Shown here: piece by piece, positions 1 through 40,065 of the stretch
Layout of the letters: each line of letters begins with the position of its first letter
Numbering within the stretch: the stretch's first letter is position 1
IMG/VR virus record: IMGVR_UViG_3300042327_000861
Location: 1 to 40,065 of that record
Strand: one strand, 5' to 3'
DNA from: a virus
Length of the DNA stretch: 40,065 nt
The notes under the pieces: model-generated
What the model was told of the DNA's origin: nothing
The model's input: only the letters and a program-made list of their open reading frames with translations
Database searches by the model: none
Translations under genes and position numbers: made by a program

Positions 1-354
1 AGCGGTCCACTTCATCCGCCAGCACGACGCGAATCGGACGGCTGGCTAGCTTCGACGGTGCATTCACGCCGACGATGGCGAGGTGTCCGCCTCTGAACAT
101 CTTGTGGAGCTTCTTCGACTTCGTTGACCTGACTTTGTTCTGGATCTTCGCCGAGATGGCTGGCGTGTCGCGAACCATCGGTGTGAACCGGTCTTCGCTC
201 CATGCCTCGGCCATGTCCTCGGTCGGTTGGAGCATCAGCATCGGACACGGATCATAGTCGATGTAATAGCCGATGGTGTTGTTTAAGATCTCAGTCCAGC
301 CAATCTGCGACGACTTCATGCAGACAACTTTCTCAATCAACGGATCTGAGAGCG
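1..354. repeat. Left copy of imperfect 354-bp terminal direct repeat
   Basis: These bases recur at 39712-40065 with ten substitutions (at 122, 161, 167, 190, 206, 221, 227, 284, 286 and 287) and no indels, about 97% identity. All ten are synonymous in the terminase frame. The repeat lets the contig be closed into a circle through the terminase gene. The mismatches argue against a physical terminal repeat of one molecule and for assembly from a mixed phage population. Confidence 0.95.
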
Positions 355-529
355 CGTCCATGATGCCGCGCTGAAACTCTGAGCGGCTGGTCTTCCACTT
401 GCCAGGCTCGGCGCTGGCTTCACTCGACAAGATGCGCTTGGCATCAGCCCATTGCGAGACCGTCCACTTCGGTGGCGGTTCCCACTGGCGCGAGATATCG
501 CGAAAAAGTTGTGCAAGAGCTTGGCTCAT
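1..529 (-). CDS. Terminase large subunit, N-terminal part (lambda gpA family)
   Basis: This encodes residues 1-176 of the ATP-driven motor and nuclease that packages phage DNA into proheads. It starts at ATG 529, which overlaps the small-subunit stop by four bases (ATGA), and runs off the left edge. The rest lies at the right end, 38303-40065; joining across the 354-bp terminal repeat gives about 645 residues, close to lambda gpA (about 641). Visible here are an N-terminal region rich in Trp and Pro, an ATPase P-loop-like KSSQIGW segment near residues 72-78, and a Walker B-like VVLADEVDRY stretch near the edge. It is the last gene before the contig junction in the late operon and leads into the head genes. 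Confidence 0.93.
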   Translation of the reverse strand, partial: MSQALAQLFRDISRQWEPPPKWTVSQWADAKRILSSEASAEPGKWKTSRSEFQRGIMDALSDPLIEKVVCMKSSQIGWTEILNNTIGYYIDYDPCPMLMLQPTEDMAEAWSEDRFTPMVRDTPAISAKIQNKVRSTKSKKLHKMFRGGHLAIVGVNAPSKLASRPIRVVLADEVDR

Positions 530-1098
530 TCTTCCGGTTCATCGTCGTCCTCTGGCTCAATCTCCTGCGGTTCTTCATTGTGCGTGGCGACATATTGCTG
601 CGTGACGATCTCGGGCGAGTAGTCCGCCAGCTCTTTCAAGGCTTCGTTGACGCCGTGCTGAATGGCTTCTTTCCGCTCCTGAATCGTCATGCCTTCAAGC
701 TGAGATGCCAGCGTGGTCGGCAGGCTGAGCAGTTTGGCGCGGGCATTCCCAATCATGTCAGCCCAGACGGCAGCGACAGCTTCGGCATCATGCGCCGTGC
801 CTTTCTTCAGATCGGCATCGAGCTCGGCAATGTCGGCCTTCGCTTTTGTCAGGCGTGCGCGGTGCGCTTCATAGTCGTCAGGCTTGTCAGACTCTCCGGC
901 GCTGCTCCACTGGTTCACCTTTCGCTCTTGCAGGTACTTGATGTAATTGCGGATTGATTGCCACAGGTCGTATTTCCCACGCGCCACGCGGATGACGACG
1001 CCATCGGCTACGAGCTGGTGAATGCGGACGGCGGTGAGGTTGAAGAGCTTGGCAAGCGTGCCGACTTCGACGCTTGGGCTGTCTGCGGGTCGGCTCAT
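526..1098 (-). CDS. Terminase small subunit (Nu1-like)
   Basis: A 190-residue protein that should recognise the packaging site and recruit the large terminase subunit. Near residues 10-45 there is a helix-turn-helix segment (VGTLAKLFNLTAVRIHQL, then the wing VADGVVIRVARGKYDL), as in lambda Nu1-type small subunits that begin with a winged helix. The middle is helical and charged, and the C-terminus is very acidic (EPEDDDEPEE). It overlaps its neighbours on both sides by ATGA (Mom-like gene upstream, large subunit downstream), indicating translational coupling. The family call rests on the winged-helix fold and the position directly before the large subunit. Confidence 0.85.
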   Translation of the reverse strand: MSRPADSPSVEVGTLAKLFNLTAVRIHQLVADGVVIRVARGKYDLWQSIRNYIKYLQERKVNQWSSAGESDKPDDYEAHRARLTKAKADIAELDADLKKGTAHDAEAVAAVWADMIGNARAKLLSLPTTLASQLEGMTIQERKEAIQHGVNEALKELADYSPEIVTQQYVATHNEEPQEIEPEDDDEPEE

Positions 1099-1874
1099 GT
1101 GTCAGAAGAGTGGAGCGGTGAGGTCGGATTTACACCGCCCTCTTCTGGCTGGAAGCCAGACGCATCGTTGTCAATGCTTTCACCGCGTTTTATCGGCTGG
1201 CCCTTATACATGCCAGCACCGCGCCGTTGTATTTCGCTAAACGGCAGAATTGGCACTGTCAAGCGTGAACGAGCGGCAGGATTGAGAAAGTAAATGTAGC
1301 GGAGCATGTAGCCAGGCACTCGCTTTGCTCCAGTTCTTGCCATGAATGCAGACATGGACTCGCCTAATTTGAAGCCGACGCGGTTGCGTAAAAGCGTTCC
1401 TTTTGCTCGCAGCCCAATGTCTGCAAAGATAAAACCGTCGGGCATTTGAAGCATCGTTGTGTTTTGCTTTATGCCGGTAAGTGAAAACCCACTGGCTCGA
1501 TAGATGGTGCCGTCGCCACATTGAGTGCCATCAGCAAAAGATATAACCCACTCGATGTTCGGGTAATGCTTGCGAATGAGCCGCATGGCCACGGACAAAG
1601 CACGGCTTTCACTGTTTCTAGGAAGCCAATCAGCGAACGCCATTCTGTTCAGCTCTAGAAAGTCGTTCCATCCTGTGTCTTCGACCAGATGCTGAATGTG
1701 GCTCTTTTGCAGCGATGGCCCGAACTGCATCGCTCCTCCACATCGGCCATTCAAAAAGACACCAAAATTGAGCTGGCTGTTGATTGCCCCCTTGCCGGAG
1801 TAGTGGCAAGATTGCACCACCTTGTTGGCATCCGTGGAAGAGATAGGCTTGACGATGATTTCCTTGGCAGTCAT
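1095..1874 (-). CDS. Mom-like DNA modification protein (adenine carbamoylmethylation)
   Basis: A 259-residue protein with a GNAT-like fold, resembling the Mom family of phage Mu, which converts adenine to N6-carbamoylmethyladenine and protects phage DNA from host restriction. Family-like features are the HYSGKG motif at residues 24-29, the FGVFLNGRCGGAMQFG segment at about 37-52, a conserved ELNRMAF stretch at 74-80, and ADGTQCGDGTIYRASGF at 114-130. The C-terminal 40 residues are polar and probably disordered. It starts at ATG 1874 overlapping the ParB-like gene stop by ATGA, and ends overlapping the small terminase start, so it is made late, just before packaging. The assignment is by motif recognition; the chemistry in this phage is inferred. 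Confidence 0.8.
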   Translation of the reverse strand: MTAKEIIVKPISSTDANKVVQSCHYSGKGAINSQLNFGVFLNGRCGGAMQFGPSLQKSHIQHLVEDTGWNDFLELNRMAFADWLPRNSESRALSVAMRLIRKHYPNIEWVISFADGTQCGDGTIYRASGFSLTGIKQNTTMLQMPDGFIFADIGLRAKGTLLRNRVGFKLGESMSAFMARTGAKRVPGYMLRYIYFLNPAARSRLTVPILPFSEIQRRGAGMYKGQPIKRGESIDNDASGFQPEEGGVNPTSPLHSSDT

Positions 1875-2506
1875 GGATTTTGCCGATTGAATGTCTGGCA
1901 GACGAACGCCAGCGCGTTGCCGTTGCTGTTTTCGTTCACGCCGCTTTCGCCGTGGCCCATACTTTTCGCTTTTGTGATTGCGGCTTCCACTTCTTCGGCT
2001 TGCTCATCATGCAGCGTAAAAGTCTTTTGCTGGAAGGGTTCTTTGTCGCCGCTATTCAAGTCCGGCATTGCCTGCTCATCGGCTGCAAACTCTTCAAGCG
2101 TCTTTGTTAGCTCCGCTTCATTGAAGCCGGTCAAGCCAAGATCAAAGCCGTGATCGTCGCGAAGGCTCACAAGCTCCACTCTGAGTAACTCCTCGTCCCA
2201 GCCAGCGTTCAGAGCCAATTTATTGTCGGCGATGACGTAGGCTCGGCGCTGAGCTTCGGTGAGATGCCCAAGCCGGATGCACGGCACCTCTTTCATGCTG
2301 AGCTTGCGAGCTGCCAGAACTCGGCCATGACCGGCAATGATGCCGTCGGCCTCGTCGATCAAGATCGGGTTGGTGAAACCAAACTCGCGTATTGAGGCGG
2401 CGATCTGCGCCACTTGCTCTTCGCTGTGCGTCCGGCTGTTGTTGGCGTAGGGGATAAGCCTGTCGAGCGGCAGCCGTTCCAGGCTTTCAGGTATTGTTGG
2501 GTTCAT
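1871..2506 (-). CDS. ParB-like N-terminal domain protein
   Basis: About 211 residues from the preferred ATG at 2506; a TTG at 2536 could add ten residues. The N-terminal 100 residues form a ParB/sulfiredoxin domain: LIPYANNSRTHSEEQVAQIA, then FGFTNPILID and the signature GHGRVLAARKL, followed by VIADNKLALNAGWDEE. In many phages and genomic islands this domain is fused to the front of DNA methyltransferases. Here there is no methylase domain, only a short C-terminal tail with a NENSNGNAL motif. It is translationally coupled (ATGA) to the Mom-like gene, so a role in targeting or regulating DNA modification is a reasonable inference; partitioning or nuclease activity is an alternative. Confidence 0.82.
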   Translation of the reverse strand: MNPTIPESLERLPLDRLIPYANNSRTHSEEQVAQIAASIREFGFTNPILIDEADGIIAGHGRVLAARKLSMKEVPCIRLGHLTEAQRRAYVIADNKLALNAGWDEELLRVELVSLRDDHGFDLGLTGFNEAELTKTLEEFAADEQAMPDLNSGDKEPFQQKTFTLHDEQAEEVEAAITKAKSMGHGESGVNENSNGNALAFVCQTFNRQNP

Positions 2507-2620
2507 TTCTTGCGATTTTGCAAAGTAAAGCGGCAATTTTCAAGTCGCATCTAGAAAAATAATGCGGCCTTTTGCTTCCCCTCATGCCCGCCCCCTAGGA
2601 AGGACCCAAAGGGGGGGGTG
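2507..2620. other. Intergenic region before the ParB-mom-terminase genes
   Basis: A 114-bp gap between the Mor-like gene and the ParB-like gene. It holds a G8 run near 2611-2618, a CCCCCTAGG segment near 2591-2599, and one TTTTGCAAAG half-site near 2516-2525 just upstream of the ParB-like start. A late promoter controlled by the Mor-like protein, or a packaging (cos-type) site, could lie here. I see no convincing -10/-35 pair. Confidence 0.35.
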
Positions 2621-3013
2621 TCAAAGCTCACGCTTAGGCTTGCGCCATCCGCTTGAGGTCGTGCCTTTAGCTCTCAGGCGGCGGACATAGCGGCAGCTGA
2701 CGCCCTGCTTGGCTGCGATTTCTTTGCTGCTCATGCCTTGCTCGATGTCAGAGAGTATGGCCTGTGCCTTGCGCTCGGCTGCGATCTTGCGTTTGACGCC
2801 ACGAGCAGAAGGGTAAGGCAGCAACTCGCCACCGAACACGCGTTTCAAAGCCTTAAACTCGTCAGGATGTAGGATGCCGGACAGGCGGTGATCTTTCACG
2901 TCACGAGCAGGCACATAGACTTGGCGGTTTTCGTATGTGGCCCGCATAAGCCTCACGGCAGCATCCAAGCCAATGACGTCAGCAACAGAGCGAACAGAGG
3001 GGGGCACGCGCAT
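2621..3013 (-). CDS. Mor-like transcriptional activator
   Basis: A 130-residue protein with the layout of the Mor/C activators of Mu-like phages. There is an N-terminal helical part, then a RLMRATYENRQVYVPA segment (residues 22-37) like the conserved beta-strand region (GGxxVYIP) of Mor, and a C-terminal helix-turn-helix, MSSKEIAAKQGVSCRYVRRLR, at about 94-114. In Mu, Mor and C switch on middle and late genes, including mom. This gene is the first clearly assignable gene of the leftward late operon, directly upstream of ParB-like, Mom-like and terminase genes, so a late activator role fits. The N-terminal dimerisation part is shorter than in Mu Mor. Any HTH regulator is the fallback call. Confidence 0.65.
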   Translation of the reverse strand: MRVPPSVRSVADVIGLDAAVRLMRATYENRQVYVPARDVKDHRLSGILHPDEFKALKRVFGGELLPYPSARGVKRKIAAERKAQAILSDIEQGMSSKEIAAKQGVSCRYVRRLRAKGTTSSGWRKPKREL

Positions 3014-3064
3014 GGCCCAGAGGGTGCCATCTCTGAAGCTGTTCGCAAGGCAGAAGGAGCAAAA

Positions 3065-3265
3065 TCAGCCAATGCGAGTCACGTAGCAGCCAATGCCCTG
3101 ATTGAGAGTAGCAGCGGATCGGCACGAGAACGCTTTGTTGACCTTGTAGCCATACTTGGATGCCGACCTTTGAACGTTAGATGGCAGGCCCGGCACAAAT
3201 GTTGTGTCGCCGATTTCGCGCGGGAAATAAGGAATGTAAGGGGAAGCTGCTTGGTGCTCGGTCAT
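3065..3265 (-). CDS. Small putative DNA-binding protein
   Basis: A possible 66-residue protein starting at ATG 3265. The C-terminal part (SASKYGYKVNKAFSCRSAATLNQG, then IGCYVTRIG) looks like a small helix-plus-wing DNA-binding fold. It sits between the TGCAAA-rich control region and the Mor-like gene, in the same direction, and a TATAAT-type -10 box lies 17-22 bases before the start. No Shine-Dalgarno sequence is visible. An opposing-strand reading frame covers the same bases but shows no family features. I cannot name the family. Confidence 0.45.
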   Translation of the reverse strand: MTEHQAASPYIPYFPREIGDTTFVPGLPSNVQRSASKYGYKVNKAFSCRSAATLNQGIGCYVTRIG

Positions 3266-3281
3266 GTCATAGGGTGCAATA

Positions 3282-3287
3282 ATTATA
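3282..3287 (-). promoter_or_regulatory. Candidate late-operon -10 box (TATAAT)
   Basis: A perfect TATAAT on the minus strand, 17 bases upstream of ATG 3265. No TTGACA-like hexamer lies at the usual 16-18-bp spacing (AAGGCA is found there), which would suit an activator-dependent promoter. TGCAA repeats occur immediately upstream at 3293, 3310, 3321 and 3333. Promoter activity is inferred. Confidence 0.4.
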
Positions 3288-3292
3288 GCACA

Positions 3293-3592
3293 ATGCAACC
3301 ACTTTGCCTTGCAAAGCCCATGCAAAACAAAATGCAAAGCTCCAAACTCCTTCATTCTCAACGTCCTAGCCCCCTTTACTTACTTACTTTGCAACTTTGC
3401 AGGATATATATATATATAGTAAAAAAATCTGGTCTCGTCCTCCCATATAGGGAAGAACTCCAATTCAGTGTTTTTTATATAGTGTCTTGCGCTCCGATTT
3501 CGGCGCAAAGTTGCAAAGTAACGTTGTAATCTCTTATGAATAATGCGTTTATGACTTTGCAACCATGGCAAAACACCTGCTAAACTTTGCGC
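3293..3592. promoter_or_regulatory. TGCAAA iteron cluster and AT-rich control region, possible replication origin
   Basis: About 300 bases with no convincing gene. TGCAA(A/C) occurs in one orientation starting at 3293, 3310, 3321 and 3333, at 11-12-bp steps for the last three. A perfect 17-bp inverted repeat (TTACTTTGCAACTTTGC at 3384-3400 and its complement at 3505-3521) flanks a 104-bp AT-rich core with a (TA)n tract at 3404-3418 and a TTTTTTATATAG stretch. More TTTGCA copies lie at 3554-3559 and nearby. Clustered iterons and an easily melted core beside the primase gene suit an origin; operator clustering for the early/late switch is equally possible. Confidence 0.5.
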
Positions 3593-3627
3593 AAAAAACG
3601 CCGCTGGCACATGGCAAGCGGCGTTTT
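3593..3627 (-). terminator. Rho-independent terminator after the primase gene
   Basis: A 9- to 11-bp GC-rich stem (AACGCCGCT at 3597-3605 pairing with AGCGGCGTT at 3617-3625) with an 11-base loop, followed on the minus strand by six T residues. It lies 22 bases past the primase stop and should end the leftward early transcript. The plus strand also has four T residues, so it may work in both directions. Confidence 0.8.
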
Positions 3628-3648
3628 CGGCGTTTTCTGCGGCTGCTG

Positions 3649-6267
3649 TTAAACTGCCAGCGTCTCCTCAAAGATCGACATCGGCAGGCGCACGGCCCGA
3701 GTCTGAGCTCGGTTGAAATGTGATGCCGCGATTGTTTTGGCCCCATCGAGCCGCTTGAGTTGGTCGGCCCATTTGCCTGCGAATGAGGTTTCAGAAAAGA
3801 TTCGACGCAGCTCTTGATGGCTGTTGGAGATGTCCATTCCATCACGGCGCATCCCGATTCCATGCCGTTCCAAAGTCTCTCTTGCTGTCCTTCGCTGTGA
3901 ATCGTGTGCGCTGATTGAAAGCGCCCTGACAATCAGCTCCCCGATGCTGCGTCGCACGTTGCGGCCATCCTCCTCGTGCTGGATTAACCCAGAAAGAAGA
4001 TGTGCGAGGCATTGTTTTTCGTCCATATCGGACTCATTCGCTGCGAATGTGCTCCAGTCTTGTTTCGCGCACCAGCTCGCCGCTTCCTCGTGAGTGATCT
4101 GGCGCGAAGATGTGAGCGCAAAGGCACCGGCAAGCAAGGCTCCAATCTGGTCACCGTCGCGCTGTGCTCCGAGATGTCGAGTGCAAGCGGTCGCAAAGGT
4201 GTGGGCATTCACAGCGATTGTTTCGGCCAGGTCAATCGCACGGCTGCGAATAGCTGCACACCAGTCGGTGTTTGCCGCTGTGCCTTCCCAGTGTGCCATC
4301 AGCACATCCCATTGATCGGCGGCATCCTGGCCGTGGCGCTTGAACAGCTCCAAAGCGGTGATGCGGCTTAGGTCGGCCCGTTGAGTTGCTGCGACACCGA
4401 TGCTGGAAAAACAAAATGACGAGCGGATGTGAAACGCCTGAGCATGGCCACCAGCGGTTCCTTTGATGATTCGCCCTCCACTGTCACGGCTTGCCTGCCT
4501 CGCAAGGATGAGGATCTGCTGGAAACGTGCAAGGTCGCGCTGGTTCTCGGTTTCCGCCTCATCAAACATGACCGGCAGCGCATCACAGCCTAATGATTGC
4601 CGAATGCCGGCCTCGGTCGTGTTGGATTGCACATAGAGTGCCATATTGCCAAGCAGTGGCCGCACGATGCGCTCAATGAGCCAGGTCTTGCCTGAGCCAG
4701 ACGGGCCAGTGATCCAGATGTGCGGTCGCCAGTCGAGCACGCCGCAGATTGGAGCGCACACCAGCCAGCCTGATAACAGAAGGTGGTCGATGGGGTTCTT
4801 GAGGTTGAGGCACTTTGTCAGGTCGAGCATTCGGCTTGCCTCGCGGGAAGTGGCAGGCGGCACGGCCTCAACCTTGATGCGTTTGGCTCGCTGATAAACA
4901 AATTCAGACTCCCATGATGAAAGCGCGTGAGGCATGTTGCGAACCATCAGGCAGTCGCCCGCGTGATAGACGACCGTGCCATTGTCGAGCCACGAGCCAC
5001 GGCCACGAATGTCAGCCGGATCAAATACTCGGCGCAGAGATTGCTGAATCAAAGCGTTGGCTGCAAACATCCAGTTGACGCTTCCACCCTCATCCTCGCC
5101 CTTGCCGGGGAACATTCGCGCCCACCAATCAAGCGGTGCCAGTTGTAGCAGGTCGATCTTGTTGTGCCCTTTGCTGTTAAGCTCGACCACCTGCCTGCTC
5201 GCATGACTGAGATAGTAAAAAGCGCCCATGTCGTGCCCAAGGATCTTAAAAGGCCATTCGGTTTCCGGCTCGCTCGGCTCAGTGATGCCGCTCGGCTCTG
5301 AGATGGTTGGCTCATCCTGCGCAGGTCGCGCTGGCTCGTAGGGCAAAGCAGACTTGATCAGGTCGGTGAGCTGATGCTTTGTCCAGCCCTCTTCCACTGC
5401 GTCAGCCACATCCCAGCCGTCGCCCTTACCCTCTGGCGGTGTGATCATGCGGATCTCGCAGCCTAGCGCGTGCAAGGTCTGCGCGATCTCTTGCGCGGCC
5501 TTGTGCCCAGGCTCGTCAGCATCCGGCCAGATAGTGACTTTCCGGCCCTTGATCGGCGTCCAATCGGCGTGTTTTACGGCTTTCCCACCACCTGGCCATG
5601 TAACCGTCAGCGCGCCGAACTGGCGCAAAGCATCGGCGCACTTTTCGCCCTCGACGATAAACACTCGGACGTCAGGTTTCTCAGCTACCAGCGGCAGGCC
5701 GTAGAGCGGGCGCGGCTTGGGAAACGACAGCCAACACCATTTTTCCTCCTGTGTCTCGACGTTGCGGCCCCAGGTCATCGGCATGACCTCTTTGCCACCT
5801 TCCGACTTTGTGAACCGGCCAATCCAGCCGATGGTGCGCCCCTCGGCGTCTTGGTAATGCCAGCGGCCAGCGGCCTCGCCGTAATTGAAATGACGCATTG
5901 TTGGCGGTGCCACGTTTGCCGGTGCTGGCACAACCTGAGTCCATGCTTGGCGCTTTGACTTCGGTGCCGCGGCTGGTGGATGGTCGGTCTGAATGCCTAA
6001 AGTCTCAGCGATCTCCTTGGCCGCTTCCAGCTGGCTGCACTGCTTGATTGCCGCCAGTAGAGCGATGAGGTCGCCACCTTTCTGATCTCCGGCAAAGTCG
6101 GCCCACTTGCCAGTTCTGAGGTTGATGCTCGTGGATTCGCCGGATGAGCCGTGAAGGTCGCCACAAAGCCACTCGTGGCCGTTTTTACGTCCGGCAGGTA
6201 GCCAGCGGGTGACGAGAGTTTCAGCGCTGGCAAGCGCGGCTTGTGAGATAGTGGGAAAGTCTAGCAT
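3649..6267 (-). CDS. Primase-helicase replication protein (TOPRIM plus P-loop ATPase)
   Basis: An 872-residue protein probably priming and unwinding DNA at the phage origin. Residues 1-95 resemble the N-terminal region of phage primases (KWADFAGDQKGGDLIALLAA) but keep only one cysteine, so the usual zinc ribbon is missing. A TOPRIM domain follows: VFIVEGEKCADALR at 202-215 and the acidic PDAD at 248-251. A Pro/Glu-rich linker near 310-338 leads to a superfamily 3 or DUF927-like ATPase with Walker A GPSGSGKT at 521-528 and Walker B VMFDEAE at 566-572. It ends just before a strong terminator and the iteron region, as expected for an origin-linked replication gene. Confidence 0.88.
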   Translation of the reverse strand: MLDFPTISQAALASAETLVTRWLPAGRKNGHEWLCGDLHGSSGESTSINLRTGKWADFAGDQKGGDLIALLAAIKQCSQLEAAKEIAETLGIQTDHPPAAAPKSKRQAWTQVVPAPANVAPPTMRHFNYGEAAGRWHYQDAEGRTIGWIGRFTKSEGGKEVMPMTWGRNVETQEEKWCWLSFPKPRPLYGLPLVAEKPDVRVFIVEGEKCADALRQFGALTVTWPGGGKAVKHADWTPIKGRKVTIWPDADEPGHKAAQEIAQTLHALGCEIRMITPPEGKGDGWDVADAVEEGWTKHQLTDLIKSALPYEPARPAQDEPTISEPSGITEPSEPETEWPFKILGHDMGAFYYLSHASRQVVELNSKGHNKIDLLQLAPLDWWARMFPGKGEDEGGSVNWMFAANALIQQSLRRVFDPADIRGRGSWLDNGTVVYHAGDCLMVRNMPHALSSWESEFVYQRAKRIKVEAVPPATSREASRMLDLTKCLNLKNPIDHLLLSGWLVCAPICGVLDWRPHIWITGPSGSGKTWLIERIVRPLLGNMALYVQSNTTEAGIRQSLGCDALPVMFDEAETENQRDLARFQQILILARQASRDSGGRIIKGTAGGHAQAFHIRSSFCFSSIGVAATQRADLSRITALELFKRHGQDAADQWDVLMAHWEGTAANTDWCAAIRSRAIDLAETIAVNAHTFATACTRHLGAQRDGDQIGALLAGAFALTSSRQITHEEAASWCAKQDWSTFAANESDMDEKQCLAHLLSGLIQHEEDGRNVRRSIGELIVRALSISAHDSQRRTARETLERHGIGMRRDGMDISNSHQELRRIFSETSFAGKWADQLKRLDGAKTIAASHFNRAQTRAVRLPMSIFEETLAV

Positions 6268-6332
6268 GGGGTCGGAGATGCTGCCGAGTCGGGTGCGGTC
6301 GGCAAGGGTCAGTGTGTGGGAATGTGAGGAAT

Positions 6333-6506
6333 TCAGCCTCGGATGACAATGAGCAGATGGGCGGCTTCGACTTCAACGCCTGAAATAGTGGTGCCGCCTT
6401 CGTCATCCAGTGTTCCAGCTGATTCAAAGCGGACCTGCGTGTCTGGGTAATTGCCGAGGAAAGCGTGGGCCTCCTGAAGGCGTTCGATAAGTTCAACGAG
6501 ATTCAT
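6333..6506 (-). CDS. Small hypothetical protein (57 aa)
   Basis: A short gene starting at ATG 6506, which carries the CACACTATG start context shared by other early genes of this phage, and ending at TGA 6333. The product begins MNLVELIERLQEAHAFLGN and has a central DDEGGTTISGVEVE stretch before a hydrophobic LLIVIRG end, consistent with a small alpha/beta fold. It sits 65 bases upstream of the primase-helicase start, in the same direction. I do not recognise the family. The shared start signal and codon-like composition are the main support. Confidence 0.65.
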   Translation of the reverse strand: MNLVELIERLQEAHAFLGNYPDTQVRFESAGTLDDEGGTTISGVEVEAAHLLIVIRG

Positions 6507-6556
6507 AGTGTGTGGGATTTTGCGCGTTTGCGAGTCGCGCCCCTCGGGTGAGGAAT

Positions 6557-7006
6557 TTAGAGCATCCCGTGTTCACGGAATGAAAAGTGTCTTTCCTCGC
6601 CTATGATTACATGATCAATCAATTCAATCTGTAACATTATGCCAGCCTCACGAATTCGGCGAGTTATTCGTCGATCTGCTTCGCTTGGCATTGGGTCGCC
6701 AGATGGATGATTGTGCGCAAGCATAAAAGCATGAGCAGCGCCAGCAATCACTGGTCGAAATACTTCGCGTGGGTGACAAGTGCATTCATTCAGACTGCCA
6801 AGGCTCACGAGATGAAACCCGATGCAATTTAGCTTGGTATTCAGCAAAAATACAACGACCGCTTCCTTGTTTGGGTCATACCAATCGGAGCTTGTGACGT
6901 ATTCCTTCCAGAGATTTTTGGCTTTTTCAGGCGTGATGCATACCTGCGGAGATTGCTCATGCAAGCGGACGGTTTTGATGCTGATTTCGGCAAAGCTGTA
7001 TTTCAT
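6557..7006 (-). CDS. RadC-like JAB/MPN domain protein
   Basis: A 149-residue protein of the RadC/YeeS type, a JAB1/MPN metalloprotease fold common in phages and genomic islands. The JAMM metal-binding signature is complete: Glu48 in NKEAVVVFLL, HNHP at 98-101, Ser102-Gly-Asp, and Asp111 in PSEAD. Unlike chromosomal RadC (over 200 residues), it lacks the N-terminal helix-hairpin-helix domain. It sits in the early replication block between a hypothetical gene and the primase, suggesting a DNA metabolism or anti-defence role. The biochemical function of this family remains unsettled. Confidence 0.88.
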   Translation of the reverse strand: MKYSFAEISIKTVRLHEQSPQVCITPEKAKNLWKEYVTSSDWYDPNKEAVVVFLLNTKLNCIGFHLVSLGSLNECTCHPREVFRPVIAGAAHAFMLAHNHPSGDPMPSEADRRITRRIREAGIMLQIELIDHVIIGEERHFSFREHGML

Positions 7007-7063
7007 AAATGGGGTGGTTGTTAAAATGCCCGCGTTGAAAGGATGCGCGGCCCCCTGTTGCAG

Positions 7064-7666
7064 TTAAGCTAGCAAGCCTTCGATTTCCTTGGTCATCAGC
7101 TCTGGAAATGCTGTAACAATATCGCGCAGTCCTTGTGCGGATGAATTCCAGTTACCAGAGCCGCGATTGTTGGCGGTTTTGCTCCAGGTGCGCAGGTGGC
7201 AGAGGTCACCGTAGCGAGATTCAAGCGTGTTGAGAGCGGTCACTGAGTTCATCCAGACGGATTTGGTGCAATATTTCTTAGCTACCGGCTTGAATGGCTT
7301 GAAGTCTTCGATCAACTCGTTGTAGCGATTAATGAAACTGTAAATGTCGCCAACAAATACTGGCACTTTCTTGCGTGTGTCGTCAGGTTGATAGCGGATA
7401 GCATAGGCTTTCAGGCTCATATCGCTGCTGATGTCGTAGTGAAACTCAGTGTCGCCATGCTGCTCAGGGCGGCTGGTGAGTTCAGCTCCAGGAATAGCGC
7501 GAAGGATTTGTTCGGCGAATCCGCCGTTGCCTGCTGCTGCTGCTGCATTCGTCAGAGCTGCGTAGAAATATGCGGCGGCTCCGGTCTCGTATCCATCCCA
7601 ATGAATGTAAAGGTGAGCGGTGACTCCCATGTTGTTCGTGATGCTGTATGTTGCGCGTGTTGCCAT
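7064..7666 (-). CDS. Hypothetical early protein
   Basis: A 200-residue protein when started at ATG 7666, chosen because it carries the ACACTATG start context of other early genes; an upstream in-frame Met at 7723 falls inside the TGCAAR motif and is unlikely. The N-terminal part reads MATRATYSITNNMG and contains YIHWDGYETGAAAYFYAALT, a conserved-looking aromatic and Gly-rich segment; the rest is mixed alpha/beta and soluble. No catalytic motif is evident and I cannot assign a function. It heads an early transcript, with a TGCAAR direct repeat 56 bases upstream. Confidence 0.8.
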   Translation of the reverse strand: MATRATYSITNNMGVTAHLYIHWDGYETGAAAYFYAALTNAAAAAGNGGFAEQILRAIPGAELTSRPEQHGDTEFHYDISSDMSLKAYAIRYQPDDTRKKVPVFVGDIYSFINRYNELIEDFKPFKPVAKKYCTKSVWMNSVTALNTLESRYGDLCHLRTWSKTANNRGSGNWNSSAQGLRDIVTAFPELMTKEIEGLLA

Positions 7667-7721
7667 AGTGTTTTTGATCTGAGGTTTGTTTCCCGTTTGG
7701 GTATGGCTACTATTCCGCATC

Positions 7722-7735
7722 ATTGCAAACTTGCA
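7722..7735 (-). promoter_or_regulatory. TGCAAR direct-repeat motif (candidate early operator/promoter)
   Basis: Minus-strand TGCAAG-TT-TGCAAT, 56 bases upstream of the 7666 start. On its upstream side is an AATTCAAACT block also present near the 13758 copy. CTTGCA could act as a -35 with AATAGT 17 bases downstream as a weak -10. Confidence 0.5.
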
Positions 7736-7754
7736 AGCACGAGTTTGAATTATT

Positions 7755-8102
7755 TTAAATAATCTTTAAGGCCGATTCAGCCCCGACCTCATCGCGCACC
7801 ACGGATGCAATGCCACCGGCAGCGGCAACTTGCTGCATCCAGTTGATCTGGTCAGGTCTGACTTTGCCGGTCAGAGTCTTGCATTCCAGACTAACGAACA
7901 CGGCGAGACGCTGGCCCACCATCTCGGGCGTGACCGTCACCGACTTCCAGCCAATGAGGTCAGCGCTTCCTGGGTGAAGGCCGAACTGGACGAACCGGCC
8001 TTGTTGGTCTTTGAGCGCCCCGACGTTGTTGCGGAAAAGTCGGACGCCGGTGATCTTTGATGCAGCCAGCCGGATGCGTTGCAGGATGGTGGTTTCGTTC
8101 AT
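7755..8102 (-). CDS. VRR-NUC domain nuclease
   Basis: A 115-residue protein of the VRR-NUC family of PD-(D/E)XK nucleases. Visible elements are the basic N-terminal helix, GLHPGSADLIGW with the metal-binding Asp, then VSLECKT with the E-x-K catalytic pair, and QINWMQQVAAAGG before the terminal strand. The start at ATG 8102 overlaps the helicase stop by ATGA, which decides it over the upstream TTG at 8147. In phages this small nuclease is usually found beside a DEAD/DEAH-type helicase, as here, and is thought to cut branched or flap DNA during replication or recombination. Confidence 0.87.
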   Translation of the reverse strand: MNETTILQRIRLAASKITGVRLFRNNVGALKDQQGRFVQFGLHPGSADLIGWKSVTVTPEMVGQRLAVFVSLECKTLTGKVRPDQINWMQQVAAAGGIASVVRDEVGAESALKII

Positions 8103-9481
8103 GCAGATTGACGTTGTTGGCGTGAGTTCCAGACACGTTTTGCCCAAAATGCCGCGTTTTTGTAGCCGCGAGATTTGCCAATCTCAACCAGCTCGGCAAA
8201 ACTGGAAGCCTGCCCCTGCTCCTGCTTCCGCTGCTTGGCCATCCATGCAAGATTCAGCTCCACCAGCTCGCCATCCTGCTGCTCGATCTCGCGCTTTTTC
8301 AGCTCATAAGCGTGCCCACATTCAGGACACGACGGCGCGGGAACATGGCACGCGTAGCATTTAGGACACTGGCGAACCGGTGGCGCGTCTTCGTCGCCTG
8401 CTTTTTTCTTTTTCTTTGGCCTGCCTTCGAGGCTCCACTCTCGCTCCTCTTCAGCCAGCCCATGCCGCAGGCAGTTGCCAACGTGGTCGAGGATGACGGC
8501 GTGCGGTTTGTTCGGTGCAATGCGAAGGACTCGCCCCACTTGTTGCAGGTGCATCCCGAGGCTCTTGGTTGGCCTCAGTAGGATTGCGGCCGTCACGGTC
8601 GGGATGTCAAAGCCCTCGCTTATGATCTCGCAGCTCGTGAGCACCTGAATAGAGCCGTCGGCCAGCCCACGGACACGAGCCCGACGCTCTTGCCGGTCGA
8701 GGGTGCCGTCCAGAGTCGCGGCACGATAGCCAGCGGCAGAGAACGCCTGTGCCACGTGCTCGGCATGTGCGACGGACGCGCAGAACGCAACGGCTGGCGC
8801 TCCATTGCATAGCCGCTGATAGTGGGAAACGGCATCGCCGGTGATGGTCGGTTTGTCCATCTCCTTTGCCAGCTCATCACGAGCAAAGTCGCCACCGCGA
8901 ACATTCAGGCCGTCAAGGTTGAGCTGGTTCGGTGGCGCGTAGTATTTCGGCTGAGTCAGAAAGCCTTGCTCGATGAGCCACGACACCTCCGGCCCACGGA
9001 TTAACGTGTCGAACGTATCTGACAAGCCTTTGCCATCCAATCGCTCCGGCGTGGCCGTGAAGCCCAGCCTGATAGCTTTCGGGAACGCTTGGAGGATCTT
9101 GCCCCAGGTGCCAGCGGCGGCATGGTGGCATTCGTCCACGATGATGACGTCAGGCGGGATTAGTCCACCCGTGCGACGCACCACGGTTTGAACGCTCACG
9201 ACTTGGACATGCGGCAGCGGGTCAATCGGCCAGCCAGCGGCAATGACGCCATGATGAATGCCGATGTCGCGCATCGTGCGGCTCGTTTGATCCACCAGCT
9301 CAGCACGGTGGACTAGAATCCACACGCGTTTGTTTTTCTGGCCTGCTCCCTGAGCGATGTGGCTGAACATCACGGTCTTGCCTGAGCCGGTCGGTGACAC
9401 CACGAGCGGAGCGCGTGCGCCTTGGCTGATAGCCTGCCGCACCTCGCCAATAATGCCCTGTTGGTATGGTCGGAGGATCAT
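8099..9481 (-). CDS. DEAH-box family superfamily 2 helicase
   Basis: A 460-residue SF2 helicase related to the restriction-enzyme subunit and XPB-like (SSL2) group. It shows the Q-motif region LRPYQQ at the start, Walker A PTGSGKT at 30-36, DECH at 116-119, FTATPERLDGKGL (motif III area), CEIISEGFDIP and the motif VI LQQVGRVLR. Near the C-terminus CPKC and CPECG pairs make a zinc ribbon. It is coupled by ATGA overlaps to a small upstream gene and to the VRR-NUC nuclease downstream, suggesting that the two act together on replication or recombination intermediates. Confidence 0.9.
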   Translation of the reverse strand: MILRPYQQGIIGEVRQAISQGARAPLVVSPTGSGKTVMFSHIAQGAGQKNKRVWILVHRAELVDQTSRTMRDIGIHHGVIAAGWPIDPLPHVQVVSVQTVVRRTGGLIPPDVIIVDECHHAAAGTWGKILQAFPKAIRLGFTATPERLDGKGLSDTFDTLIRGPEVSWLIEQGFLTQPKYYAPPNQLNLDGLNVRGGDFARDELAKEMDKPTITGDAVSHYQRLCNGAPAVAFCASVAHAEHVAQAFSAAGYRAATLDGTLDRQERRARVRGLADGSIQVLTSCEIISEGFDIPTVTAAILLRPTKSLGMHLQQVGRVLRIAPNKPHAVILDHVGNCLRHGLAEEEREWSLEGRPKKKKKAGDEDAPPVRQCPKCYACHVPAPSCPECGHAYELKKREIEQQDGELVELNLAWMAKQRKQEQGQASSFAELVEIGKSRGYKNAAFWAKRVWNSRQQRQSA

Positions 9482-9717
9482 GCGACGGGGACGATGTAGG
9501 TGATAAATCTAAGCGCACCTGTGCAGTTTTCACGGTCGCCAAAATAACCTCTGCCGCTTCCTAGAGTTGGATTAATTAATAGTCGGCAACGGCGCTTGTG
9601 GTTTTTCCGCAGCGGGAATTCATCGGCATAAAGCATACGCCAGCCTTCTGGCACCTTTGATTCATCGACTTTATTGGGATTGTGATACGGTCTGAGTTTG
9701 TAGGGGTGTTGTGTCAT
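9478..9717 (-). CDS. Hypothetical early protein (79 aa)
   Basis: A basic 79-residue protein rich in Arg, Lys and Tyr (KNHKRRCRLLINP), without a recognised domain. The start at 9717 has the CACACTATG context seen at other early genes, and its stop overlaps the helicase start by ATGA, which supports real translation. Small basic proteins in this position often bind nucleic acid, but that is only inference. Confidence 0.75.
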   Translation of the reverse strand: MTQHPYKLRPYHNPNKVDESKVPEGWRMLYADEFPLRKNHKRRCRLLINPTLGSGRGYFGDRENCTGALRFITYIVPVA

Positions 9718-9817
9718 AGTGTGGTTTGATTTGTATTTGCCCGCCCGCCGCTCCTTGGCCGTGGCCGTTTAGATTGCAGCGCGGTGTTGGCTGCTTTCGC
9801 AGCGCGGGCAAAAGGGT

Positions 9818-10048
9818 TTACGCGGCCAGCGATGACGTCTCAGCCTCGCGCTTTTCCAGCGCCTTCGTGACTCGTGAAAGAGTGCCGAGCGTTGGCGATG
9901 ATTTGCCTTGCTTCCACCGCCACCACGTTGACCAGTCGATACTGGCGTCGGCTAGGATGTCGCGAATGGGCGTGTTGATTGCAGCCGAACGCCGTTCAAA
10001 GTCGGCAATAACGGTGTCGGTGATGGAGTTGGATTTGTTGAGGGTCAT
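9818..10048 (-). CDS. Small HTH regulator (Cro/repressor type)
   Basis: About 76 residues from ATG 10048, with an XRE-like helix-turn-helix: TPIRDILADASIDWSTWWRWKQG followed by SSPTLGTLSRVTKALEK. The Trp-rich recognition segment resembles other short phage regulators. A TGCAAR direct repeat lies 20 bases upstream of the start, so the protein may control its own promoter. As the only clear small XRE regulator in the genome it is the best candidate for a lysogeny repressor or Cro-like protein, though it has no oligomerisation or cleavage domain. An in-frame upstream start at 10096 would overlap the motif and is less likely. Confidence 0.7.
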   Translation of the reverse strand: MTLNKSNSITDTVIADFERRSAAINTPIRDILADASIDWSTWWRWKQGKSSPTLGTLSRVTKALEKREAETSSLAA

Positions 10049-10067
10049 GGGAAGATTGTGGTTTAGT

Positions 10068-10081
10068 CTTGCGACTTTGCA
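10068..10081 (-). promoter_or_regulatory. TGCAAR direct-repeat motif upstream of the HTH regulator
   Basis: Minus-strand TGCAAA-GT-CGCAAG preceded by CGCT and followed by ACTA, 20 bases upstream of ATG 10048. Its closeness to the start would allow a bound protein to block initiation of transcription, as in autoregulation. Confidence 0.5.
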
Positions 10082-10197
10082 AGCGAGAACGCGCAAGATT
10101 GATCAAGCGCGGCAGTTGCTGAGCCGTTGTCCAGCTCTTTTATGCTTGTGCCTGAAAAATTACCGCCGATATTATCGCCGGTTTGTTAATAGTGTGG

Positions 10198-10234
10198 AGT
10201 CGGGTGGCGGAGGGGTCCGTCACCCGACTTTTTT
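10198..10234 (+). terminator. Hairpin with T tract at the integrase 3' end
   Basis: A 14-bp stem with one G-T wobble (10198-10211 pairing with 10216-10229), GGGG loop, then a T run on the plus strand. The stem overlaps the last codons and stop of the integrase. On the minus strand no T tract follows, so it reads as a terminator for plus-strand transcripts, although no plus-strand gene is apparent. It may protect the integrase mRNA end or stop antisense transcription. Confidence 0.6.
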
Positions 10235-11362
10235 ATGGGCGAATGACAAGATCGTCGCCGTTGCCCGCGATGCGTTGCGATGACCTGCACTGCCGAGGCT
10301 GTTGATGTATCGCTCAGTCGTCGTGAGCTGCTTGTGTCCTAGCAGGTCGGCAATCTCTCGCTGAGTAGCTCCAGCCGCGTGCGCGTAGCTACCTACCGTG
10401 TGACGTAGATCATGGATGCGACAGCCGGTAATGCCTGCCGCTTTGCAGACGGCCCGCCATGCCTTTTGATGGCCAGACATCGGCCCGCCTGTGCGCCCAG
10501 GAAGGATAAACACGGACGAGCGCGGCAGCTCATTGAGGATCTGCATCACGTCCGGCGAGAGTGGCACCGTGCGAGCGCCGGTCTTGCTGCCGTCGTGCGG
10601 TATCCTGAGCGTCTGGTTGATCTCATCCAGCCAGCTCCACTGAGCCAGCCGCCACTCAGAGAGCCGCAGGCCGGTCAGGATGAGCAGGCGGAAAAGAGAG
10701 CGGGTTGACTCCATGACGGTCGTGCAGGTTTCCAGCGCAGTGAGCAGCCGTGCGATTTCATTGGCTTCAAGAATGCGCTCTCGGTGCTGTTCGGGGTAAT
10801 GATCGACATACCGGCACGGGTTGGAGTGCTGCGGCCTCCAGCGCCAGCGCTCGGCCAGACTCAGCGCTTTGGATAGGCAGGCCAAGACGCGGTTGGCTTG
10901 GGTCGGAGTTTCGGCCATGCCGCGCCGGATCTTGAGCACGTCCGTCTCGGTAATGTCCGCCACCACGACGTCACCGAGTCGCGGGATGATGTGCAGCCTC
11001 CATGCCGTTTCGTAGGCTTCCCTCGTCCGCGCTTTGCGCTGCTGGCAGTGCTCATCGAGCATCCTGTCGCGGAGGTCGGAGAGCCGTGGCGCTTCCCTCG
11101 CGGCGGTGCGTTCCATCTTTGGGTCGCGGCCATCCTTCGCTGCCCGTTTGAGGTCGCGTGCTTTTTCGCGTGCCTCGTCCGGCAGTAGCTCGGCGGTCGT
11201 GCCAATCGTGAGCAGTCGCTCAGTTCCCGACGCCGTGCGAAACCGCAGGACATAAGATCGGCGGCCACTGGCGAGGACTCGAAGGCCAAAGCCTGGCAGC
11301 TCTGAATCCCATGTGAAGCCGACTGGAGCGGAGTCGGCAAGGCGTTTGGTGAGGCGTGGCAT
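10220..11362 (-). CDS. int: Tyrosine recombinase integrase
   Basis: A 380-residue integrase that should insert the phage into a tRNA-Lys gene. From ATG 11362 it begins with an arm-binding domain of the DUF4102 type (PVGFTWDSELPGFGLRV, SYVLRFR), then a core-binding SAM-like domain (residues 92-190), then the catalytic domain with Arg233 (TGLRLSEW), Lys260 (GSKTGARTVPL), His317-x-x-Arg320 (HDLRH), His343 (GHKQ) and nucleophile Tyr352 (TTERYINS). All expected residues are present, so it should be active. The start lies one base after the upstream stop. The attP site is about 0.9 kb upstream. Confidence 0.95.
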   Translation of the reverse strand: MPRLTKRLADSAPVGFTWDSELPGFGLRVLASGRRSYVLRFRTASGTERLLTIGTTAELLPDEAREKARDLKRAAKDGRDPKMERTAAREAPRLSDLRDRMLDEHCQQRKARTREAYETAWRLHIIPRLGDVVVADITETDVLKIRRGMAETPTQANRVLACLSKALSLAERWRWRPQHSNPCRYVDHYPEQHRERILEANEIARLLTALETCTTVMESTRSLFRLLILTGLRLSEWRLAQWSWLDEINQTLRIPHDGSKTGARTVPLSPDVMQILNELPRSSVFILPGRTGGPMSGHQKAWRAVCKAAGITGCRIHDLRHTVGSYAHAAGATQREIADLLGHKQLTTTERYINSLGSAGHRNASRATATILSFAHKKVG

Positions 11363-11363
11363 G

Positions 11364-11669
11364 TCATGGCTCCTGAGTGATGAAGGGTTGGAGTTTGGCG
11401 ATGGCTTGTTGGTCTGGATACGGGGATGCCTTGATGGCATTATGCGCCTCCCTGATAGCCTCGCGCATGGCGGCAATCTCCAAAGCCGGATCGGTCATTC
11501 CAGTGCAGGCGTTGACGCAAGAAACGGCACGCTGAATTTTTGCTTCATCGATTACGTAATCAATGCCAGTCAAAACGGCGTCATCGTCTCGGCTTTCAAT
11601 AGAGGGCTCGCCTTGGCTGAATTTCCAGGGCTCGCCGTAGTCGGGTGTTGGTGTGGTGGGGGTGGTCAT
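11364..11669 (-). CDS. Hypothetical early protein with NAC(A/T)G motif
   Basis: A 101-residue protein starting at ATG 11669, overlapping the previous stop by ATGA, with CACACC just before it. It contains YGEPWKF near the N-terminus and RAVSCVNACTGMTDPALE in the middle, a pattern found in many small phage proteins of unknown function (often RIVACVNACAG). The C-terminal half is helical. It precedes the integrase by one base and is probably co-translated. No function can be given. Confidence 0.8.
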   Translation of the reverse strand: MTTPTTPTPDYGEPWKFSQGEPSIESRDDDAVLTGIDYVIDEAKIQRAVSCVNACTGMTDPALEIAAMREAIREAHNAIKASPYPDQQAIAKLQPFITQEP

Positions 11670-12163
11670 GGTGTGGTGATAGTTGGAAGTTTCCATTCGT
11701 GGCAGAGTTTGGCGAGGTGATCGAGCGACGGGTGGCGCTCCCAGAATTGTAGGCCGCTATCCTTGTCGTCGTTGATATGGCGCGCGTGAGCCATCAGCTT
11801 TACCATGCTAGGGCCGCTGGGACCGATCTCGATCCTGACGCCCATCCGGTGAGCCACGAGAACAATTCTGGTCAGTCGATTGCCGTCAAAGGTGGAAAGG
11901 TTTGAACGCACGCTGGTTTCCACTCCACGAGGACCGCACTCCTTGATTTTGCCGAGGTGATGATACCCCTCCTCAACTACTGCCAGTGCATAGCTCGCAA
12001 GGAGCTGGTCATCGTTCCAGGTGCCTGTGCCGTGGTATTTCATCGAGGCTTTTGCCTCGTCAATGTAGGCTAGAAGCTGCGGGTGGCGTGTCCGCAGATT
12101 GTCCGCAGAATTAGCAGATTGTCCGCATATTTCGGCAGACTCGGTGGTGGTGGTGTTGTCCAT
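11666..12163 (-). CDS. Hypothetical early protein (165 aa)
   Basis: A 165-residue soluble protein with an unstructured Thr/Ser-rich N-terminus (MDNTTTTESAEICGQSANSA), then mixed helices and strands. No known motif is seen. The start carries ACACTATG and lies 62 bases from the attP tRNA fragment, so this is the first gene on the integrase side of the attachment site. Co-transcription with the next gene and integrase is suggested by the ATGA overlap. Confidence 0.8.
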   Translation of the reverse strand: MDNTTTTESAEICGQSANSADNLRTRHPQLLAYIDEAKASMKYHGTGTWNDDQLLASYALAVVEEGYHHLGKIKECGPRGVETSVRSNLSTFDGNRLTRIVLVAHRMGVRIEIGPSGPSMVKLMAHARHINDDKDSGLQFWERHPSLDHLAKLCHEWKLPTITTP

Positions 12164-12225
12164 AGTGTTAGGTTTATCAGGTAGTTACAGGTTTTGGCAA
12201 GATCTAGCAAAGGTGGCCCCTCTAT

Positions 12226-12270
12226 CTTTTAATCAGAGGGTCTCGGGTTCGATCCCCGACGGGCTCACCA
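12226..12270 (+). other. attP core: 3' end of a tRNA-Lys(UUU) gene
   Basis: These 45 bases match positions 32-76 of a tRNA exactly in structure: anticodon loop CTTTTAA with anticodon TTT, 3' anticodon stem TCAGA, five-base variable loop, T arm TCGGG-TTCGATC-CCCGA, acceptor strand CGGGCTC, A73 and CCA. No matching 5' acceptor strand (GAGCCCG) or D arm precedes it, so it is a fragment and not a gene. Integrases often target such 3' tRNA halves, restoring the host tRNA on insertion. The preceding bases CCTCTAT partly extend the anticodon stem. The host tRNA sequence is needed to fix the crossover limits. Confidence 0.88.
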
Positions 12271-12284
12271 ATGAATTCAAGGGG

Positions 12285-12590
12285 TTAGGCGGTTTCGGTG
12301 GGTTTGGCTGGCAGTGGCTTGTCCGCACATTGTCCGCACGCGGCAGCGTTTGGCGTAACCGGAAGTGCGGCAGGTTGATCGAGGACGGCTCCAGCCTCTA
12401 GCCACGCGTGCGCCAGCTCCAGCCTTTCCTCACCGGTTGGCTCATCGGCGCACATCCTAGCAGAGATGGCGCGGTGTAGCCTCGCAATGAGCACCATCAG
12501 CCTGTCGTTTTCCATTTGCGCGGCGTCAAGCTCTCGCCTCTCAACCAGCTCGATCAGCCGGTCGCCGTCCATGTAGGGGTAGGTTTTCAT
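12285..12590 (-). CDS. Hypothetical early protein
   Basis: About 101 residues from ATG 12590, chosen because it overlaps the previous stop by ATGA. The first half is helical with heptad-like charge (DRLIELVERRELDAAQMENDR, split by short turns), followed by MCADEPTGEERLELAHAWLEAGAV, and a Pro/Ala-rich tail containing CGQC. Its stop lies 15 bases beyond the tRNA fragment, so it is the closest gene on this side of attP. Function unknown. Confidence 0.72.
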   Translation of the reverse strand: MKTYPYMDGDRLIELVERRELDAAQMENDRLMVLIARLHRAISARMCADEPTGEERLELAHAWLEAGAVLDQPAALPVTPNAAACGQCADKPLPAKPTETA

Positions 12591-12859
12591 GCTCGTTTGT
12601 TTTTGAGTTTGGTCAGGCACTTTCCGCAGGTGACTTTCCCTGCGCGATCTTTGTTCATCTTGCCGCAGCAATGGCATTTCCCAGCATCGACGCGCTGGCG
12701 GTAGTAGGCAGCGGCGTAGGCCTTGCGGTCTTTGGTGACTCCACGGCAGGCATACGGCCCGCGTTTGTTGTTCCGTGCCGCAGCTTCTCTAAGGATCTGT
12801 TTTCGCTCCTCGGAAAGTGGCAGGCCGTTGATATGTGCGATTTTGTCAGCGAGGCTCAT
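12587..12859 (-). CDS. Small zinc-ribbon protein
   Basis: A 90-residue basic protein. The C-terminal half has CHCCGKM and CGKCLTKLK, two CxxC knuckles spaced for a zinc ribbon; the middle (AYAAAYYRQRVDAG) is like the linker before zinc ribbons in some phage HNH-associated proteins, but no HNH triad is present. ATGA overlaps on both sides couple it to neighbours. It likely binds nucleic acid or protein; no specific role can be given. Confidence 0.75.
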   Translation of the reverse strand: MSLADKIAHINGLPLSEERKQILREAAARNNKRGPYACRGVTKDRKAYAAAYYRQRVDAGKCHCCGKMNKDRAGKVTCGKCLTKLKNKRA

Positions 12860-13059
12860 AATGCAAAGGCGAGGTAGAAGATGGCTGTGAAAATGACGGT
12901 CAGAGCGATAGCGCCGAGCGTGTCTTTGATGATCTGGTGGTAGGCCGCAATAGTGGCCTCGGACTCACGGCGCAGGCGTTTAGCGCGTGCCGTGTTGAGC
13001 CGGTAGCGATGCAGAAACTCGCCAGTGTTGTCGGTGATGCGGTCAGATGGGTATTTCAT
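12856..13059 (-). CDS. Small single-pass membrane protein
   Basis: A 67-residue protein with a very basic, helical N-terminal half (RLNTARAKRLRRESEATIAAY) and one C-terminal hydrophobic segment at about 47-67 (LGAIALTVIFTAIFYLAFAL). The N-terminus is predicted cytoplasmic by the positive-inside rule. The start codon lies in a short tandem repeat of AATACCCAT. It is located with early genes rather than lysis genes, so a membrane-associated early function such as superinfection exclusion is possible but speculative. Confidence 0.7.
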   Translation of the reverse strand: MKYPSDRITDNTGEFLHRYRLNTARAKRLRRESEATIAAYHQIIKDTLGAIALTVIFTAIFYLAFAL

Positions 13060-13095
13060 GGGTATTTGATGGGTAATTGATCGTTATTTGATGGC
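13040..13095. repeat. Short tandem repeat around a start codon
   Basis: On the minus strand, two near-identical 11-base units (CAAATACCCAT and GAAATACCCAT) abut, with diverged CAATTACCCAT and ATCAAATAACG copies just upstream. The ATG of the 13059 gene lies at the unit boundary. Slippage here could change the leader or the N-terminus. Confidence 0.5.
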
Positions 13096-13353
13096 CACTG
13101 CGTCGATGAGCTGGAGCCATTCGGCCTCGGTTTTGACTCCTTGGTGAAGGTGAAGGATGTTTCCGATTTTCTCAGAACTCCACCCTGGCAGGCGTTGCCT
13201 GACGTGGCCACGGTTGAGGCGGTTGGCCTTCATGGCGTCGTAAATGGCCTTGGTGAGATCCACGCGTGCGGCGTTTCTTGTCTCTCTGGCTTGCACCAGC
13301 GCTGTCTCAGAGCGCTGGAGCTTGCGCAGGCTTTTGATGAGGACGGACTTCAT
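13084..13353 (-). CDS. Hypothetical early protein (89 aa)
   Basis: A helical, basic 89-residue protein. The first half is a long amphipathic helix (residues 5-40), followed by NRGHVRQRLPGWSSEKIGNILH, which may form a helix-turn-helix-like region. The start is ATG 13353 with CACACC just before it. No family recognised; DNA binding is plausible from charge and helix pattern only. Confidence 0.7.
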   Translation of the reverse strand: MKSVLIKSLRKLQRSETALVQARETRNAARVDLTKAIYDAMKANRLNRGHVRQRLPGWSSEKIGNILHLHQGVKTEAEWLQLIDAVAIK

Positions 13354-13380
13354 GGTGTGGTGGGGCGGAGTAATTGGCGA

Positions 13381-13713
13381 TTAAGCCTGGACTGACATTT
13401 TGCGGGCTAGGTCGTAACCTTGACGATCAAACTCGTCCATTTCCAACTCACGAGCTGAGCGGCCAGCGGCCTCGCGGGTTGCTTCGACTTCGGCGATGGC
13501 CTGCTTTACCTGCTCAGCGCGTTCTGCATTGAGTCCGAGCTTGCCGAGGCTGGCCACGATTGTCGCGTGTCCAGTCACTGGCTTTAGTCCGCCGATGATG
13601 TGGCCGATGTCGTTGCCTGCGACTGATACGTCAAAATTGATCATGTTGCTGACGAGCTTAACAGTGATCTTAATTTCTTGGCCGTTTGCGTTGTTCCAGG
13701 TGATGTTTTTCAT
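13381..13713 (-). CDS. Hypothetical early protein (110 aa)
   Basis: A 110-residue protein from ATG 13713, which carries CACACTATG; an upstream Met at 13764 would cover the TGCAAR motif and is rejected. The first half is beta-rich (NGQEIKITVKLVSNMINFDVSVAG), the second half is a long helix with EQVKQAIAEVEATREAAGRSA. The C-terminus ends DLARKMSVQA. Family unknown. It leads the early transcript running toward attP and integrase. Confidence 0.78.
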   Translation of the reverse strand: MKNITWNNANGQEIKITVKLVSNMINFDVSVAGNDIGHIIGGLKPVTGHATIVASLGKLGLNAERAEQVKQAIAEVEATREAAGRSARELEMDEFDRQGYDLARKMSVQA

Positions 13714-13757
13714 AGTGTGGTGGGGTTTGTCTTGCTGACCTGTCCACAATAGCCAGT

Positions 13758-13771
13758 CTTGCAACTATGCA
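13758..13771 (-). promoter_or_regulatory. TGCAAR direct-repeat motif upstream of the 13713 gene
   Basis: Minus-strand TGCATA-GT-TGCAAG with upstream ATTATTTCAAACT, which resembles the sequence at the 7722 copy. TATTGT downstream could serve as a -10 about 15-16 bases from CTTGCA. The start codon is 45 bases downstream. Confidence 0.5.
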
Positions 13772-13794
13772 AGCGCAAAGTTTGAAATAATTCA

Positions 13795-13831
13795 AAACAA
13801 CAAAAAGCCCCAGTGATTGCTCACTGAGGCT
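13795..13831 (-). terminator. Rho-independent terminator after the recombination operon
   Basis: An 11-bp stem with one internal mismatch (13806-13816 with 13821-13831) and a four-base loop, followed on the minus strand by TTTTTGTTGTTTTG. It lies seven bases beyond the stop of the excisionase-like gene and separates that operon from the next promoter region. Confidence 0.82.
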
Positions 13832-13837
13832 CCGTGT

Positions 13838-14038
13838 TTAGGCGCGATTAAAGGTGCGCTTTGCTTCCCATTCTTCAACGCCATCCAGAGGGTAAAGCAC
13901 GCGGCCACCGATTTTGATGTATCGCGGCCCCAGCTTCCGACTTCGCCACGTTGCCAGCGTCACAAGCGTGATGCTGGCCTGCCAGCGGTCCACTAACGCC
14001 TGTGGAGTCATCAGCCTCGGCTCATTCGATGAACGCAT
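13838..14038 (-). CDS. Winged-helix / excisionase-like DNA-binding protein
   Basis: A 66-residue protein of the helix_turn_helix_17 / AlpA type. The motif reads LMTPQALVDRWQASITLVTLATWRSRKLGPRYIKIGGRVLYP, i.e. an HTH that ends in the typical wing GPRYIKIGGRVLYPLDGVEEWE. Such proteins act as excisionases or small activators in temperate phages. It overlaps the upstream ATPase gene by 17 bases (ATG 14038; ATG 14011 is an alternative) and is last in its operon, ahead of a terminator and about 1.6 kb from attP. An Xis role for the integrase is the best inference. Confidence 0.78.
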   Translation of the reverse strand: MRSSNEPRLMTPQALVDRWQASITLVTLATWRSRKLGPRYIKIGGRVLYPLDGVEEWEAKRTFNRA

Positions 14039-15023
14039 CGTCTCCCCCTTCCGGTATTGCTGCGGTTGTTGTTGTTGTCAGTGCGGCGGTAGCGGCCTCA
14101 GTCATCTCTGACGTGTCGGCGGCGGCTGCGATCTCACGCTGTTGGTCGTATCCGGCAGCGCTGGCTTTCAAAGCTGGCAGCTCGGCACCCAAAGCCTGAC
14201 GTGCCTGCGGTGTGATAGCCTTCCAAGCGGCTTCCAGCGCTTTCATGCCCTGCTCGCAGGTATTTGCGAGCATTGCGCGGCAGCGCTCTAGCTCTTTATT
14301 GACCGGCGTGCCTCCGTCGATCCAAGCGCGGACAGCCTCGCCGTCCTGAACGCCGATGTAATTGCTACCACGGCCCAAGTGCGGCATCAGCGCGGCTGGG
14401 CATTTCATGACCTGCTGACGCTTCCCGCATTCGTCCATCATCAGGCTGGCCGTCATTTCGAACATGAAGTTTTTTTCCTGCACTGGCTGGATGCCCTGCG
14501 GAATAAAAACGGTCTTGCCCTGTGAGTCGCGGTCGATCTTGGTCTTTTCCCGAGCGCGGACACAAACGACGATATGCATGGATGATTGCAGGAGCACGTC
14601 CATGAATCGCTTATGCTCGCGCTTGGCCTTGTTCCAGCGCCCAGGCTTGCCGGGTGCCACGCCATCGTTTGCGATGTCGTCACATCCGCCGATGCCTTCC
14701 CACTCGTGAGTGACGGAATCAATCACGAGCACATCGACGCCAGCGGCCTCGAACTGCTTGATGGCTTCGGCATAGCGTGCCGGACTGAACGGTGCGCCCA
14801 TGTCCGCGATGAGGAACTGAGCCTTGTTCGGCAGGATGTCAGAATACAAGCGCCCGCGTCTGTTCTCGGTGTCGAGGAATCCGACTTTGGCTGAGTTGCA
14901 TTTCGCCAGTCCGTAGGCATACAAAATGGCTGAGTATGTCTTGCCACTGCCGGATACTCCAGCAAAGGCGGTGACGGTCTTGGCTCCCTCGCGGGATGCG
15001 GTTTCAATTTTAAGGAATGACAT
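14022..15023 (-). CDS. RecA-fold ATPase, Sak4-like recombination protein
   Basis: A 333-residue protein with a RecA-type P-loop: Walker A GVSGSGKTYS at residues 22-31, a second conserved segment VGFLDTENRRGRLY, Walker B VDVLVIDSVTHEW near 95-107, and KNFMFEMTASLMMDE. This matches phage AAA ATPases of the Sak4 group, which assist single-strand annealing recombination. The tail is Thr/Ala-rich and acidic (DDAFIE), similar to protein-interaction tails of SSB partners. It is downstream of an exonuclease and coiled-coil protein, replacing a RecT/Beta annealase in the module. Confidence 0.78.
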   Translation of the reverse strand: MSFLKIETASREGAKTVTAFAGVSGSGKTYSAILYAYGLAKCNSAKVGFLDTENRRGRLYSDILPNKAQFLIADMGAPFSPARYAEAIKQFEAAGVDVLVIDSVTHEWEGIGGCDDIANDGVAPGKPGRWNKAKREHKRFMDVLLQSSMHIVVCVRAREKTKIDRDSQGKTVFIPQGIQPVQEKNFMFEMTASLMMDECGKRQQVMKCPAALMPHLGRGSNYIGVQDGEAVRAWIDGGTPVNKELERCRAMLANTCEQGMKALEAAWKAITPQARQALGAELPALKASAAGYDQQREIAAAADTSEMTEAATAALTTTTTAAIPEGGDDAFIE

Positions 15024-15047
15024 ATTTGTTTCGTGTGTTGGGGTTGG

Positions 15048-16139
15048 TTAGTTGAGTTTCGTTTTCTGGTTCTCGATCCAGCTGGCGAATTTCGCCACCT
15101 GGCTGTGGATGAGTTCTTCGATCTCCTTATTGGCTGCGTGCGTGCTGAATCTTGGCAGCGGGATGGCGCGGATGGCCTGAGCCAGTGCATCCAGTTTTTC
15201 ACGATCAGGAGCGGCGGCGGCAGCGCGTGCGGCTGCTTCCTGCTCGGCCTTGGCTCGTGCTTCGGCCTCTTGCTTGGCGCGGAGTTCAGCCTCGACTTTC
15301 TCGCGTGCTTGGCGTTCGGCCTTGGCTTTAGCTTCGGCTGCTTCACGCTCTGCCTTAGCTTTGGCTTCGATGGCCTCGCGCTCCTTTCTGTTATTCTCTG
15401 CTATCCTGCGAGCCTCAGCTTGTGCCTCTTCCGCCAGCCTGCGAGCCTCAGCTTGTGCGGCTTCGCGTTCGGCTTTCAGACGCTCATTTTCTGCACGGAT
15501 GCGCTCACGCTCGGCGGCAGCTTCGGCGTCACGTTTGGCGCGTTCCTCGGCCTCAATGCGCTCACGCTCGATGCGCTCAGCTTCGGCCTTGCGTGCTGCT
15601 TCCTGCCGTGCGGCAAATGCGAGCTGGTTGGTTTCAAGCAGGTTCGCAAACGTGGCTTCGTCCATCTCGCCGAGTTGGTAGAGACTGACATCAGTGAACG
15701 GCCTCAGTGCGTCTTCACGCTCGGCTTTGAGCCGCGCTTTTCGCTCTTCCTCGATGCGCTGGATGAATTGCTCCTGCTCCAGCAAGTGCTTCTCCAGCGG
15801 CTCAACGGCGTAAGCCAGCATGTTATAAATGCCGTCGATGGCCTTGCCTTTCTTGAGGCTGTCTTCCTTGAGCGCCTTGCGGGTCTTTTCGGCATTGATG
15901 CGGATCTCGCGTAGTGCCAAGCGGGTTTCACGCGCCAGCTTCATTTCCCTGAACTGGTCAGGGCGTGTGATCTGGATGCTGAGAGCTTTCTGGCGCCATT
16001 CGTCGGCGGCGGTGAAATACTCTTCAAACGCAGCGCGAAGGCTTTGAGCCGTGTCGGGTGTCAGCCCCTCGTCCAGCTTGAGAACAAGGGGTTGAAGTTG
16101 ACCGGCAGGCGGCATGATTTCGAGTGTAGTGGTTTCCAT
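15048..16139 (-). CDS. Coiled-coil protein of the recombination module
   Basis: A 363-residue protein dominated by a long Ala/Glu/Arg/Lys-rich coiled coil at about residues 125-310 (repeats such as AEREAAEAKAKAER and EARRLAEEAQAEARR). The N-terminal 120 residues are alpha-helical with a conserved-looking KKGKAIDGIYNMLAYAVEPLEK segment; the last 45 residues form a separate domain (IPLPRFSTHAANKEIEELIHS). Similar coiled-coil proteins lie next to phage exonuclease and annealing genes. The start at 16139 has CACACTATG. The repetitive composition makes homology calls unreliable, so function is open. Confidence 0.85.
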   Translation of the reverse strand: METTTLEIMPPAGQLQPLVLKLDEGLTPDTAQSLRAAFEEYFTAADEWRQKALSIQITRPDQFREMKLARETRLALREIRINAEKTRKALKEDSLKKGKAIDGIYNMLAYAVEPLEKHLLEQEQFIQRIEEERKARLKAEREDALRPFTDVSLYQLGEMDEATFANLLETNQLAFAARQEAARKAEAERIERERIEAEERAKRDAEAAAERERIRAENERLKAEREAAQAEARRLAEEAQAEARRIAENNRKEREAIEAKAKAEREAAEAKAKAERQAREKVEAELRAKQEAEARAKAEQEAAARAAAAAPDREKLDALAQAIRAIPLPRFSTHAANKEIEELIHSQVAKFASWIENQKTKLN

Positions 16140-16169
16140 AGTGTGTTTTATGTGTGGGGTTGTTTTCGG

Positions 16170-17048
16170 TTACGCCGCTTTAGGCATGGCCCAAGCTGGC
16201 AAATTGAGTTCGGCTGGCACATCGCCCAGCCCTGGCCAGATGCCGGACGCTTCGCACTTGGCGAACATCTCCAGGTCTTCACGGAGTTGTGAACGGCCAA
16301 AGTCGATCATGGACGGACTGGCGACGTAGGCGCGGCAGAGGTAAGGCGCTTCGGACTCTTGAGCGATGAAAATAAAAGCCTTTGGCTTCTCACCGCTTAC
16401 TGCCTCCCAGCCGTCGAGATACATCGCGGCCTGCCGGTAATATCCGTAGTTCCAAGCGGCACGTTGGAAGGCGTCCTCGCTCGCGTCTTGGCAGGTCTTG
16501 GGGTCGATGATCAGGCCATCGGCGCGGATGATGTCCGGTCTGGCGCGGCATTTCACGCCGGTTGCAGAGTCCTGCCAGAATAGACTGGCCTCAGTGTAAA
16601 GTCGTGCGGACTCGATGGCATTGCGGCAGGCGAGGTTTTTCATCATTGCCTCGCGCATTGCGTGGCATTTTGCGACGTCCTCCTCATTCACGATGATCTT
16701 GCCATCATTGCTAGCGTTAAAGTTGTCCCACCAGTGAATGGCTTCGAGTGTTTCAAGGCTTGGTTTCTTCGCCTCGCGCTGAATCCGTGTCGGACGCTTT
16801 GGTGCGTCGCTCGGCACTGTGGAATAGAGCTTTGGAAAAAGTTCCGGCTCTAGGATGACGGTGTGATATAGACTGCCGAAAAGCAGCGCCGGTGATTTAG
16901 TCTCACTGGGGTTCTTTCGCTTCCAGTCGTAATACGCTGGAGCCTTGCGGAAATCGTCGAGGCCGTGCTTTGAGACGGCTTCATGACGATGATATGACGA
17001 TGCTTCAAGGTCACGAATGACCGATGGGTATGTTGTAGGGGTTTGCAT
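16170..17048 (-). CDS. PD-(D/E)XK exonuclease (RecE C-terminal type)
   Basis: A 292-residue nuclease like the C-terminal half of E. coli RecE, which chews one strand of a DNA end to leave single strands for recombination. Visible motifs are ALLFGSLYHTVILEPE (typical start of the fold), KCRARPDIIRADGLIIDPKT with the Asp and Asp-x-Lys catalytic residues, and AAWNYGYYRQAAMYLDGWE (the conserved Q/Y helix). It starts at ATG 17048, in a CACAATATG context; an in-frame GTG/ATG at 17087 would overlap the TGCAAR motif. It is first in the recombination operon. Confidence 0.88.
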   Translation of the reverse strand: MQTPTTYPSVIRDLEASSYHRHEAVSKHGLDDFRKAPAYYDWKRKNPSETKSPALLFGSLYHTVILEPELFPKLYSTVPSDAPKRPTRIQREAKKPSLETLEAIHWWDNFNASNDGKIIVNEEDVAKCHAMREAMMKNLACRNAIESARLYTEASLFWQDSATGVKCRARPDIIRADGLIIDPKTCQDASEDAFQRAAWNYGYYRQAAMYLDGWEAVSGEKPKAFIFIAQESEAPYLCRAYVASPSMIDFGRSQLREDLEMFAKCEASGIWPGLGDVPAELNLPAWAMPKAA

Positions 17049-17088
17049 ATTGTGGGCCTCGGGTTGAGGCTCCACAAGAGAAGCCACT

Positions 17089-17102
17089 CTTGCAGACTTG
17101 CA
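17089..17102 (-). promoter_or_regulatory. TGCAAR direct-repeat motif upstream of the exonuclease gene
   Basis: Minus-strand TGCAAG-TC-TGCAAG, the most symmetric copy, 40 bases before ATG 17048. A TATAAT (17140-17145) lies about 38 bases further upstream, so here the repeat could be an operator downstream of a -10, or itself contain the -35. Confidence 0.52.
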
Positions 17103-17168
17103 AGCGAAAGATTGCTATAAATTGCGCGACTGTGCCGCGATTATATACGGTTAGCCGATTGAAACGGT

Positions 17169-18191
17169 TCAGGCCCCTTCACCGCTCACGCGCATGGACC
17201 AGCCTCGCGAATCAAGGCGGTGTTGCACAGTCTTTACAAGCCACTCGCCATTCACGCCTTCGCGGAATGCTGCCAGTGTGACCTTGCCACCGGCCACGAT
17301 GTCGAGACGCCCAGGCAGCGAGAGTTCCAAGCTGCGTGTGCTTCGAGCGATGCGTTTTGCTACAGTCTTGGCCTGTGCCTTTGCTTGTGGCTCATCAGCG
17401 GCAGGCGTCGGCGGTGTGAACGTGCTCTCGCTTGCCGCCAGCCATGCCACGTCTTGTGTCAGCTCTGGCATTGATGCAGGCTGCTCGACTTCGGCCTCGA
17501 CCTCGTTTGTGTCGCCGGTTTCATAGTCGTGATACTTCACTTTGACAGTTTTGTATGCCTGCCCCTTGCCACCGGCAGAAACGCGCCATGTGCTTACTTC
17601 GTTGCGTTGCAATGTCACGTTCAGAGCCGTGCCTCCTGTGCCAGTGCCAGCACCTTCAGCCGCGATGATCATGCGCCCGTCGGCAAACTTCAAAAAGCCA
17701 CCGTGTCGCCTTACCAGTCGCAAGATTAAATTTGTGTCAGACTCATCGACTTGCTGCTCGTTAATGATCTGCACCGATGCCAGCGACGTATCGACGGACG
17801 CTGAAACTCCAAGGTTTCCAGCGATTGACTTCGCGATGTCGCCAAGAGTGGTATCTTCCCACGATTTCGAGCGGCGGGCGGCAATGCTACCAGCTTGTGC
17901 AACTGGTGCCGATGAGCACGACACGGTAAGCCGGTCAGGTGGCCCTTCAATCTGCGTTGAGTCCACCGTGAAACTGCCCACGCGTTGCAAAGCGAGGTCG
18001 TAGCCGACAGAAAGTTCAACCTTTGCGCCGGACTTCGGGACTGCTAAAAGGTTGTCTGAATCTTGAAGCGTGATCGTTAGCCCATCGCTTCCTTCCTCCA
18101 CGGTGTCGCTCCACTCAATAATGCCAGCGCGAGCCGTGACATCAGCGGTGATGTCATTGCCGGAAACGGAGATCTGAAAAGAAGGTGTCAC
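17169..18191 (-). CDS. Tail hub protein, P2 gpD family (late control D)
   Basis: A 340-residue protein of the P2 gpD / Mu gp45 hub family that joins tail tube and baseplate spike. Clues are the N-terminal ISVSGNDITADVTARAGIIEW segment, the FKVDS-like GSFTVDSTQIEGPPDRLTVSC stretch, the repeated small domains up to about residue 160, and the C-terminal GEWLVKTVQHRLDSRGWSMRV. It starts at GTG 18191, overlapping the gpX stop (GTGA). The order U-X-D at the end of the tail operon is exactly that of P2-like phages. It is the last gene of the late operon; no clear terminator follows. Confidence 0.88.
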   Translation of the reverse strand: MTPSFQISVSGNDITADVTARAGIIEWSDTVEEGSDGLTITLQDSDNLLAVPKSGAKVELSVGYDLALQRVGSFTVDSTQIEGPPDRLTVSCSSAPVAQAGSIAARRSKSWEDTTLGDIAKSIAGNLGVSASVDTSLASVQIINEQQVDESDTNLILRLVRRHGGFLKFADGRMIIAAEGAGTGTGGTALNVTLQRNEVSTWRVSAGGKGQAYKTVKVKYHDYETGDTNEVEAEVEQPASMPELTQDVAWLAASESTFTPPTPAADEPQAKAQAKTVAKRIARSTRSLELSLPGRLDIVAGGKVTLAAFREGVNGEWLVKTVQHRLDSRGWSMRVSGEGA

Positions 18192-18400
18192 GAGAAAAGC
18201 TGAAGTCGTTGCGTAGGCTGCGGTGCCGGTGCGTCCGGCATGGTGATCTCAATGCCAGCCGGTAGCCTTGGCCCGTAGTCAGCAAGGCCACGGTTGGCTT
18301 CCAGCACTGTCTCCACGAGCCCGTTGTCTTGCCGCTCGTAGTATCGCCAAACGATCTCATCAAGAACGTCGCCGGTGCGTGTTGTATAAATAGCGGCCAT
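18188..18400 (-). CDS. Tail protein X (gpX, LysM-like)
   Basis: A 70-residue P2 gpX homologue. The sequence YTTRTGDVLDEIVWRYYE, then VLEANRGLADYGPRLPAG and IEITMPD is the LysM-like pattern typical of gpX, and the length fits (P2 X is 67). Overlaps with gpU (TGATG) and gpD (GTGA) couple translation. It acts in contractile tail assembly near the baseplate hub. Confidence 0.9.
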   Translation of the reverse strand: MAAIYTTRTGDVLDEIVWRYYERQDNGLVETVLEANRGLADYGPRLPAGIEITMPDAPAPQPTQRLQLFS

Positions 18401-18846
18401 CAGGAAAATAGACTCGGGATTTGCTTGAGCTTGTTGACAGCGCCCTTGATTGCAGTCAGCGCGTCGGCCGACTTTTTAAGCTGCACCGTGAATGTCATGC
18501 GGCGCGGTGAGCCGTCAGAAAAGTGCAGGTCTTCGCCCTGCTCGATTGATTCCAGCACCCACAGGCCAAAGAAGAAACCGTTGCCACCAATGAGCGGTAG
18601 CTGGGTTCCCAAGTCGCCCAAAAGTCGCAGCGCGGTTATTGTCTCGGTGCCGCCAGTGAAGCCTGGCACAAGCATACCTCTCAGCGTGATCGTCTCGGCG
18701 TTCTTGCCCGTGTATTGCATCGCCGGTGTCGTGCCAATAAGCTCTTGCTCTGGCCATTTCCATGACGTTTGACGAGTCAGCTCTTGGTATGGAGCTGTCT
18801 CAATCATAAAGGGGTAGCCCCCGAGGTTGATCATCATCCCGGTCAT
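18400..18846 (-). CDS. Tail protein U (gpU family)
   Basis: A 148-residue P2 gpU-like protein involved in tail completion. Family-like segments are the N-terminal MINLGGYPFMIETAPYQEL, the WPEQELIGTTPAMQYTGKN core and LRGMLVPGFTGG. The downstream gene is gpX and the upstream gene is the tape measure, the conserved P2 order T-U-X-D. ATGA overlap with the tape measure stop. Confidence 0.88.
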   Translation of the reverse strand: MTGMMINLGGYPFMIETAPYQELTRQTSWKWPEQELIGTTPAMQYTGKNAETITLRGMLVPGFTGGTETITALRLLGDLGTQLPLIGGNGFFFGLWVLESIEQGEDLHFSDGSPRRMTFTVQLKKSADALTAIKGAVNKLKQIPSLFS

Positions 18847-20708
18847 TGTGGCACGAGTGTTCCTGTTTCGTCGTAGAGCTTCATCGACTTGAGCGCTGAC
18901 TTGACGGCATCGCCAACGGCAGCGGGATTTGATGATGGAGCGGTGACGTTGATTTGAAAGTCCTGTTTCACGTTATTGGTGCGCCCAGGTGTTGGCATGT
19001 TCTCCGCTGGCATGATCTGCCGCATCAGGTCGGTCTTCATCGCCTCGTTGCTCTTGAATGGCACGAGTGCATCGACCGCGCCTTTCTGAGCCTGCGGTGT
19101 GCCGTCGAGGTTGTATTTGTCGAGGCCAAAAAGCTGCCCGACTTTCGAGTTGGCGAACCACGCGCCAATCTCTCTGAGTGCATCAAGCAGCGGATTGATT
19201 GCCGAGTCGATGAGATCCATGATCTCATCTTTGAAGGTGTAGATGACCGCTCCGACTGCAACAATTCCGGCAGCGAGCGCTCCCCACGGCCCGACAGCCG
19301 CCCAAGAAGCTACAGCCAGCGCTTTCATGGTTGTGCCTAATGTCACGAGCCCTGCAATGATTGAAGGCCCGATGAGTGCGCCGACTTGCACAACTACATT
19401 GCCGATAGCGAGCGCCAGTGAGCCCACACTTGCAATCGTCGGTGCCAGCGCCACTGCGCCAAGGATGACGCCTAGATTCTTCCAGCCTCCCACAAAGTCT
19501 TTGACTGCCACGACGGCGCTTCCGGCTTCGATGGCAAATTCCTTGAATGCGATGAACGCATCTTTAATGGCCGTGCCTGTCTGCTTTGCCCAATCTTTCA
19601 GACGTCCATCAGCCGCAGCTTTGTTCAGTTCTTCGAGGATGCCGCCGACTTCGGTTTTCATCCAATCGAACAAGCCCGCAGCCATCACGGACGTGGTGAA
19701 GCGTGTCCACTGGTCGCCCATGTTGGACATCATGCCCGCCCAGGTCTTAGACTGAGCTTCCATTGCCCCGGCATATTTCTCGTTCCAGATAGCTGTCAGT
19801 GTGGACTGAATGAGCTGGCGATTGCCAGCGTCCACGGCTTTCTGGCGCTGCTTTCCAGCGCGGTCGGTGTAGCTGTAGATGATGCGCCCGCCGTCTTTAG
19901 CTGCCTTGATACCAAACTCTTTCAGCCGCTCGTTCTCGCCTGTCACAGCGTCGGCGATAGCTTCAACGGCAGACATGACATCCTTGCCCATGCTGGCAGC
20001 GGTGTCGCCAAGCGTGCGAAGTGTGTCGCCCTTGATTGGATCGATGCCGTAGGCGCGAAGGCGCACGAATGCCTCAGACACCTGCTTGATGTCGTAAGGC
20101 GTCGTTGCCGCAAACTCGGAGATCCAGCCGAACGCCTGTTTGGCTTTGGTGACGTTGCCGCCTTCGAGCGTGGTCAGGATCGTCTGCAGCCGCTCAAACT
20201 CGGCTGCGGTGTCCACAAATTGTGTCTTGAAAACGTAGCCAGTGACAGCGCCAAGGGCTGTCAGCTTTGTTGTCAGCCCCATGACGTGACCACGCACGTT
20301 TGCAAACGCGGTGCCGACGCCGGATGCAGCTGTGCGAATGCGGCTCATTGATCCACCGACGCGTGTGAATGATGCCAGTCGTGCCTCACTGCTGGAAATC
20401 GCTGAGGCCAGCCGCGCCTGTTCGCTGGTAAGCCTGGAGGTGTCAACGCCTGCGGCAGTGAGTGCTGCCGATAGTTTTTCAACCTGCGCCGTATAGCGAG
20501 CCGTTGCCGATGCACTGCCTTTGGCTTTGGCCTCTGCCAGTTTGCCCTGTGCTGCTTGGAGTTTGGCGAGGTCGCCAGATTGCTTTTTCAGCTTGGCCAG
20601 GCTGCCGCCTAACGTGTCGATTTGCTTTCCGAGACGGCCAAACACAGCGCCCACGGTCGCGGCCATGGTGGCGCCGATCTGGACGGTTGCGGAGATGTTA
20701 CGAGCCAT
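18843..20708 (-). CDS. Tail tape measure protein (gpT)
   Basis: A 621-residue protein that sets tail length. It has an N-terminal coiled-coil region (about 20-130, with KLKKQSGDLAKLQAAQGKLAEA split by Ala-rich heptads), the conserved phage tail-tape domain (about 170-330; FVDTAAEFERLQTILTTLEG, TTPYDIKQVSEAFVRLRAYG), and a hydrophobic Ala/Gly/Val-rich segment at about 405-490 that may form membrane-spanning helices during DNA entry. The C-terminal 60 residues carry a tube-tip motif with VTAPSSNPAAVGDAVKSAL. Its start overlaps the frameshifted chaperone stop, as in P2. Confidence 0.92.
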   Translation of the reverse strand: MARNISATVQIGATMAATVGAVFGRLGKQIDTLGGSLAKLKKQSGDLAKLQAAQGKLAEAKAKGSASATARYTAQVEKLSAALTAAGVDTSRLTSEQARLASAISSSEARLASFTRVGGSMSRIRTAASGVGTAFANVRGHVMGLTTKLTALGAVTGYVFKTQFVDTAAEFERLQTILTTLEGGNVTKAKQAFGWISEFAATTPYDIKQVSEAFVRLRAYGIDPIKGDTLRTLGDTAASMGKDVMSAVEAIADAVTGENERLKEFGIKAAKDGGRIIYSYTDRAGKQRQKAVDAGNRQLIQSTLTAIWNEKYAGAMEAQSKTWAGMMSNMGDQWTRFTTSVMAAGLFDWMKTEVGGILEELNKAAADGRLKDWAKQTGTAIKDAFIAFKEFAIEAGSAVVAVKDFVGGWKNLGVILGAVALAPTIASVGSLALAIGNVVVQVGALIGPSIIAGLVTLGTTMKALAVASWAAVGPWGALAAGIVAVGAVIYTFKDEIMDLIDSAINPLLDALREIGAWFANSKVGQLFGLDKYNLDGTPQAQKGAVDALVPFKSNEAMKTDLMRQIMPAENMPTPGRTNNVKQDFQINVTAPSSNPAAVGDAVKSALKSMKLYDETGTLVPQ

Positions 20709-21080
20709 GGCGTTTCGGTGATGGTATAGATGTCACCCACTCGACAAACTCGTCTGTGGGCATTGCGTCAATCTCGGAAAGCGCCCAGCCCGTATAATTC
20801 GCCAGCGCGAGAGTGGCCCTTATGGCGTCGTCTCGCTCAAGCCAAAAAAACCGGCCAGCGCCTTTTGCACTTTCACAAAGTCGGCCATATCGAGAGACTC
20901 AACGGCGTCAGGCGTGATCTGCGCAAGGTTGGCAATCAGGTTGATCTCCTGAGCCGCGTCATCCTTGCCGCCAGTGATGCGAGCGACGCGCATGTCTTTC
21001 ACGGTCGGACGGCGCAGCGTGATCTCGTTGATCGTTGCGCCGGAGAATGTGACTGGAAAGTCGAGCTTGATCTTGGTCAT
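20698..21080 (-). CDS. gpE-E' fusion made by -1 ribosomal frameshift
   Basis: If ribosomes slip back one base at T-TTT-TTT (20850-20844), translation continues from TGG at 20844 for 48 codons to TAA at 20698, giving about 127 residues. The extension begins WLERDDAIRATLALANY and continues TGWALSEIDAMPTDEFVEWV, which resembles the gpE' part of P2-like phages. Its stop lies inside the first codons of the tape measure gene, the usual arrangement. The slip heptamer, long open -1 frame and family context together make this strong; the frameshift rate is not known. Confidence 0.85.
20820..21080 (-). CDS. Tail assembly chaperone gpE (short form)
   Basis: An 86-residue P2 gpE-like chaperone that binds the tape measure during tail tube assembly. 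The domain reads FPVTFSGATINEITLRRPTV and ends near LAGFFGLSETTP. Seven T residues at 20850-20844 give a T-TTT-TTT slip site eight codons before the stop. It lies between tail tube and tape measure genes, exactly where E and E' are found in P2. The start at ATG 21080 follows GACACC. Confidence 0.9.
   Translation of the reverse strand: MTKIKLDFPVTFSGATINEITLRRPTVKDMRVARITGGKDDAAQEINLIANLAQITPDAVESLDMADFVKVQKALAGFFGLSETTP
20844..20850 (-). promoter_or_regulatory. -1 frameshift slippery site (T TTT TTT)
   Basis: In the gpE frame the codons are GGT-TTT-TTT-GGC, so the P- and A-site tRNAs can re-pair perfectly one base back. This is the same logic as the P2 E/E' and lambda G/GT signals. A stimulatory stem-loop was not identified by eye. 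Confidence 0.85.
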
Positions 21081-21092
21081 GGTGTCAGATGA

Positions 21093-21602
21093 TTACAGGC
21101 CGATAGCTGCACGCTGAGCGGCGAGACGGTCGGTGCCGTTCACGATGCGCTTCATGTTGAGCACGTCGATGTCGTGGATGCGAACGCCGTCGATGTCGTA
21201 AGCGAACTCGCGCACGTCCATTGTAAGCGACACGCCTGCCTTAGCTCCAGCTGTCACAGCATCAAACTCAACGCTGCGGATGGTGCCACGCTGCGTGAAG
21301 ACTTCGGCCTTCACGGTGCCGTCGAGGTCTTCGAGAGCGCCACGGACGATGAGAGCGAAAGTCTGGCCAGCTCCAACGCCCCAAAGGCGCAAGGCCTCGG
21401 CTGCGATCTTGCTGAGCTTGAAGGTTGCTTCCAGCTTCTCCATGCCCATGTCGAGAGCAACGCTGGAGTCCATGCCACCGGCGCGGAAGTCTTCCACCTG
21501 CACGGTAAGCGCGGGCGGCTGATACTCTTCCACGTTTCCGGCATAGCCGAAACCATCAAGAAAGAGAGCGAAGTTTTTGCGGATTTGAGCGGCTGCGGCC
21601 AT
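21093..21602 (-). CDS. Tail tube protein (gpFII family)
   Basis: A 169-residue P2 FII-type major tail tube protein. Typical features are the N-terminal RKNFALFLDGFGYAGNVEEY, the FRAGGMDSSVALDMGMEKLEA segment and the EFAYDIDGVRIHDIDVLN near the end. It follows the sheath gene and precedes gpE, the canonical order FI-FII-E-T. Each tail contains many stacked hexamers of this protein, so high expression is expected. Confidence 0.93.
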   Translation of the reverse strand: MAAAAQIRKNFALFLDGFGYAGNVEEYQPPALTVQVEDFRAGGMDSSVALDMGMEKLEATFKLSKIAAEALRLWGVGAGQTFALIVRGALEDLDGTVKAEVFTQRGTIRSVEFDAVTAGAKAGVSLTMDVREFAYDIDGVRIHDIDVLNMKRIVNGTDRLAAQRAAIGL

Positions 21603-21627
21603 GATGTTTTAGCGGTGAGAGTTGAGA

Positions 21628-23067
21628 TTAAGCTGTGATCTCGGTGATGTAGTCATTGACCAAGATTGAGCGGAAAGTGATGTTTTCCGCAGGATAAGGC
21701 GGAGTGAAGTCAAAATTGAAATACACCTTGCCCTGGGCGATGTTCGCCGGTGTGTTCAGGTCGGGATCAGGCCAGCACTTGCCACCGAGAAGAGCGCCGA
21801 GATTTGTCAGCGTCTTGATGTAGGCATTCACTGACTCTGCAACATCCTCAAGGTAGGTGCGTGAGATGTTGCGATCCACGGCCCAGAGATGAGCGCGGAG
21901 AATACTGTCGTTGATCAGGTCAGCTGTGCGGCGGACGCTGATGAAAGCAAACTTCAGATCAGCGGCGGTTGTGCGATTGCCCCAGAAACGATTTCCGTTC
22001 TGGTTGATGACCGTCGTGACGTTGGCCTCATTGAGCAAGTTGGCCGGTGCGGTCGGGTCGCCAAGACGGAAACCAACAGCGCGAGATGTGCCGCTGAATC
22101 CGAGCACTTCAAGGTTGCTTGGGCTCCACCAGAAGCCACGCTCGAAGTCAGACTTAGCGGTTGCGCCTGCCCAAGCTGCGGAAGGTGCGTGTGCCACGCC
22201 ATCCTTCACAAGCCAAGGGTCAATGATTGCCAAACGGTCGCTGCCGAATTGCGTTGCGTAGTTCACGGCTGCTGCGTCGGAGCTGTTAGGCCCGTCAGCG
22301 TAAGCGATGGCGCGGAGTTTGTTAGCCACGGACACGAGAGCGTCGGCGGTGGTCTTCTGGTTGCTGAACTCAGGAGCGATCAGGATGCGCGGTGTCAGGC
22401 CAAGGACAGACTCGGCATCGAGCAGCTTCGTGATGGCGTTCTCAATGTTGGTCTTTGTCGCAGCGGCATCGCCACCAACGGCAGCGCGGATCACGACGAC
22501 TACAGCGCCAGCCTGTGCGAAGATGTCAGCAAGTGCGGCGGGGATTGTGCCAGTGGTGCCAGCGCGGGCGGCTTCGGTCACGCTACCTGCCACGAGGTAA
22601 GGCGTGTTGAGCGGGAAGGCTTCGTCCTTGCCACCAGAAAGCAGCACGGTCGATGTCGGAGAGACGACGCCAGAGCCACCGCTCACGACGCTCACTAAGG
22701 CTGCAATGCCAGCGTTTGCATCCAGCGCGGTCTTGATCAGTGCCGGTGTGCTCGTGACGACTCCAGCGTTGTCAGTCGCGAGGTTGACCGTGATGGCCTT
22801 GTCGGTCAGTGACACACTCAGAGATTGTGAGGCAGCGCCAGGGTTGCGAAGGCGAATGCTGATTGCATTGCCTGCGATGCCTGCCGTATCAGCGGTGATG
22901 GTTAACGCGCTGGTGCCTGTGCCAAGTATGGCGGAAGCTGCAACGGCAGCCTCAGCGCCTGGAGCTGTTCCAACAAGGCCGATGACGGCAGAATTGACGG
23001 TGCGGATGGGGCGAGGTCCATCAGTAACTTCGATGACCTGGACGCCGTGAAGGTATTGCTCGGGCAT
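21628..23067 (-). CDS. Tail sheath protein (gpFI family)
   Basis: A 479-residue contractile sheath subunit. Sheath signatures are the N-terminal YLHGVQVIEVTDGPRPIRTV, VIGLVGTAPGA, WGNRTTAADLKFAFISVRRTA and the C-terminal sheath-sheath domain (NFDFTPPYPAENITF). An insertion of about 90 residues (near 50-150, Ala/Thr/Ser-rich with SITLRNPG-type beta repeats) extends the protein relative to P2 FI (about 396), probably a surface domain on the sheath. Its presence proves the myovirus morphology. Confidence 0.93.
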   Translation of the reverse strand: MPEQYLHGVQVIEVTDGPRPIRTVNSAVIGLVGTAPGAEAAVAASAILGTGTSALTITADTAGIAGNAISIRLRNPGAASQSLSVSLTDKAITVNLATDNAGVVTSTPALIKTALDANAGIAALVSVVSGGSGVVSPTSTVLLSGGKDEAFPLNTPYLVAGSVTEAARAGTTGTIPAALADIFAQAGAVVVVIRAAVGGDAAATKTNIENAITKLLDAESVLGLTPRILIAPEFSNQKTTADALVSVANKLRAIAYADGPNSSDAAAVNYATQFGSDRLAIIDPWLVKDGVAHAPSAAWAGATAKSDFERGFWWSPSNLEVLGFSGTSRAVGFRLGDPTAPANLLNEANVTTVINQNGNRFWGNRTTAADLKFAFISVRRTADLINDSILRAHLWAVDRNISRTYLEDVAESVNAYIKTLTNLGALLGGKCWPDPDLNTPANIAQGKVYFNFDFTPPYPAENITFRSILVNDYITEITA

Positions 23068-23097
23068 GGTGCGATTTTATGAGGTTGATGTGGTTAG

Positions 23098-23116
23098 TCT
23101 TGTGCGGTTGGTTCCG
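23098..23116 (-). repeat. 19-bp dispersed repeat, copy 1
   Basis: Minus strand CGGAACCAACCGCACAAGA, directly after the stop of the collar-type fibre gene. Identical copies lie at 27678, 36329 and 38403, all in one orientation at gene 3' ends. Confidence 0.85.
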
Positions 23117-23725
23117 CTAGATTTTAACGATCCAATTCAGCGCCATTGACGGCTGCATATTGTTGTGGGCTGCTCCTCCACCTGTGCCGCCGATTTGCTG
23201 GCCTTGCGTGTTTGCCGGTGTTCCCGTGAATGCAGCCTGCGTTGCAGCACTGGTGGTCTTGGTTGGAAATCCGCCGGTTGTCTGCGTGGAAGCATCAGAC
23301 GAGCCTGTCAACGTGTAAGACGCTCTGAACGGATGCCCATGCAGCGGCATTTGTGCCTCGGTCAGCGTGTGCTCTTCGGCTCCTACCTTTGCGCCATGCG
23401 TGCGAGCGCTCAAGCCTGTGCCGGTGCCTGTGCCGATGATTGACCGGCCACGCATGTCAGGCAGGGTGATCGTCTTGTTTGCAGCCCAGTCAGCGGCAGC
23501 GGTTGCGCCACGTCCACCTGAGACTGGTGCGTCGGCATTGGTGAGAGATGCCCACAGGATGAGGAATAACTCTTGATGGTCGGCGCTGGCTCGTGTTGCA
23601 CCGGATGAGGCAGAGCCTACGGTGTCACCGTTGAAAAGCAGCCAGCCTGTCGGAGCAGCTGAGCGAATTGTTGCGATGACGGTGCCGGTCATCGTTTCGA
23701 GAAAGTTCAAGGATCTGCGCTTCAT
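23117..23725 (-). CDS. Tail-collar domain fibre protein
   Basis: About 202 residues from ATG 23725; an upstream GTG at 23752 lies in a terminator stem and is rejected. It is a phage tail-collar protein: TGWLLFNGDTVG (start of the collar fold), TLPDMRGRSIIGTG, and the C-terminal HNNMQPSMALNWIVKI that ends the collar domain. Such proteins form short tail fibres or tips. A terminator-like hairpin precedes the start, so its mRNA level may be lower than that of the preceding genes. It is the second collar protein in the genome. Confidence 0.88.
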   Translation of the reverse strand: MKRRSLNFLETMTGTVIATIRSAAPTGWLLFNGDTVGSASSGATRASADHQELFLILWASLTNADAPVSGGRGATAAADWAANKTITLPDMRGRSIIGTGTGTGLSARTHGAKVGAEEHTLTEAQMPLHGHPFRASYTLTGSSDASTQTTGGFPTKTTSAATQAAFTGTPANTQGQQIGGTGGGAAHNNMQPSMALNWIVKI

Positions 23726-23757
23726 AAAAAGACGCCTCGTGATAACGGCCACGAGGC
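23726..23757 (-). terminator. Terminator-like hairpin upstream of the collar gene
   Basis: A perfect 8-bp stem (GCCTCGTG at 23734-23741 with CACGAGGC at 23750-23757), 8-base loop, and on the minus strand GTCTTTTTA running into the ATG. It likely attenuates transcription between the membrane-protein gene and the collar and sheath genes. Confidence 0.72.
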
Positions 23758-23769
23758 CAGCCGGATTGA

Positions 23770-24039
23770 TTACTTCGCTGCGATCTTGCTCGCTTTCTTC
23801 GAGAGCACGCCCTCGATGATGGCCACGCCCACAGAGATGGCGAGGCCAGTGGCTCCAGCTGCTATCTGCTGAGTCTGCGCGGCGATTTCAACCGCCTGCG
23901 TTGGGTCAATATTGACCTTTGACGCGTGCGTGATGACCACGGCAGATGCGGCAGCGCCAGCGGATGAGCCCCACTTCAGAGCTTGCCGGAATAGCCAGCC
24001 TTTTGAGGTGCCGATGATAGTCTTGAGAATCTCTTTCAT
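23770..24039 (-). CDS. Small two-helix membrane protein, holin candidate
   Basis: An 89-residue protein with two hydrophobic Ala/Gly-rich segments at about 26-42 (GAAASAVVITHA) and 61-80 (GATGLAISVGVAIIEGVL), a basic C-terminus (KKASKIAAK) and a basic N-terminus, the architecture of class II holins. The genome has a CHAP endolysin that needs a holin for release. Two other small membrane proteins compete for the role. Function is inferred from topology only. Confidence 0.6.
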   Translation of the reverse strand: MKEILKTIIGTSKGWLFRQALKWGSSAGAAASAVVITHASKVNIDPTQAVEIAAQTQQIAAGATGLAISVGVAIIEGVLSKKASKIAAK

Positions 24040-24072
24040 GATATTGTTTTCCTGCGGATGGTTTACTTGTGC

Positions 24073-25344
24073 TTATGCGGTCCGCTTCCACATAAACACG
24101 GTGACGTAGGGTTGAAGGTTGTTATGAGCCTGCCCGCCACCTTTGCTGCCGGTCTGGCTCGTTAATCTCCGCACACCGCTGCTTGTCCCGCCGCTGGTGT
24201 CGAAGTCGTTTGTTGTGCTGAGAGCTACGATATTGCTGTGCGTGTGCGCTGGCATTTCGGCCTCGGTGAGCACGTGCGTCTTGGCACCGCCAGTCTTGTC
24301 GAGCGCGTTGAAGCTGGCATCAGCTTCATCAAAGCCCGTTAGCACGCGGCCCTGTGCGTAGCGTTCCCACGTTCCGAATCCGAGAATAGATGATGGGTTG
24401 CCGTTCTGGCGAGTCATAAAGATCTCGCCGACTGGATATGTGCGCTGCTGCATGAGCTGCCAGAGCGAGTTTAGATATGTCGCACTCGTGAGCAGTTCGA
24501 GGTTTGCACGCGCCGTGGCTTTGTTTGGCACATCGGCAAGGTTTTGAGACTGCGCCAAGAATGCGGCCTGTCCGGTTGGCTCATTTTGCACGCAAAGGAT
24601 CTTCGAGCCTGCGGCGTAGCTGGTCGCCAGCGTCACGCGTGATGCCGTGGTGGCTGTCCAGTCGTCAGGATGAAGTCGGATGCCTTCGATGTAGATTGAA
24701 AGGCCGACGGTGGTGCAAGTCGCCAAGTCCACAATCGTCTGGCTTGCAACGAGTGTCTGCTCCTCCTGAATGGTGTTGACGATGACATTCACGTCCTCGG
24801 GATTTCGCCATTCATAGTCGCCGGATGCGTTGGAAACCTTAGTGAGAATCTGGTCGGTCGTGCCGCCAGGAATGAGAAGATCAAGCTGGTCATTCACCCA
24901 CTGCCGCGTTGCCACAACGACGGCGGTGTCGATCTGGAGCGTAATGGCATCAGTGTTTGACACGACGAGAAAGAGCCGCGCCACAAGGTCGAGCGTCGCG
25001 CCTTCGGACGGCAGCGGTTTATAGACGGCCGGAAACTGCGCGATTGCAATGAGGTCGTCTTCATCATCAAACACGCCGATTTCGCGGATTGTGAAGCCAC
25101 CCTGAGCGGCAGGCACAATCAGCTCGCAGATGACACGCGTGGCATCAGCAGGGTCAATATTGATGTAATTCGTCGCGCCGGAATAAACGGAACGCACAAG
25201 GTCGGTGTTTGACTCAGAAGGTGTGGTTGGGTTGCCGTTGCCGTCACCGATTTTCATCGTGGTGAGATTGAGCGGCGTGTTGTTCGCGATGGCGTCCGCG
25301 ATCTTCGCGAGGCCCAGCGTGGTGATGGTTGCTAAGTAAGACAT
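24073..25344 (-). CDS. Tail fibre protein (P2 gpH-like N-terminus, collar C-terminus)
   Basis: A 423-residue host-recognition fibre. Residues 1-160 are the conserved phage tail-fibre N-terminal domain (LATITTLGLAKIADAIANN, then MKIGDGNG, GFTIREIGVFD) that attaches to the baseplate protein I. The C-terminal part is a tail-collar domain ending in HNNLQPYVTVFMWKR, shared with the smaller collar gene. It follows gpI in the order J-I-H of P2. No separate fibre chaperone was identified next to it. Confidence 0.9.
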   Translation of the reverse strand: MSYLATITTLGLAKIADAIANNTPLNLTTMKIGDGNGNPTTPSESNTDLVRSVYSGATNYINIDPADATRVICELIVPAAQGGFTIREIGVFDDEDDLIAIAQFPAVYKPLPSEGATLDLVARLFLVVSNTDAITLQIDTAVVVATRQWVNDQLDLLIPGGTTDQILTKVSNASGDYEWRNPEDVNVIVNTIQEEQTLVASQTIVDLATCTTVGLSIYIEGIRLHPDDWTATTASRVTLATSYAAGSKILCVQNEPTGQAAFLAQSQNLADVPNKATARANLELLTSATYLNSLWQLMQQRTYPVGEIFMTRQNGNPSSILGFGTWERYAQGRVLTGFDEADASFNALDKTGGAKTHVLTEAEMPAHTHSNIVALSTTNDFDTSGGTSSGVRRLTSQTGSKGGGQAHNNLQPYVTVFMWKRTA

Positions 25345-25345
25345 A

Positions 25346-26413
25346 TTAATTCACTTCGATATTAAGGAGTTCAGTCCAGTTGGAATAAACTGTGCCGCTC
25401 GGGTAACTCATGCCCTCGGCTCTTACGCGGACATCATAAAAGTCTGCGGACAGGCCGAAGAAAGTGGCATAACCGCTTGCATCGGTAACGGCGGCAAAAG
25501 CATTGGCCCAGGTGTCACCGTTGATCCGTATTTCCCAAGTGAGAAAATAACCGTGGCCATCACACGCCAGAACAATGACGCCAGCACTCGAAGTGTCTGC
25601 GGTAATGTCAGTCGGCGCTATTGCTGAAATCGTGAATGGCTCAGATAGCCACGAGCTGAATCTGCCGTCTGCAAATGAGCGAATGTTGAAAATGAAATCG
25701 CCATGCAGGACGCTTAGATCTGTGATAGCTTCGGAATAGGCATTCCCGCCACTTACAAGCTCTCCAGTGAGCGAGCGAATTTCAATCTGGTAATACTCTC
25801 CTGTGCCAGTCCAAGAGGCATTGACTGAGTTAACAATGTCAGCCTGCTCAATTACCAAATCAGACGGTGGCAGCGTGTAGTCCTCAGTCTCCTTGGCCTC
25901 ATAGCTCAAGCCACTCATCGTGACGCCGCCAATAAACAAGCCTGCCGGATCTGTATCGGCGACATAAAGAGTGTCGAGCAGCTCGGAGCGTGCGTTTTTC
26001 TGGCGTAGCGCGACGGTAACAGAACGGTTGAGCGCATCCTCAGCGACGGAGCCGCCAGCGCTGTCACCGGCACGGATTCGCACGCGCAGCCGGAAGGTGT
26101 AAGCCACGCCGGTTGCCTCGTCGATTTCCACCTCATAGCCTAGACGCTGGAGGGCACGACGGAGAGCGCCCACGGTGCCTTTTTTCCGATGCTGGTCAAT
26201 GCTAGCAGCGACGACTTCGCGCTTTGTCTCCACCGGCCATGTGGCATCCCAGTCATCGACGCTCAAAGCCCACGCCAGCCAAGGAAGCTGAGCCTCTGGA
26301 CACGTTGCCGGACTCCAGAGTGTTTTGATAGGCACATCAGGCAAACGATTCACAGCGAGCGAGATGTCCCGCTCTTGGCTCGTGGCGTTTGGTGGCAGGA
26401 GATCGTCAGGCAT
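25346..26413 (-). CDS. Baseplate protein I with C-terminal extension
   Basis: A 355-residue protein. Residues 1-170 match tail protein I of P2 (LPPNATSQERDISLAVNRL, TCPEAQLPWLAWALSVDDWD, RKKGTVGALRRALQRLGY). P2 gpI ends at about 176 residues; the extra 180 here form one or two beta-sandwich domains resembling Fn3 repeats (NSVNASWTGTGEYYQIEIRSL, then another beta domain). The extension probably decorates the baseplate edge near the fibre. It overlaps gpJ by eight bases. Confidence 0.88.
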   Translation of the reverse strand: MPDDLLPPNATSQERDISLAVNRLPDVPIKTLWSPATCPEAQLPWLAWALSVDDWDATWPVETKREVVAASIDQHRKKGTVGALRRALQRLGYEVEIDEATGVAYTFRLRVRIRAGDSAGGSVAEDALNRSVTVALRQKNARSELLDTLYVADTDPAGLFIGGVTMSGLSYEAKETEDYTLPPSDLVIEQADIVNSVNASWTGTGEYYQIEIRSLTGELVSGGNAYSEAITDLSVLHGDFIFNIRSFADGRFSSWLSEPFTISAIAPTDITADTSSAGVIVLACDGHGYFLTWEIRINGDTWANAFAAVTDASGYATFFGLSADFYDVRVRAEGMSYPSGTVYSNWTELLNIEVN

Positions 26414-27308
26414 TGGCGGTGCTCAAAGTGATGGCGGTGCAAAACGGTGCCTGAGCCGGGGTGATGACAAGATCAGCGGTGATGCCTGGAGATGTTAGCG
26501 TGACGCGCTCGACACCTCCAACGTGAAGCGCGGCATACAAAGCGGAAAGTCGGACATCAGCGCCGACTGCGTGCTTCTCGGCCACGAATCGCTGCACGTT
26601 CGCGAGCGCATTCAGGCGCACGGTGTCTGGATCAGGCCCAGAATTGACGAACAGGGTCGCGATGACTGAGTAGTTAACGACGGTCGCGGATTGCACCGTG
26701 ACTTGATCGGTGAGCGGTCGCACGTCCTCAGCGTTTAGCGCGGCAGTGACGGCATTGATTAAAGGCGTGCCAGCTGCCCCGTTACCCTCGCCGGAAAGGA
26801 TCGTCACGAGCACGTCACCGGGATCAGTATCGGGTGGCCCCTGAATGCCGACAGACTTCACGCCTTCGACTTTTAGGGCATGGTATTCATAGGCTCCCAC
26901 CGGCCCTGCGGTGCTCAGCCCCTCAAGCGCAAGCTGGATGCGATAGCGCAGCGCTGAATCTGTCTCGTAGGTCGGTGGAATGGGTGGCAATGCCTGCACG
27001 TCGCCGTCATCGAGGATCTTGCGCGTGACGCCAAAGAGAGCGCCCAGCCCTTCGAGGTCTGCGCCGGTCGAAGTTGCAAGCATGACAGCGCGAGCGCCGT
27101 CATTGACGCGCTGGCGGATCAGCATCTCGCGGTAGGCTGCGACTTCGAGGATCTTATAAGCTGGATCACTCTCCACAAACGCGGAAAACTGAGCGTCACG
27201 AGCGCGAAGATCAGCCAGCATCGACGCCAGTATTGTCTCGAAACTAAATGTCTCCACCACGTCAGGGACGGGCACGGTTGACAGGTCAATGGGCGTGTAG
27301 TTGCTCAT
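26406..27308 (-). CDS. Baseplate assembly protein J
   Basis: A 300-residue gpJ-like wedge protein. Characteristic parts are SFETILASMLADL, the YREMLIRQRVNDGARAVMLA stretch, ALFGVTRKI near residue 95 and LVTILSGEGNGA, as in P2 gpJ (302 residues). It starts in ATGA overlap with gpW and ends overlapping gpI. With W and I it builds the baseplate wedges around the central hub. Confidence 0.93.
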   Translation of the reverse strand: MSNYTPIDLSTVPVPDVVETFSFETILASMLADLRARDAQFSAFVESDPAYKILEVAAYREMLIRQRVNDGARAVMLATSTGADLEGLGALFGVTRKILDDGDVQALPPIPPTYETDSALRYRIQLALEGLSTAGPVGAYEYHALKVEGVKSVGIQGPPDTDPGDVLVTILSGEGNGAAGTPLINAVTAALNAEDVRPLTDQVTVQSATVVNYSVIATLFVNSGPDPDTVRLNALANVQRFVAEKHAVGADVRLSALYAALHVGGVERVTLTSPGITADLVITPAQAPFCTAITLSTANA

Positions 27309-27646
27309 GCGGTTATCGCGATGCCGTCCAAACGGATAGGCTCGCCGGTGGGTGTGTAGGTGGCCTCAAGTTCGATGACTACGCGGCCTTGAACAGCGGA
27401 TTGGATGCCAACGCGGCGCGGCGTGATGCGTGGCTCCCAGCGCAGAAGAGCCTCAATGGTTGCCGCGTAAATGTCGGAAATGGTCCGCGCATTGACAGGC
27501 GAATCCACGAGCTGAAACAGCCTTGAGCCGTAGTCACGACGCATCACTCGCGAGCCGACAGGTGTTGTCAGGATGTCGCGGATTGACTGTCGCAGGTGGT
27601 CAATGCCGGTGAGCGGCTTGCCTGTGCTGGCGTTGGTGCCTCGCAT
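27305..27646 (-). CDS. Baseplate protein W (gp25-like)
   Basis: A 113-residue wedge protein of the P2 W / T4 gp25 family. The signature is IDHLRQSIRDILTTPVGSRVMRRDYGSRL followed by LVDSPVN (shown here as separate segments) and EALLRWEPRITPRRV, which includes the conserved EPR motif. Located directly upstream of gpJ as in P2. Confidence 0.93.
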   Translation of the reverse strand: MRGTNASTGKPLTGIDHLRQSIRDILTTPVGSRVMRRDYGSRLFQLVDSPVNARTISDIYAATIEALLRWEPRITPRRVGIQSAVQGRVVIELEATYTPTGEPIRLDGIAITA

Positions 27647-27677
27647 GATTGCACGATGCTATGAGCCGCCAGCGCGG

Positions 27678-27696
27678 TCTTGTGCGGTTGGTTCCG
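27678..27696 (-). repeat. 19-bp dispersed repeat, copy 2
   Basis: Same 19-mer and orientation as at 23098, starting three bases past the endolysin stop codon, in the short gap before the gpW gene. Confidence 0.85.
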
Positions 27697-27699
27697 TAG

Positions 27700-28197
27700 T
27701 CAGATTGTGAACCGGATGCGGCTGCGAATGCGTGAGATGTGCCGCTTTTTGGCCAGCACTGCGCCGCCCTCACGGCTTCCTTGGCCGTCGGTGTTACCCT
27801 CGATGGTTTGCACGTTCCCCTCAGCGTCGGGCGTGCTCGTGGCAATGCCGATGTGCGAAAACGTGAAGATGATAATGTCGCCAGGCTGGATGTCGCCACG
27901 ATGCGGCTTCCTCGTCTGTGTGGTGCGATCTTGCGCCAGACTCCAGTTCTCGAATGCCCAGGCTCCAGCGGTGCGCGGGCGTTTGAAGGTCGCAGTTTCT
28001 TTGATGCCCGTGCCAGCCATGGCCTCACGGACAAGCCAGCAAACAAATGCAGCGCACCACGGCCACGACTCATCAGCCGGGAGGTTTGTCGCGGCCTTAT
28101 ATTCGTTCACACGAGGTCCGCAGTTGGTGCCGTCGATCTCTTCGACGCCGATTTCATTACGGGCGAGTTCGATGATTTTTGATGCAAGTAGAGACAT
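27700..28197 (-). CDS. CHAP-domain endolysin
   Basis: A 165-residue CHAP-type peptidoglycan hydrolase for host lysis. The N-terminal helix (IIELARNEIGVEE) and catalytic Cys48 in WPWCAAFVCWLV are followed by GDIIIFTFSHIGIAT with catalytic His115 and EGNTDGQG with the polar third residue, all typical. No signal peptide or separate cell-wall-binding domain is visible, so release via a holin is needed. It sits unusually between the nucleotide-pool/gpV genes and gpW of the baseplate cluster. Confidence 0.9.
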   Translation of the reverse strand: MSLLASKIIELARNEIGVEEIDGTNCGPRVNEYKAATNLPADESWPWCAAFVCWLVREAMAGTGIKETATFKRPRTAGAWAFENWSLAQDRTTQTRKPHRGDIQPGDIIIFTFSHIGIATSTPDAEGNVQTIEGNTDGQGSREGGAVLAKKRHISRIRSRIRFTI

Positions 28198-28230
28198 GGG
28201 GAGAGTCTAACGCGGCCCGCGCCATGCGGG

Positions 28231-28452
28231 TCACGAAGGCGCATGAAACGTCAGTTTATCGCGCAGTATTGCAAGCTGTTTTCCGTCGGCTGTCTTGCAG
28301 AGCCATTCGGTATCCCAGCCGTCTTGATCTGCCAAAGGATACTTCGGATGTACGACGGTTCCGGCAGTTAGCTGCACGGGGTCGCCGGTTTGGTATTCCA
28401 GCGCCCATTCTGAGCGGCTGAGAAAGATGGAAGATGGAAGGCCGTAGGGCAT
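28231..28452 (-). CDS. Hypothetical protein (73 aa)
   Basis: A small 73-residue beta-rich protein (SEWALEYQTGDPVQLTAGTVV, KTADGKQLAILRDKLTF). It is coupled to the upstream gene by a TGATG overlap. No known domain. A mini baseplate-associated or nucleotide-metabolism accessory role cannot be distinguished. Confidence 0.65.
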   Translation of the reverse strand: MPYGLPSSIFLSRSEWALEYQTGDPVQLTAGTVVHPKYPLADQDGWDTEWLCKTADGKQLAILRDKLTFHAPS

Positions 28453-28760
28453 CAGCGAGGCCGGTCGTCAATCAGCGTGCCATGCTTTGCCGAGTCCATC
28501 AGGATATTGCAGCCAGCCGCGATGTGAGCAAGGTGAGAGCGTCCACTTTCGGGGTCAATGTCCTCGCCGGTCTGCCACGCCATGAGGTGCCTCATGATGG
28601 CCGAGACGTATGTGCTGGCATTGACTTCGTTGTTGCGCCAGTTGTATCGCCCATATTTTGCAGCGCCCAGGCCATGCACCCAAGCCGTTTCAATGAGCGC
28701 ATGAGCTGGAAGTAGCTCCATAGGTGCCTTCGTCTTTCCTACTTCGCCTTTCGGGTCCAT
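28452..28760 (-). CDS. dATP/dGTP diphosphohydrolase-like protein
   Basis: A 102-residue protein of the phage family that carries an N-terminal all-helical dNTP pyrophosphohydrolase domain (DUF5664/MazZ-like). Motifs: MELLPAHALIETAWVHGLGAAKYG, WRNNEV, SAIMRHLMAWQTGEDIDPESGRSHLAHIAA (given in two segments), with the His and Glu/Asp residues expected to bind metal. Such proteins shape dATP/dGTP pools during phage replication. No purZ-like gene is seen, so a diaminopurine genome is not indicated. Its place in the baseplate cluster is odd. Confidence 0.75.
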   Translation of the reverse strand: MDPKGEVGKTKAPMELLPAHALIETAWVHGLGAAKYGRYNWRNNEVNASTYVSAIMRHLMAWQTGEDIDPESGRSHLAHIAAGCNILMDSAKHGTLIDDRPR

Positions 28761-28763
28761 AGG

Positions 28764-29330
28764 CTACACCGGCCCTCCCGTGTTGCTGCCGCCAGATTGA
28801 ACGCCACTGTGAACGTGCGTCTGGAGAGTAACGTTGCCGCCCTTGATGAGTCCGGTCGATGTGATCTTGCCTTGAACGGTCACATCACCCTGAATCGCCA
28901 CGCCACTGTGCGTCATCGTCATGTGAACGCCATCGACGGTGAGTTTGATCTCGCCGTTTTTGACTTTGATGTGAGCATTTCCGACATAGACAGCCCATTC
29001 ACCAGCGTCATCGAGGTTCAGCACCACCTTGGCCGCTTCGTTGCCGTTCGCCGGTGAATCGGTCTGATAGATGCCACCAGGCAGCGCGAAACCAGCATTG
29101 TCTTGGCCCGAGGGATTCATCAGACAGACTTGCTCGCCGACTGCTGGAGGATTCCATTCTCTCGTGGCCCCTGCTCGGCTCGTCATCCAAGGCACCCAGC
29201 CGGAGACGTTGGTGCCATCCTTCCCGAATGAAACGCGCAAACGTGCGGCTTCGTAATCGACGGAATGCACGCGGCCAACGCGCATCAGGTTGGCAAGACG
29301 TTGTTGGAGGTCGGTGAGTTCGGCGCTCAT
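28764..29330 (-). CDS. Baseplate spike protein V (gpV family)
   Basis: A 188-residue central spike protein from ATG 29330, which overlaps the previous stop by ATGA. The N-terminal OB-fold reads LTDLQQRLANLMRVGRV, RLRVSFGKDG and WVPWMTSRAG, then a beta-helix with NAHIKVKNGEIKLTVDG and the C-terminal HVHSGVQSGGSNTGGP ends like gpV/VgrG-type spikes. It punctures the outer envelope at the tail tip and is the first of the P2-type baseplate genes. Confidence 0.92.
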   Translation of the reverse strand: MSAELTDLQQRLANLMRVGRVHSVDYEAARLRVSFGKDGTNVSGWVPWMTSRAGATREWNPPAVGEQVCLMNPSGQDNAGFALPGGIYQTDSPANGNEAAKVVLNLDDAGEWAVYVGNAHIKVKNGEIKLTVDGVHMTMTHSGVAIQGDVTVQGKITSTGLIKGGNVTLQTHVHSGVQSGGSNTGGPV

Positions 29331-29527
29331 TTGATTTTCAGAATTTCGATTTCTTCGCGGTGAAGTCGATTTCGTTCGTGCCACAGTTCCAGAAGTTCAG
29401 CGTGAAAATTGCGCTGTTTGTCCGTAGCGCCTCGCATAACCCAGCCGACAAAGGCAAAGGTGCACAGGCTGCCAATGCCAAAGCCAATGAGGAAAATTAG
29501 AAGAAAAATCATATCTGCTGGTGTCAT
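29327..29527 (-). CDS. Small membrane protein, spanin- or holin-like
   Basis: A 66-residue protein with one N-terminal transmembrane segment (residues 6-30, FLLIFLIGFGIGSLCTFAFVG) and a charged helical tail (ELLELWHERNRLHREEIEILKIK). This N-in/C-out layout with coiled tail is common for inner-membrane spanins or small holins. It is placed between ssb and gpV. Function inferred from topology only. Confidence 0.65.
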   Translation of the reverse strand: MTPADMIFLLIFLIGFGIGSLCTFAFVGWVMRGATDKQRNFHAELLELWHERNRLHREEIEILKIK

Positions 29528-29530
29528 AAA

Positions 29531-30010
29531 TCAAAAAGGGATGTCATCGCCATCTAAGCCGCCGTTTGCTTGGTCACTGCCAGGCTGTGCGCCACGCATA
29601 GCGTCATCCATGGCGTCGGCTGCGGTGCGTCGCGCTGGCTGCTGTGATGCTGGCCGTTGCTGCCCCTGCCCTGCCGGAGCGCCCAAGAACTGCACGCCCT
29701 CAGCCACGACTCGGATCTTGCTGCGTTTTTGGCCGGTGGTCTTGTCCTCCCAGGTCTCCATTTGCAGACGGCCCTCAAAACATGCGGAGCTGCCTTTCAC
29801 CAGATATTTGCCGACGTTCTCGGCTTGTTTGCCCCAGACGACGATCTCAACGTAAGTCACCTCTTCTTTCGACTCGCCTGTCTGCTCGTCCTTCCACTTG
29901 CGATTGACGGCGATGGACAGGTCGCAGACTGCGGCCCCTCGGGGTGTGTATCGCAGGTCAGGGTCGCGGGTGAGGTTGCCGATGAGGATGACTTTGTTCA
30001 GTGATGCCAT
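29531..30010 (-). CDS. ssb: Single-stranded DNA-binding protein
   Basis: A 159-residue SSB that coats single strands during replication and recombination. The OB fold (1-105) shows NKVILIGNLTRDPDLRYTP, VEIVVWGKQAENVGKYLVKGS and WEDKTTGQKRSKIRVVAEGV; a Gln/Gly/Pro-rich linker follows, and the acidic tip ends DGDDIPF, the site that recruits partner proteins. Although it lies among late structural genes, its start has the early-type CACACTATG context and a TGCAAR repeat 36 bases upstream, suggesting that it has its own early promoter. Confidence 0.95.
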   Translation of the reverse strand: MASLNKVILIGNLTRDPDLRYTPRGAAVCDLSIAVNRKWKDEQTGESKEEVTYVEIVVWGKQAENVGKYLVKGSSACFEGRLQMETWEDKTTGQKRSKIRVVAEGVQFLGAPAGQGQQRPASQQPARRTAADAMDDAMRGAQPGSDQANGGLDGDDIPF

Positions 30011-30045
30011 AGTGTGTTTGGATGAGGCTCCATCCCTCCGTTACG

Positions 30046-30059
30046 GTTGCACGTTTGCA
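30046..30059 (-). promoter_or_regulatory. TGCAAR direct-repeat motif upstream of ssb
   Basis: Minus-strand TGCAAA-CG-TGCAAC, 36 bases upstream of the ssb start at 30010. It is the only copy inside the structural half of the genome and would give ssb early expression independent of the late operon. Confidence 0.5.
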
Positions 30060-30067
30060 AGTTGTTT

Positions 30068-30574
30068 TCACTCGACAGGATAAATGACCGCGTGATCGTT
30101 GTCCTGCTCAGACACGTTAACCTCCTCCGGCACGTCGCCGTCGTCGATCCACACGTCAATGCCAAGCAGCGCCTCATGCTCCCATTCCACGCGCATGACC
30201 TCATACTCCTGCGTGTCACCCTGAAAGCGGTCTGGCGTTGCAGAAACGGGCATCCCCTGCCCCACGGTTGTGCTCCAGCGTTTGCCTCTAACGAACTGCA
30301 TGACAGCGGCAGCCAGCGTGCGCACGGCGAGCTTCTTGCCGGTCTTGTAACCGTCCACGACGTAGGCATTGAACCGTAGCGTCACCGGCGTCTGCTCGGT
30401 GCCCATGTCCGGTGGACTATCGGCCTGAATGTCATCCAGCTCAATGAAGATGGCGGGCGTGGTAATCTTGTCGCCTGGGCGCGGGTAATAGTCCACGACG
30501 GCGGCAGGATACTGAGCAGCCAGCGCGGTCTTGATGTTGGCGTGAAGTGTGGAGATATTGACGGGTGCGTTCAT
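30068..30574 (-). CDS. Tail terminator / Gp37-like protein
   Basis: A 168-residue protein that resembles Mu-type Gp37 or other tail terminators that cap the tail tube at the head side. Segments: IKTALAAQYPAAVVDYYPRPGD, TLRFNAYVVDGYKTGKKLAVRTLAA and WSTTVGQGMPVSATPDRFQG. Its coupling with the minor tail Z-like gene and position between connectors and tail genes support this. A more precise family is uncertain. Confidence 0.65.
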   Translation of the reverse strand: MNAPVNISTLHANIKTALAAQYPAAVVDYYPRPGDKITTPAIFIELDDIQADSPPDMGTEQTPVTLRFNAYVVDGYKTGKKLAVRTLAAAVMQFVRGKRWSTTVGQGMPVSATPDRFQGDTQEYEVMRVEWEHEALLGIDVWIDDGDVPEEVNVSEQDNDHAVIYPVE

Positions 30575-31074
30575 GTCAGTGCGATTGCTTGTGAGGTTCC
30601 GGCAGCGCGTCCGCTGGTTTTATCAAGCGCTAGAAAAAACTCCTCGATGAGACGATCTTGCACGTCCTTGGGAAAGCTGCCTTCCACAAAGGCCATGCCC
30701 TCGGCCTCAATAGGCTTTTCGATTCTCTCAATCGGTAGCCGGTCGCGGCCACGGCGTCTGAAATAATGCTGATTGAGCTTCGGCGCGGTGAATCCGCCCT
30801 TGCGTTCCTTGGCTCCGAGATACTTCGCGGAAATGGGGTTGAGGCCGAACCATATCTGTCCTGAGCCTGTGAGACGATACTTTGACCGTGTTCGCGTGCG
30901 TGCTGCGCGATATGGGATGCCTGTCTCGGCTGCGATTTCTTTCGCTGCCTCGCGCTCGGCCCATTTGAACGTCTTGCGGGTGGCTGTCTTGATGGCCTTG
31001 CTGATGTCAGCCTCAAGCACGCCCAGCGCGATCTTCACGCGAGCGAGGTTGGAAGCTGCGAACATCTCAATCAT
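30571..31074 (-). CDS. Minor tail protein Z-like
   Basis: A 167-residue basic protein resembling lambda gpZ / minor tail Z proteins: KIALGVLEADISKAIKTATRKTFKWAE, then EIAAETGIPYRAARTRTRSKY and the central IWFGLNPISAKYLGA. The C-terminal half has Arg/Gly-rich RRRGRDRLP. Such proteins act at the head-tail joint. The eight-base overlap with the upstream connector gene and ATGA with the next gene show tight coupling. Confidence 0.72.
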   Translation of the reverse strand: MIEMFAASNLARVKIALGVLEADISKAIKTATRKTFKWAEREAAKEIAAETGIPYRAARTRTRSKYRLTGSGQIWFGLNPISAKYLGAKERKGGFTAPKLNQHYFRRRGRDRLPIERIEKPIEAEGMAFVEGSFPKDVQDRLIEEFFLALDKTSGRAAGTSQAIALT

Positions 31075-31366
31075 GGGTCACGTCCGTCAGCAAAATGGTT
31101 GCGAATCCTGTGCCGTCCGGCTGGATCTGGAGCACCTCAAAGCGTTGGCAATCCATGGTGATTTGATCCTCGCGTTTGAGATTGCACAGGTCGGCCATTT
31201 TGCAGACAAGACGCTTTTGCGTGGTGTCCATGATGATCTCGCCAGCACTCGAATCAAAGAAAGCATCGTCGTAAATGCCGATGGCCTCGACGTCACCGGC
31301 GTCTGTGTGCAGGATGATCGTCTTGCCAAAGTCGGCGAGGTAGATGTCTTGTGGATCGTTGATCAT
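31067..31366 (-). CDS. Head-tail joining protein (gpFII-type connector)
   Basis: A 99-residue connector like lambda FII or related head-tail attachment proteins: a beta-rich fold with DFGKTIILHTDAGDVEAIGIYDDAF, MADLCNLKREDQITM, and FEVLQIQPDGTGFATILL. It should bind the portal/gpW layer on one side and the tail terminator on the other. The order gpZ-like after FII-like agrees with lambda. Confidence 0.72.
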   Translation of the reverse strand: MINDPQDIYLADFGKTIILHTDAGDVEAIGIYDDAFFDSSAGEIIMDTTQKRLVCKMADLCNLKREDQITMDCQRFEVLQIQPDGTGFATILLTDVTHD

Positions 31367-31581
31367 TCAGCCAGGTGTTTGATGAGCATGTCGCGCAGTT
31401 GCTTTCGGTCGTCGTCGCAATCCTTGATGTGCCGCTCCATGGTGTCTAGCCGCTCGGAGCGTTCTCGGTTGAGTTCTTTGACTAGCTCGTTGTTACCCTT
31501 CTGGAGATACCAGACGGCGACGGCCATGAGGAGCGCCGGAAGTCCGGCAGATGCGATTTGATTCCAGAGTTCAGGTGGCAT
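31363..31581 (-). CDS. Small membrane protein, BhlA/UviB holin-like
   Basis: A 72-residue protein with an N-terminal transmembrane helix (residues 8-28, SAGLPALLMAVAVWYLQKG) and a charged coiled-coil tail (NELVKELNRERSERLDTMERH). This resembles the BhlA/UviB group of small holins or bacteriocin-release proteins. ATGA overlap with the connector gene indicates that its synthesis is tied to morphogenesis genes. Confidence 0.62.
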   Translation of the reverse strand: MPPELWNQIASAGLPALLMAVAVWYLQKGNNELVKELNRERSERLDTMERHIKDCDDDRKQLRDMLIKHLAE

Positions 31582-31583
31582 GA

Positions 31584-31976
31584 TTATTCGATGAGAGCGG
31601 CTTCACGCCATGCAGCGTGTAGTTGTTCGGTGTCTAGGCCAAGAGCTGTGGCAAAGTTGACCACAAGCGGGTTTGTGACTTCAAAAACAGAGGCATCCTC
31701 CCAGTCGATTTGAGCCTCAGCGCGTTCGTTGTCGTCCGTGATTGCCGCGATAAGCTGCGGCACTTGGGCAAGCAAGTCTTGAGCAAGCAGCCAGCGTTTG
31801 AGCTGACGACGTGTGACGGGTGGCGGTGGTGGTAAAACCGCATTCTCCATCGCATCAGCCCATCGCTGAATAGCAGCTTCATAAACTTCAGAGCCGGGTC
31901 CATGACGATTGCCTGCATCATCCGTGGTGGTCGGATTGTCAGTGCGGAGTTGCTGTTCGATTTCTTCGCGGGTCAT
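31584..31976 (-). CDS. Hypothetical protein, possible fibre-associated
   Basis: A 130-residue protein with an acidic N-terminus, a Pro5 run (LPPPPPVTRRQLKRWLLAQ) and a helical C-terminal half (VTNPLVVNFATALGLDTEQLHAAW). Proteins with the RRQLKRWLL and LG-LDTEQL pattern often follow tail fibre genes in phages and may assist fibre assembly. It begins two bases after the collagen-like fibre stop. Function is a guess from position. Confidence 0.62.
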   Translation of the reverse strand: MTREEIEQQLRTDNPTTTDDAGNRHGPGSEVYEAAIQRWADAMENAVLPPPPPVTRRQLKRWLLAQDLLAQVPQLIAAITDDNERAEAQIDWEDASVFEVTNPLVVNFATALGLDTEQLHAAWREAALIE

Positions 31977-31978
31977 GG

Positions 31979-33619
31979 TTATTTTTTTAGGCCGTAAAGT
32001 TGGACTGTCCCGCTGGCAATATTGCCGCTGCTCATGTAGAGTTTAATTCCAGCTGGTGTGGTCGTGCCTTCACAGGCTCCTGCGCCAGTCTGGGACCATT
32101 GACCACTTGTTGAAATATAATAAAACCACGCTTCAAAGGTCATGGACGTCCAGTTTCCAGCAAACGGTCTTATTTTCACAGCCCCACCCGTTCGTCTGTT
32201 TGTATCAGTGGCTCCTTGGCCGCCGCTTAGAGCCCACCCGTTTGTTGATCCGAGCAGTGCGTTGTTAAAAACAGATGATGCTGCATCTATTCTTCCAGAA
32301 ACAGTATTGTTTCGGTGAAAGTGTGTAATATCTGCTGGAGCCGCAGACCTTAACTGCACTCTAATATCTACACCCGTAGTCGCAGCCTGAACGCCCTGAA
32401 ACCGCAATTCGTATTCAGAGTAAACTGCTGCATCAAAGACGTTATCAAAAGTAATGCTGGCCGATGCCGATGCTGTGGCAGATGCCAAAAGCACCATGTC
32501 ACCACCCCCACCACTTGGGAGGTCTTTGATAGCCGTGGCTGGAAGCCTGTCAGCGCCGATTAAGGTGACAAGTTTATCTCTGATCTGAGCGGCAGTGTCA
32601 GGACTTCCGTCAGCACCATCAGCACCATCAGCGCCAGCTGGTCCAGTCGGCCCTTGCGGCCCAGTTGGTCCAGTCTCACCTTGTGGTCCTTGGGGCCCAG
32701 TCGGCCCTGTGTCACCCTGTGGCCCTTGCGGTCCAGTTGCTCCAGTTTCACCCTGTGGCCCTTGAGGCCCAGTGGAACCCTGCGGCCCAGTTAAGCCTGT
32801 GTCTCCTTGCGGTCCCTGCGGTCCCTGCGGTCCAGTTGCGCCTGTATTGCCTTGTGGCCCCTGTGGTCCTGTCGGCCCCGCTGGTCCGGTTGCGCCAGTT
32901 GCTCCGGTTGGCCCTGCTGGCCCTGCGTCTCCCTGTGGGCCTTTAAGTGCGAAAGGTCCATAGCTGGCGTCCTCAGTGTAGATTGTCAGGTTGCCGTTGC
33001 CGTCGTCTTCAATGCTCGCGATTGGAGTGGCATTTGTGCCATCTAATCCAGCTGGCCCTGCTTCACCTTGTGGGCCAGTCTCGCCAGCTGGGCCTTTGAG
33101 TGCAAACGGTCCGTAACTCGCTGTCGCGGTTGAAATTGTCAGATTGCCGTCGCCATCGTCCACAATACTTGTGATCGGTGTGGCGTCTGTGCCATCCGCT
33201 CCTGCTTCACCGGCTGGCCCTTTCAGAGCAAACGGTCCATAGCTGGCGTTGTCGGTGTAAATTGTCAGGTTGCCGGAGCCGTCATCCGTGATGCTTGTGA
33301 TTGGCGTGGCTTCGGCACCGTCCGATCCGCTTGGCCCAGGTGGCCCCTCGGCTCCATCAGCTCCAGGTGGCCCAGGTTCACCTTGCGGTCCTGCGTCGCC
33401 TTGCGGTCCTTGTGGTCCCGTTGCGCCAGTTGCGCCAGTCGGCCCCTGTGGGCCTGTTGCGCCCTGTGGTCCCGTTGCGCCTTGTGCTCCGGCTGGCCCC
33501 GCTGGTCCCTGTGGTCCTGCTGGCCCCGTCGATCCTGCTGGTCCTGTTTCGCCACGTAGGCCAGGTGTGCCAACTCGGACATCGACCATCGTCGGAGTGC
33601 TGATAATCTCGGTGATCAT
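31979..33619 (-). CDS. Collagen-like tail fibre protein
   Basis: A 546-residue fibre with long Gly-X-Y collagen-like tracts (about residues 18-100 and 228-340, rich in GPQGP, GPTG, GPAG), which form triple helices. Between them lie three repeats of a module ending in [11 protein letters not shown] (about residues 103-228, DDG-GNLTI in each). The C-terminal domain (about 380-546, [21 protein letters not shown]) is a beta-sandwich suited to trimerisation and receptor binding. It is placed between head-completion genes, away from other fibres. It starts in ATGA overlap with the upstream gene. Confidence 0.88.
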
Positions 33620-33972
33620 GGGGTGATGTCGGTGATTTGTGGCATGAGTTCAATGGTGCCACGAATGACCGGCGTAATGACGCCAGCCTTGGAAATCAGC
33701 ACGTCAAACACTGCGGTCTGTGCTGCCACTGACTCAGGAACTAAAACGGCGATCTGAACGCCCTGCACAGCGTGGATCGTGATCTTCGGATTCGTGCCCT
33801 GGCTGTCTGCCGTGAATAGCGTCGCGCCCTCCTTCGACTTAGCAGCCATCGAGACGCGGTAGGTCGTTAGATCAAGCGGCGGGCTTGTCGGCGATTCCTT
33901 CAGCACAAACTGGAGCACAAACGTGCTGCCAATCGTGGCGGTGGTATTGATGAGCTTGCAGTGACAGGACAT
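33616..33972 (-). CDS. Small beta-sandwich protein, BppU-N-like
   Basis: A 118-residue beta-rich protein ([67 protein letters not shown]) with the look of the N-terminal Ig-like domain of BppU-type phage baseplate or capsid-attachment proteins. It immediately precedes and is coupled to the collagen-like fibre, so it may anchor that fibre. A terminator hairpin lies just upstream of its start. Confidence 0.62.
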
Positions 33973-33982
33973 GGCGTTTTTT

Positions 33983-34019
33983 CAAAAAAGGCGTCACGCC
34001 GGAAAGTGACGTGACGCCT
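33983..34019 (-). terminator. Strong terminator between capsid and connector genes
   Basis: A perfect 10-bp stem (AGGCGTCACG at 33989-33998 with CGTGACGCCT at 34010-34019), 11-base loop, followed on the minus strand by six T residues. It separates the highly expressed capsid genes from the next gene, whose ATG lies 11 bases further on, so only part of the transcripts would continue. Confidence 0.8.
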
Positions 34020-34044
34020 GAAGTTGGCTGCGGGAGTTGCTCAA

Positions 34045-34275
34045 TTATTCGCCAGCTTCGTCACCTTCGGCGTCTGCCTTTTTCCTGCGGCTTTTCGGCG
34101 CTTCGGGTGCCAAGGCTTCGCTAGTGATGACACCAGCTTCTTTCGGCGCTTCAAGCGATTCAGCACGGCGGCGGCTAATCAGGTCGAGCGCGATGTGACG
34201 ATCCACTTCGACTTCATCGCCTGGCTTGCGGATGATGCCGTCAATGGAAACGGATGTGAGGAGTTTGATTTTCAT
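34045..34275 (-). CDS. Small capsid-operon protein (76 aa)
   Basis: A 76-residue protein from ATG 34275 (an upstream TTG is less likely). The N-terminal half is a compact beta domain (IKLLTSVSIDGIIRKPGDEVEVDRHI), followed by an acidic-basic low-complexity tail with KSRRKKADAEGDEAGE. Such DUF7210-like small proteins follow major capsid genes in many phages and may be head decoration or connector pieces. Function unknown. Confidence 0.68.
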   Translation of the reverse strand: MKIKLLTSVSIDGIIRKPGDEVEVDRHIALDLISRRRAESLEAPKEAGVITSEALAPEAPKSRRKKADAEGDEAGE

Positions 34276-34294
34276 GGCTCTCAAAAGGTTTAAG

Positions 34295-34322
34295 GGGCGC
34301 GGCGAAGCTAATCACCGCGCCC
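34295..34322 (-). terminator. GC-rich hairpin after the capsid gene
   Basis: A perfect 8-bp stem (GGGCGCGG with CCGCGCCC) with a 12-base loop, ten bases beyond the capsid stop. The minus-strand tail CTTAAACCTTTTG lacks an uninterrupted T run, so it may be a partial terminator or an mRNA-stabilising structure. Confidence 0.5.
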
Positions 34323-34332
34323 TAGGTTGAGC

Positions 34333-36297
34333 TTACGCAGCGTTTCCTGCGTAGCAGAAGCTAGCAGCGCGGCGGATGACATAATCCACATCCTGCATCG
34401 TCACGACGCGGATGCGGCCCTTGGTGCTGTGAGTGTAAGGGTCGGTGGTGATCTCCAGACCGCCCCACATGCCAAGGATGAAGTCGGCGAAGTTACCAAA
34501 GAACACGTCACCAGTTGCGATCTGGTTGGTGATCTCGGTGCGGTAGCCGTTCATCGTGTTGCCAGGCTCCCAGATGGTGGTGGAGTCCGTGCTCGTGGCG
34601 ATCTTGCGAGCGCCCTTAGCGTAACCACGAACGCTCGGGTTCGTGACGTAGGCCATGTTGGAGACTTCGGCGTTGTCGAGAGCGATCTCGGTTTCCATGC
34701 GCACCAGCTCGGTGAACAGCGGCGTGTTTGCCGTTGCCCAGTTGAAGCTGTTGATGCCGCTGGTGGCCTTGATGCCGGTCGGCTTGTTGGAGCTGCCGGT
34801 GCCGTAGAAACCTTCGTAGTCGATGGCCAGAGCCAGCGTGCGAGCGAGGTCGGAACGGATCAGAGCTTCAACGCCCAGGCTGCTCTGCATGAGCATCCGG
34901 CGAGTGACTTCGGTGTGACCGGCAACGGTCTTTGGTCGCAGGGAGAGCAAGCCAAAGTCCATGTCGGTCTTCACAGAGTCGCCGTCTTCACCGATCCATG
35001 TGGCGCTGGTGTTCGAAGTCTGGCGTGGGATGTCGAAGTTTCCGACAAGGCCAGAAAGCTCGGTGCCAAGCTGCATGAGCACGGTGCGGTTGCGCAGAGT
35101 TTCGATGAAGCTCTGGCTCAGAAGCGTGGTCTGCACAGTGTTGCCGCCGTTGCCGGTGTAACCGGAGCCGGAAGCGATAGACACGGTGTTGGTGCCGCGC
35201 TTGCCGTCCATGCCAGCAAGGATGACATCGGTCGGGATCATCGTGCCCTTGACGGCGCGATGAGTGATGCGATCTCCAGCCGCACGGCAGGCTTCAAGCT
35301 CGAATGCGGCAGCCTCAGATTCACTGCGGACGCTGGATGCATCAGCGGTCAAAGCGCGAAGAAGGCGCACAAAGGAGAAACCTTGCACCTCGCGCTCGCT
35401 GAGCCCGATGGGTGAGTTGGCTTCTTGCACCTGCTTGTTCTGCTTGTTGACAGCTTCGAGCAGCTCGGCGCGGAAGGCGTCGATAGACTTGCCTTCTTGG
35501 ATGGCCTTGGAAGCAAGGTCGCGCTGGCCATACTGATCACCAGCGGTGAGGATGGCTTTGACGCGGTTGCGTTCGTCGGTGGCTCCACGGCTGTTGTCTT
35601 CGCCCACCTGAATGGAGCGCTGAGGCGTGGGTTCTGGCTTGGCGCTCAGAAGAGCAAGGAGCTGGTCCTCGGTTTCATCGCCCTTGAGAGCGATACTGCG
35701 GGCGGCGCAAGCCGCGATTAGTTTGTCTTTCATTGGTGAAATTGTCTTCTCGGTTGGAGTTGTTTGGGTTTGGCTGCGTCCAACGCCGACAGAAGGGTCA
35801 GCGGGCGCGGAAACGATACTGATTTCGTATGGCTCCCATTTGGTCACCAAGTAAACATCAGTCCCGTCGTCTCGGGTTTCTCTCAGCTTGATTTCGTTGA
35901 TGCGGTAGCCAACGGACACATTCTTCAGGATTCCGTCCTGAATATCTTGCCAGACTTCCTCGGCATCTCCGCGCTTGGAAAAGCGCACCAACGCCCTCCC
36001 TTTGCCGGTTCCGTCGAGCCAAGCCCTTTCGATGACTCCAATCACGTCGTCGAGTTCGTGGTTGAAGAGAAGTGGCCCGCCATTATTGAGGCGGGAAAGA
36101 TCAACGGCAGAGGCAGAGTGATCGAGTATTTCGATCATGCCCCAGCGTTTGATCTCTGCATCACTGGAGAAGGAAAGCTCAAGCGTCCGCTTGTCTTTGT
36201 CGATGCTCTCCACGGACATGAGACGTGTGCCAGCCTGCCCCAGTTCAAAGCCTTCGGGGAGTTTGCCAATGTCGCGGTGATGGATGCCTTTTAGCAT
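34333..36297 (-). CDS. Fused prohead protease and major capsid protein (HK97 fold)
   Basis: A 654-residue fusion. Residues 1-175 form a U35/S78-type prohead protease with LLFNHELDDVIGV (catalytic His80) and KNVSVGYRI (catalytic Ser128). A charged scaffold-like segment (about 189-290) starts at an internal Met189 (ATG at 35733), then an HK97 major capsid protein with RGTNTVSIASGSGY, QTTLLSQSFIETLRN, HTEVTRRMLMQSSLGV and GMWGGLEITTDPYT. The order protease-delta-capsid in one chain means self-cleavage matures the head. An internal start could also produce capsid alone. Confidence 0.92.
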   Translation of the reverse strand: MLKGIHHRDIGKLPEGFELGQAGTRLMSVESIDKDKRTLELSFSSDAEIKRWGMIEILDHSASAVDLSRLNNGGPLLFNHELDDVIGVIERAWLDGTGKGRALVRFSKRGDAEEVWQDIQDGILKNVSVGYRINEIKLRETRDDGTDVYLVTKWEPYEISIVSAPADPSVGVGRSQTQTTPTEKTISPMKDKLIAACAARSIALKGDETEDQLLALLSAKPEPTPQRSIQVGEDNSRGATDERNRVKAILTAGDQYGQRDLASKAIQEGKSIDAFRAELLEAVNKQNKQVQEANSPIGLSEREVQGFSFVRLLRALTADASSVRSESEAAAFELEACRAAGDRITHRAVKGTMIPTDVILAGMDGKRGTNTVSIASGSGYTGNGGNTVQTTLLSQSFIETLRNRTVLMQLGTELSGLVGNFDIPRQTSNTSATWIGEDGDSVKTDMDFGLLSLRPKTVAGHTEVTRRMLMQSSLGVEALIRSDLARTLALAIDYEGFYGTGSSNKPTGIKATSGINSFNWATANTPLFTELVRMETEIALDNAEVSNMAYVTNPSVRGYAKGARKIATSTDSTTIWEPGNTMNGYRTEITNQIATGDVFFGNFADFILGMWGGLEITTDPYTHSTKGRIRVVTMQDVDYVIRRAASFCYAGNAA

Positions 36298-36306
36298 GGT
36301 GCAAAA

Positions 36307-37824
36307 TTATTCGCCGGTCGTGCCTGCGTCTTGTGCGGTTGGTTCCGGCGTTCTCATGTCGGCTGGCATCGTGGAGTCGATGCCCATCTCGGCCATCATT
36401 TGCTCCTCTCGCTCGATCTCACTCCACACATCCTCAGGATCTCTGCCAAGGTCCTCGATGGCCTGAGTGCGTGAGATTAGCTTCAAGCCCAAGCCCAGCT
36501 CGGTCGCCTTCATCTCAGAGTTCGGATCAATCCAAGCCCAGCGACGGCCACGGAAGGCCACCGGCTTATATTTGTCCAAACGATCAAACGGCAGCGGGCG
36601 CAGGACGCCAGCGCGATTCGGCACAACAATCTTTTGGTTAAGCAGCGCCACCGACAGCCACTTCATAAATACCTTCTTCGACCACTGCCCAATGAGCCAT
36701 TCTTGCAGCCCCTTCCACATCTCACGCTCATCGAGCGCGCCCTGCCGGATGCTGGAGAAATTGACGCTGGTGAGGTCGCTGGCGAGGTTGTTGTAAGACA
36801 CTTTCAAGCCGCTGGAGATGCTGCGGAGCATGGCCTTTACAAACGGATCAAAGTCGTTCGATGGAAACTGAGGGTCCCACTGCACGAACTCGCGATTGCC
36901 GATGTCGTAGAACTGCCCAGGCTCTCCGGCCTCCATCGGCAGCTCGTCATCATCATCAGGATCAGCGTCAGGGTTCTTAAAGAAGCCGGCACTGGACGCA
37001 CCGAGACGCGCTTTCGTGATTGCAGCATCTTCAAAGCCGTTGAGCATCTTCATCCGCCAGAGTGCTGTGCGCATCCATGGCAAGCCACGCTTTTGACCGA
37101 CACGCTCGGGCAGGAAAATGTGAATTACGTTCTCGGCAGGGATACGCTGCGTGGCTTTCTGCGCTTGCACGTAGCCAATCTGCCGCTCTTCCACTTCCTT
37201 GAAATGGTAGGCCACCGGCTTTCCGTTGGCATTGAACTCAATGCCGTGCCGGATGTGGTTGCCGTTGTTCATCTTCTCAAAGTGGCGCGGATCAAGCGTC
37301 ACGGGGTCGATGATTTGCAGCGCGTAGCCATGCGGGAACTCCGGCCCGTAGCGGTGAACGGCGATGAACTCGCCGTCGATGGCCACAGTCTTAACTATCA
37401 GCTTTTCAACGTCGGCACGGCTTAGCGTTCCAGTGACATCGCAGTTTCCGACTTCGCTCCACTCTGCAAAGGCGTCCTCGACTGCCTTCTGAGCCACGAG
37501 GTCAGGCGAGCCAGATGGGTCTTTCACCTGGCTCTTCATGGTAAAGCCAGACGGTCCGGCGACATTTATCTCGCACAAGCTCAGGAACTTGGTGGCGTGG
37601 TCGTTGTTCTCGGACTGCTCACGAGAACGAGCCACGAGTGCGCCCCAATGCTGATAAATCAAGGCATCGACAGTCGTCGGTGTGGCAATCCACGAGGATT
37701 CAAGCCTGCCAGTATTAGCAGCGTTGATCATTCGCATCATCTTCGATGCGGATCGTTGCGGCACGGATTTGACCGGCGCTTTTTCAACGCCACGCGTGCC
37801 AAAAAGTGAGGAAAGGATGCCCAT
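36307..37824 (-). CDS. Portal protein (lambda gpB family)
   Basis: A 505-residue portal of the lambda B type, a dodecameric ring at one capsid vertex. Characteristic segments are ATPTTVDALIYQHWGALVARSREQ (residues 50-75, in two parts), NNDHATKFLSLCEINVAGPSG, HVFLPERVGQ-like IHIFLPERVGQKRGLPWM, and DLTSVNFSSIRQGALDERE, all common in this family. The C-terminal tail (PEPTAQDAGTTGE) contains the 19-bp repeat in its coding DNA. It lies between gpW-like and protease-capsid genes, the lambda order. Confidence 0.94.
   Translation of the reverse strand: MGILSSLFGTRGVEKAPVKSVPQRSASKMMRMINAANTGRLESSWIATPTTVDALIYQHWGALVARSREQSENNDHATKFLSLCEINVAGPSGFTMKSQVKDPSGSPDLVAQKAVEDAFAEWSEVGNCDVTGTLSRADVEKLIVKTVAIDGEFIAVHRYGPEFPHGYALQIIDPVTLDPRHFEKMNNGNHIRHGIEFNANGKPVAYHFKEVEERQIGYVQAQKATQRIPAENVIHIFLPERVGQKRGLPWMRTALWRMKMLNGFEDAAITKARLGASSAGFFKNPDADPDDDDELPMEAGEPGQFYDIGNREFVQWDPQFPSNDFDPFVKAMLRSISSGLKVSYNNLASDLTSVNFSSIRQGALDEREMWKGLQEWLIGQWSKKVFMKWLSVALLNQKIVVPNRAGVLRPLPFDRLDKYKPVAFRGRRWAWIDPNSEMKATELGLGLKLISRTQAIEDLGRDPEDVWSEIEREEQMMAEMGIDSTMPADMRTPEPTAQDAGTTGE
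36329..36347 (-). repeat. 19-bp dispersed repeat, copy 3
   Basis: Same 19-mer and orientation as the copies at 23098 and 27678, here inside the portal gene's last codons, where it encodes EPTAQD. Confidence 0.85.
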
Positions 37825-37826
37825 TT

Positions 37827-38315
37827 TTAGAATCGAACGGCAATTCGCGGCCCTAGTCCGCTGATGCCTTTGTTGCGGCGGTTTTCTTTCTGCACCTCAG
37901 AAGCGAAGTGAGAGCGGAGTTGTAGCAGCTCAGCGACGCTATAGCGTTCAAGCTCGCGGTTGTTGATGCGATACCGGCGCACGCCTTCCTTGGCCTGTCC
38001 TGCCAGCATTGCGTCGATCATCTCCAGCGCCTTCCTTGCCTCGGTGCGAATGTCGCCGACACGTAGAGACGCCAGAAGCTCAAAGGTCTGCGTGAACGCA
38101 ATACGCTTCACATTTCCGGCATACGTCGCCCATACCTGCACAGCGTATTGCCCCGCCTGCATGGCGTCCGTTGCAATGTTTACGCGCCACGTCTGGCCAT
38201 CCAGCGTCATGGCGTCCGTTGACGTGCTAGGTCCACCAAGGCGCGCTTCAACAGCCGTAGCATCCGCCACGATTGCCTCGATGGTGAGTGTCTCGCCTTG
38301 AGTCAGTTGCGCCAT
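37827..38315 (-). CDS. gpW-like head completion protein with N-terminal beta domain
   Basis: A 162-residue protein. Its C-terminal part (AMLAGQAKEGVRRYRINNRELERY and VAELLQLRSHFASEVQKENRR) matches the small lambda gpW/gp6-type connector that stabilises DNA in the head; lambda gpW has only 68 residues. The N-terminal 90 residues form an immunoglobulin-like beta fold (GQTWRVNIATDAMQAGQYAVQVWATYAG), an extra domain. It overlaps the terminase large subunit by 13 bases and precedes the portal gene, the lambda A-W-B order. Confidence 0.8.
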   Translation of the reverse strand: MAQLTQGETLTIEAIVADATAVEARLGGPSTSTDAMTLDGQTWRVNIATDAMQAGQYAVQVWATYAGNVKRIAFTQTFELLASLRVGDIRTEARKALEMIDAMLAGQAKEGVRRYRINNRELERYSVAELLQLRSHFASEVQKENRRNKGISGLGPRIAVRF

Positions 38316-40065
38316 GAATTAATAAATGATGTGCTTCGTCGCCTAGGTTTGGCCTTTGGCTTGAGTTGCTGGGTCGCATTCTGCGGCTCAGGCTTTGCCT
38401 CGTCTTGTGCGGTTGGTTCCGGCTCAGGTTTGGCTTTCTCGATCTGTATGGTCTGAGTGCTCCGTTTCATCTTCAATGCTAGCTTGTCGAACTGCGGCGG
38501 TTGCATGACAAGTGCGGCGAATGCATAAACGCGGCAGTCCAGCGCTTCGTTTCGCACTCCGTTGGATTTCTGCCACTCACGCACGGCAAAGCCTTTGACG
38601 TAGCGAGTCATCAGCTTCTCGGCCACGAGCTGCCTGAACCACTCGGCTTCGCGGCTGGCAGGGAAATGACAGTAGCCAGCGCCAGGGGAGTCGAGTTTGA
38701 GGCGGTTTCTCAATGTCATCTTGGCGTTGTCCACACCGACGATGAACACGTCCACCGGCCTTTTCACCTTGCCAGAGCGGCGGCGATTTGGTGCCCCGAT
38801 GACCGGAAGGCCAGCGCCACCGCGCCCCTTGATGGCAAACACGCCGGAAAACTTGTGCCGTTTGGCGTAGCCATAGACGGCCTGGGTGTTGTGTCCACCG
38901 GAGTCAATGCAAGTGCGAGCGATGCTGATTTCCGTGCCCTGCTCATGCCGCCAGAGCTTCCGCAGGTAGCTTGTCAGCTCTGCCCACGGCGAACCTGCTT
39001 GATCCTCGGGTGTGTCGGGGTCGCCGTAAATGATGTGGTAGTCAATCGACCAGCTCTGTTCACCGGCTCCCCATGCCACGACCTCGATTTCCAAACGGTC
39101 CGGCTGCACGTCCACGCCAGCTGTCAGGATAAGCCCTTGCCGCGGCACGTCGTGCGCTTCTTGCTCAAAGCGTGGCCTGTTCATCAAGTCCTCGACTGTG
39201 ATGTCCTCGCCGCCACCATCCCACGTCTCGCCCAAGATGGTGTTCACGAACACCTTCATTTGCTCGGGGTCTTTTTTCGCTTCGAGGAACGCTTTCACCC
39301 GGTCGGCAATCGGTCGCCATGGTGAATATCCCGCCCAGATGTGAAAGCCTGCGGTGCCCCTGAATGGTGCGTGTGCTTTCCAGCTTCCACGGCGCACGGC
39401 AGCGTTTTTCTGCGCGTCGGTGTAGTAGCCGTCGCAGTGCGGGCATATCCACAGCGCTTTCTTCGGGTCGTTCTTCGCCGGTGAGTCCGGCCCCCATCTT
39501 ACGTTTGCCCATTGCAGCGTGTGCGCCTCTCCGCAGTGCGGGCAGGGGATGTAATAGTAGCGCTGGTCTGAGAGCTGGAACTCTTGCTCGGTGCGGCTTT
39601 GATCTTTCCAGACTGGCGTGCCGCCGAGTAGGATCTTGCGATTCCAAAAGGTTTCCGTGCGTCGCTCTGCCAATAACAGCGGGTCGCCTTCTTTGCCTGA
39701 GCTGGCTGGGTAGCGGTCCACTTCATCCGCCAGCACGACGCGAATCGGACGGCTGGCTAGCTTCGACGGTGCATTCACGCCGACGATGGCGAGGTGTCCG
39801 CCTCTGAACATCTTGTGGAGCTTCTTCGACTTTGTTGACCTGACTTTGTTCTGGATCTTCGCCGAGATGGCAGGCGTATCGCGAACCATCGGTGTGAACC
39901 TGTCTTCGCTCCATGCTTCGGCCATGTCCTCAGTCGGCTGGAGCATCAGCATCGGACACGGATCATAGTCGATGTAATAGCCGATGGTGTTGTTGAGTAT
40001 CTCAGTCCAGCCAATCTGCGACGACTTCATGCAGACAACTTTCTCAATCAACGGATCTGAGAGCG
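38303..40065 (-). CDS. Terminase large subunit, C-terminal part (lambda gpA family)
   Basis: The remainder of the terminase that begins at 529. The portion seen covers VVLADEVDRYP (Walker B), GTPVWKDQSRTEQEF, a zinc-binding pair CPHC..CPHC region around YYIPCPHCGEAHTLQWANV and ALWICPHCDGYYTDAQ, and the nuclease domain (ILTAGVDVQPDRLEIEVVAWG, TCIDSGGHNTQAVYGYAKR) with acidic metal ligands. The C-terminal tail is Lys/Pro/Glu-rich (KPEPEPTAQDEAKPEPQ) and holds the fourth 19-bp repeat. The duplicated 354-bp segment at the right edge differs from the left copy only by synonymous changes. Confidence 0.95.
   Translation of the reverse strand, partial: LSDPLIEKVVCMKSSQIGWTEILNNTIGYYIDYDPCPMLMLQPTEDMAEAWSEDRFTPMVRDTPAISAKIQNKVRSTKSKKLHKMFRGGHLAIVGVNAPSKLASRPIRVVLADEVDRYPASSGKEGDPLLLAERRTETFWNRKILLGGTPVWKDQSRTEQEFQLSDQRYYYIPCPHCGEAHTLQWANVRWGPDSPAKNDPKKALWICPHCDGYYTDAQKNAAVRRGSWKAHAPFRGTAGFHIWAGYSPWRPIADRVKAFLEAKKDPEQMKVFVNTILGETWDGGGEDITVEDLMNRPRFEQEAHDVPRQGLILTAGVDVQPDRLEIEVVAWGAGEQSWSIDYHIIYGDPDTPEDQAGSPWAELTSYLRKLWRHEQGTEISIARTCIDSGGHNTQAVYGYAKRHKFSGVFAIKGRGGAGLPVIGAPNRRRSGKVKRPVDVFIVGVDNAKMTLRNRLKLDSPGAGYCHFPASREAEWFRQLVAEKLMTRYVKGFAVREWQKSNGVRNEALDCRVYAFAALVMQPPQFDKLALKMKRSTQTIQIEKAKPEPEPTAQDEAKPEPQNATQQLKPKAKPRRRSTSFINSWRN
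38403..38421 (-). repeat. 19-bp dispersed repeat, copy 4
   Basis: Same 19-mer and orientation as the other three copies, inside the codons for EPTAQD in the terminase tail. Confidence 0.85.
39712..40065. repeat. Right copy of imperfect 354-bp terminal direct repeat
   Basis: Corresponds to bases 1-354, with ten substitutions and no indels. It indicates that the contig represents a circular or circularly permuted phage genome assembled from more than one closely related molecule. The window repeats the terminase codons for residues about 59-176. Confidence 0.95.

Follow-up and report, generated by a model that had tools for sequence, protein, structure and literature searches.

Gene content of the locus

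The window (the whole 40,065-nucleotide stretch of viral DNA that was analysed) carries genes for a Mor-like activator, a ParB-domain protein, Mom, TerS and TerL, which profile searches place consecutively and all on the minus strand. The original prediction, made from the letters alone, had proposed this order with ATGA overlaps between genes; both were confirmed, and three ATGA overlaps are exact. The features are as follows.

2–529, minus strand: N-terminal part of TerL, gpA type (PF05876, 1.9e-43); the rest lies at the record end, 38303–40063
526–1098, minus strand: TerS (phrog_57, 4.3e-34); its start overlaps the mom stop (ATGA)
1095–1874, minus strand: mom, adenine hypermodification GNAT (PF25680, 2.4e-51)
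1111–1186, minus strand: tRNA-Gly-like RNA gene, non-canonical (R1 covariance model, 93.0 bits, to be read with this sequence being one of the 31 R1 seeds)
1871–2506, minus strand: ParB/sulfiredoxin-type N-domain with a Mom-associated C-terminal tail (ParB_N, phrog_620, phrog_498)
2621–3013, minus strand: Mor/C-like late transcription activator (phrog_836 'late transcriptional activator', 6.2e-18)

The family phrog_836 is also matched by Mu Mor (1.2e-10) and Mu C (2.1e-11); the 2621–3013 product has no Pfam Mor match at E < 1. The record ends are repeated. The tyrosine integrase that had been predicted was borne out by a phrog_1 match at 10220–11476. Mom had been taken as typical of Mu-like phages. 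Mom relatives occur in 92 phage records, 25 of them named after Enterococcus, 10 after Salmonella and 8 after Klebsiella, and since most are not Mu-like by name, Mom in an integrase phage is unsurprising by itself.

The Mom protein

The assignment of the 1095–1874 product as Mom was upheld by matches to PF25680 (174.7 bits, cut-off 27.1) and phrog_1384 (1e-45). A plain GNAT outside the Mom clade, the outcome that would have spoken against this assignment, was ruled out by the PF25680 match, and Mu residues S124 and D149, which are identical in Mu and the 14 other aligned proteins, correspond to S90 and D115 of the window protein. The conserved domain comprises residues 6–213; residues 224–259, which include the tRNA-like region, are predicted to be disordered, and the AF2 model has a pLDDT of 82.8 with a tail below 50. 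The nearest solved structure by Foldseek is Mu Mom (8bv8), whose title names an inactive S124 Ala mutant. After Mu Mom, the 50 Foldseek matches listed are CoA-type acetyltransferases, with no aminoacyl-tRNA transferase among them.

A ParB-type partner of Mom

The predicted ParB domain in the 1871–2506 product was recovered in Pfam (ParB_N, 4.4e-6; 27.1 bits, cut-off 26.3), and further matches are to phrog_620 and, within the methyltransferase family phrog_498, to the N-terminal part. Its ParB-type N-domain (approximately residues 9–144) is about 56–64% identical over 120–150 residues to its best methyltransferase-annotated matches, and is followed by a tail (approximately positions 1874–2104) with the motif NxNSNGNA. 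No HTH domain was found after ParB_N in Pfam at E up to 1, one weak unrelated match being the only other hit.

Upstream of mom, a gene with the ParB-linked tail is present in 165 of the 168 close Mom loci listed—directly before it in 135 and within 2.5 kb in 30—where each locus has at least 300 nt upstream and 20 seeded the tail profile. The proposed survey for other phages with adjacent ParB and Mom genes thus returned many, and the ParB–Mom pairing is a conserved unit. In other phage records, the tail was found (E up to 0.01) only in Psychrobacter phage Y8A, also a Mom phage; the loci of the tail search were the best 80 of at least 571. ParB proteins beside Mom therefore look Mom-dedicated rather than like stripped methyltransferases. 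Of the earlier idea that a methylase has been replaced by Mom, the N-domain type, as in phage methyltransferases, is retained, whereas the tail argues against a stripped methyltransferase.

In Mu, Com controls mom translation or stability. No com gene lies directly upstream of the window mom, whose start is overlapped by the ParB-type gene. The protein might thus be a mere mom regulator that has taken over Com's place, with no DNA targeting, a reading we hold to be possible but doubtful given that its N-domain is of the type fused to DNA methyltransferases.

A tRNA-Gly-like element within mom

The genes of the mom region had been read correctly, but a tRNA-Gly-like element inside the 3′ end of mom had been missed. 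It is 76 nt long, on the same strand as mom and within the part encoding the predicted disordered tail, and the mom stop, which overlaps the TerS start, follows 13 nt after its CCA. The acceptor strands are GCGGTGA and TCACCGC, with U73 and CCA (1111–1114); the anticodon is UCC (TCC at 1151–1153), the T stem is bulged (A at 1124) and the D arm lacks GG. Compared with the canonical U8, G18G19, U33 and TTC, the element has A8, no GG and a T loop of TGTAAAT beside the bulged T stem, and U33 is present. The identity set of glycyl-tRNA synthetase (GlyRS) consists of C35–C36, G1–C72, C2–G71, G3–C70 and U73. Judged from its sequence, the element keeps Gly identity (TCC, GCG/CGC, U73 and CCA) but appears to lack features by which ordinary tRNAs decode and bind EF-Tu. 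Minimum free energy folding gives a cloverleaf that includes the bulge (z −4.1). The element covers positions 1–70 of 71 of the Rfam tRNA model at 20.6 bits, under the cut-off of 29, and ARAGORN calls no tRNA in the window; an ordinary tRNA was rejected for the window element on these grounds. Other Rfam matches in positions 1–7000 (ncS01 and SNORD103) are below cut-off and were read as chance or terminator.

Covariation and blind scans across relatives

Across relatives, 17 of 21 pairs vary on both sides and 98.0% of cells are paired, which none of 500 shuffles equalled; for the acceptor, anticodon and T stems this is partly circular, as elements were chosen by pairing score, whereas the D stem, unused in element finding, is independent and has three of four pairs varying on both sides. 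A scan blind to anticodon and CCA reached a score of at least 14 at 102 of 160 distinct loci (176 before exact mom 3′-region duplicates were removed), 101 of them with an NCC anticodon. Against this stand none of 160 shuffles and 2 of the 959 other windows taken from those loci, and a chance fold was ruled out by the shuffles. All 101 NCC elements parse with a bulged T stem despite a score penalty for the bulge, a feature first noticed by reading sequences and then allowed in the parse; the bulge-free first parse had missed or mis-set elements.

These 101 elements represent 88 unique sequences, with U73 in 88, a GCG start in 85, a bulged A in 84 and an encoded CCA in 65. U33 occurs in only 26, G55 is present in 58, the wobble base is free (TCC 43, ACC 37, CCC 7, GCC 1) and 27 have no room for a D arm. 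Sixty-seven lie entirely within the mom frame. Translation of the tRNA-like sequence would account for the odd look of the C-termini of these Mom proteins. U8, GG and U33 are present, and a bulge is absent, in all eight host tRNA-Gly genes examined from the same genomes. RNA folding was not significant for two of six elements (L090, z −1.4; L112, z −1.0).

A blind motif scan found a same-strand Mom relative at 114 of 119 loci listed, before the element at 64 and after it at 50; the latter, found through the element, give no rate for Mom. The 119 loci keep redundancy, and the 108 parsed elements correspond to 83 unique cores; the anticodon loop has 6 or 8 nt in 44 of the 108. Several R1 matches parse without a bulge in a 5-bp scheme (L030, L142, L151, L153, L164, L166 and both L140 copies); in several, ...CGACC or ...CCACC is retained, and a shorter bulged stem may be present. 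The L153 element looks ordinary, the second L140 copy is without NCC, the L162 element has A73 and the minus-strand R1 match in L105 is a poor tRNA.

That the element is an ordinary phage tRNA decoding glycine codons late in infection would fit the cloverleaf, the CCA, the Gly anticodon and the tRNA-Gly calls that ARAGORN makes at some mom genes. We consider it very improbable in view of the rarity of U33, the presence of G55 in 58 elements, the lack of D-arm room in 27, the 37 ACC anticodons, the universal bulge and the 6- or 8-nt anticodon loops; moreover, ARAGORN found no tRNA besides the element in loci L002–L030. Integrating phages often use tRNA genes, and the presence of an integrase would suit an attachment-site relic, that is, a copy of a host tRNA-Gly. 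This is scarcely credible and was rejected: the element is full-length and covarying, has a bulge that host tRNA-Gly genes lack, lies 9 kb from the integrase and recurs beside Mom genes at the 114 blind-scan loci.

Distribution of the element

With the R1 model, the element maps to mom in 92 of the 96 related viral loci and in 44 of the 67 genome loci, counts in which 30 of the 163 loci seeded the model; in the fetched DNA of this main Mom set it was not found in 15 of 163 loci. The R1 run behind the 93.0-bit score of the window element took 97 of 110 sources, window included, and omitted near-duplicates (L004, L021, L031, L032, L042, L049, L058, L060, L068, L089 and L102–L104). As R1 scores ordinary host tRNAs at 28–53 bits and was seeded from 30 loci, bits alone are no proof of D-armless cases. 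Around mom in named-phage loci (flanks of 1.2–3 kb), the element was not found in 19 of 20, Mu, ICP1 and RaK2 among them; in divergent Mom loci retrieved through the protein only (the best 80 of at least 585), it was present in 6 and not found in 74. One class-2 protein as query gave only 3 loci. In four of the scans, the locus totals are lower bounds. The element is not universal among Mom loci, and because many mom loci show none, Mom presumably can work without a local copy.

Some elements lie on the opposite strand (L150 and L170) or 0.7–1.3 kb away (L131 and L138, where the bulged base is T or C), which argues for a trans-acting RNA. The alternative is a cis-acting mRNA structure, uncharged and unused by Mom, that serves as a mom/terminase processing signal or controls mom translation or stability. 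The many elements wholly inside the mom frame, the closeness of the window mom stop and TerS start to the CCA, and the toxicity and tight regulation of mom in Mu (excerpts of PMC4461284) would all agree with this. We nevertheless judge a cis-acting role unlikely, because it would need no conservation of Gly identity (NCC, U73 and GCG acceptor), elements are also seen ahead of the gene, past its stop, at some distance or on the other strand, and most unique elements encode CCA.

Proposed mechanism

We think it quite likely that the late operon contains a cassette in which Mom is combined with a ParB-type adaptor and with a tRNA-Gly of its own, non-proteinogenic and serving as Mom's glycyl donor. 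Glycinamide-type adenine is known from Mu. According to excerpts of a 2026 meeting report (PMC12908700), the glycyl transfer in Mu modification requires tRNAGly. Late transcription would give one RNA over the cassette, from which RNases would excise the tRNA-like element. Host GlyRS would then charge it through C35–C36, G1–C72, C2–G71, G3–C70 and U73. The charged element would escape EF-Tu and be reserved for Mom, because it appears to lack features for decoding and for EF-Tu. Mom would move the glycyl group from it onto adenine of phage DNA, giving glycinamide-type adenine that would block restriction before packaging. Through its Mom-associated tail, the ParB-type protein would probably anchor Mom on DNA or direct it there. 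Against this mechanism count the interruption of the mom frame that excision would bring, the Mom loci in which no element was found and the absence of an aminoacyl-tRNA transferase from the 50 Foldseek matches listed.

The original prediction, in which late adenine modification is licensed by the ParB protein shortly before packaging and no RNA takes part, draws on gene order and linkage. It appears decidedly unlikely to us, as it leaves the conserved tRNA-like element unexplained and the placement of these genes next to those for packaging may merely reflect late expression. Beyond the window, we regard it as likely that such a system is widespread in phages, with a DNA-modifying enzyme using a reduced tRNA-Gly of its own that is unfit for the ribosome (partly D-armless, with a bulged T stem) as its amino-acid carrier, joined in one clade by a ParB-type clamp.

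If true, this would be a new job for tRNA genes, with a virus-encoded tRNA serving DNA modification and not translation. Together with the tRNAGly dependence excerpted from PMC12908700, it suggests how some phages secure a late glycyl donor despite competition from the ribosome. The elements would be natural minimal substrates for defining the requirements of Mom and GlyRS, how the modified adenine is made and what the ParB partner does become directly testable, and the signature can help to annotate phage genes now called 'hypothetical' as well as overlooked tRNA genes.

Comparison with known systems

Mu Mom (com-mom; 8bv8) shares the Mom family and catalytic residues with the window protein, and the glycinamide-type adenine and tRNA-Gly dependence are presumably common to both. 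Unlike Mu, the window has no Com directly upstream and a ParB-type partner with a Mom-associated tail, possesses its own tRNA-Gly-like gene (none was found beside Mu mom) and belongs to an integrase phage with a gpA terminase. In the phrog_498 ParB-domain phage DNA methyltransferases, the best-matching N-domains (about 56–64% identical to the window ParB) are fused to a methyltransferase, whereas in the window the catalytic partner is a separate Mom and the tail domain replaces the fusion.

Psychrobacter phage vB_PmaS_Y8A (OQ059336) has the order Q, ParB, Mom, TerS and TerL, the same ParB tail as the window and two tandem D-armless elements right after mom; its terminase is of another family, according to a table excerpted from PMC10434257. 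The Y8A Mom adjoining ParB is annotated as hypothetical; in excerpts of PMC10434257, the ParB is presented as a protein of chromosome partition, and the name Mom is given to another ORF, ORF 69.

The closest parallel for the RNA is in Staphylococcus aureus, where tRNA-Gly isoacceptors with weak EF-Tu features supply cell-wall synthesis through FemXAB (excerpts of PMC4052509). As in the phage element, the D-loop GG is lost and the T stem is altered, and these tRNAs are thought, in the same excerpts, to escape EF-Tu and feed tRNA-dependent transferases, as proposed here. The phage element differs in being phage-borne and in part without a D arm; its T stem is bulged, its wobble base is free and its acceptor is presumably DNA.

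Gene order and record ends

Profile matches bore out the Mor-like, ParB-domain, Mom, TerS and TerL genes of the original prediction, and the three ATGA overlaps are exact. The profile matched by the Mor/C-like protein, phrog_836, is also matched by Mu Mor and Mu C.

2-529: TerL, gpA-type, gene split by the record ends
526-1098: terminase small subunit (TerS)
1095-1874, minus strand: Mom family protein (mom; PF25680, 174.7 bits)
1871-2506, minus strand: protein with a ParB_N domain
2621-3013: Mor/C-like protein (phrog_836 match)
10220-11476: integrase

The 354-nt ends of this virus record (1-354 and 39712-40065) repeat each other inside the terminase gene with 10 mismatches, and the genome is therefore probably complete and closed as a circle of ~39.7 kb; the mismatched ends perhaps derive from two close strains. 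Behind the primase gene, a strong inverted repeat that leads into a stretch of T (3592-3675, minus strand; weak ncS01 match) is perhaps a terminator ahead of the late module. A run of eight C on the minus strand (2611-2618), between the Mor-like and ParB genes, is a possible slippage site.

A tRNA-Gly-like element in mom

The 3' end of mom holds a 76-nt tRNA-Gly-like RNA gene (the element; 1111-1186, minus strand) with a 7-bp acceptor, a 4-bp D arm lacking GG, the anticodon loop CTTCCAG (anticodon TCC), a 5-bp T arm with a bulged A, U73 and CCA. As RNA, it folds at minimum free energy into a bulge-bearing cloverleaf (-33.2 kcal/mol, z -4.1). ARAGORN did not call the window element, and the Rfam tRNA model, which covers it with positions 1-70 of 71, stays below its cut-off with 20.6 bits; at the equivalent mom position in three related loci (L005, L006 and L007), ARAGORN calls tRNA-Gly(tcc). 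Mom C-termini are poorly conserved at the protein level past residue ~226, and residues 224-259 have pLDDT <50 in the AF2 model. Unique elements lying wholly within mom (n = 67) fall in two mom reading frames (46 and 21), as conservation of the RNA rather than of the protein would predict.

A pairing scan of mom 3' regions, blind to anticodon and CCA and allowing one penalised T-stem bulge, found the element in 107 of 160 distinct loci; 102 scored ≥14, 101 of them with an NCC anticodon and all 101 parsed with the bulge. At the same score with NCC, dinucleotide shuffles gave 0/160, other windows of the same loci 2/959 and reverse complements 2/160, the last two probably being L150 and L170, whose element sits on that strand. 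The 88 unique sequences among these 101 elements have U73 throughout, a GCG start in 85 and an encoded CCA in 65, and the bulged base is A (84) or T (4). Their anticodons are TCC (43), ACC (37), CCC (7) and GCC (1); to our knowledge, ACC is hardly used for glycine in bacteria. Base 33 is T in only 26 and base 55 is G in 58; in 47 the D region is 19 nt long, and 27 have 11-13 nt there, too few for a D arm. Across 31 ungapped 76-nt elements, 17 of 21 pairs change on both sides and 98.0% of cells are paired (36-43% for slid structures on this alignment), with 163 double changes against a shuffle mean of 41; the D stem, which lay outside the scan criteria, has double changes in three of four pairs.

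Linkage to mom

A covariance model of these 31 elements (R1; seeds from 30 loci) put an element at mom and on the strand of mom in 92 of 96 viral loci (window excluded) and 44 of the 67 genome loci listed. Twelve further loci, including L054, have the match elsewhere: just beyond the position cut, still at the mom 3' end (L122, L127, L130); 0.3-0.5 kb from mom (L151, L168, L173); 0.7-1.3 kb away (L131 and L138, with bulged T and C, respectively); on the opposite strand (L150, L170; bulged A); or 2 kb upstream and ordinary-looking (L153). R1 found no element in the locus DNA of 15 close Mom genes (L026-L028, L132, L133, L136, L149, L152, L154, L159-L161, L163, L174 and L177). Two tandem elements occur at one mom in L002 (7786-7853 and 7858-7926), L140 (4801-4973; 6-nt anticodon loops, no bulge in the parse) and L158 (1499-1642).

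An exact search for the T-arm and acceptor motif, blind to mom, returned at least 119 loci. Among the 119 listed, the element lies 3' of a Mom relative in 64 (1.3 kb beyond it in L182) and upstream of a divergent one in 50; a Mom relative was not found in five, four of which lie ≤240 nt from the end of the DNA examined. PF25680 was matched by 10/10 divergent or paralogous proteins tested (6.5e-12 to 9.4e-44). The first start codon follows 2-59 nt past CCA in 36 of the 38 upstream-type elements for which one was found. The listed elements parse well in 108 of 119 cases, with CC at the expected anticodon-loop place in 104 and 6- or 8-nt loops in 44 of these 108. Elements lie just upstream of highly diverse Mom genes in L186, L188, L190, L193, L196, L199, L205, L225, L239, L279 and others, many with 8-nt (for example, TATTCCAA) or 6-nt loops.

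In named phages except Psychrobacter phage Y8A, the element is present in 0/19 Mom loci, Mu included (flanks 1.2-3 kb), and of the divergent Mom loci identified by protein search only, 6/80 carry it, always upstream (best 80 of at least 585 loci). These counts indicate that the element is near-universal in the clade with the ParB tail described below and scattered outside it; phages without it would need host tRNA-Gly as their source. The sole R1 match among the 19, in Methylophilales phage Melnitz, was rejected as tRNA-Trp (ARAGORN). In Vibrio phage ICP1_2006_A (L408), a gene annotated as hypothetical (record 54696-55277) shares 58% identity with a Mom family protein, and its surroundings showed no element.

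The ParB-type partner

Read by eye across loci, the N-terminal ParB/sulfiredoxin-type domain comes in several versions (GHGR, GNHT, GNGI and GGNMR), but the C-terminal tail, ~70 residues long and containing NxNSNGNA, is constant. We checked upstream genes, using a tail profile seeded with the window and 20 compared loci, for Mom relatives from IMG/VR and bacterial genomes and for blind-scan loci, among the matches listed. Of 168 close Mom loci with ≥300 nt upstream, 135 have the tail gene directly upstream of mom and 30 have it no more than 2.5 kb away, and in three it was not found; it is nearly absent from divergent Mom loci (2/80 listed blind-scan loci with enough upstream DNA). Searching with the tail only, Mom lies downstream in 80/80 (best 80 of at least 571 loci), adjacent in 67 and at 0.3-1 kb in 13. 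Of 50,697 phage records, Y8A alone matches the last 59 residues (E up to 0.01). The N-domain shares ~56-64% identity with the N-terminal part of many phage DNA methyltransferases. Going by these matches, the tail seems to be Mom's own and the ParB part a partner used by phage DNA-modification enzymes in general. L006 (5238-6011; 23% identical, PF25680 6e-37), L007 and L008 have another, divergent Mom family gene between the ParB gene and mom, and their element is at the 3' end of mom.

Glycine identity and a possible role

For host comparison, ARAGORN made 10 tRNA-Gly calls in 16 fetched regions; the mom elements of L151 and L172 account for two of these calls (L304, L305), leaving eight host genes. 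All eight, from the same genomes, have U8, GG, U33, a TTC T loop and a regular T stem, features lost to varying degree in the elements (the window's retains U33). The elements keep the bacterial GlyRS identity set: C35, C36, the first acceptor pairs and U73. This pattern is what one would expect of an RNA charged with glycine and withheld from the ribosome.

The Mu Mom product is a glycinamide-type adenine. According to the accessible part of a February 2026 conference report, Mu modification depends on tRNAGly for glycyl transfer (PMC12908700); on that basis, a conserved tRNA-Gly beside mom would most simply be Mom's own glycyl carrier. Once charged with glycine, the element would serve as glycyl donor to Mom. 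Excising the element would sever the transcript downstream of the last conserved mom codons and upstream of TerS, with loss of the mom stop codon; each transcript may therefore yield either Mom or the tRNA. In aligned Mom proteins, P-R/K-N-S/T/A-E-S mostly replaces the acyl-CoA loop motif typical of GNAT proteins. This would suit a non-CoA donor, for which Foldseek offered no direct support. Mu S124 and D149 are kept in 14/14 other aligned Mom proteins, divergent ones included, and the title of 8bv8 describes the alanine mutant of S124 as inactive.

Comparison with known systems

In the full-text literature searched, which covers few subscription journals, we found neither a mom-linked tRNA gene nor a ParB-Mom unit described; this system could well be familiar already to the group whose work the meeting report describes. 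In the accessible part of the Y8A paper, the ParB gene is treated as a partition protein and a different ORF is named as Mom. We rate the ParB-Mom-element cassette as belonging with known Mom systems. No close precedent for the element within DNA modification was found in the literature searched, as far as its text was available. Staphylococcus aureus offers a precedent: according to the accessible text, three of its five tRNA-Gly have weak EF-Tu features and another sequence in place of GG, and these are believed to escape EF-Tu and to safeguard the supply for cell-wall synthesis by FemXAB (PMC4052509); the element likewise loses GG.

Follow-up and report, generated by a model that had tools for sequence, protein, structure and literature searches.

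The 40,065-nucleotide virus record analysed here (the window) encodes an integrase and has its ends between the two terminase genes, which is what a circularly permuted, near-complete genome would show. Five early genes or gene units on its minus strand are each preceded by a 14-bp inverted repeat, TTGCA-N4-TGCAA, in which two 5-bp half-sites flank four unconserved bases (Table 1). The initial annotation had noted sites at these five places with TGCAA half-sites 8 bp apart, which is correct, and had put them 20-56 bases before gene starts, in agreement with dyad-to-ATG distances of 19, 35, 40 and 44 bases and, as estimated from the sequence, about 55 for the site at 7722. It described the motif as the direct repeat TGCAARNNTGCAAR, to which four of the five minus-strand copies have one mismatch; only 17089-17102 is exact, and exact matches to the literal pattern in the window are limited to 3388 (minus strand), 7724 (plus) and 17089 (minus). 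Written as TTGCA-N4-TGCAA, the motif is perfect at four of the five places (7723, 13759, 17090 and 30047) and carries a single mismatch at 10069. TGCA reads the same on both strands, which gives the motif the look of a direct repeat.

Table 1. Dyads and associated features of the window (predicted functions).
Feature	Position	Strand	Remarks
Predicted operator/-35 dyad, SSB gene	30046-30061 (core 30047-30060)	-	Exact; ATG 30010, 35 bp downstream
Predicted operator/-35 dyad, exonuclease VIII-like gene	17089-17104 (core 17090-17103)	-	Exact; ATG 40 bp downstream
Possible second, weaker operator TTGAA-N4-TTCAA	13782-13795	-	23 bp upstream of the 13759 dyad; putative function
Predicted operator/-35 dyad, unit after AAA_24/HTH_17 genes	13758-13773 (core 13759-13772)	-	Exact; ATG 13713
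Predicted operator/-35 dyad, HTH gene's own promoter	10068-10083 (core 10069-10082)	-	TTGCAAAGTCGCAA, one mismatch
Candidate -10 CACAAT	10055-10060	-	16 bp from TTGCAA, 6 bp before HTH ATG; from alignment
Small Cro/C1-type HTH protein, proposed binder and autorepressor	9818-10048	-	76 aa; WSTWWRWK helix conserved
Predicted operator/-35 dyad, 7064-7669 gene	7722-7737 (core 7723-7736)	-	Exact
Candidate -10 AATAGT of the 7722 promoter	7709-7714	-	Conserved A (position 25) and T (position 29)
17-bp inverted repeat	Arms 3384-3400 and 3505-3521	.	Exact; upstream of Mor-like gene
Weak dyad TTGCAAAATCGCAA, uncertain member	2510-2523	-	One mismatch; just upstream of ParB-like gene

The exact dyad occurs four times in the window against 0.12 expected, a count reached in none of 1000 shuffles, and all four copies are noncoding, while noncoding DNA makes up 7.5% of the window. 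Copies with at most one mismatch are not in significant excess (seven against 2.8 expected, with a maximum of eight in 200 shuffles), so the window by itself does not substantiate the weaker matches near 2510 and 3389. Related contigs were collected with SSB, HTH, AAA_24, exonuclease, primase, Mor-like and helicase proteins as queries. Counted over nine related contigs together, TTGCA heads the 1024 possible 5-N4-5 dyads with 29 counts, one of them a duplicate from overlapping pieces; the runner-up has 6. At the other spacers from 0 to 12, TTGCA...TGCAA occurs in these contigs only once at 7 and once at 10. A separate de novo dyad count over loci of at least 6 kb ranked TTGCA-N4 first in the window and in L071, L073, L074, L148 and L149. 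A few exact dyads fall within coding sequence of relatives, for example in a baseplate gene (L003, 11602). Overall, the motif is rare in coding sequence, rather than equally frequent there, and homologous genes bear it in relatives, so neither of the doubts that the initial annotation had raised about it applies. In other helicase-linked phages (L174-L190), some of which encode unrelated small HTH proteins, no recurrent TTGCA-type dyads were found, and L251 (genome G015, reached via a Vreelandella locus) has neither an STWWRW-type HTH ORF nor a recurrent dyad. A search for A1 in 369 genomes of the class of G015 gave no match, and a literature search for the dyad motif was uninformative.

Individual sites are kept in front of the same genes. 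The SSB dyad is found at the same place in L002 and L003 and probably also in G002 (L166); the exonuclease dyad is kept in L074, L075, L076, L078 and, imperfectly, L147; the 13758 dyad has an equivalent in L071, L074, L075, L076, L078 and L148; and the 7722-type site recurs in L074 (19630) and L148 (7213). Upstream of the 13758 and 7722 sites lie terminator-like hairpins. Behind the dyad of the exonuclease operon, a short hairpin (GCCTC-N5-GAGGC or similar; 17045-17080 in the window) stands right before the start codon; it contains an SD-like GAGG, is kept in L071, L074, L075, L076, L078 and L147, and possibly serves translational control. In L071, a gene that by eye is acyl carrier protein-like lies behind one dyad (7580-7860).

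The HTH gene (9818-10048 in the window) is covered by five records, the window, L071, L074, L076 and L148, and in every one of them a dyad lies 19-28 bp before its start. Its product is a small single-domain Cro/C1-type HTH protein that reaches no Pfam gathering score, HTH_26 appearing only below the curated cut-off. The AlphaFold2 model, a confident one (pLDDT 87.7), has four helices in a C-protein/XRE fold, and the top PDB matches from Foldseek, all weak (E of at least 0.06), are the C-proteins C.Kpn2I and C.Esp1396I, XRE/ClgR and P22 c2. The site lies where the operator in a Cro-type gene's own promoter would be, which would imply autoregulation. The window has no divergent partner gene for a shared-operator arrangement with a CI repressor, and neither its record nor the nine related ones yielded a Peptidase_S24 domain. 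The proposal that the motif is a regulator's binding site fits these data, and the HTH protein, one of the two binders suggested at the outset, appears to be the best candidate.

Comparison with a syntenic but distant phage, L107 of genome G001 (identity 46% for terminase, 42% for primase and 62% for AAA_24), points the same way. L107 carries about nine TTGCG-N4-CGCAA dyads, and TTGCG-N4 ranked first in its de novo dyad count with seven copies. At the corresponding position, in front of the helicase, L107 has a small, diverged HTH gene that is itself preceded by a dyad; the protein is weakly related by sequence to the window family (hhalign P 6e-4 against the family profile, 22% identity). The recognition helix is WSTWWRWK in the window and PSTYYAWT in L107, where the half-site is TTGCG instead of TTGCA, so helix and half-site appear to have changed together.

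Homologues of the HTH protein were also found in bacterial genomes by profile search, by sequence alone. Seven of the 13 that were inspected have GCA-N4-TGC dyads upstream, compared with a background of about 1.2% per 110 bp, although four of the genomes have near-identical upstream regions and the independent cases therefore number about four. The half-sites are TTGCA in G847, GTGCA in G658 and GCGCA in G1221, G1244, G1245, G1364 and G1186; upstream of other homologues, either dyads of another sequence (TAAGC, GTGCT) or none were found. In three of these genomes, G847, G1245 and G1186, the HTH gene and a Peptidase_S24 repressor gene point away from each other, and these loci with operators between the two genes have the layout of lambda-type cI/cro immunity. 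G1245 and G1364 have two exact operator dyads 23 bp apart, and the same pair again at a second locus. The paired GCGCA-N4-TGCGC sites at bacterial loci L273 (10243-10266 and 13245-13268) and L276 (7213-7236 and 9260-9283), 23 bp apart, occur at two places each, one of them beside a divergent gene pair, and resemble OR and OL in an uncharacterised immunity system of the lambda type. The possible second operator of the window has the same pitch: exact TTGAA-N4 dyads stand 22-23 bp upstream of four of 28 aligned phage sites, in two promoter classes, against a background of 0.0012 per position.

These observations bear on the possibility that the dyads instead belong to a host repressor, similar to LexA or of another kind, by which the early genes would be wired to the host DNA-damage response. 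The controlled genes include recombination- and repair-like functions (SSB, exonuclease VIII-like), with a RadC-like gene nearby, and the 5-N4-5 geometry also occurs in some LexA boxes. LexA motifs differ greatly between groups (PMC8565304). However, a site is always present at the HTH gene, and sites of this class accompany the HTH family in unrelated bacterial genomes, placed between HTH gene and S24 repressor; in L107, half-site and helix change together. All of this makes control by a host repressor improbable.

The form of the site was resolved by aligning 28 sites from relatives of the window, many of which are homologous copies and thus do not amount to 28 independent observations. Positions 2-6 (TTGCA) and 12-14 (GCA) are invariant; at position 11, 25 of the 28 sites have T, and at position 15, 27 have A. 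A direct repeat requires A at position 7, but only 16 sites have it, 10 having T and two C; a T there destroys the direct repeat while the dyad stays intact. Binding as a tandem dimer, as first suggested from the 8-bp period, is not supported, base 7 being variable among near-invariant dyad bases, and together with the L107 variant TTGCGTCGGCGCAA, a dyad without direct repeat, the alignment speaks against the direct-repeat reading. For the same reasons a CII-like activator that binds tandem direct repeats around the -35 is very improbable. Lambda CII reads TTGC-N6-TTGC around the -35; some copies here can be read as TGCAA-N3-TGCAA, the sites do lie at the -35, and the L074 HTH protein has one weak PHROG match to a 'CII-like regulator' (E 0.0025). 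But the period is 8 bp and not 10, the sites have dyad symmetry, and their centre near -27 is a repressor position.

The same alignment bears out the suggestion that a -35 element is built into the operator. The dyad overlaps the -35 position (TTGCAN), and downstream position 25 is A or T in 27 of 28 sites (A 19, T 8) and position 29 is T in 23 of 28; the two are four apart, like the two key bases of a -10, and describe a weak -10 (NANNNT) 16 bp after TTGCAN. The exonuclease promoters lack the A at -10 position 2. As a scan for the generic sigma-70 promoter consensus did not flag the dyad sites as promoters, the promoter reading rests on the conserved spacing and not on consensus score. At the -10 of the HTH gene relatives have GACAAT, GACATT or CATCCT, and the HTH-gene promoters take the form TTGCAA-16-CACAAT/GACAAT/GACATT with the ATG 6-9 bases on, from which the mRNAs would be nearly leaderless. 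That the palindrome instead folds in 5' leaders as an RNA hairpin, CUUGCA-N4-UGCAAG (6-bp stem, 4-base loop), acting on translation or mRNA stability, is the least probable reading: the main sites do lie 19-55 bases before start codons, but the HTH-gene -10 is only 6-9 bases from the ATG, and the -10-like pattern at fixed spacing downstream would leave the dyad outside the transcript.

We consider it likely that the dyads are single operators of the phage's own Cro-type repressor, the HTH protein at 9818-10048, placed over early promoters. From the dyad, its positions and conservation, the fixed -10 spacing and the linkage to the HTH gene, all read from sequence, we infer binding by the HTH protein, as a dimer, and repression. 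Under this scenario, an HTH dimer would bind each 14-bp dyad with one 5-bp half-site per side. The left half-site TTGCA would serve as the -35 of a sigma-70-type promoter with its weak -10 16 bp on, so that the bound dimer would cover the -35 and shut the promoter. One such operator-promoter would control each of five units: SSB, the exonuclease/recombination block, the post-AAA_24 unit, the HTH gene and the 7064 unit. Rising levels of the HTH protein would turn down the early genes and its own gene together.

The predicted system shares features with several known ones. As with lambda and 434 Cro, the protein is a small single-domain HTH and the operator is a 14-bp dyad with 5-bp half-sites around four less conserved bases (ACAAT-N4-ATTGT in 434) that overlaps the promoter, autoregulation being implied; genes of homologues also diverge from that of an S24 CI-like repressor, the operators lying in the gap. 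In contrast to lambda and 434, no S24-type repressor was found in the window or its relatives, five separate units have one operator each rather than operator clusters at two promoters, the half-site is TTGCA, and the operator includes the -35 hexamer. In the regulon of phage P1 C1, one repressor acts at many operators scattered over the genome, many over -35 boxes; a single repressor with scattered operators overlapping the -35 is likewise proposed here, but the P1 operators are 17 bp and asymmetric, and C1 is larger and unrelated to the HTH protein. The restriction-modification controllers C.Kpn2I and C.Esp1396I, the top fold matches, are small autoregulatory HTH dimers, as the HTH protein here is predicted to be; unlike these, the HTH gene here belongs to no restriction-modification operon, and sequence identity is 14-20%. 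Finally, L5/Bxb1-type phages have repeated, dispersed repressor sites, the stoperators, whose motif drifts together with the repressor between relatives (PMC6550527). Dispersal within one phage genome and co-drift with the proposed repressor are found here too. However, stoperators are asymmetric, lie mostly outside promoters and block elongation (PMC6550527), whereas the sites here are symmetric, promoter-embedded and few, the main ones lying in promoter-like gaps before genes, which sets them apart from cluster A stoperators.

More tentatively, and with a good deal of doubt, these phages might represent an integrase-bearing tailed-phage family that dropped the S24/CI half of a cI/cro switch, a lone Cro-type protein running lysis-lysogeny timing or immunity via one-operator promoter cassettes, with the half-site as -35 hexamer, copied to every early unit. 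The likely repressor reading would itself give an uncharacterised, uncultured phage family a regulator with its operator and a small regulon. A poorly recognised HTH family that scores below the Pfam and PHROG thresholds would also gain a DNA code, GCA-N4-TGC with outer bases that vary, and prediction of immunity specificity would become testable. The helix/operator pairs WSTWWRWK-TTGCA, PSTYYAWT-TTGCG, QSTWWRWR-GTGCA and VSTWTRWK/RSTFQRWK-GCGCA could help to derive specificity rules.

The initial annotation had also counted the 17-bp inverted repeat at 3384-3400/3505-3521 as further arms of the same motif and named the Mor-like protein as an alternative binder. The repeat itself is exact, but its sequence differs in G002: upstream of the Mor-like gene, TTTGCAAAGT in the window is replaced by TTGGCAAA/TTTGCCAA (L150 9500-10000). 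This other, changing repeat argues against the Mor-like protein as binder of the dyads, and the repeats of the Mor region are probably sites of another regulator. A sequence similar to the 2510 dyad occurs in L148 at 12542; both the 2510 and the 3384-3521 elements are probably separate from the dyad set.

Searches were also made for clues to the host. Megablast against phages gave no match. The best genome match of the AAA_24 protein is at 55%, the terminase is nearest to those of Roseobacter phages (49%), and the best plasmid matches of SSB are varied and include Opitutaceae TAV5. Many genes of the window (starts at, for example, 30010, 13713, 16139 and 9717) have no clear Shine-Dalgarno sequence, and their start context, CACACACTATG, may be a further clue to the host.
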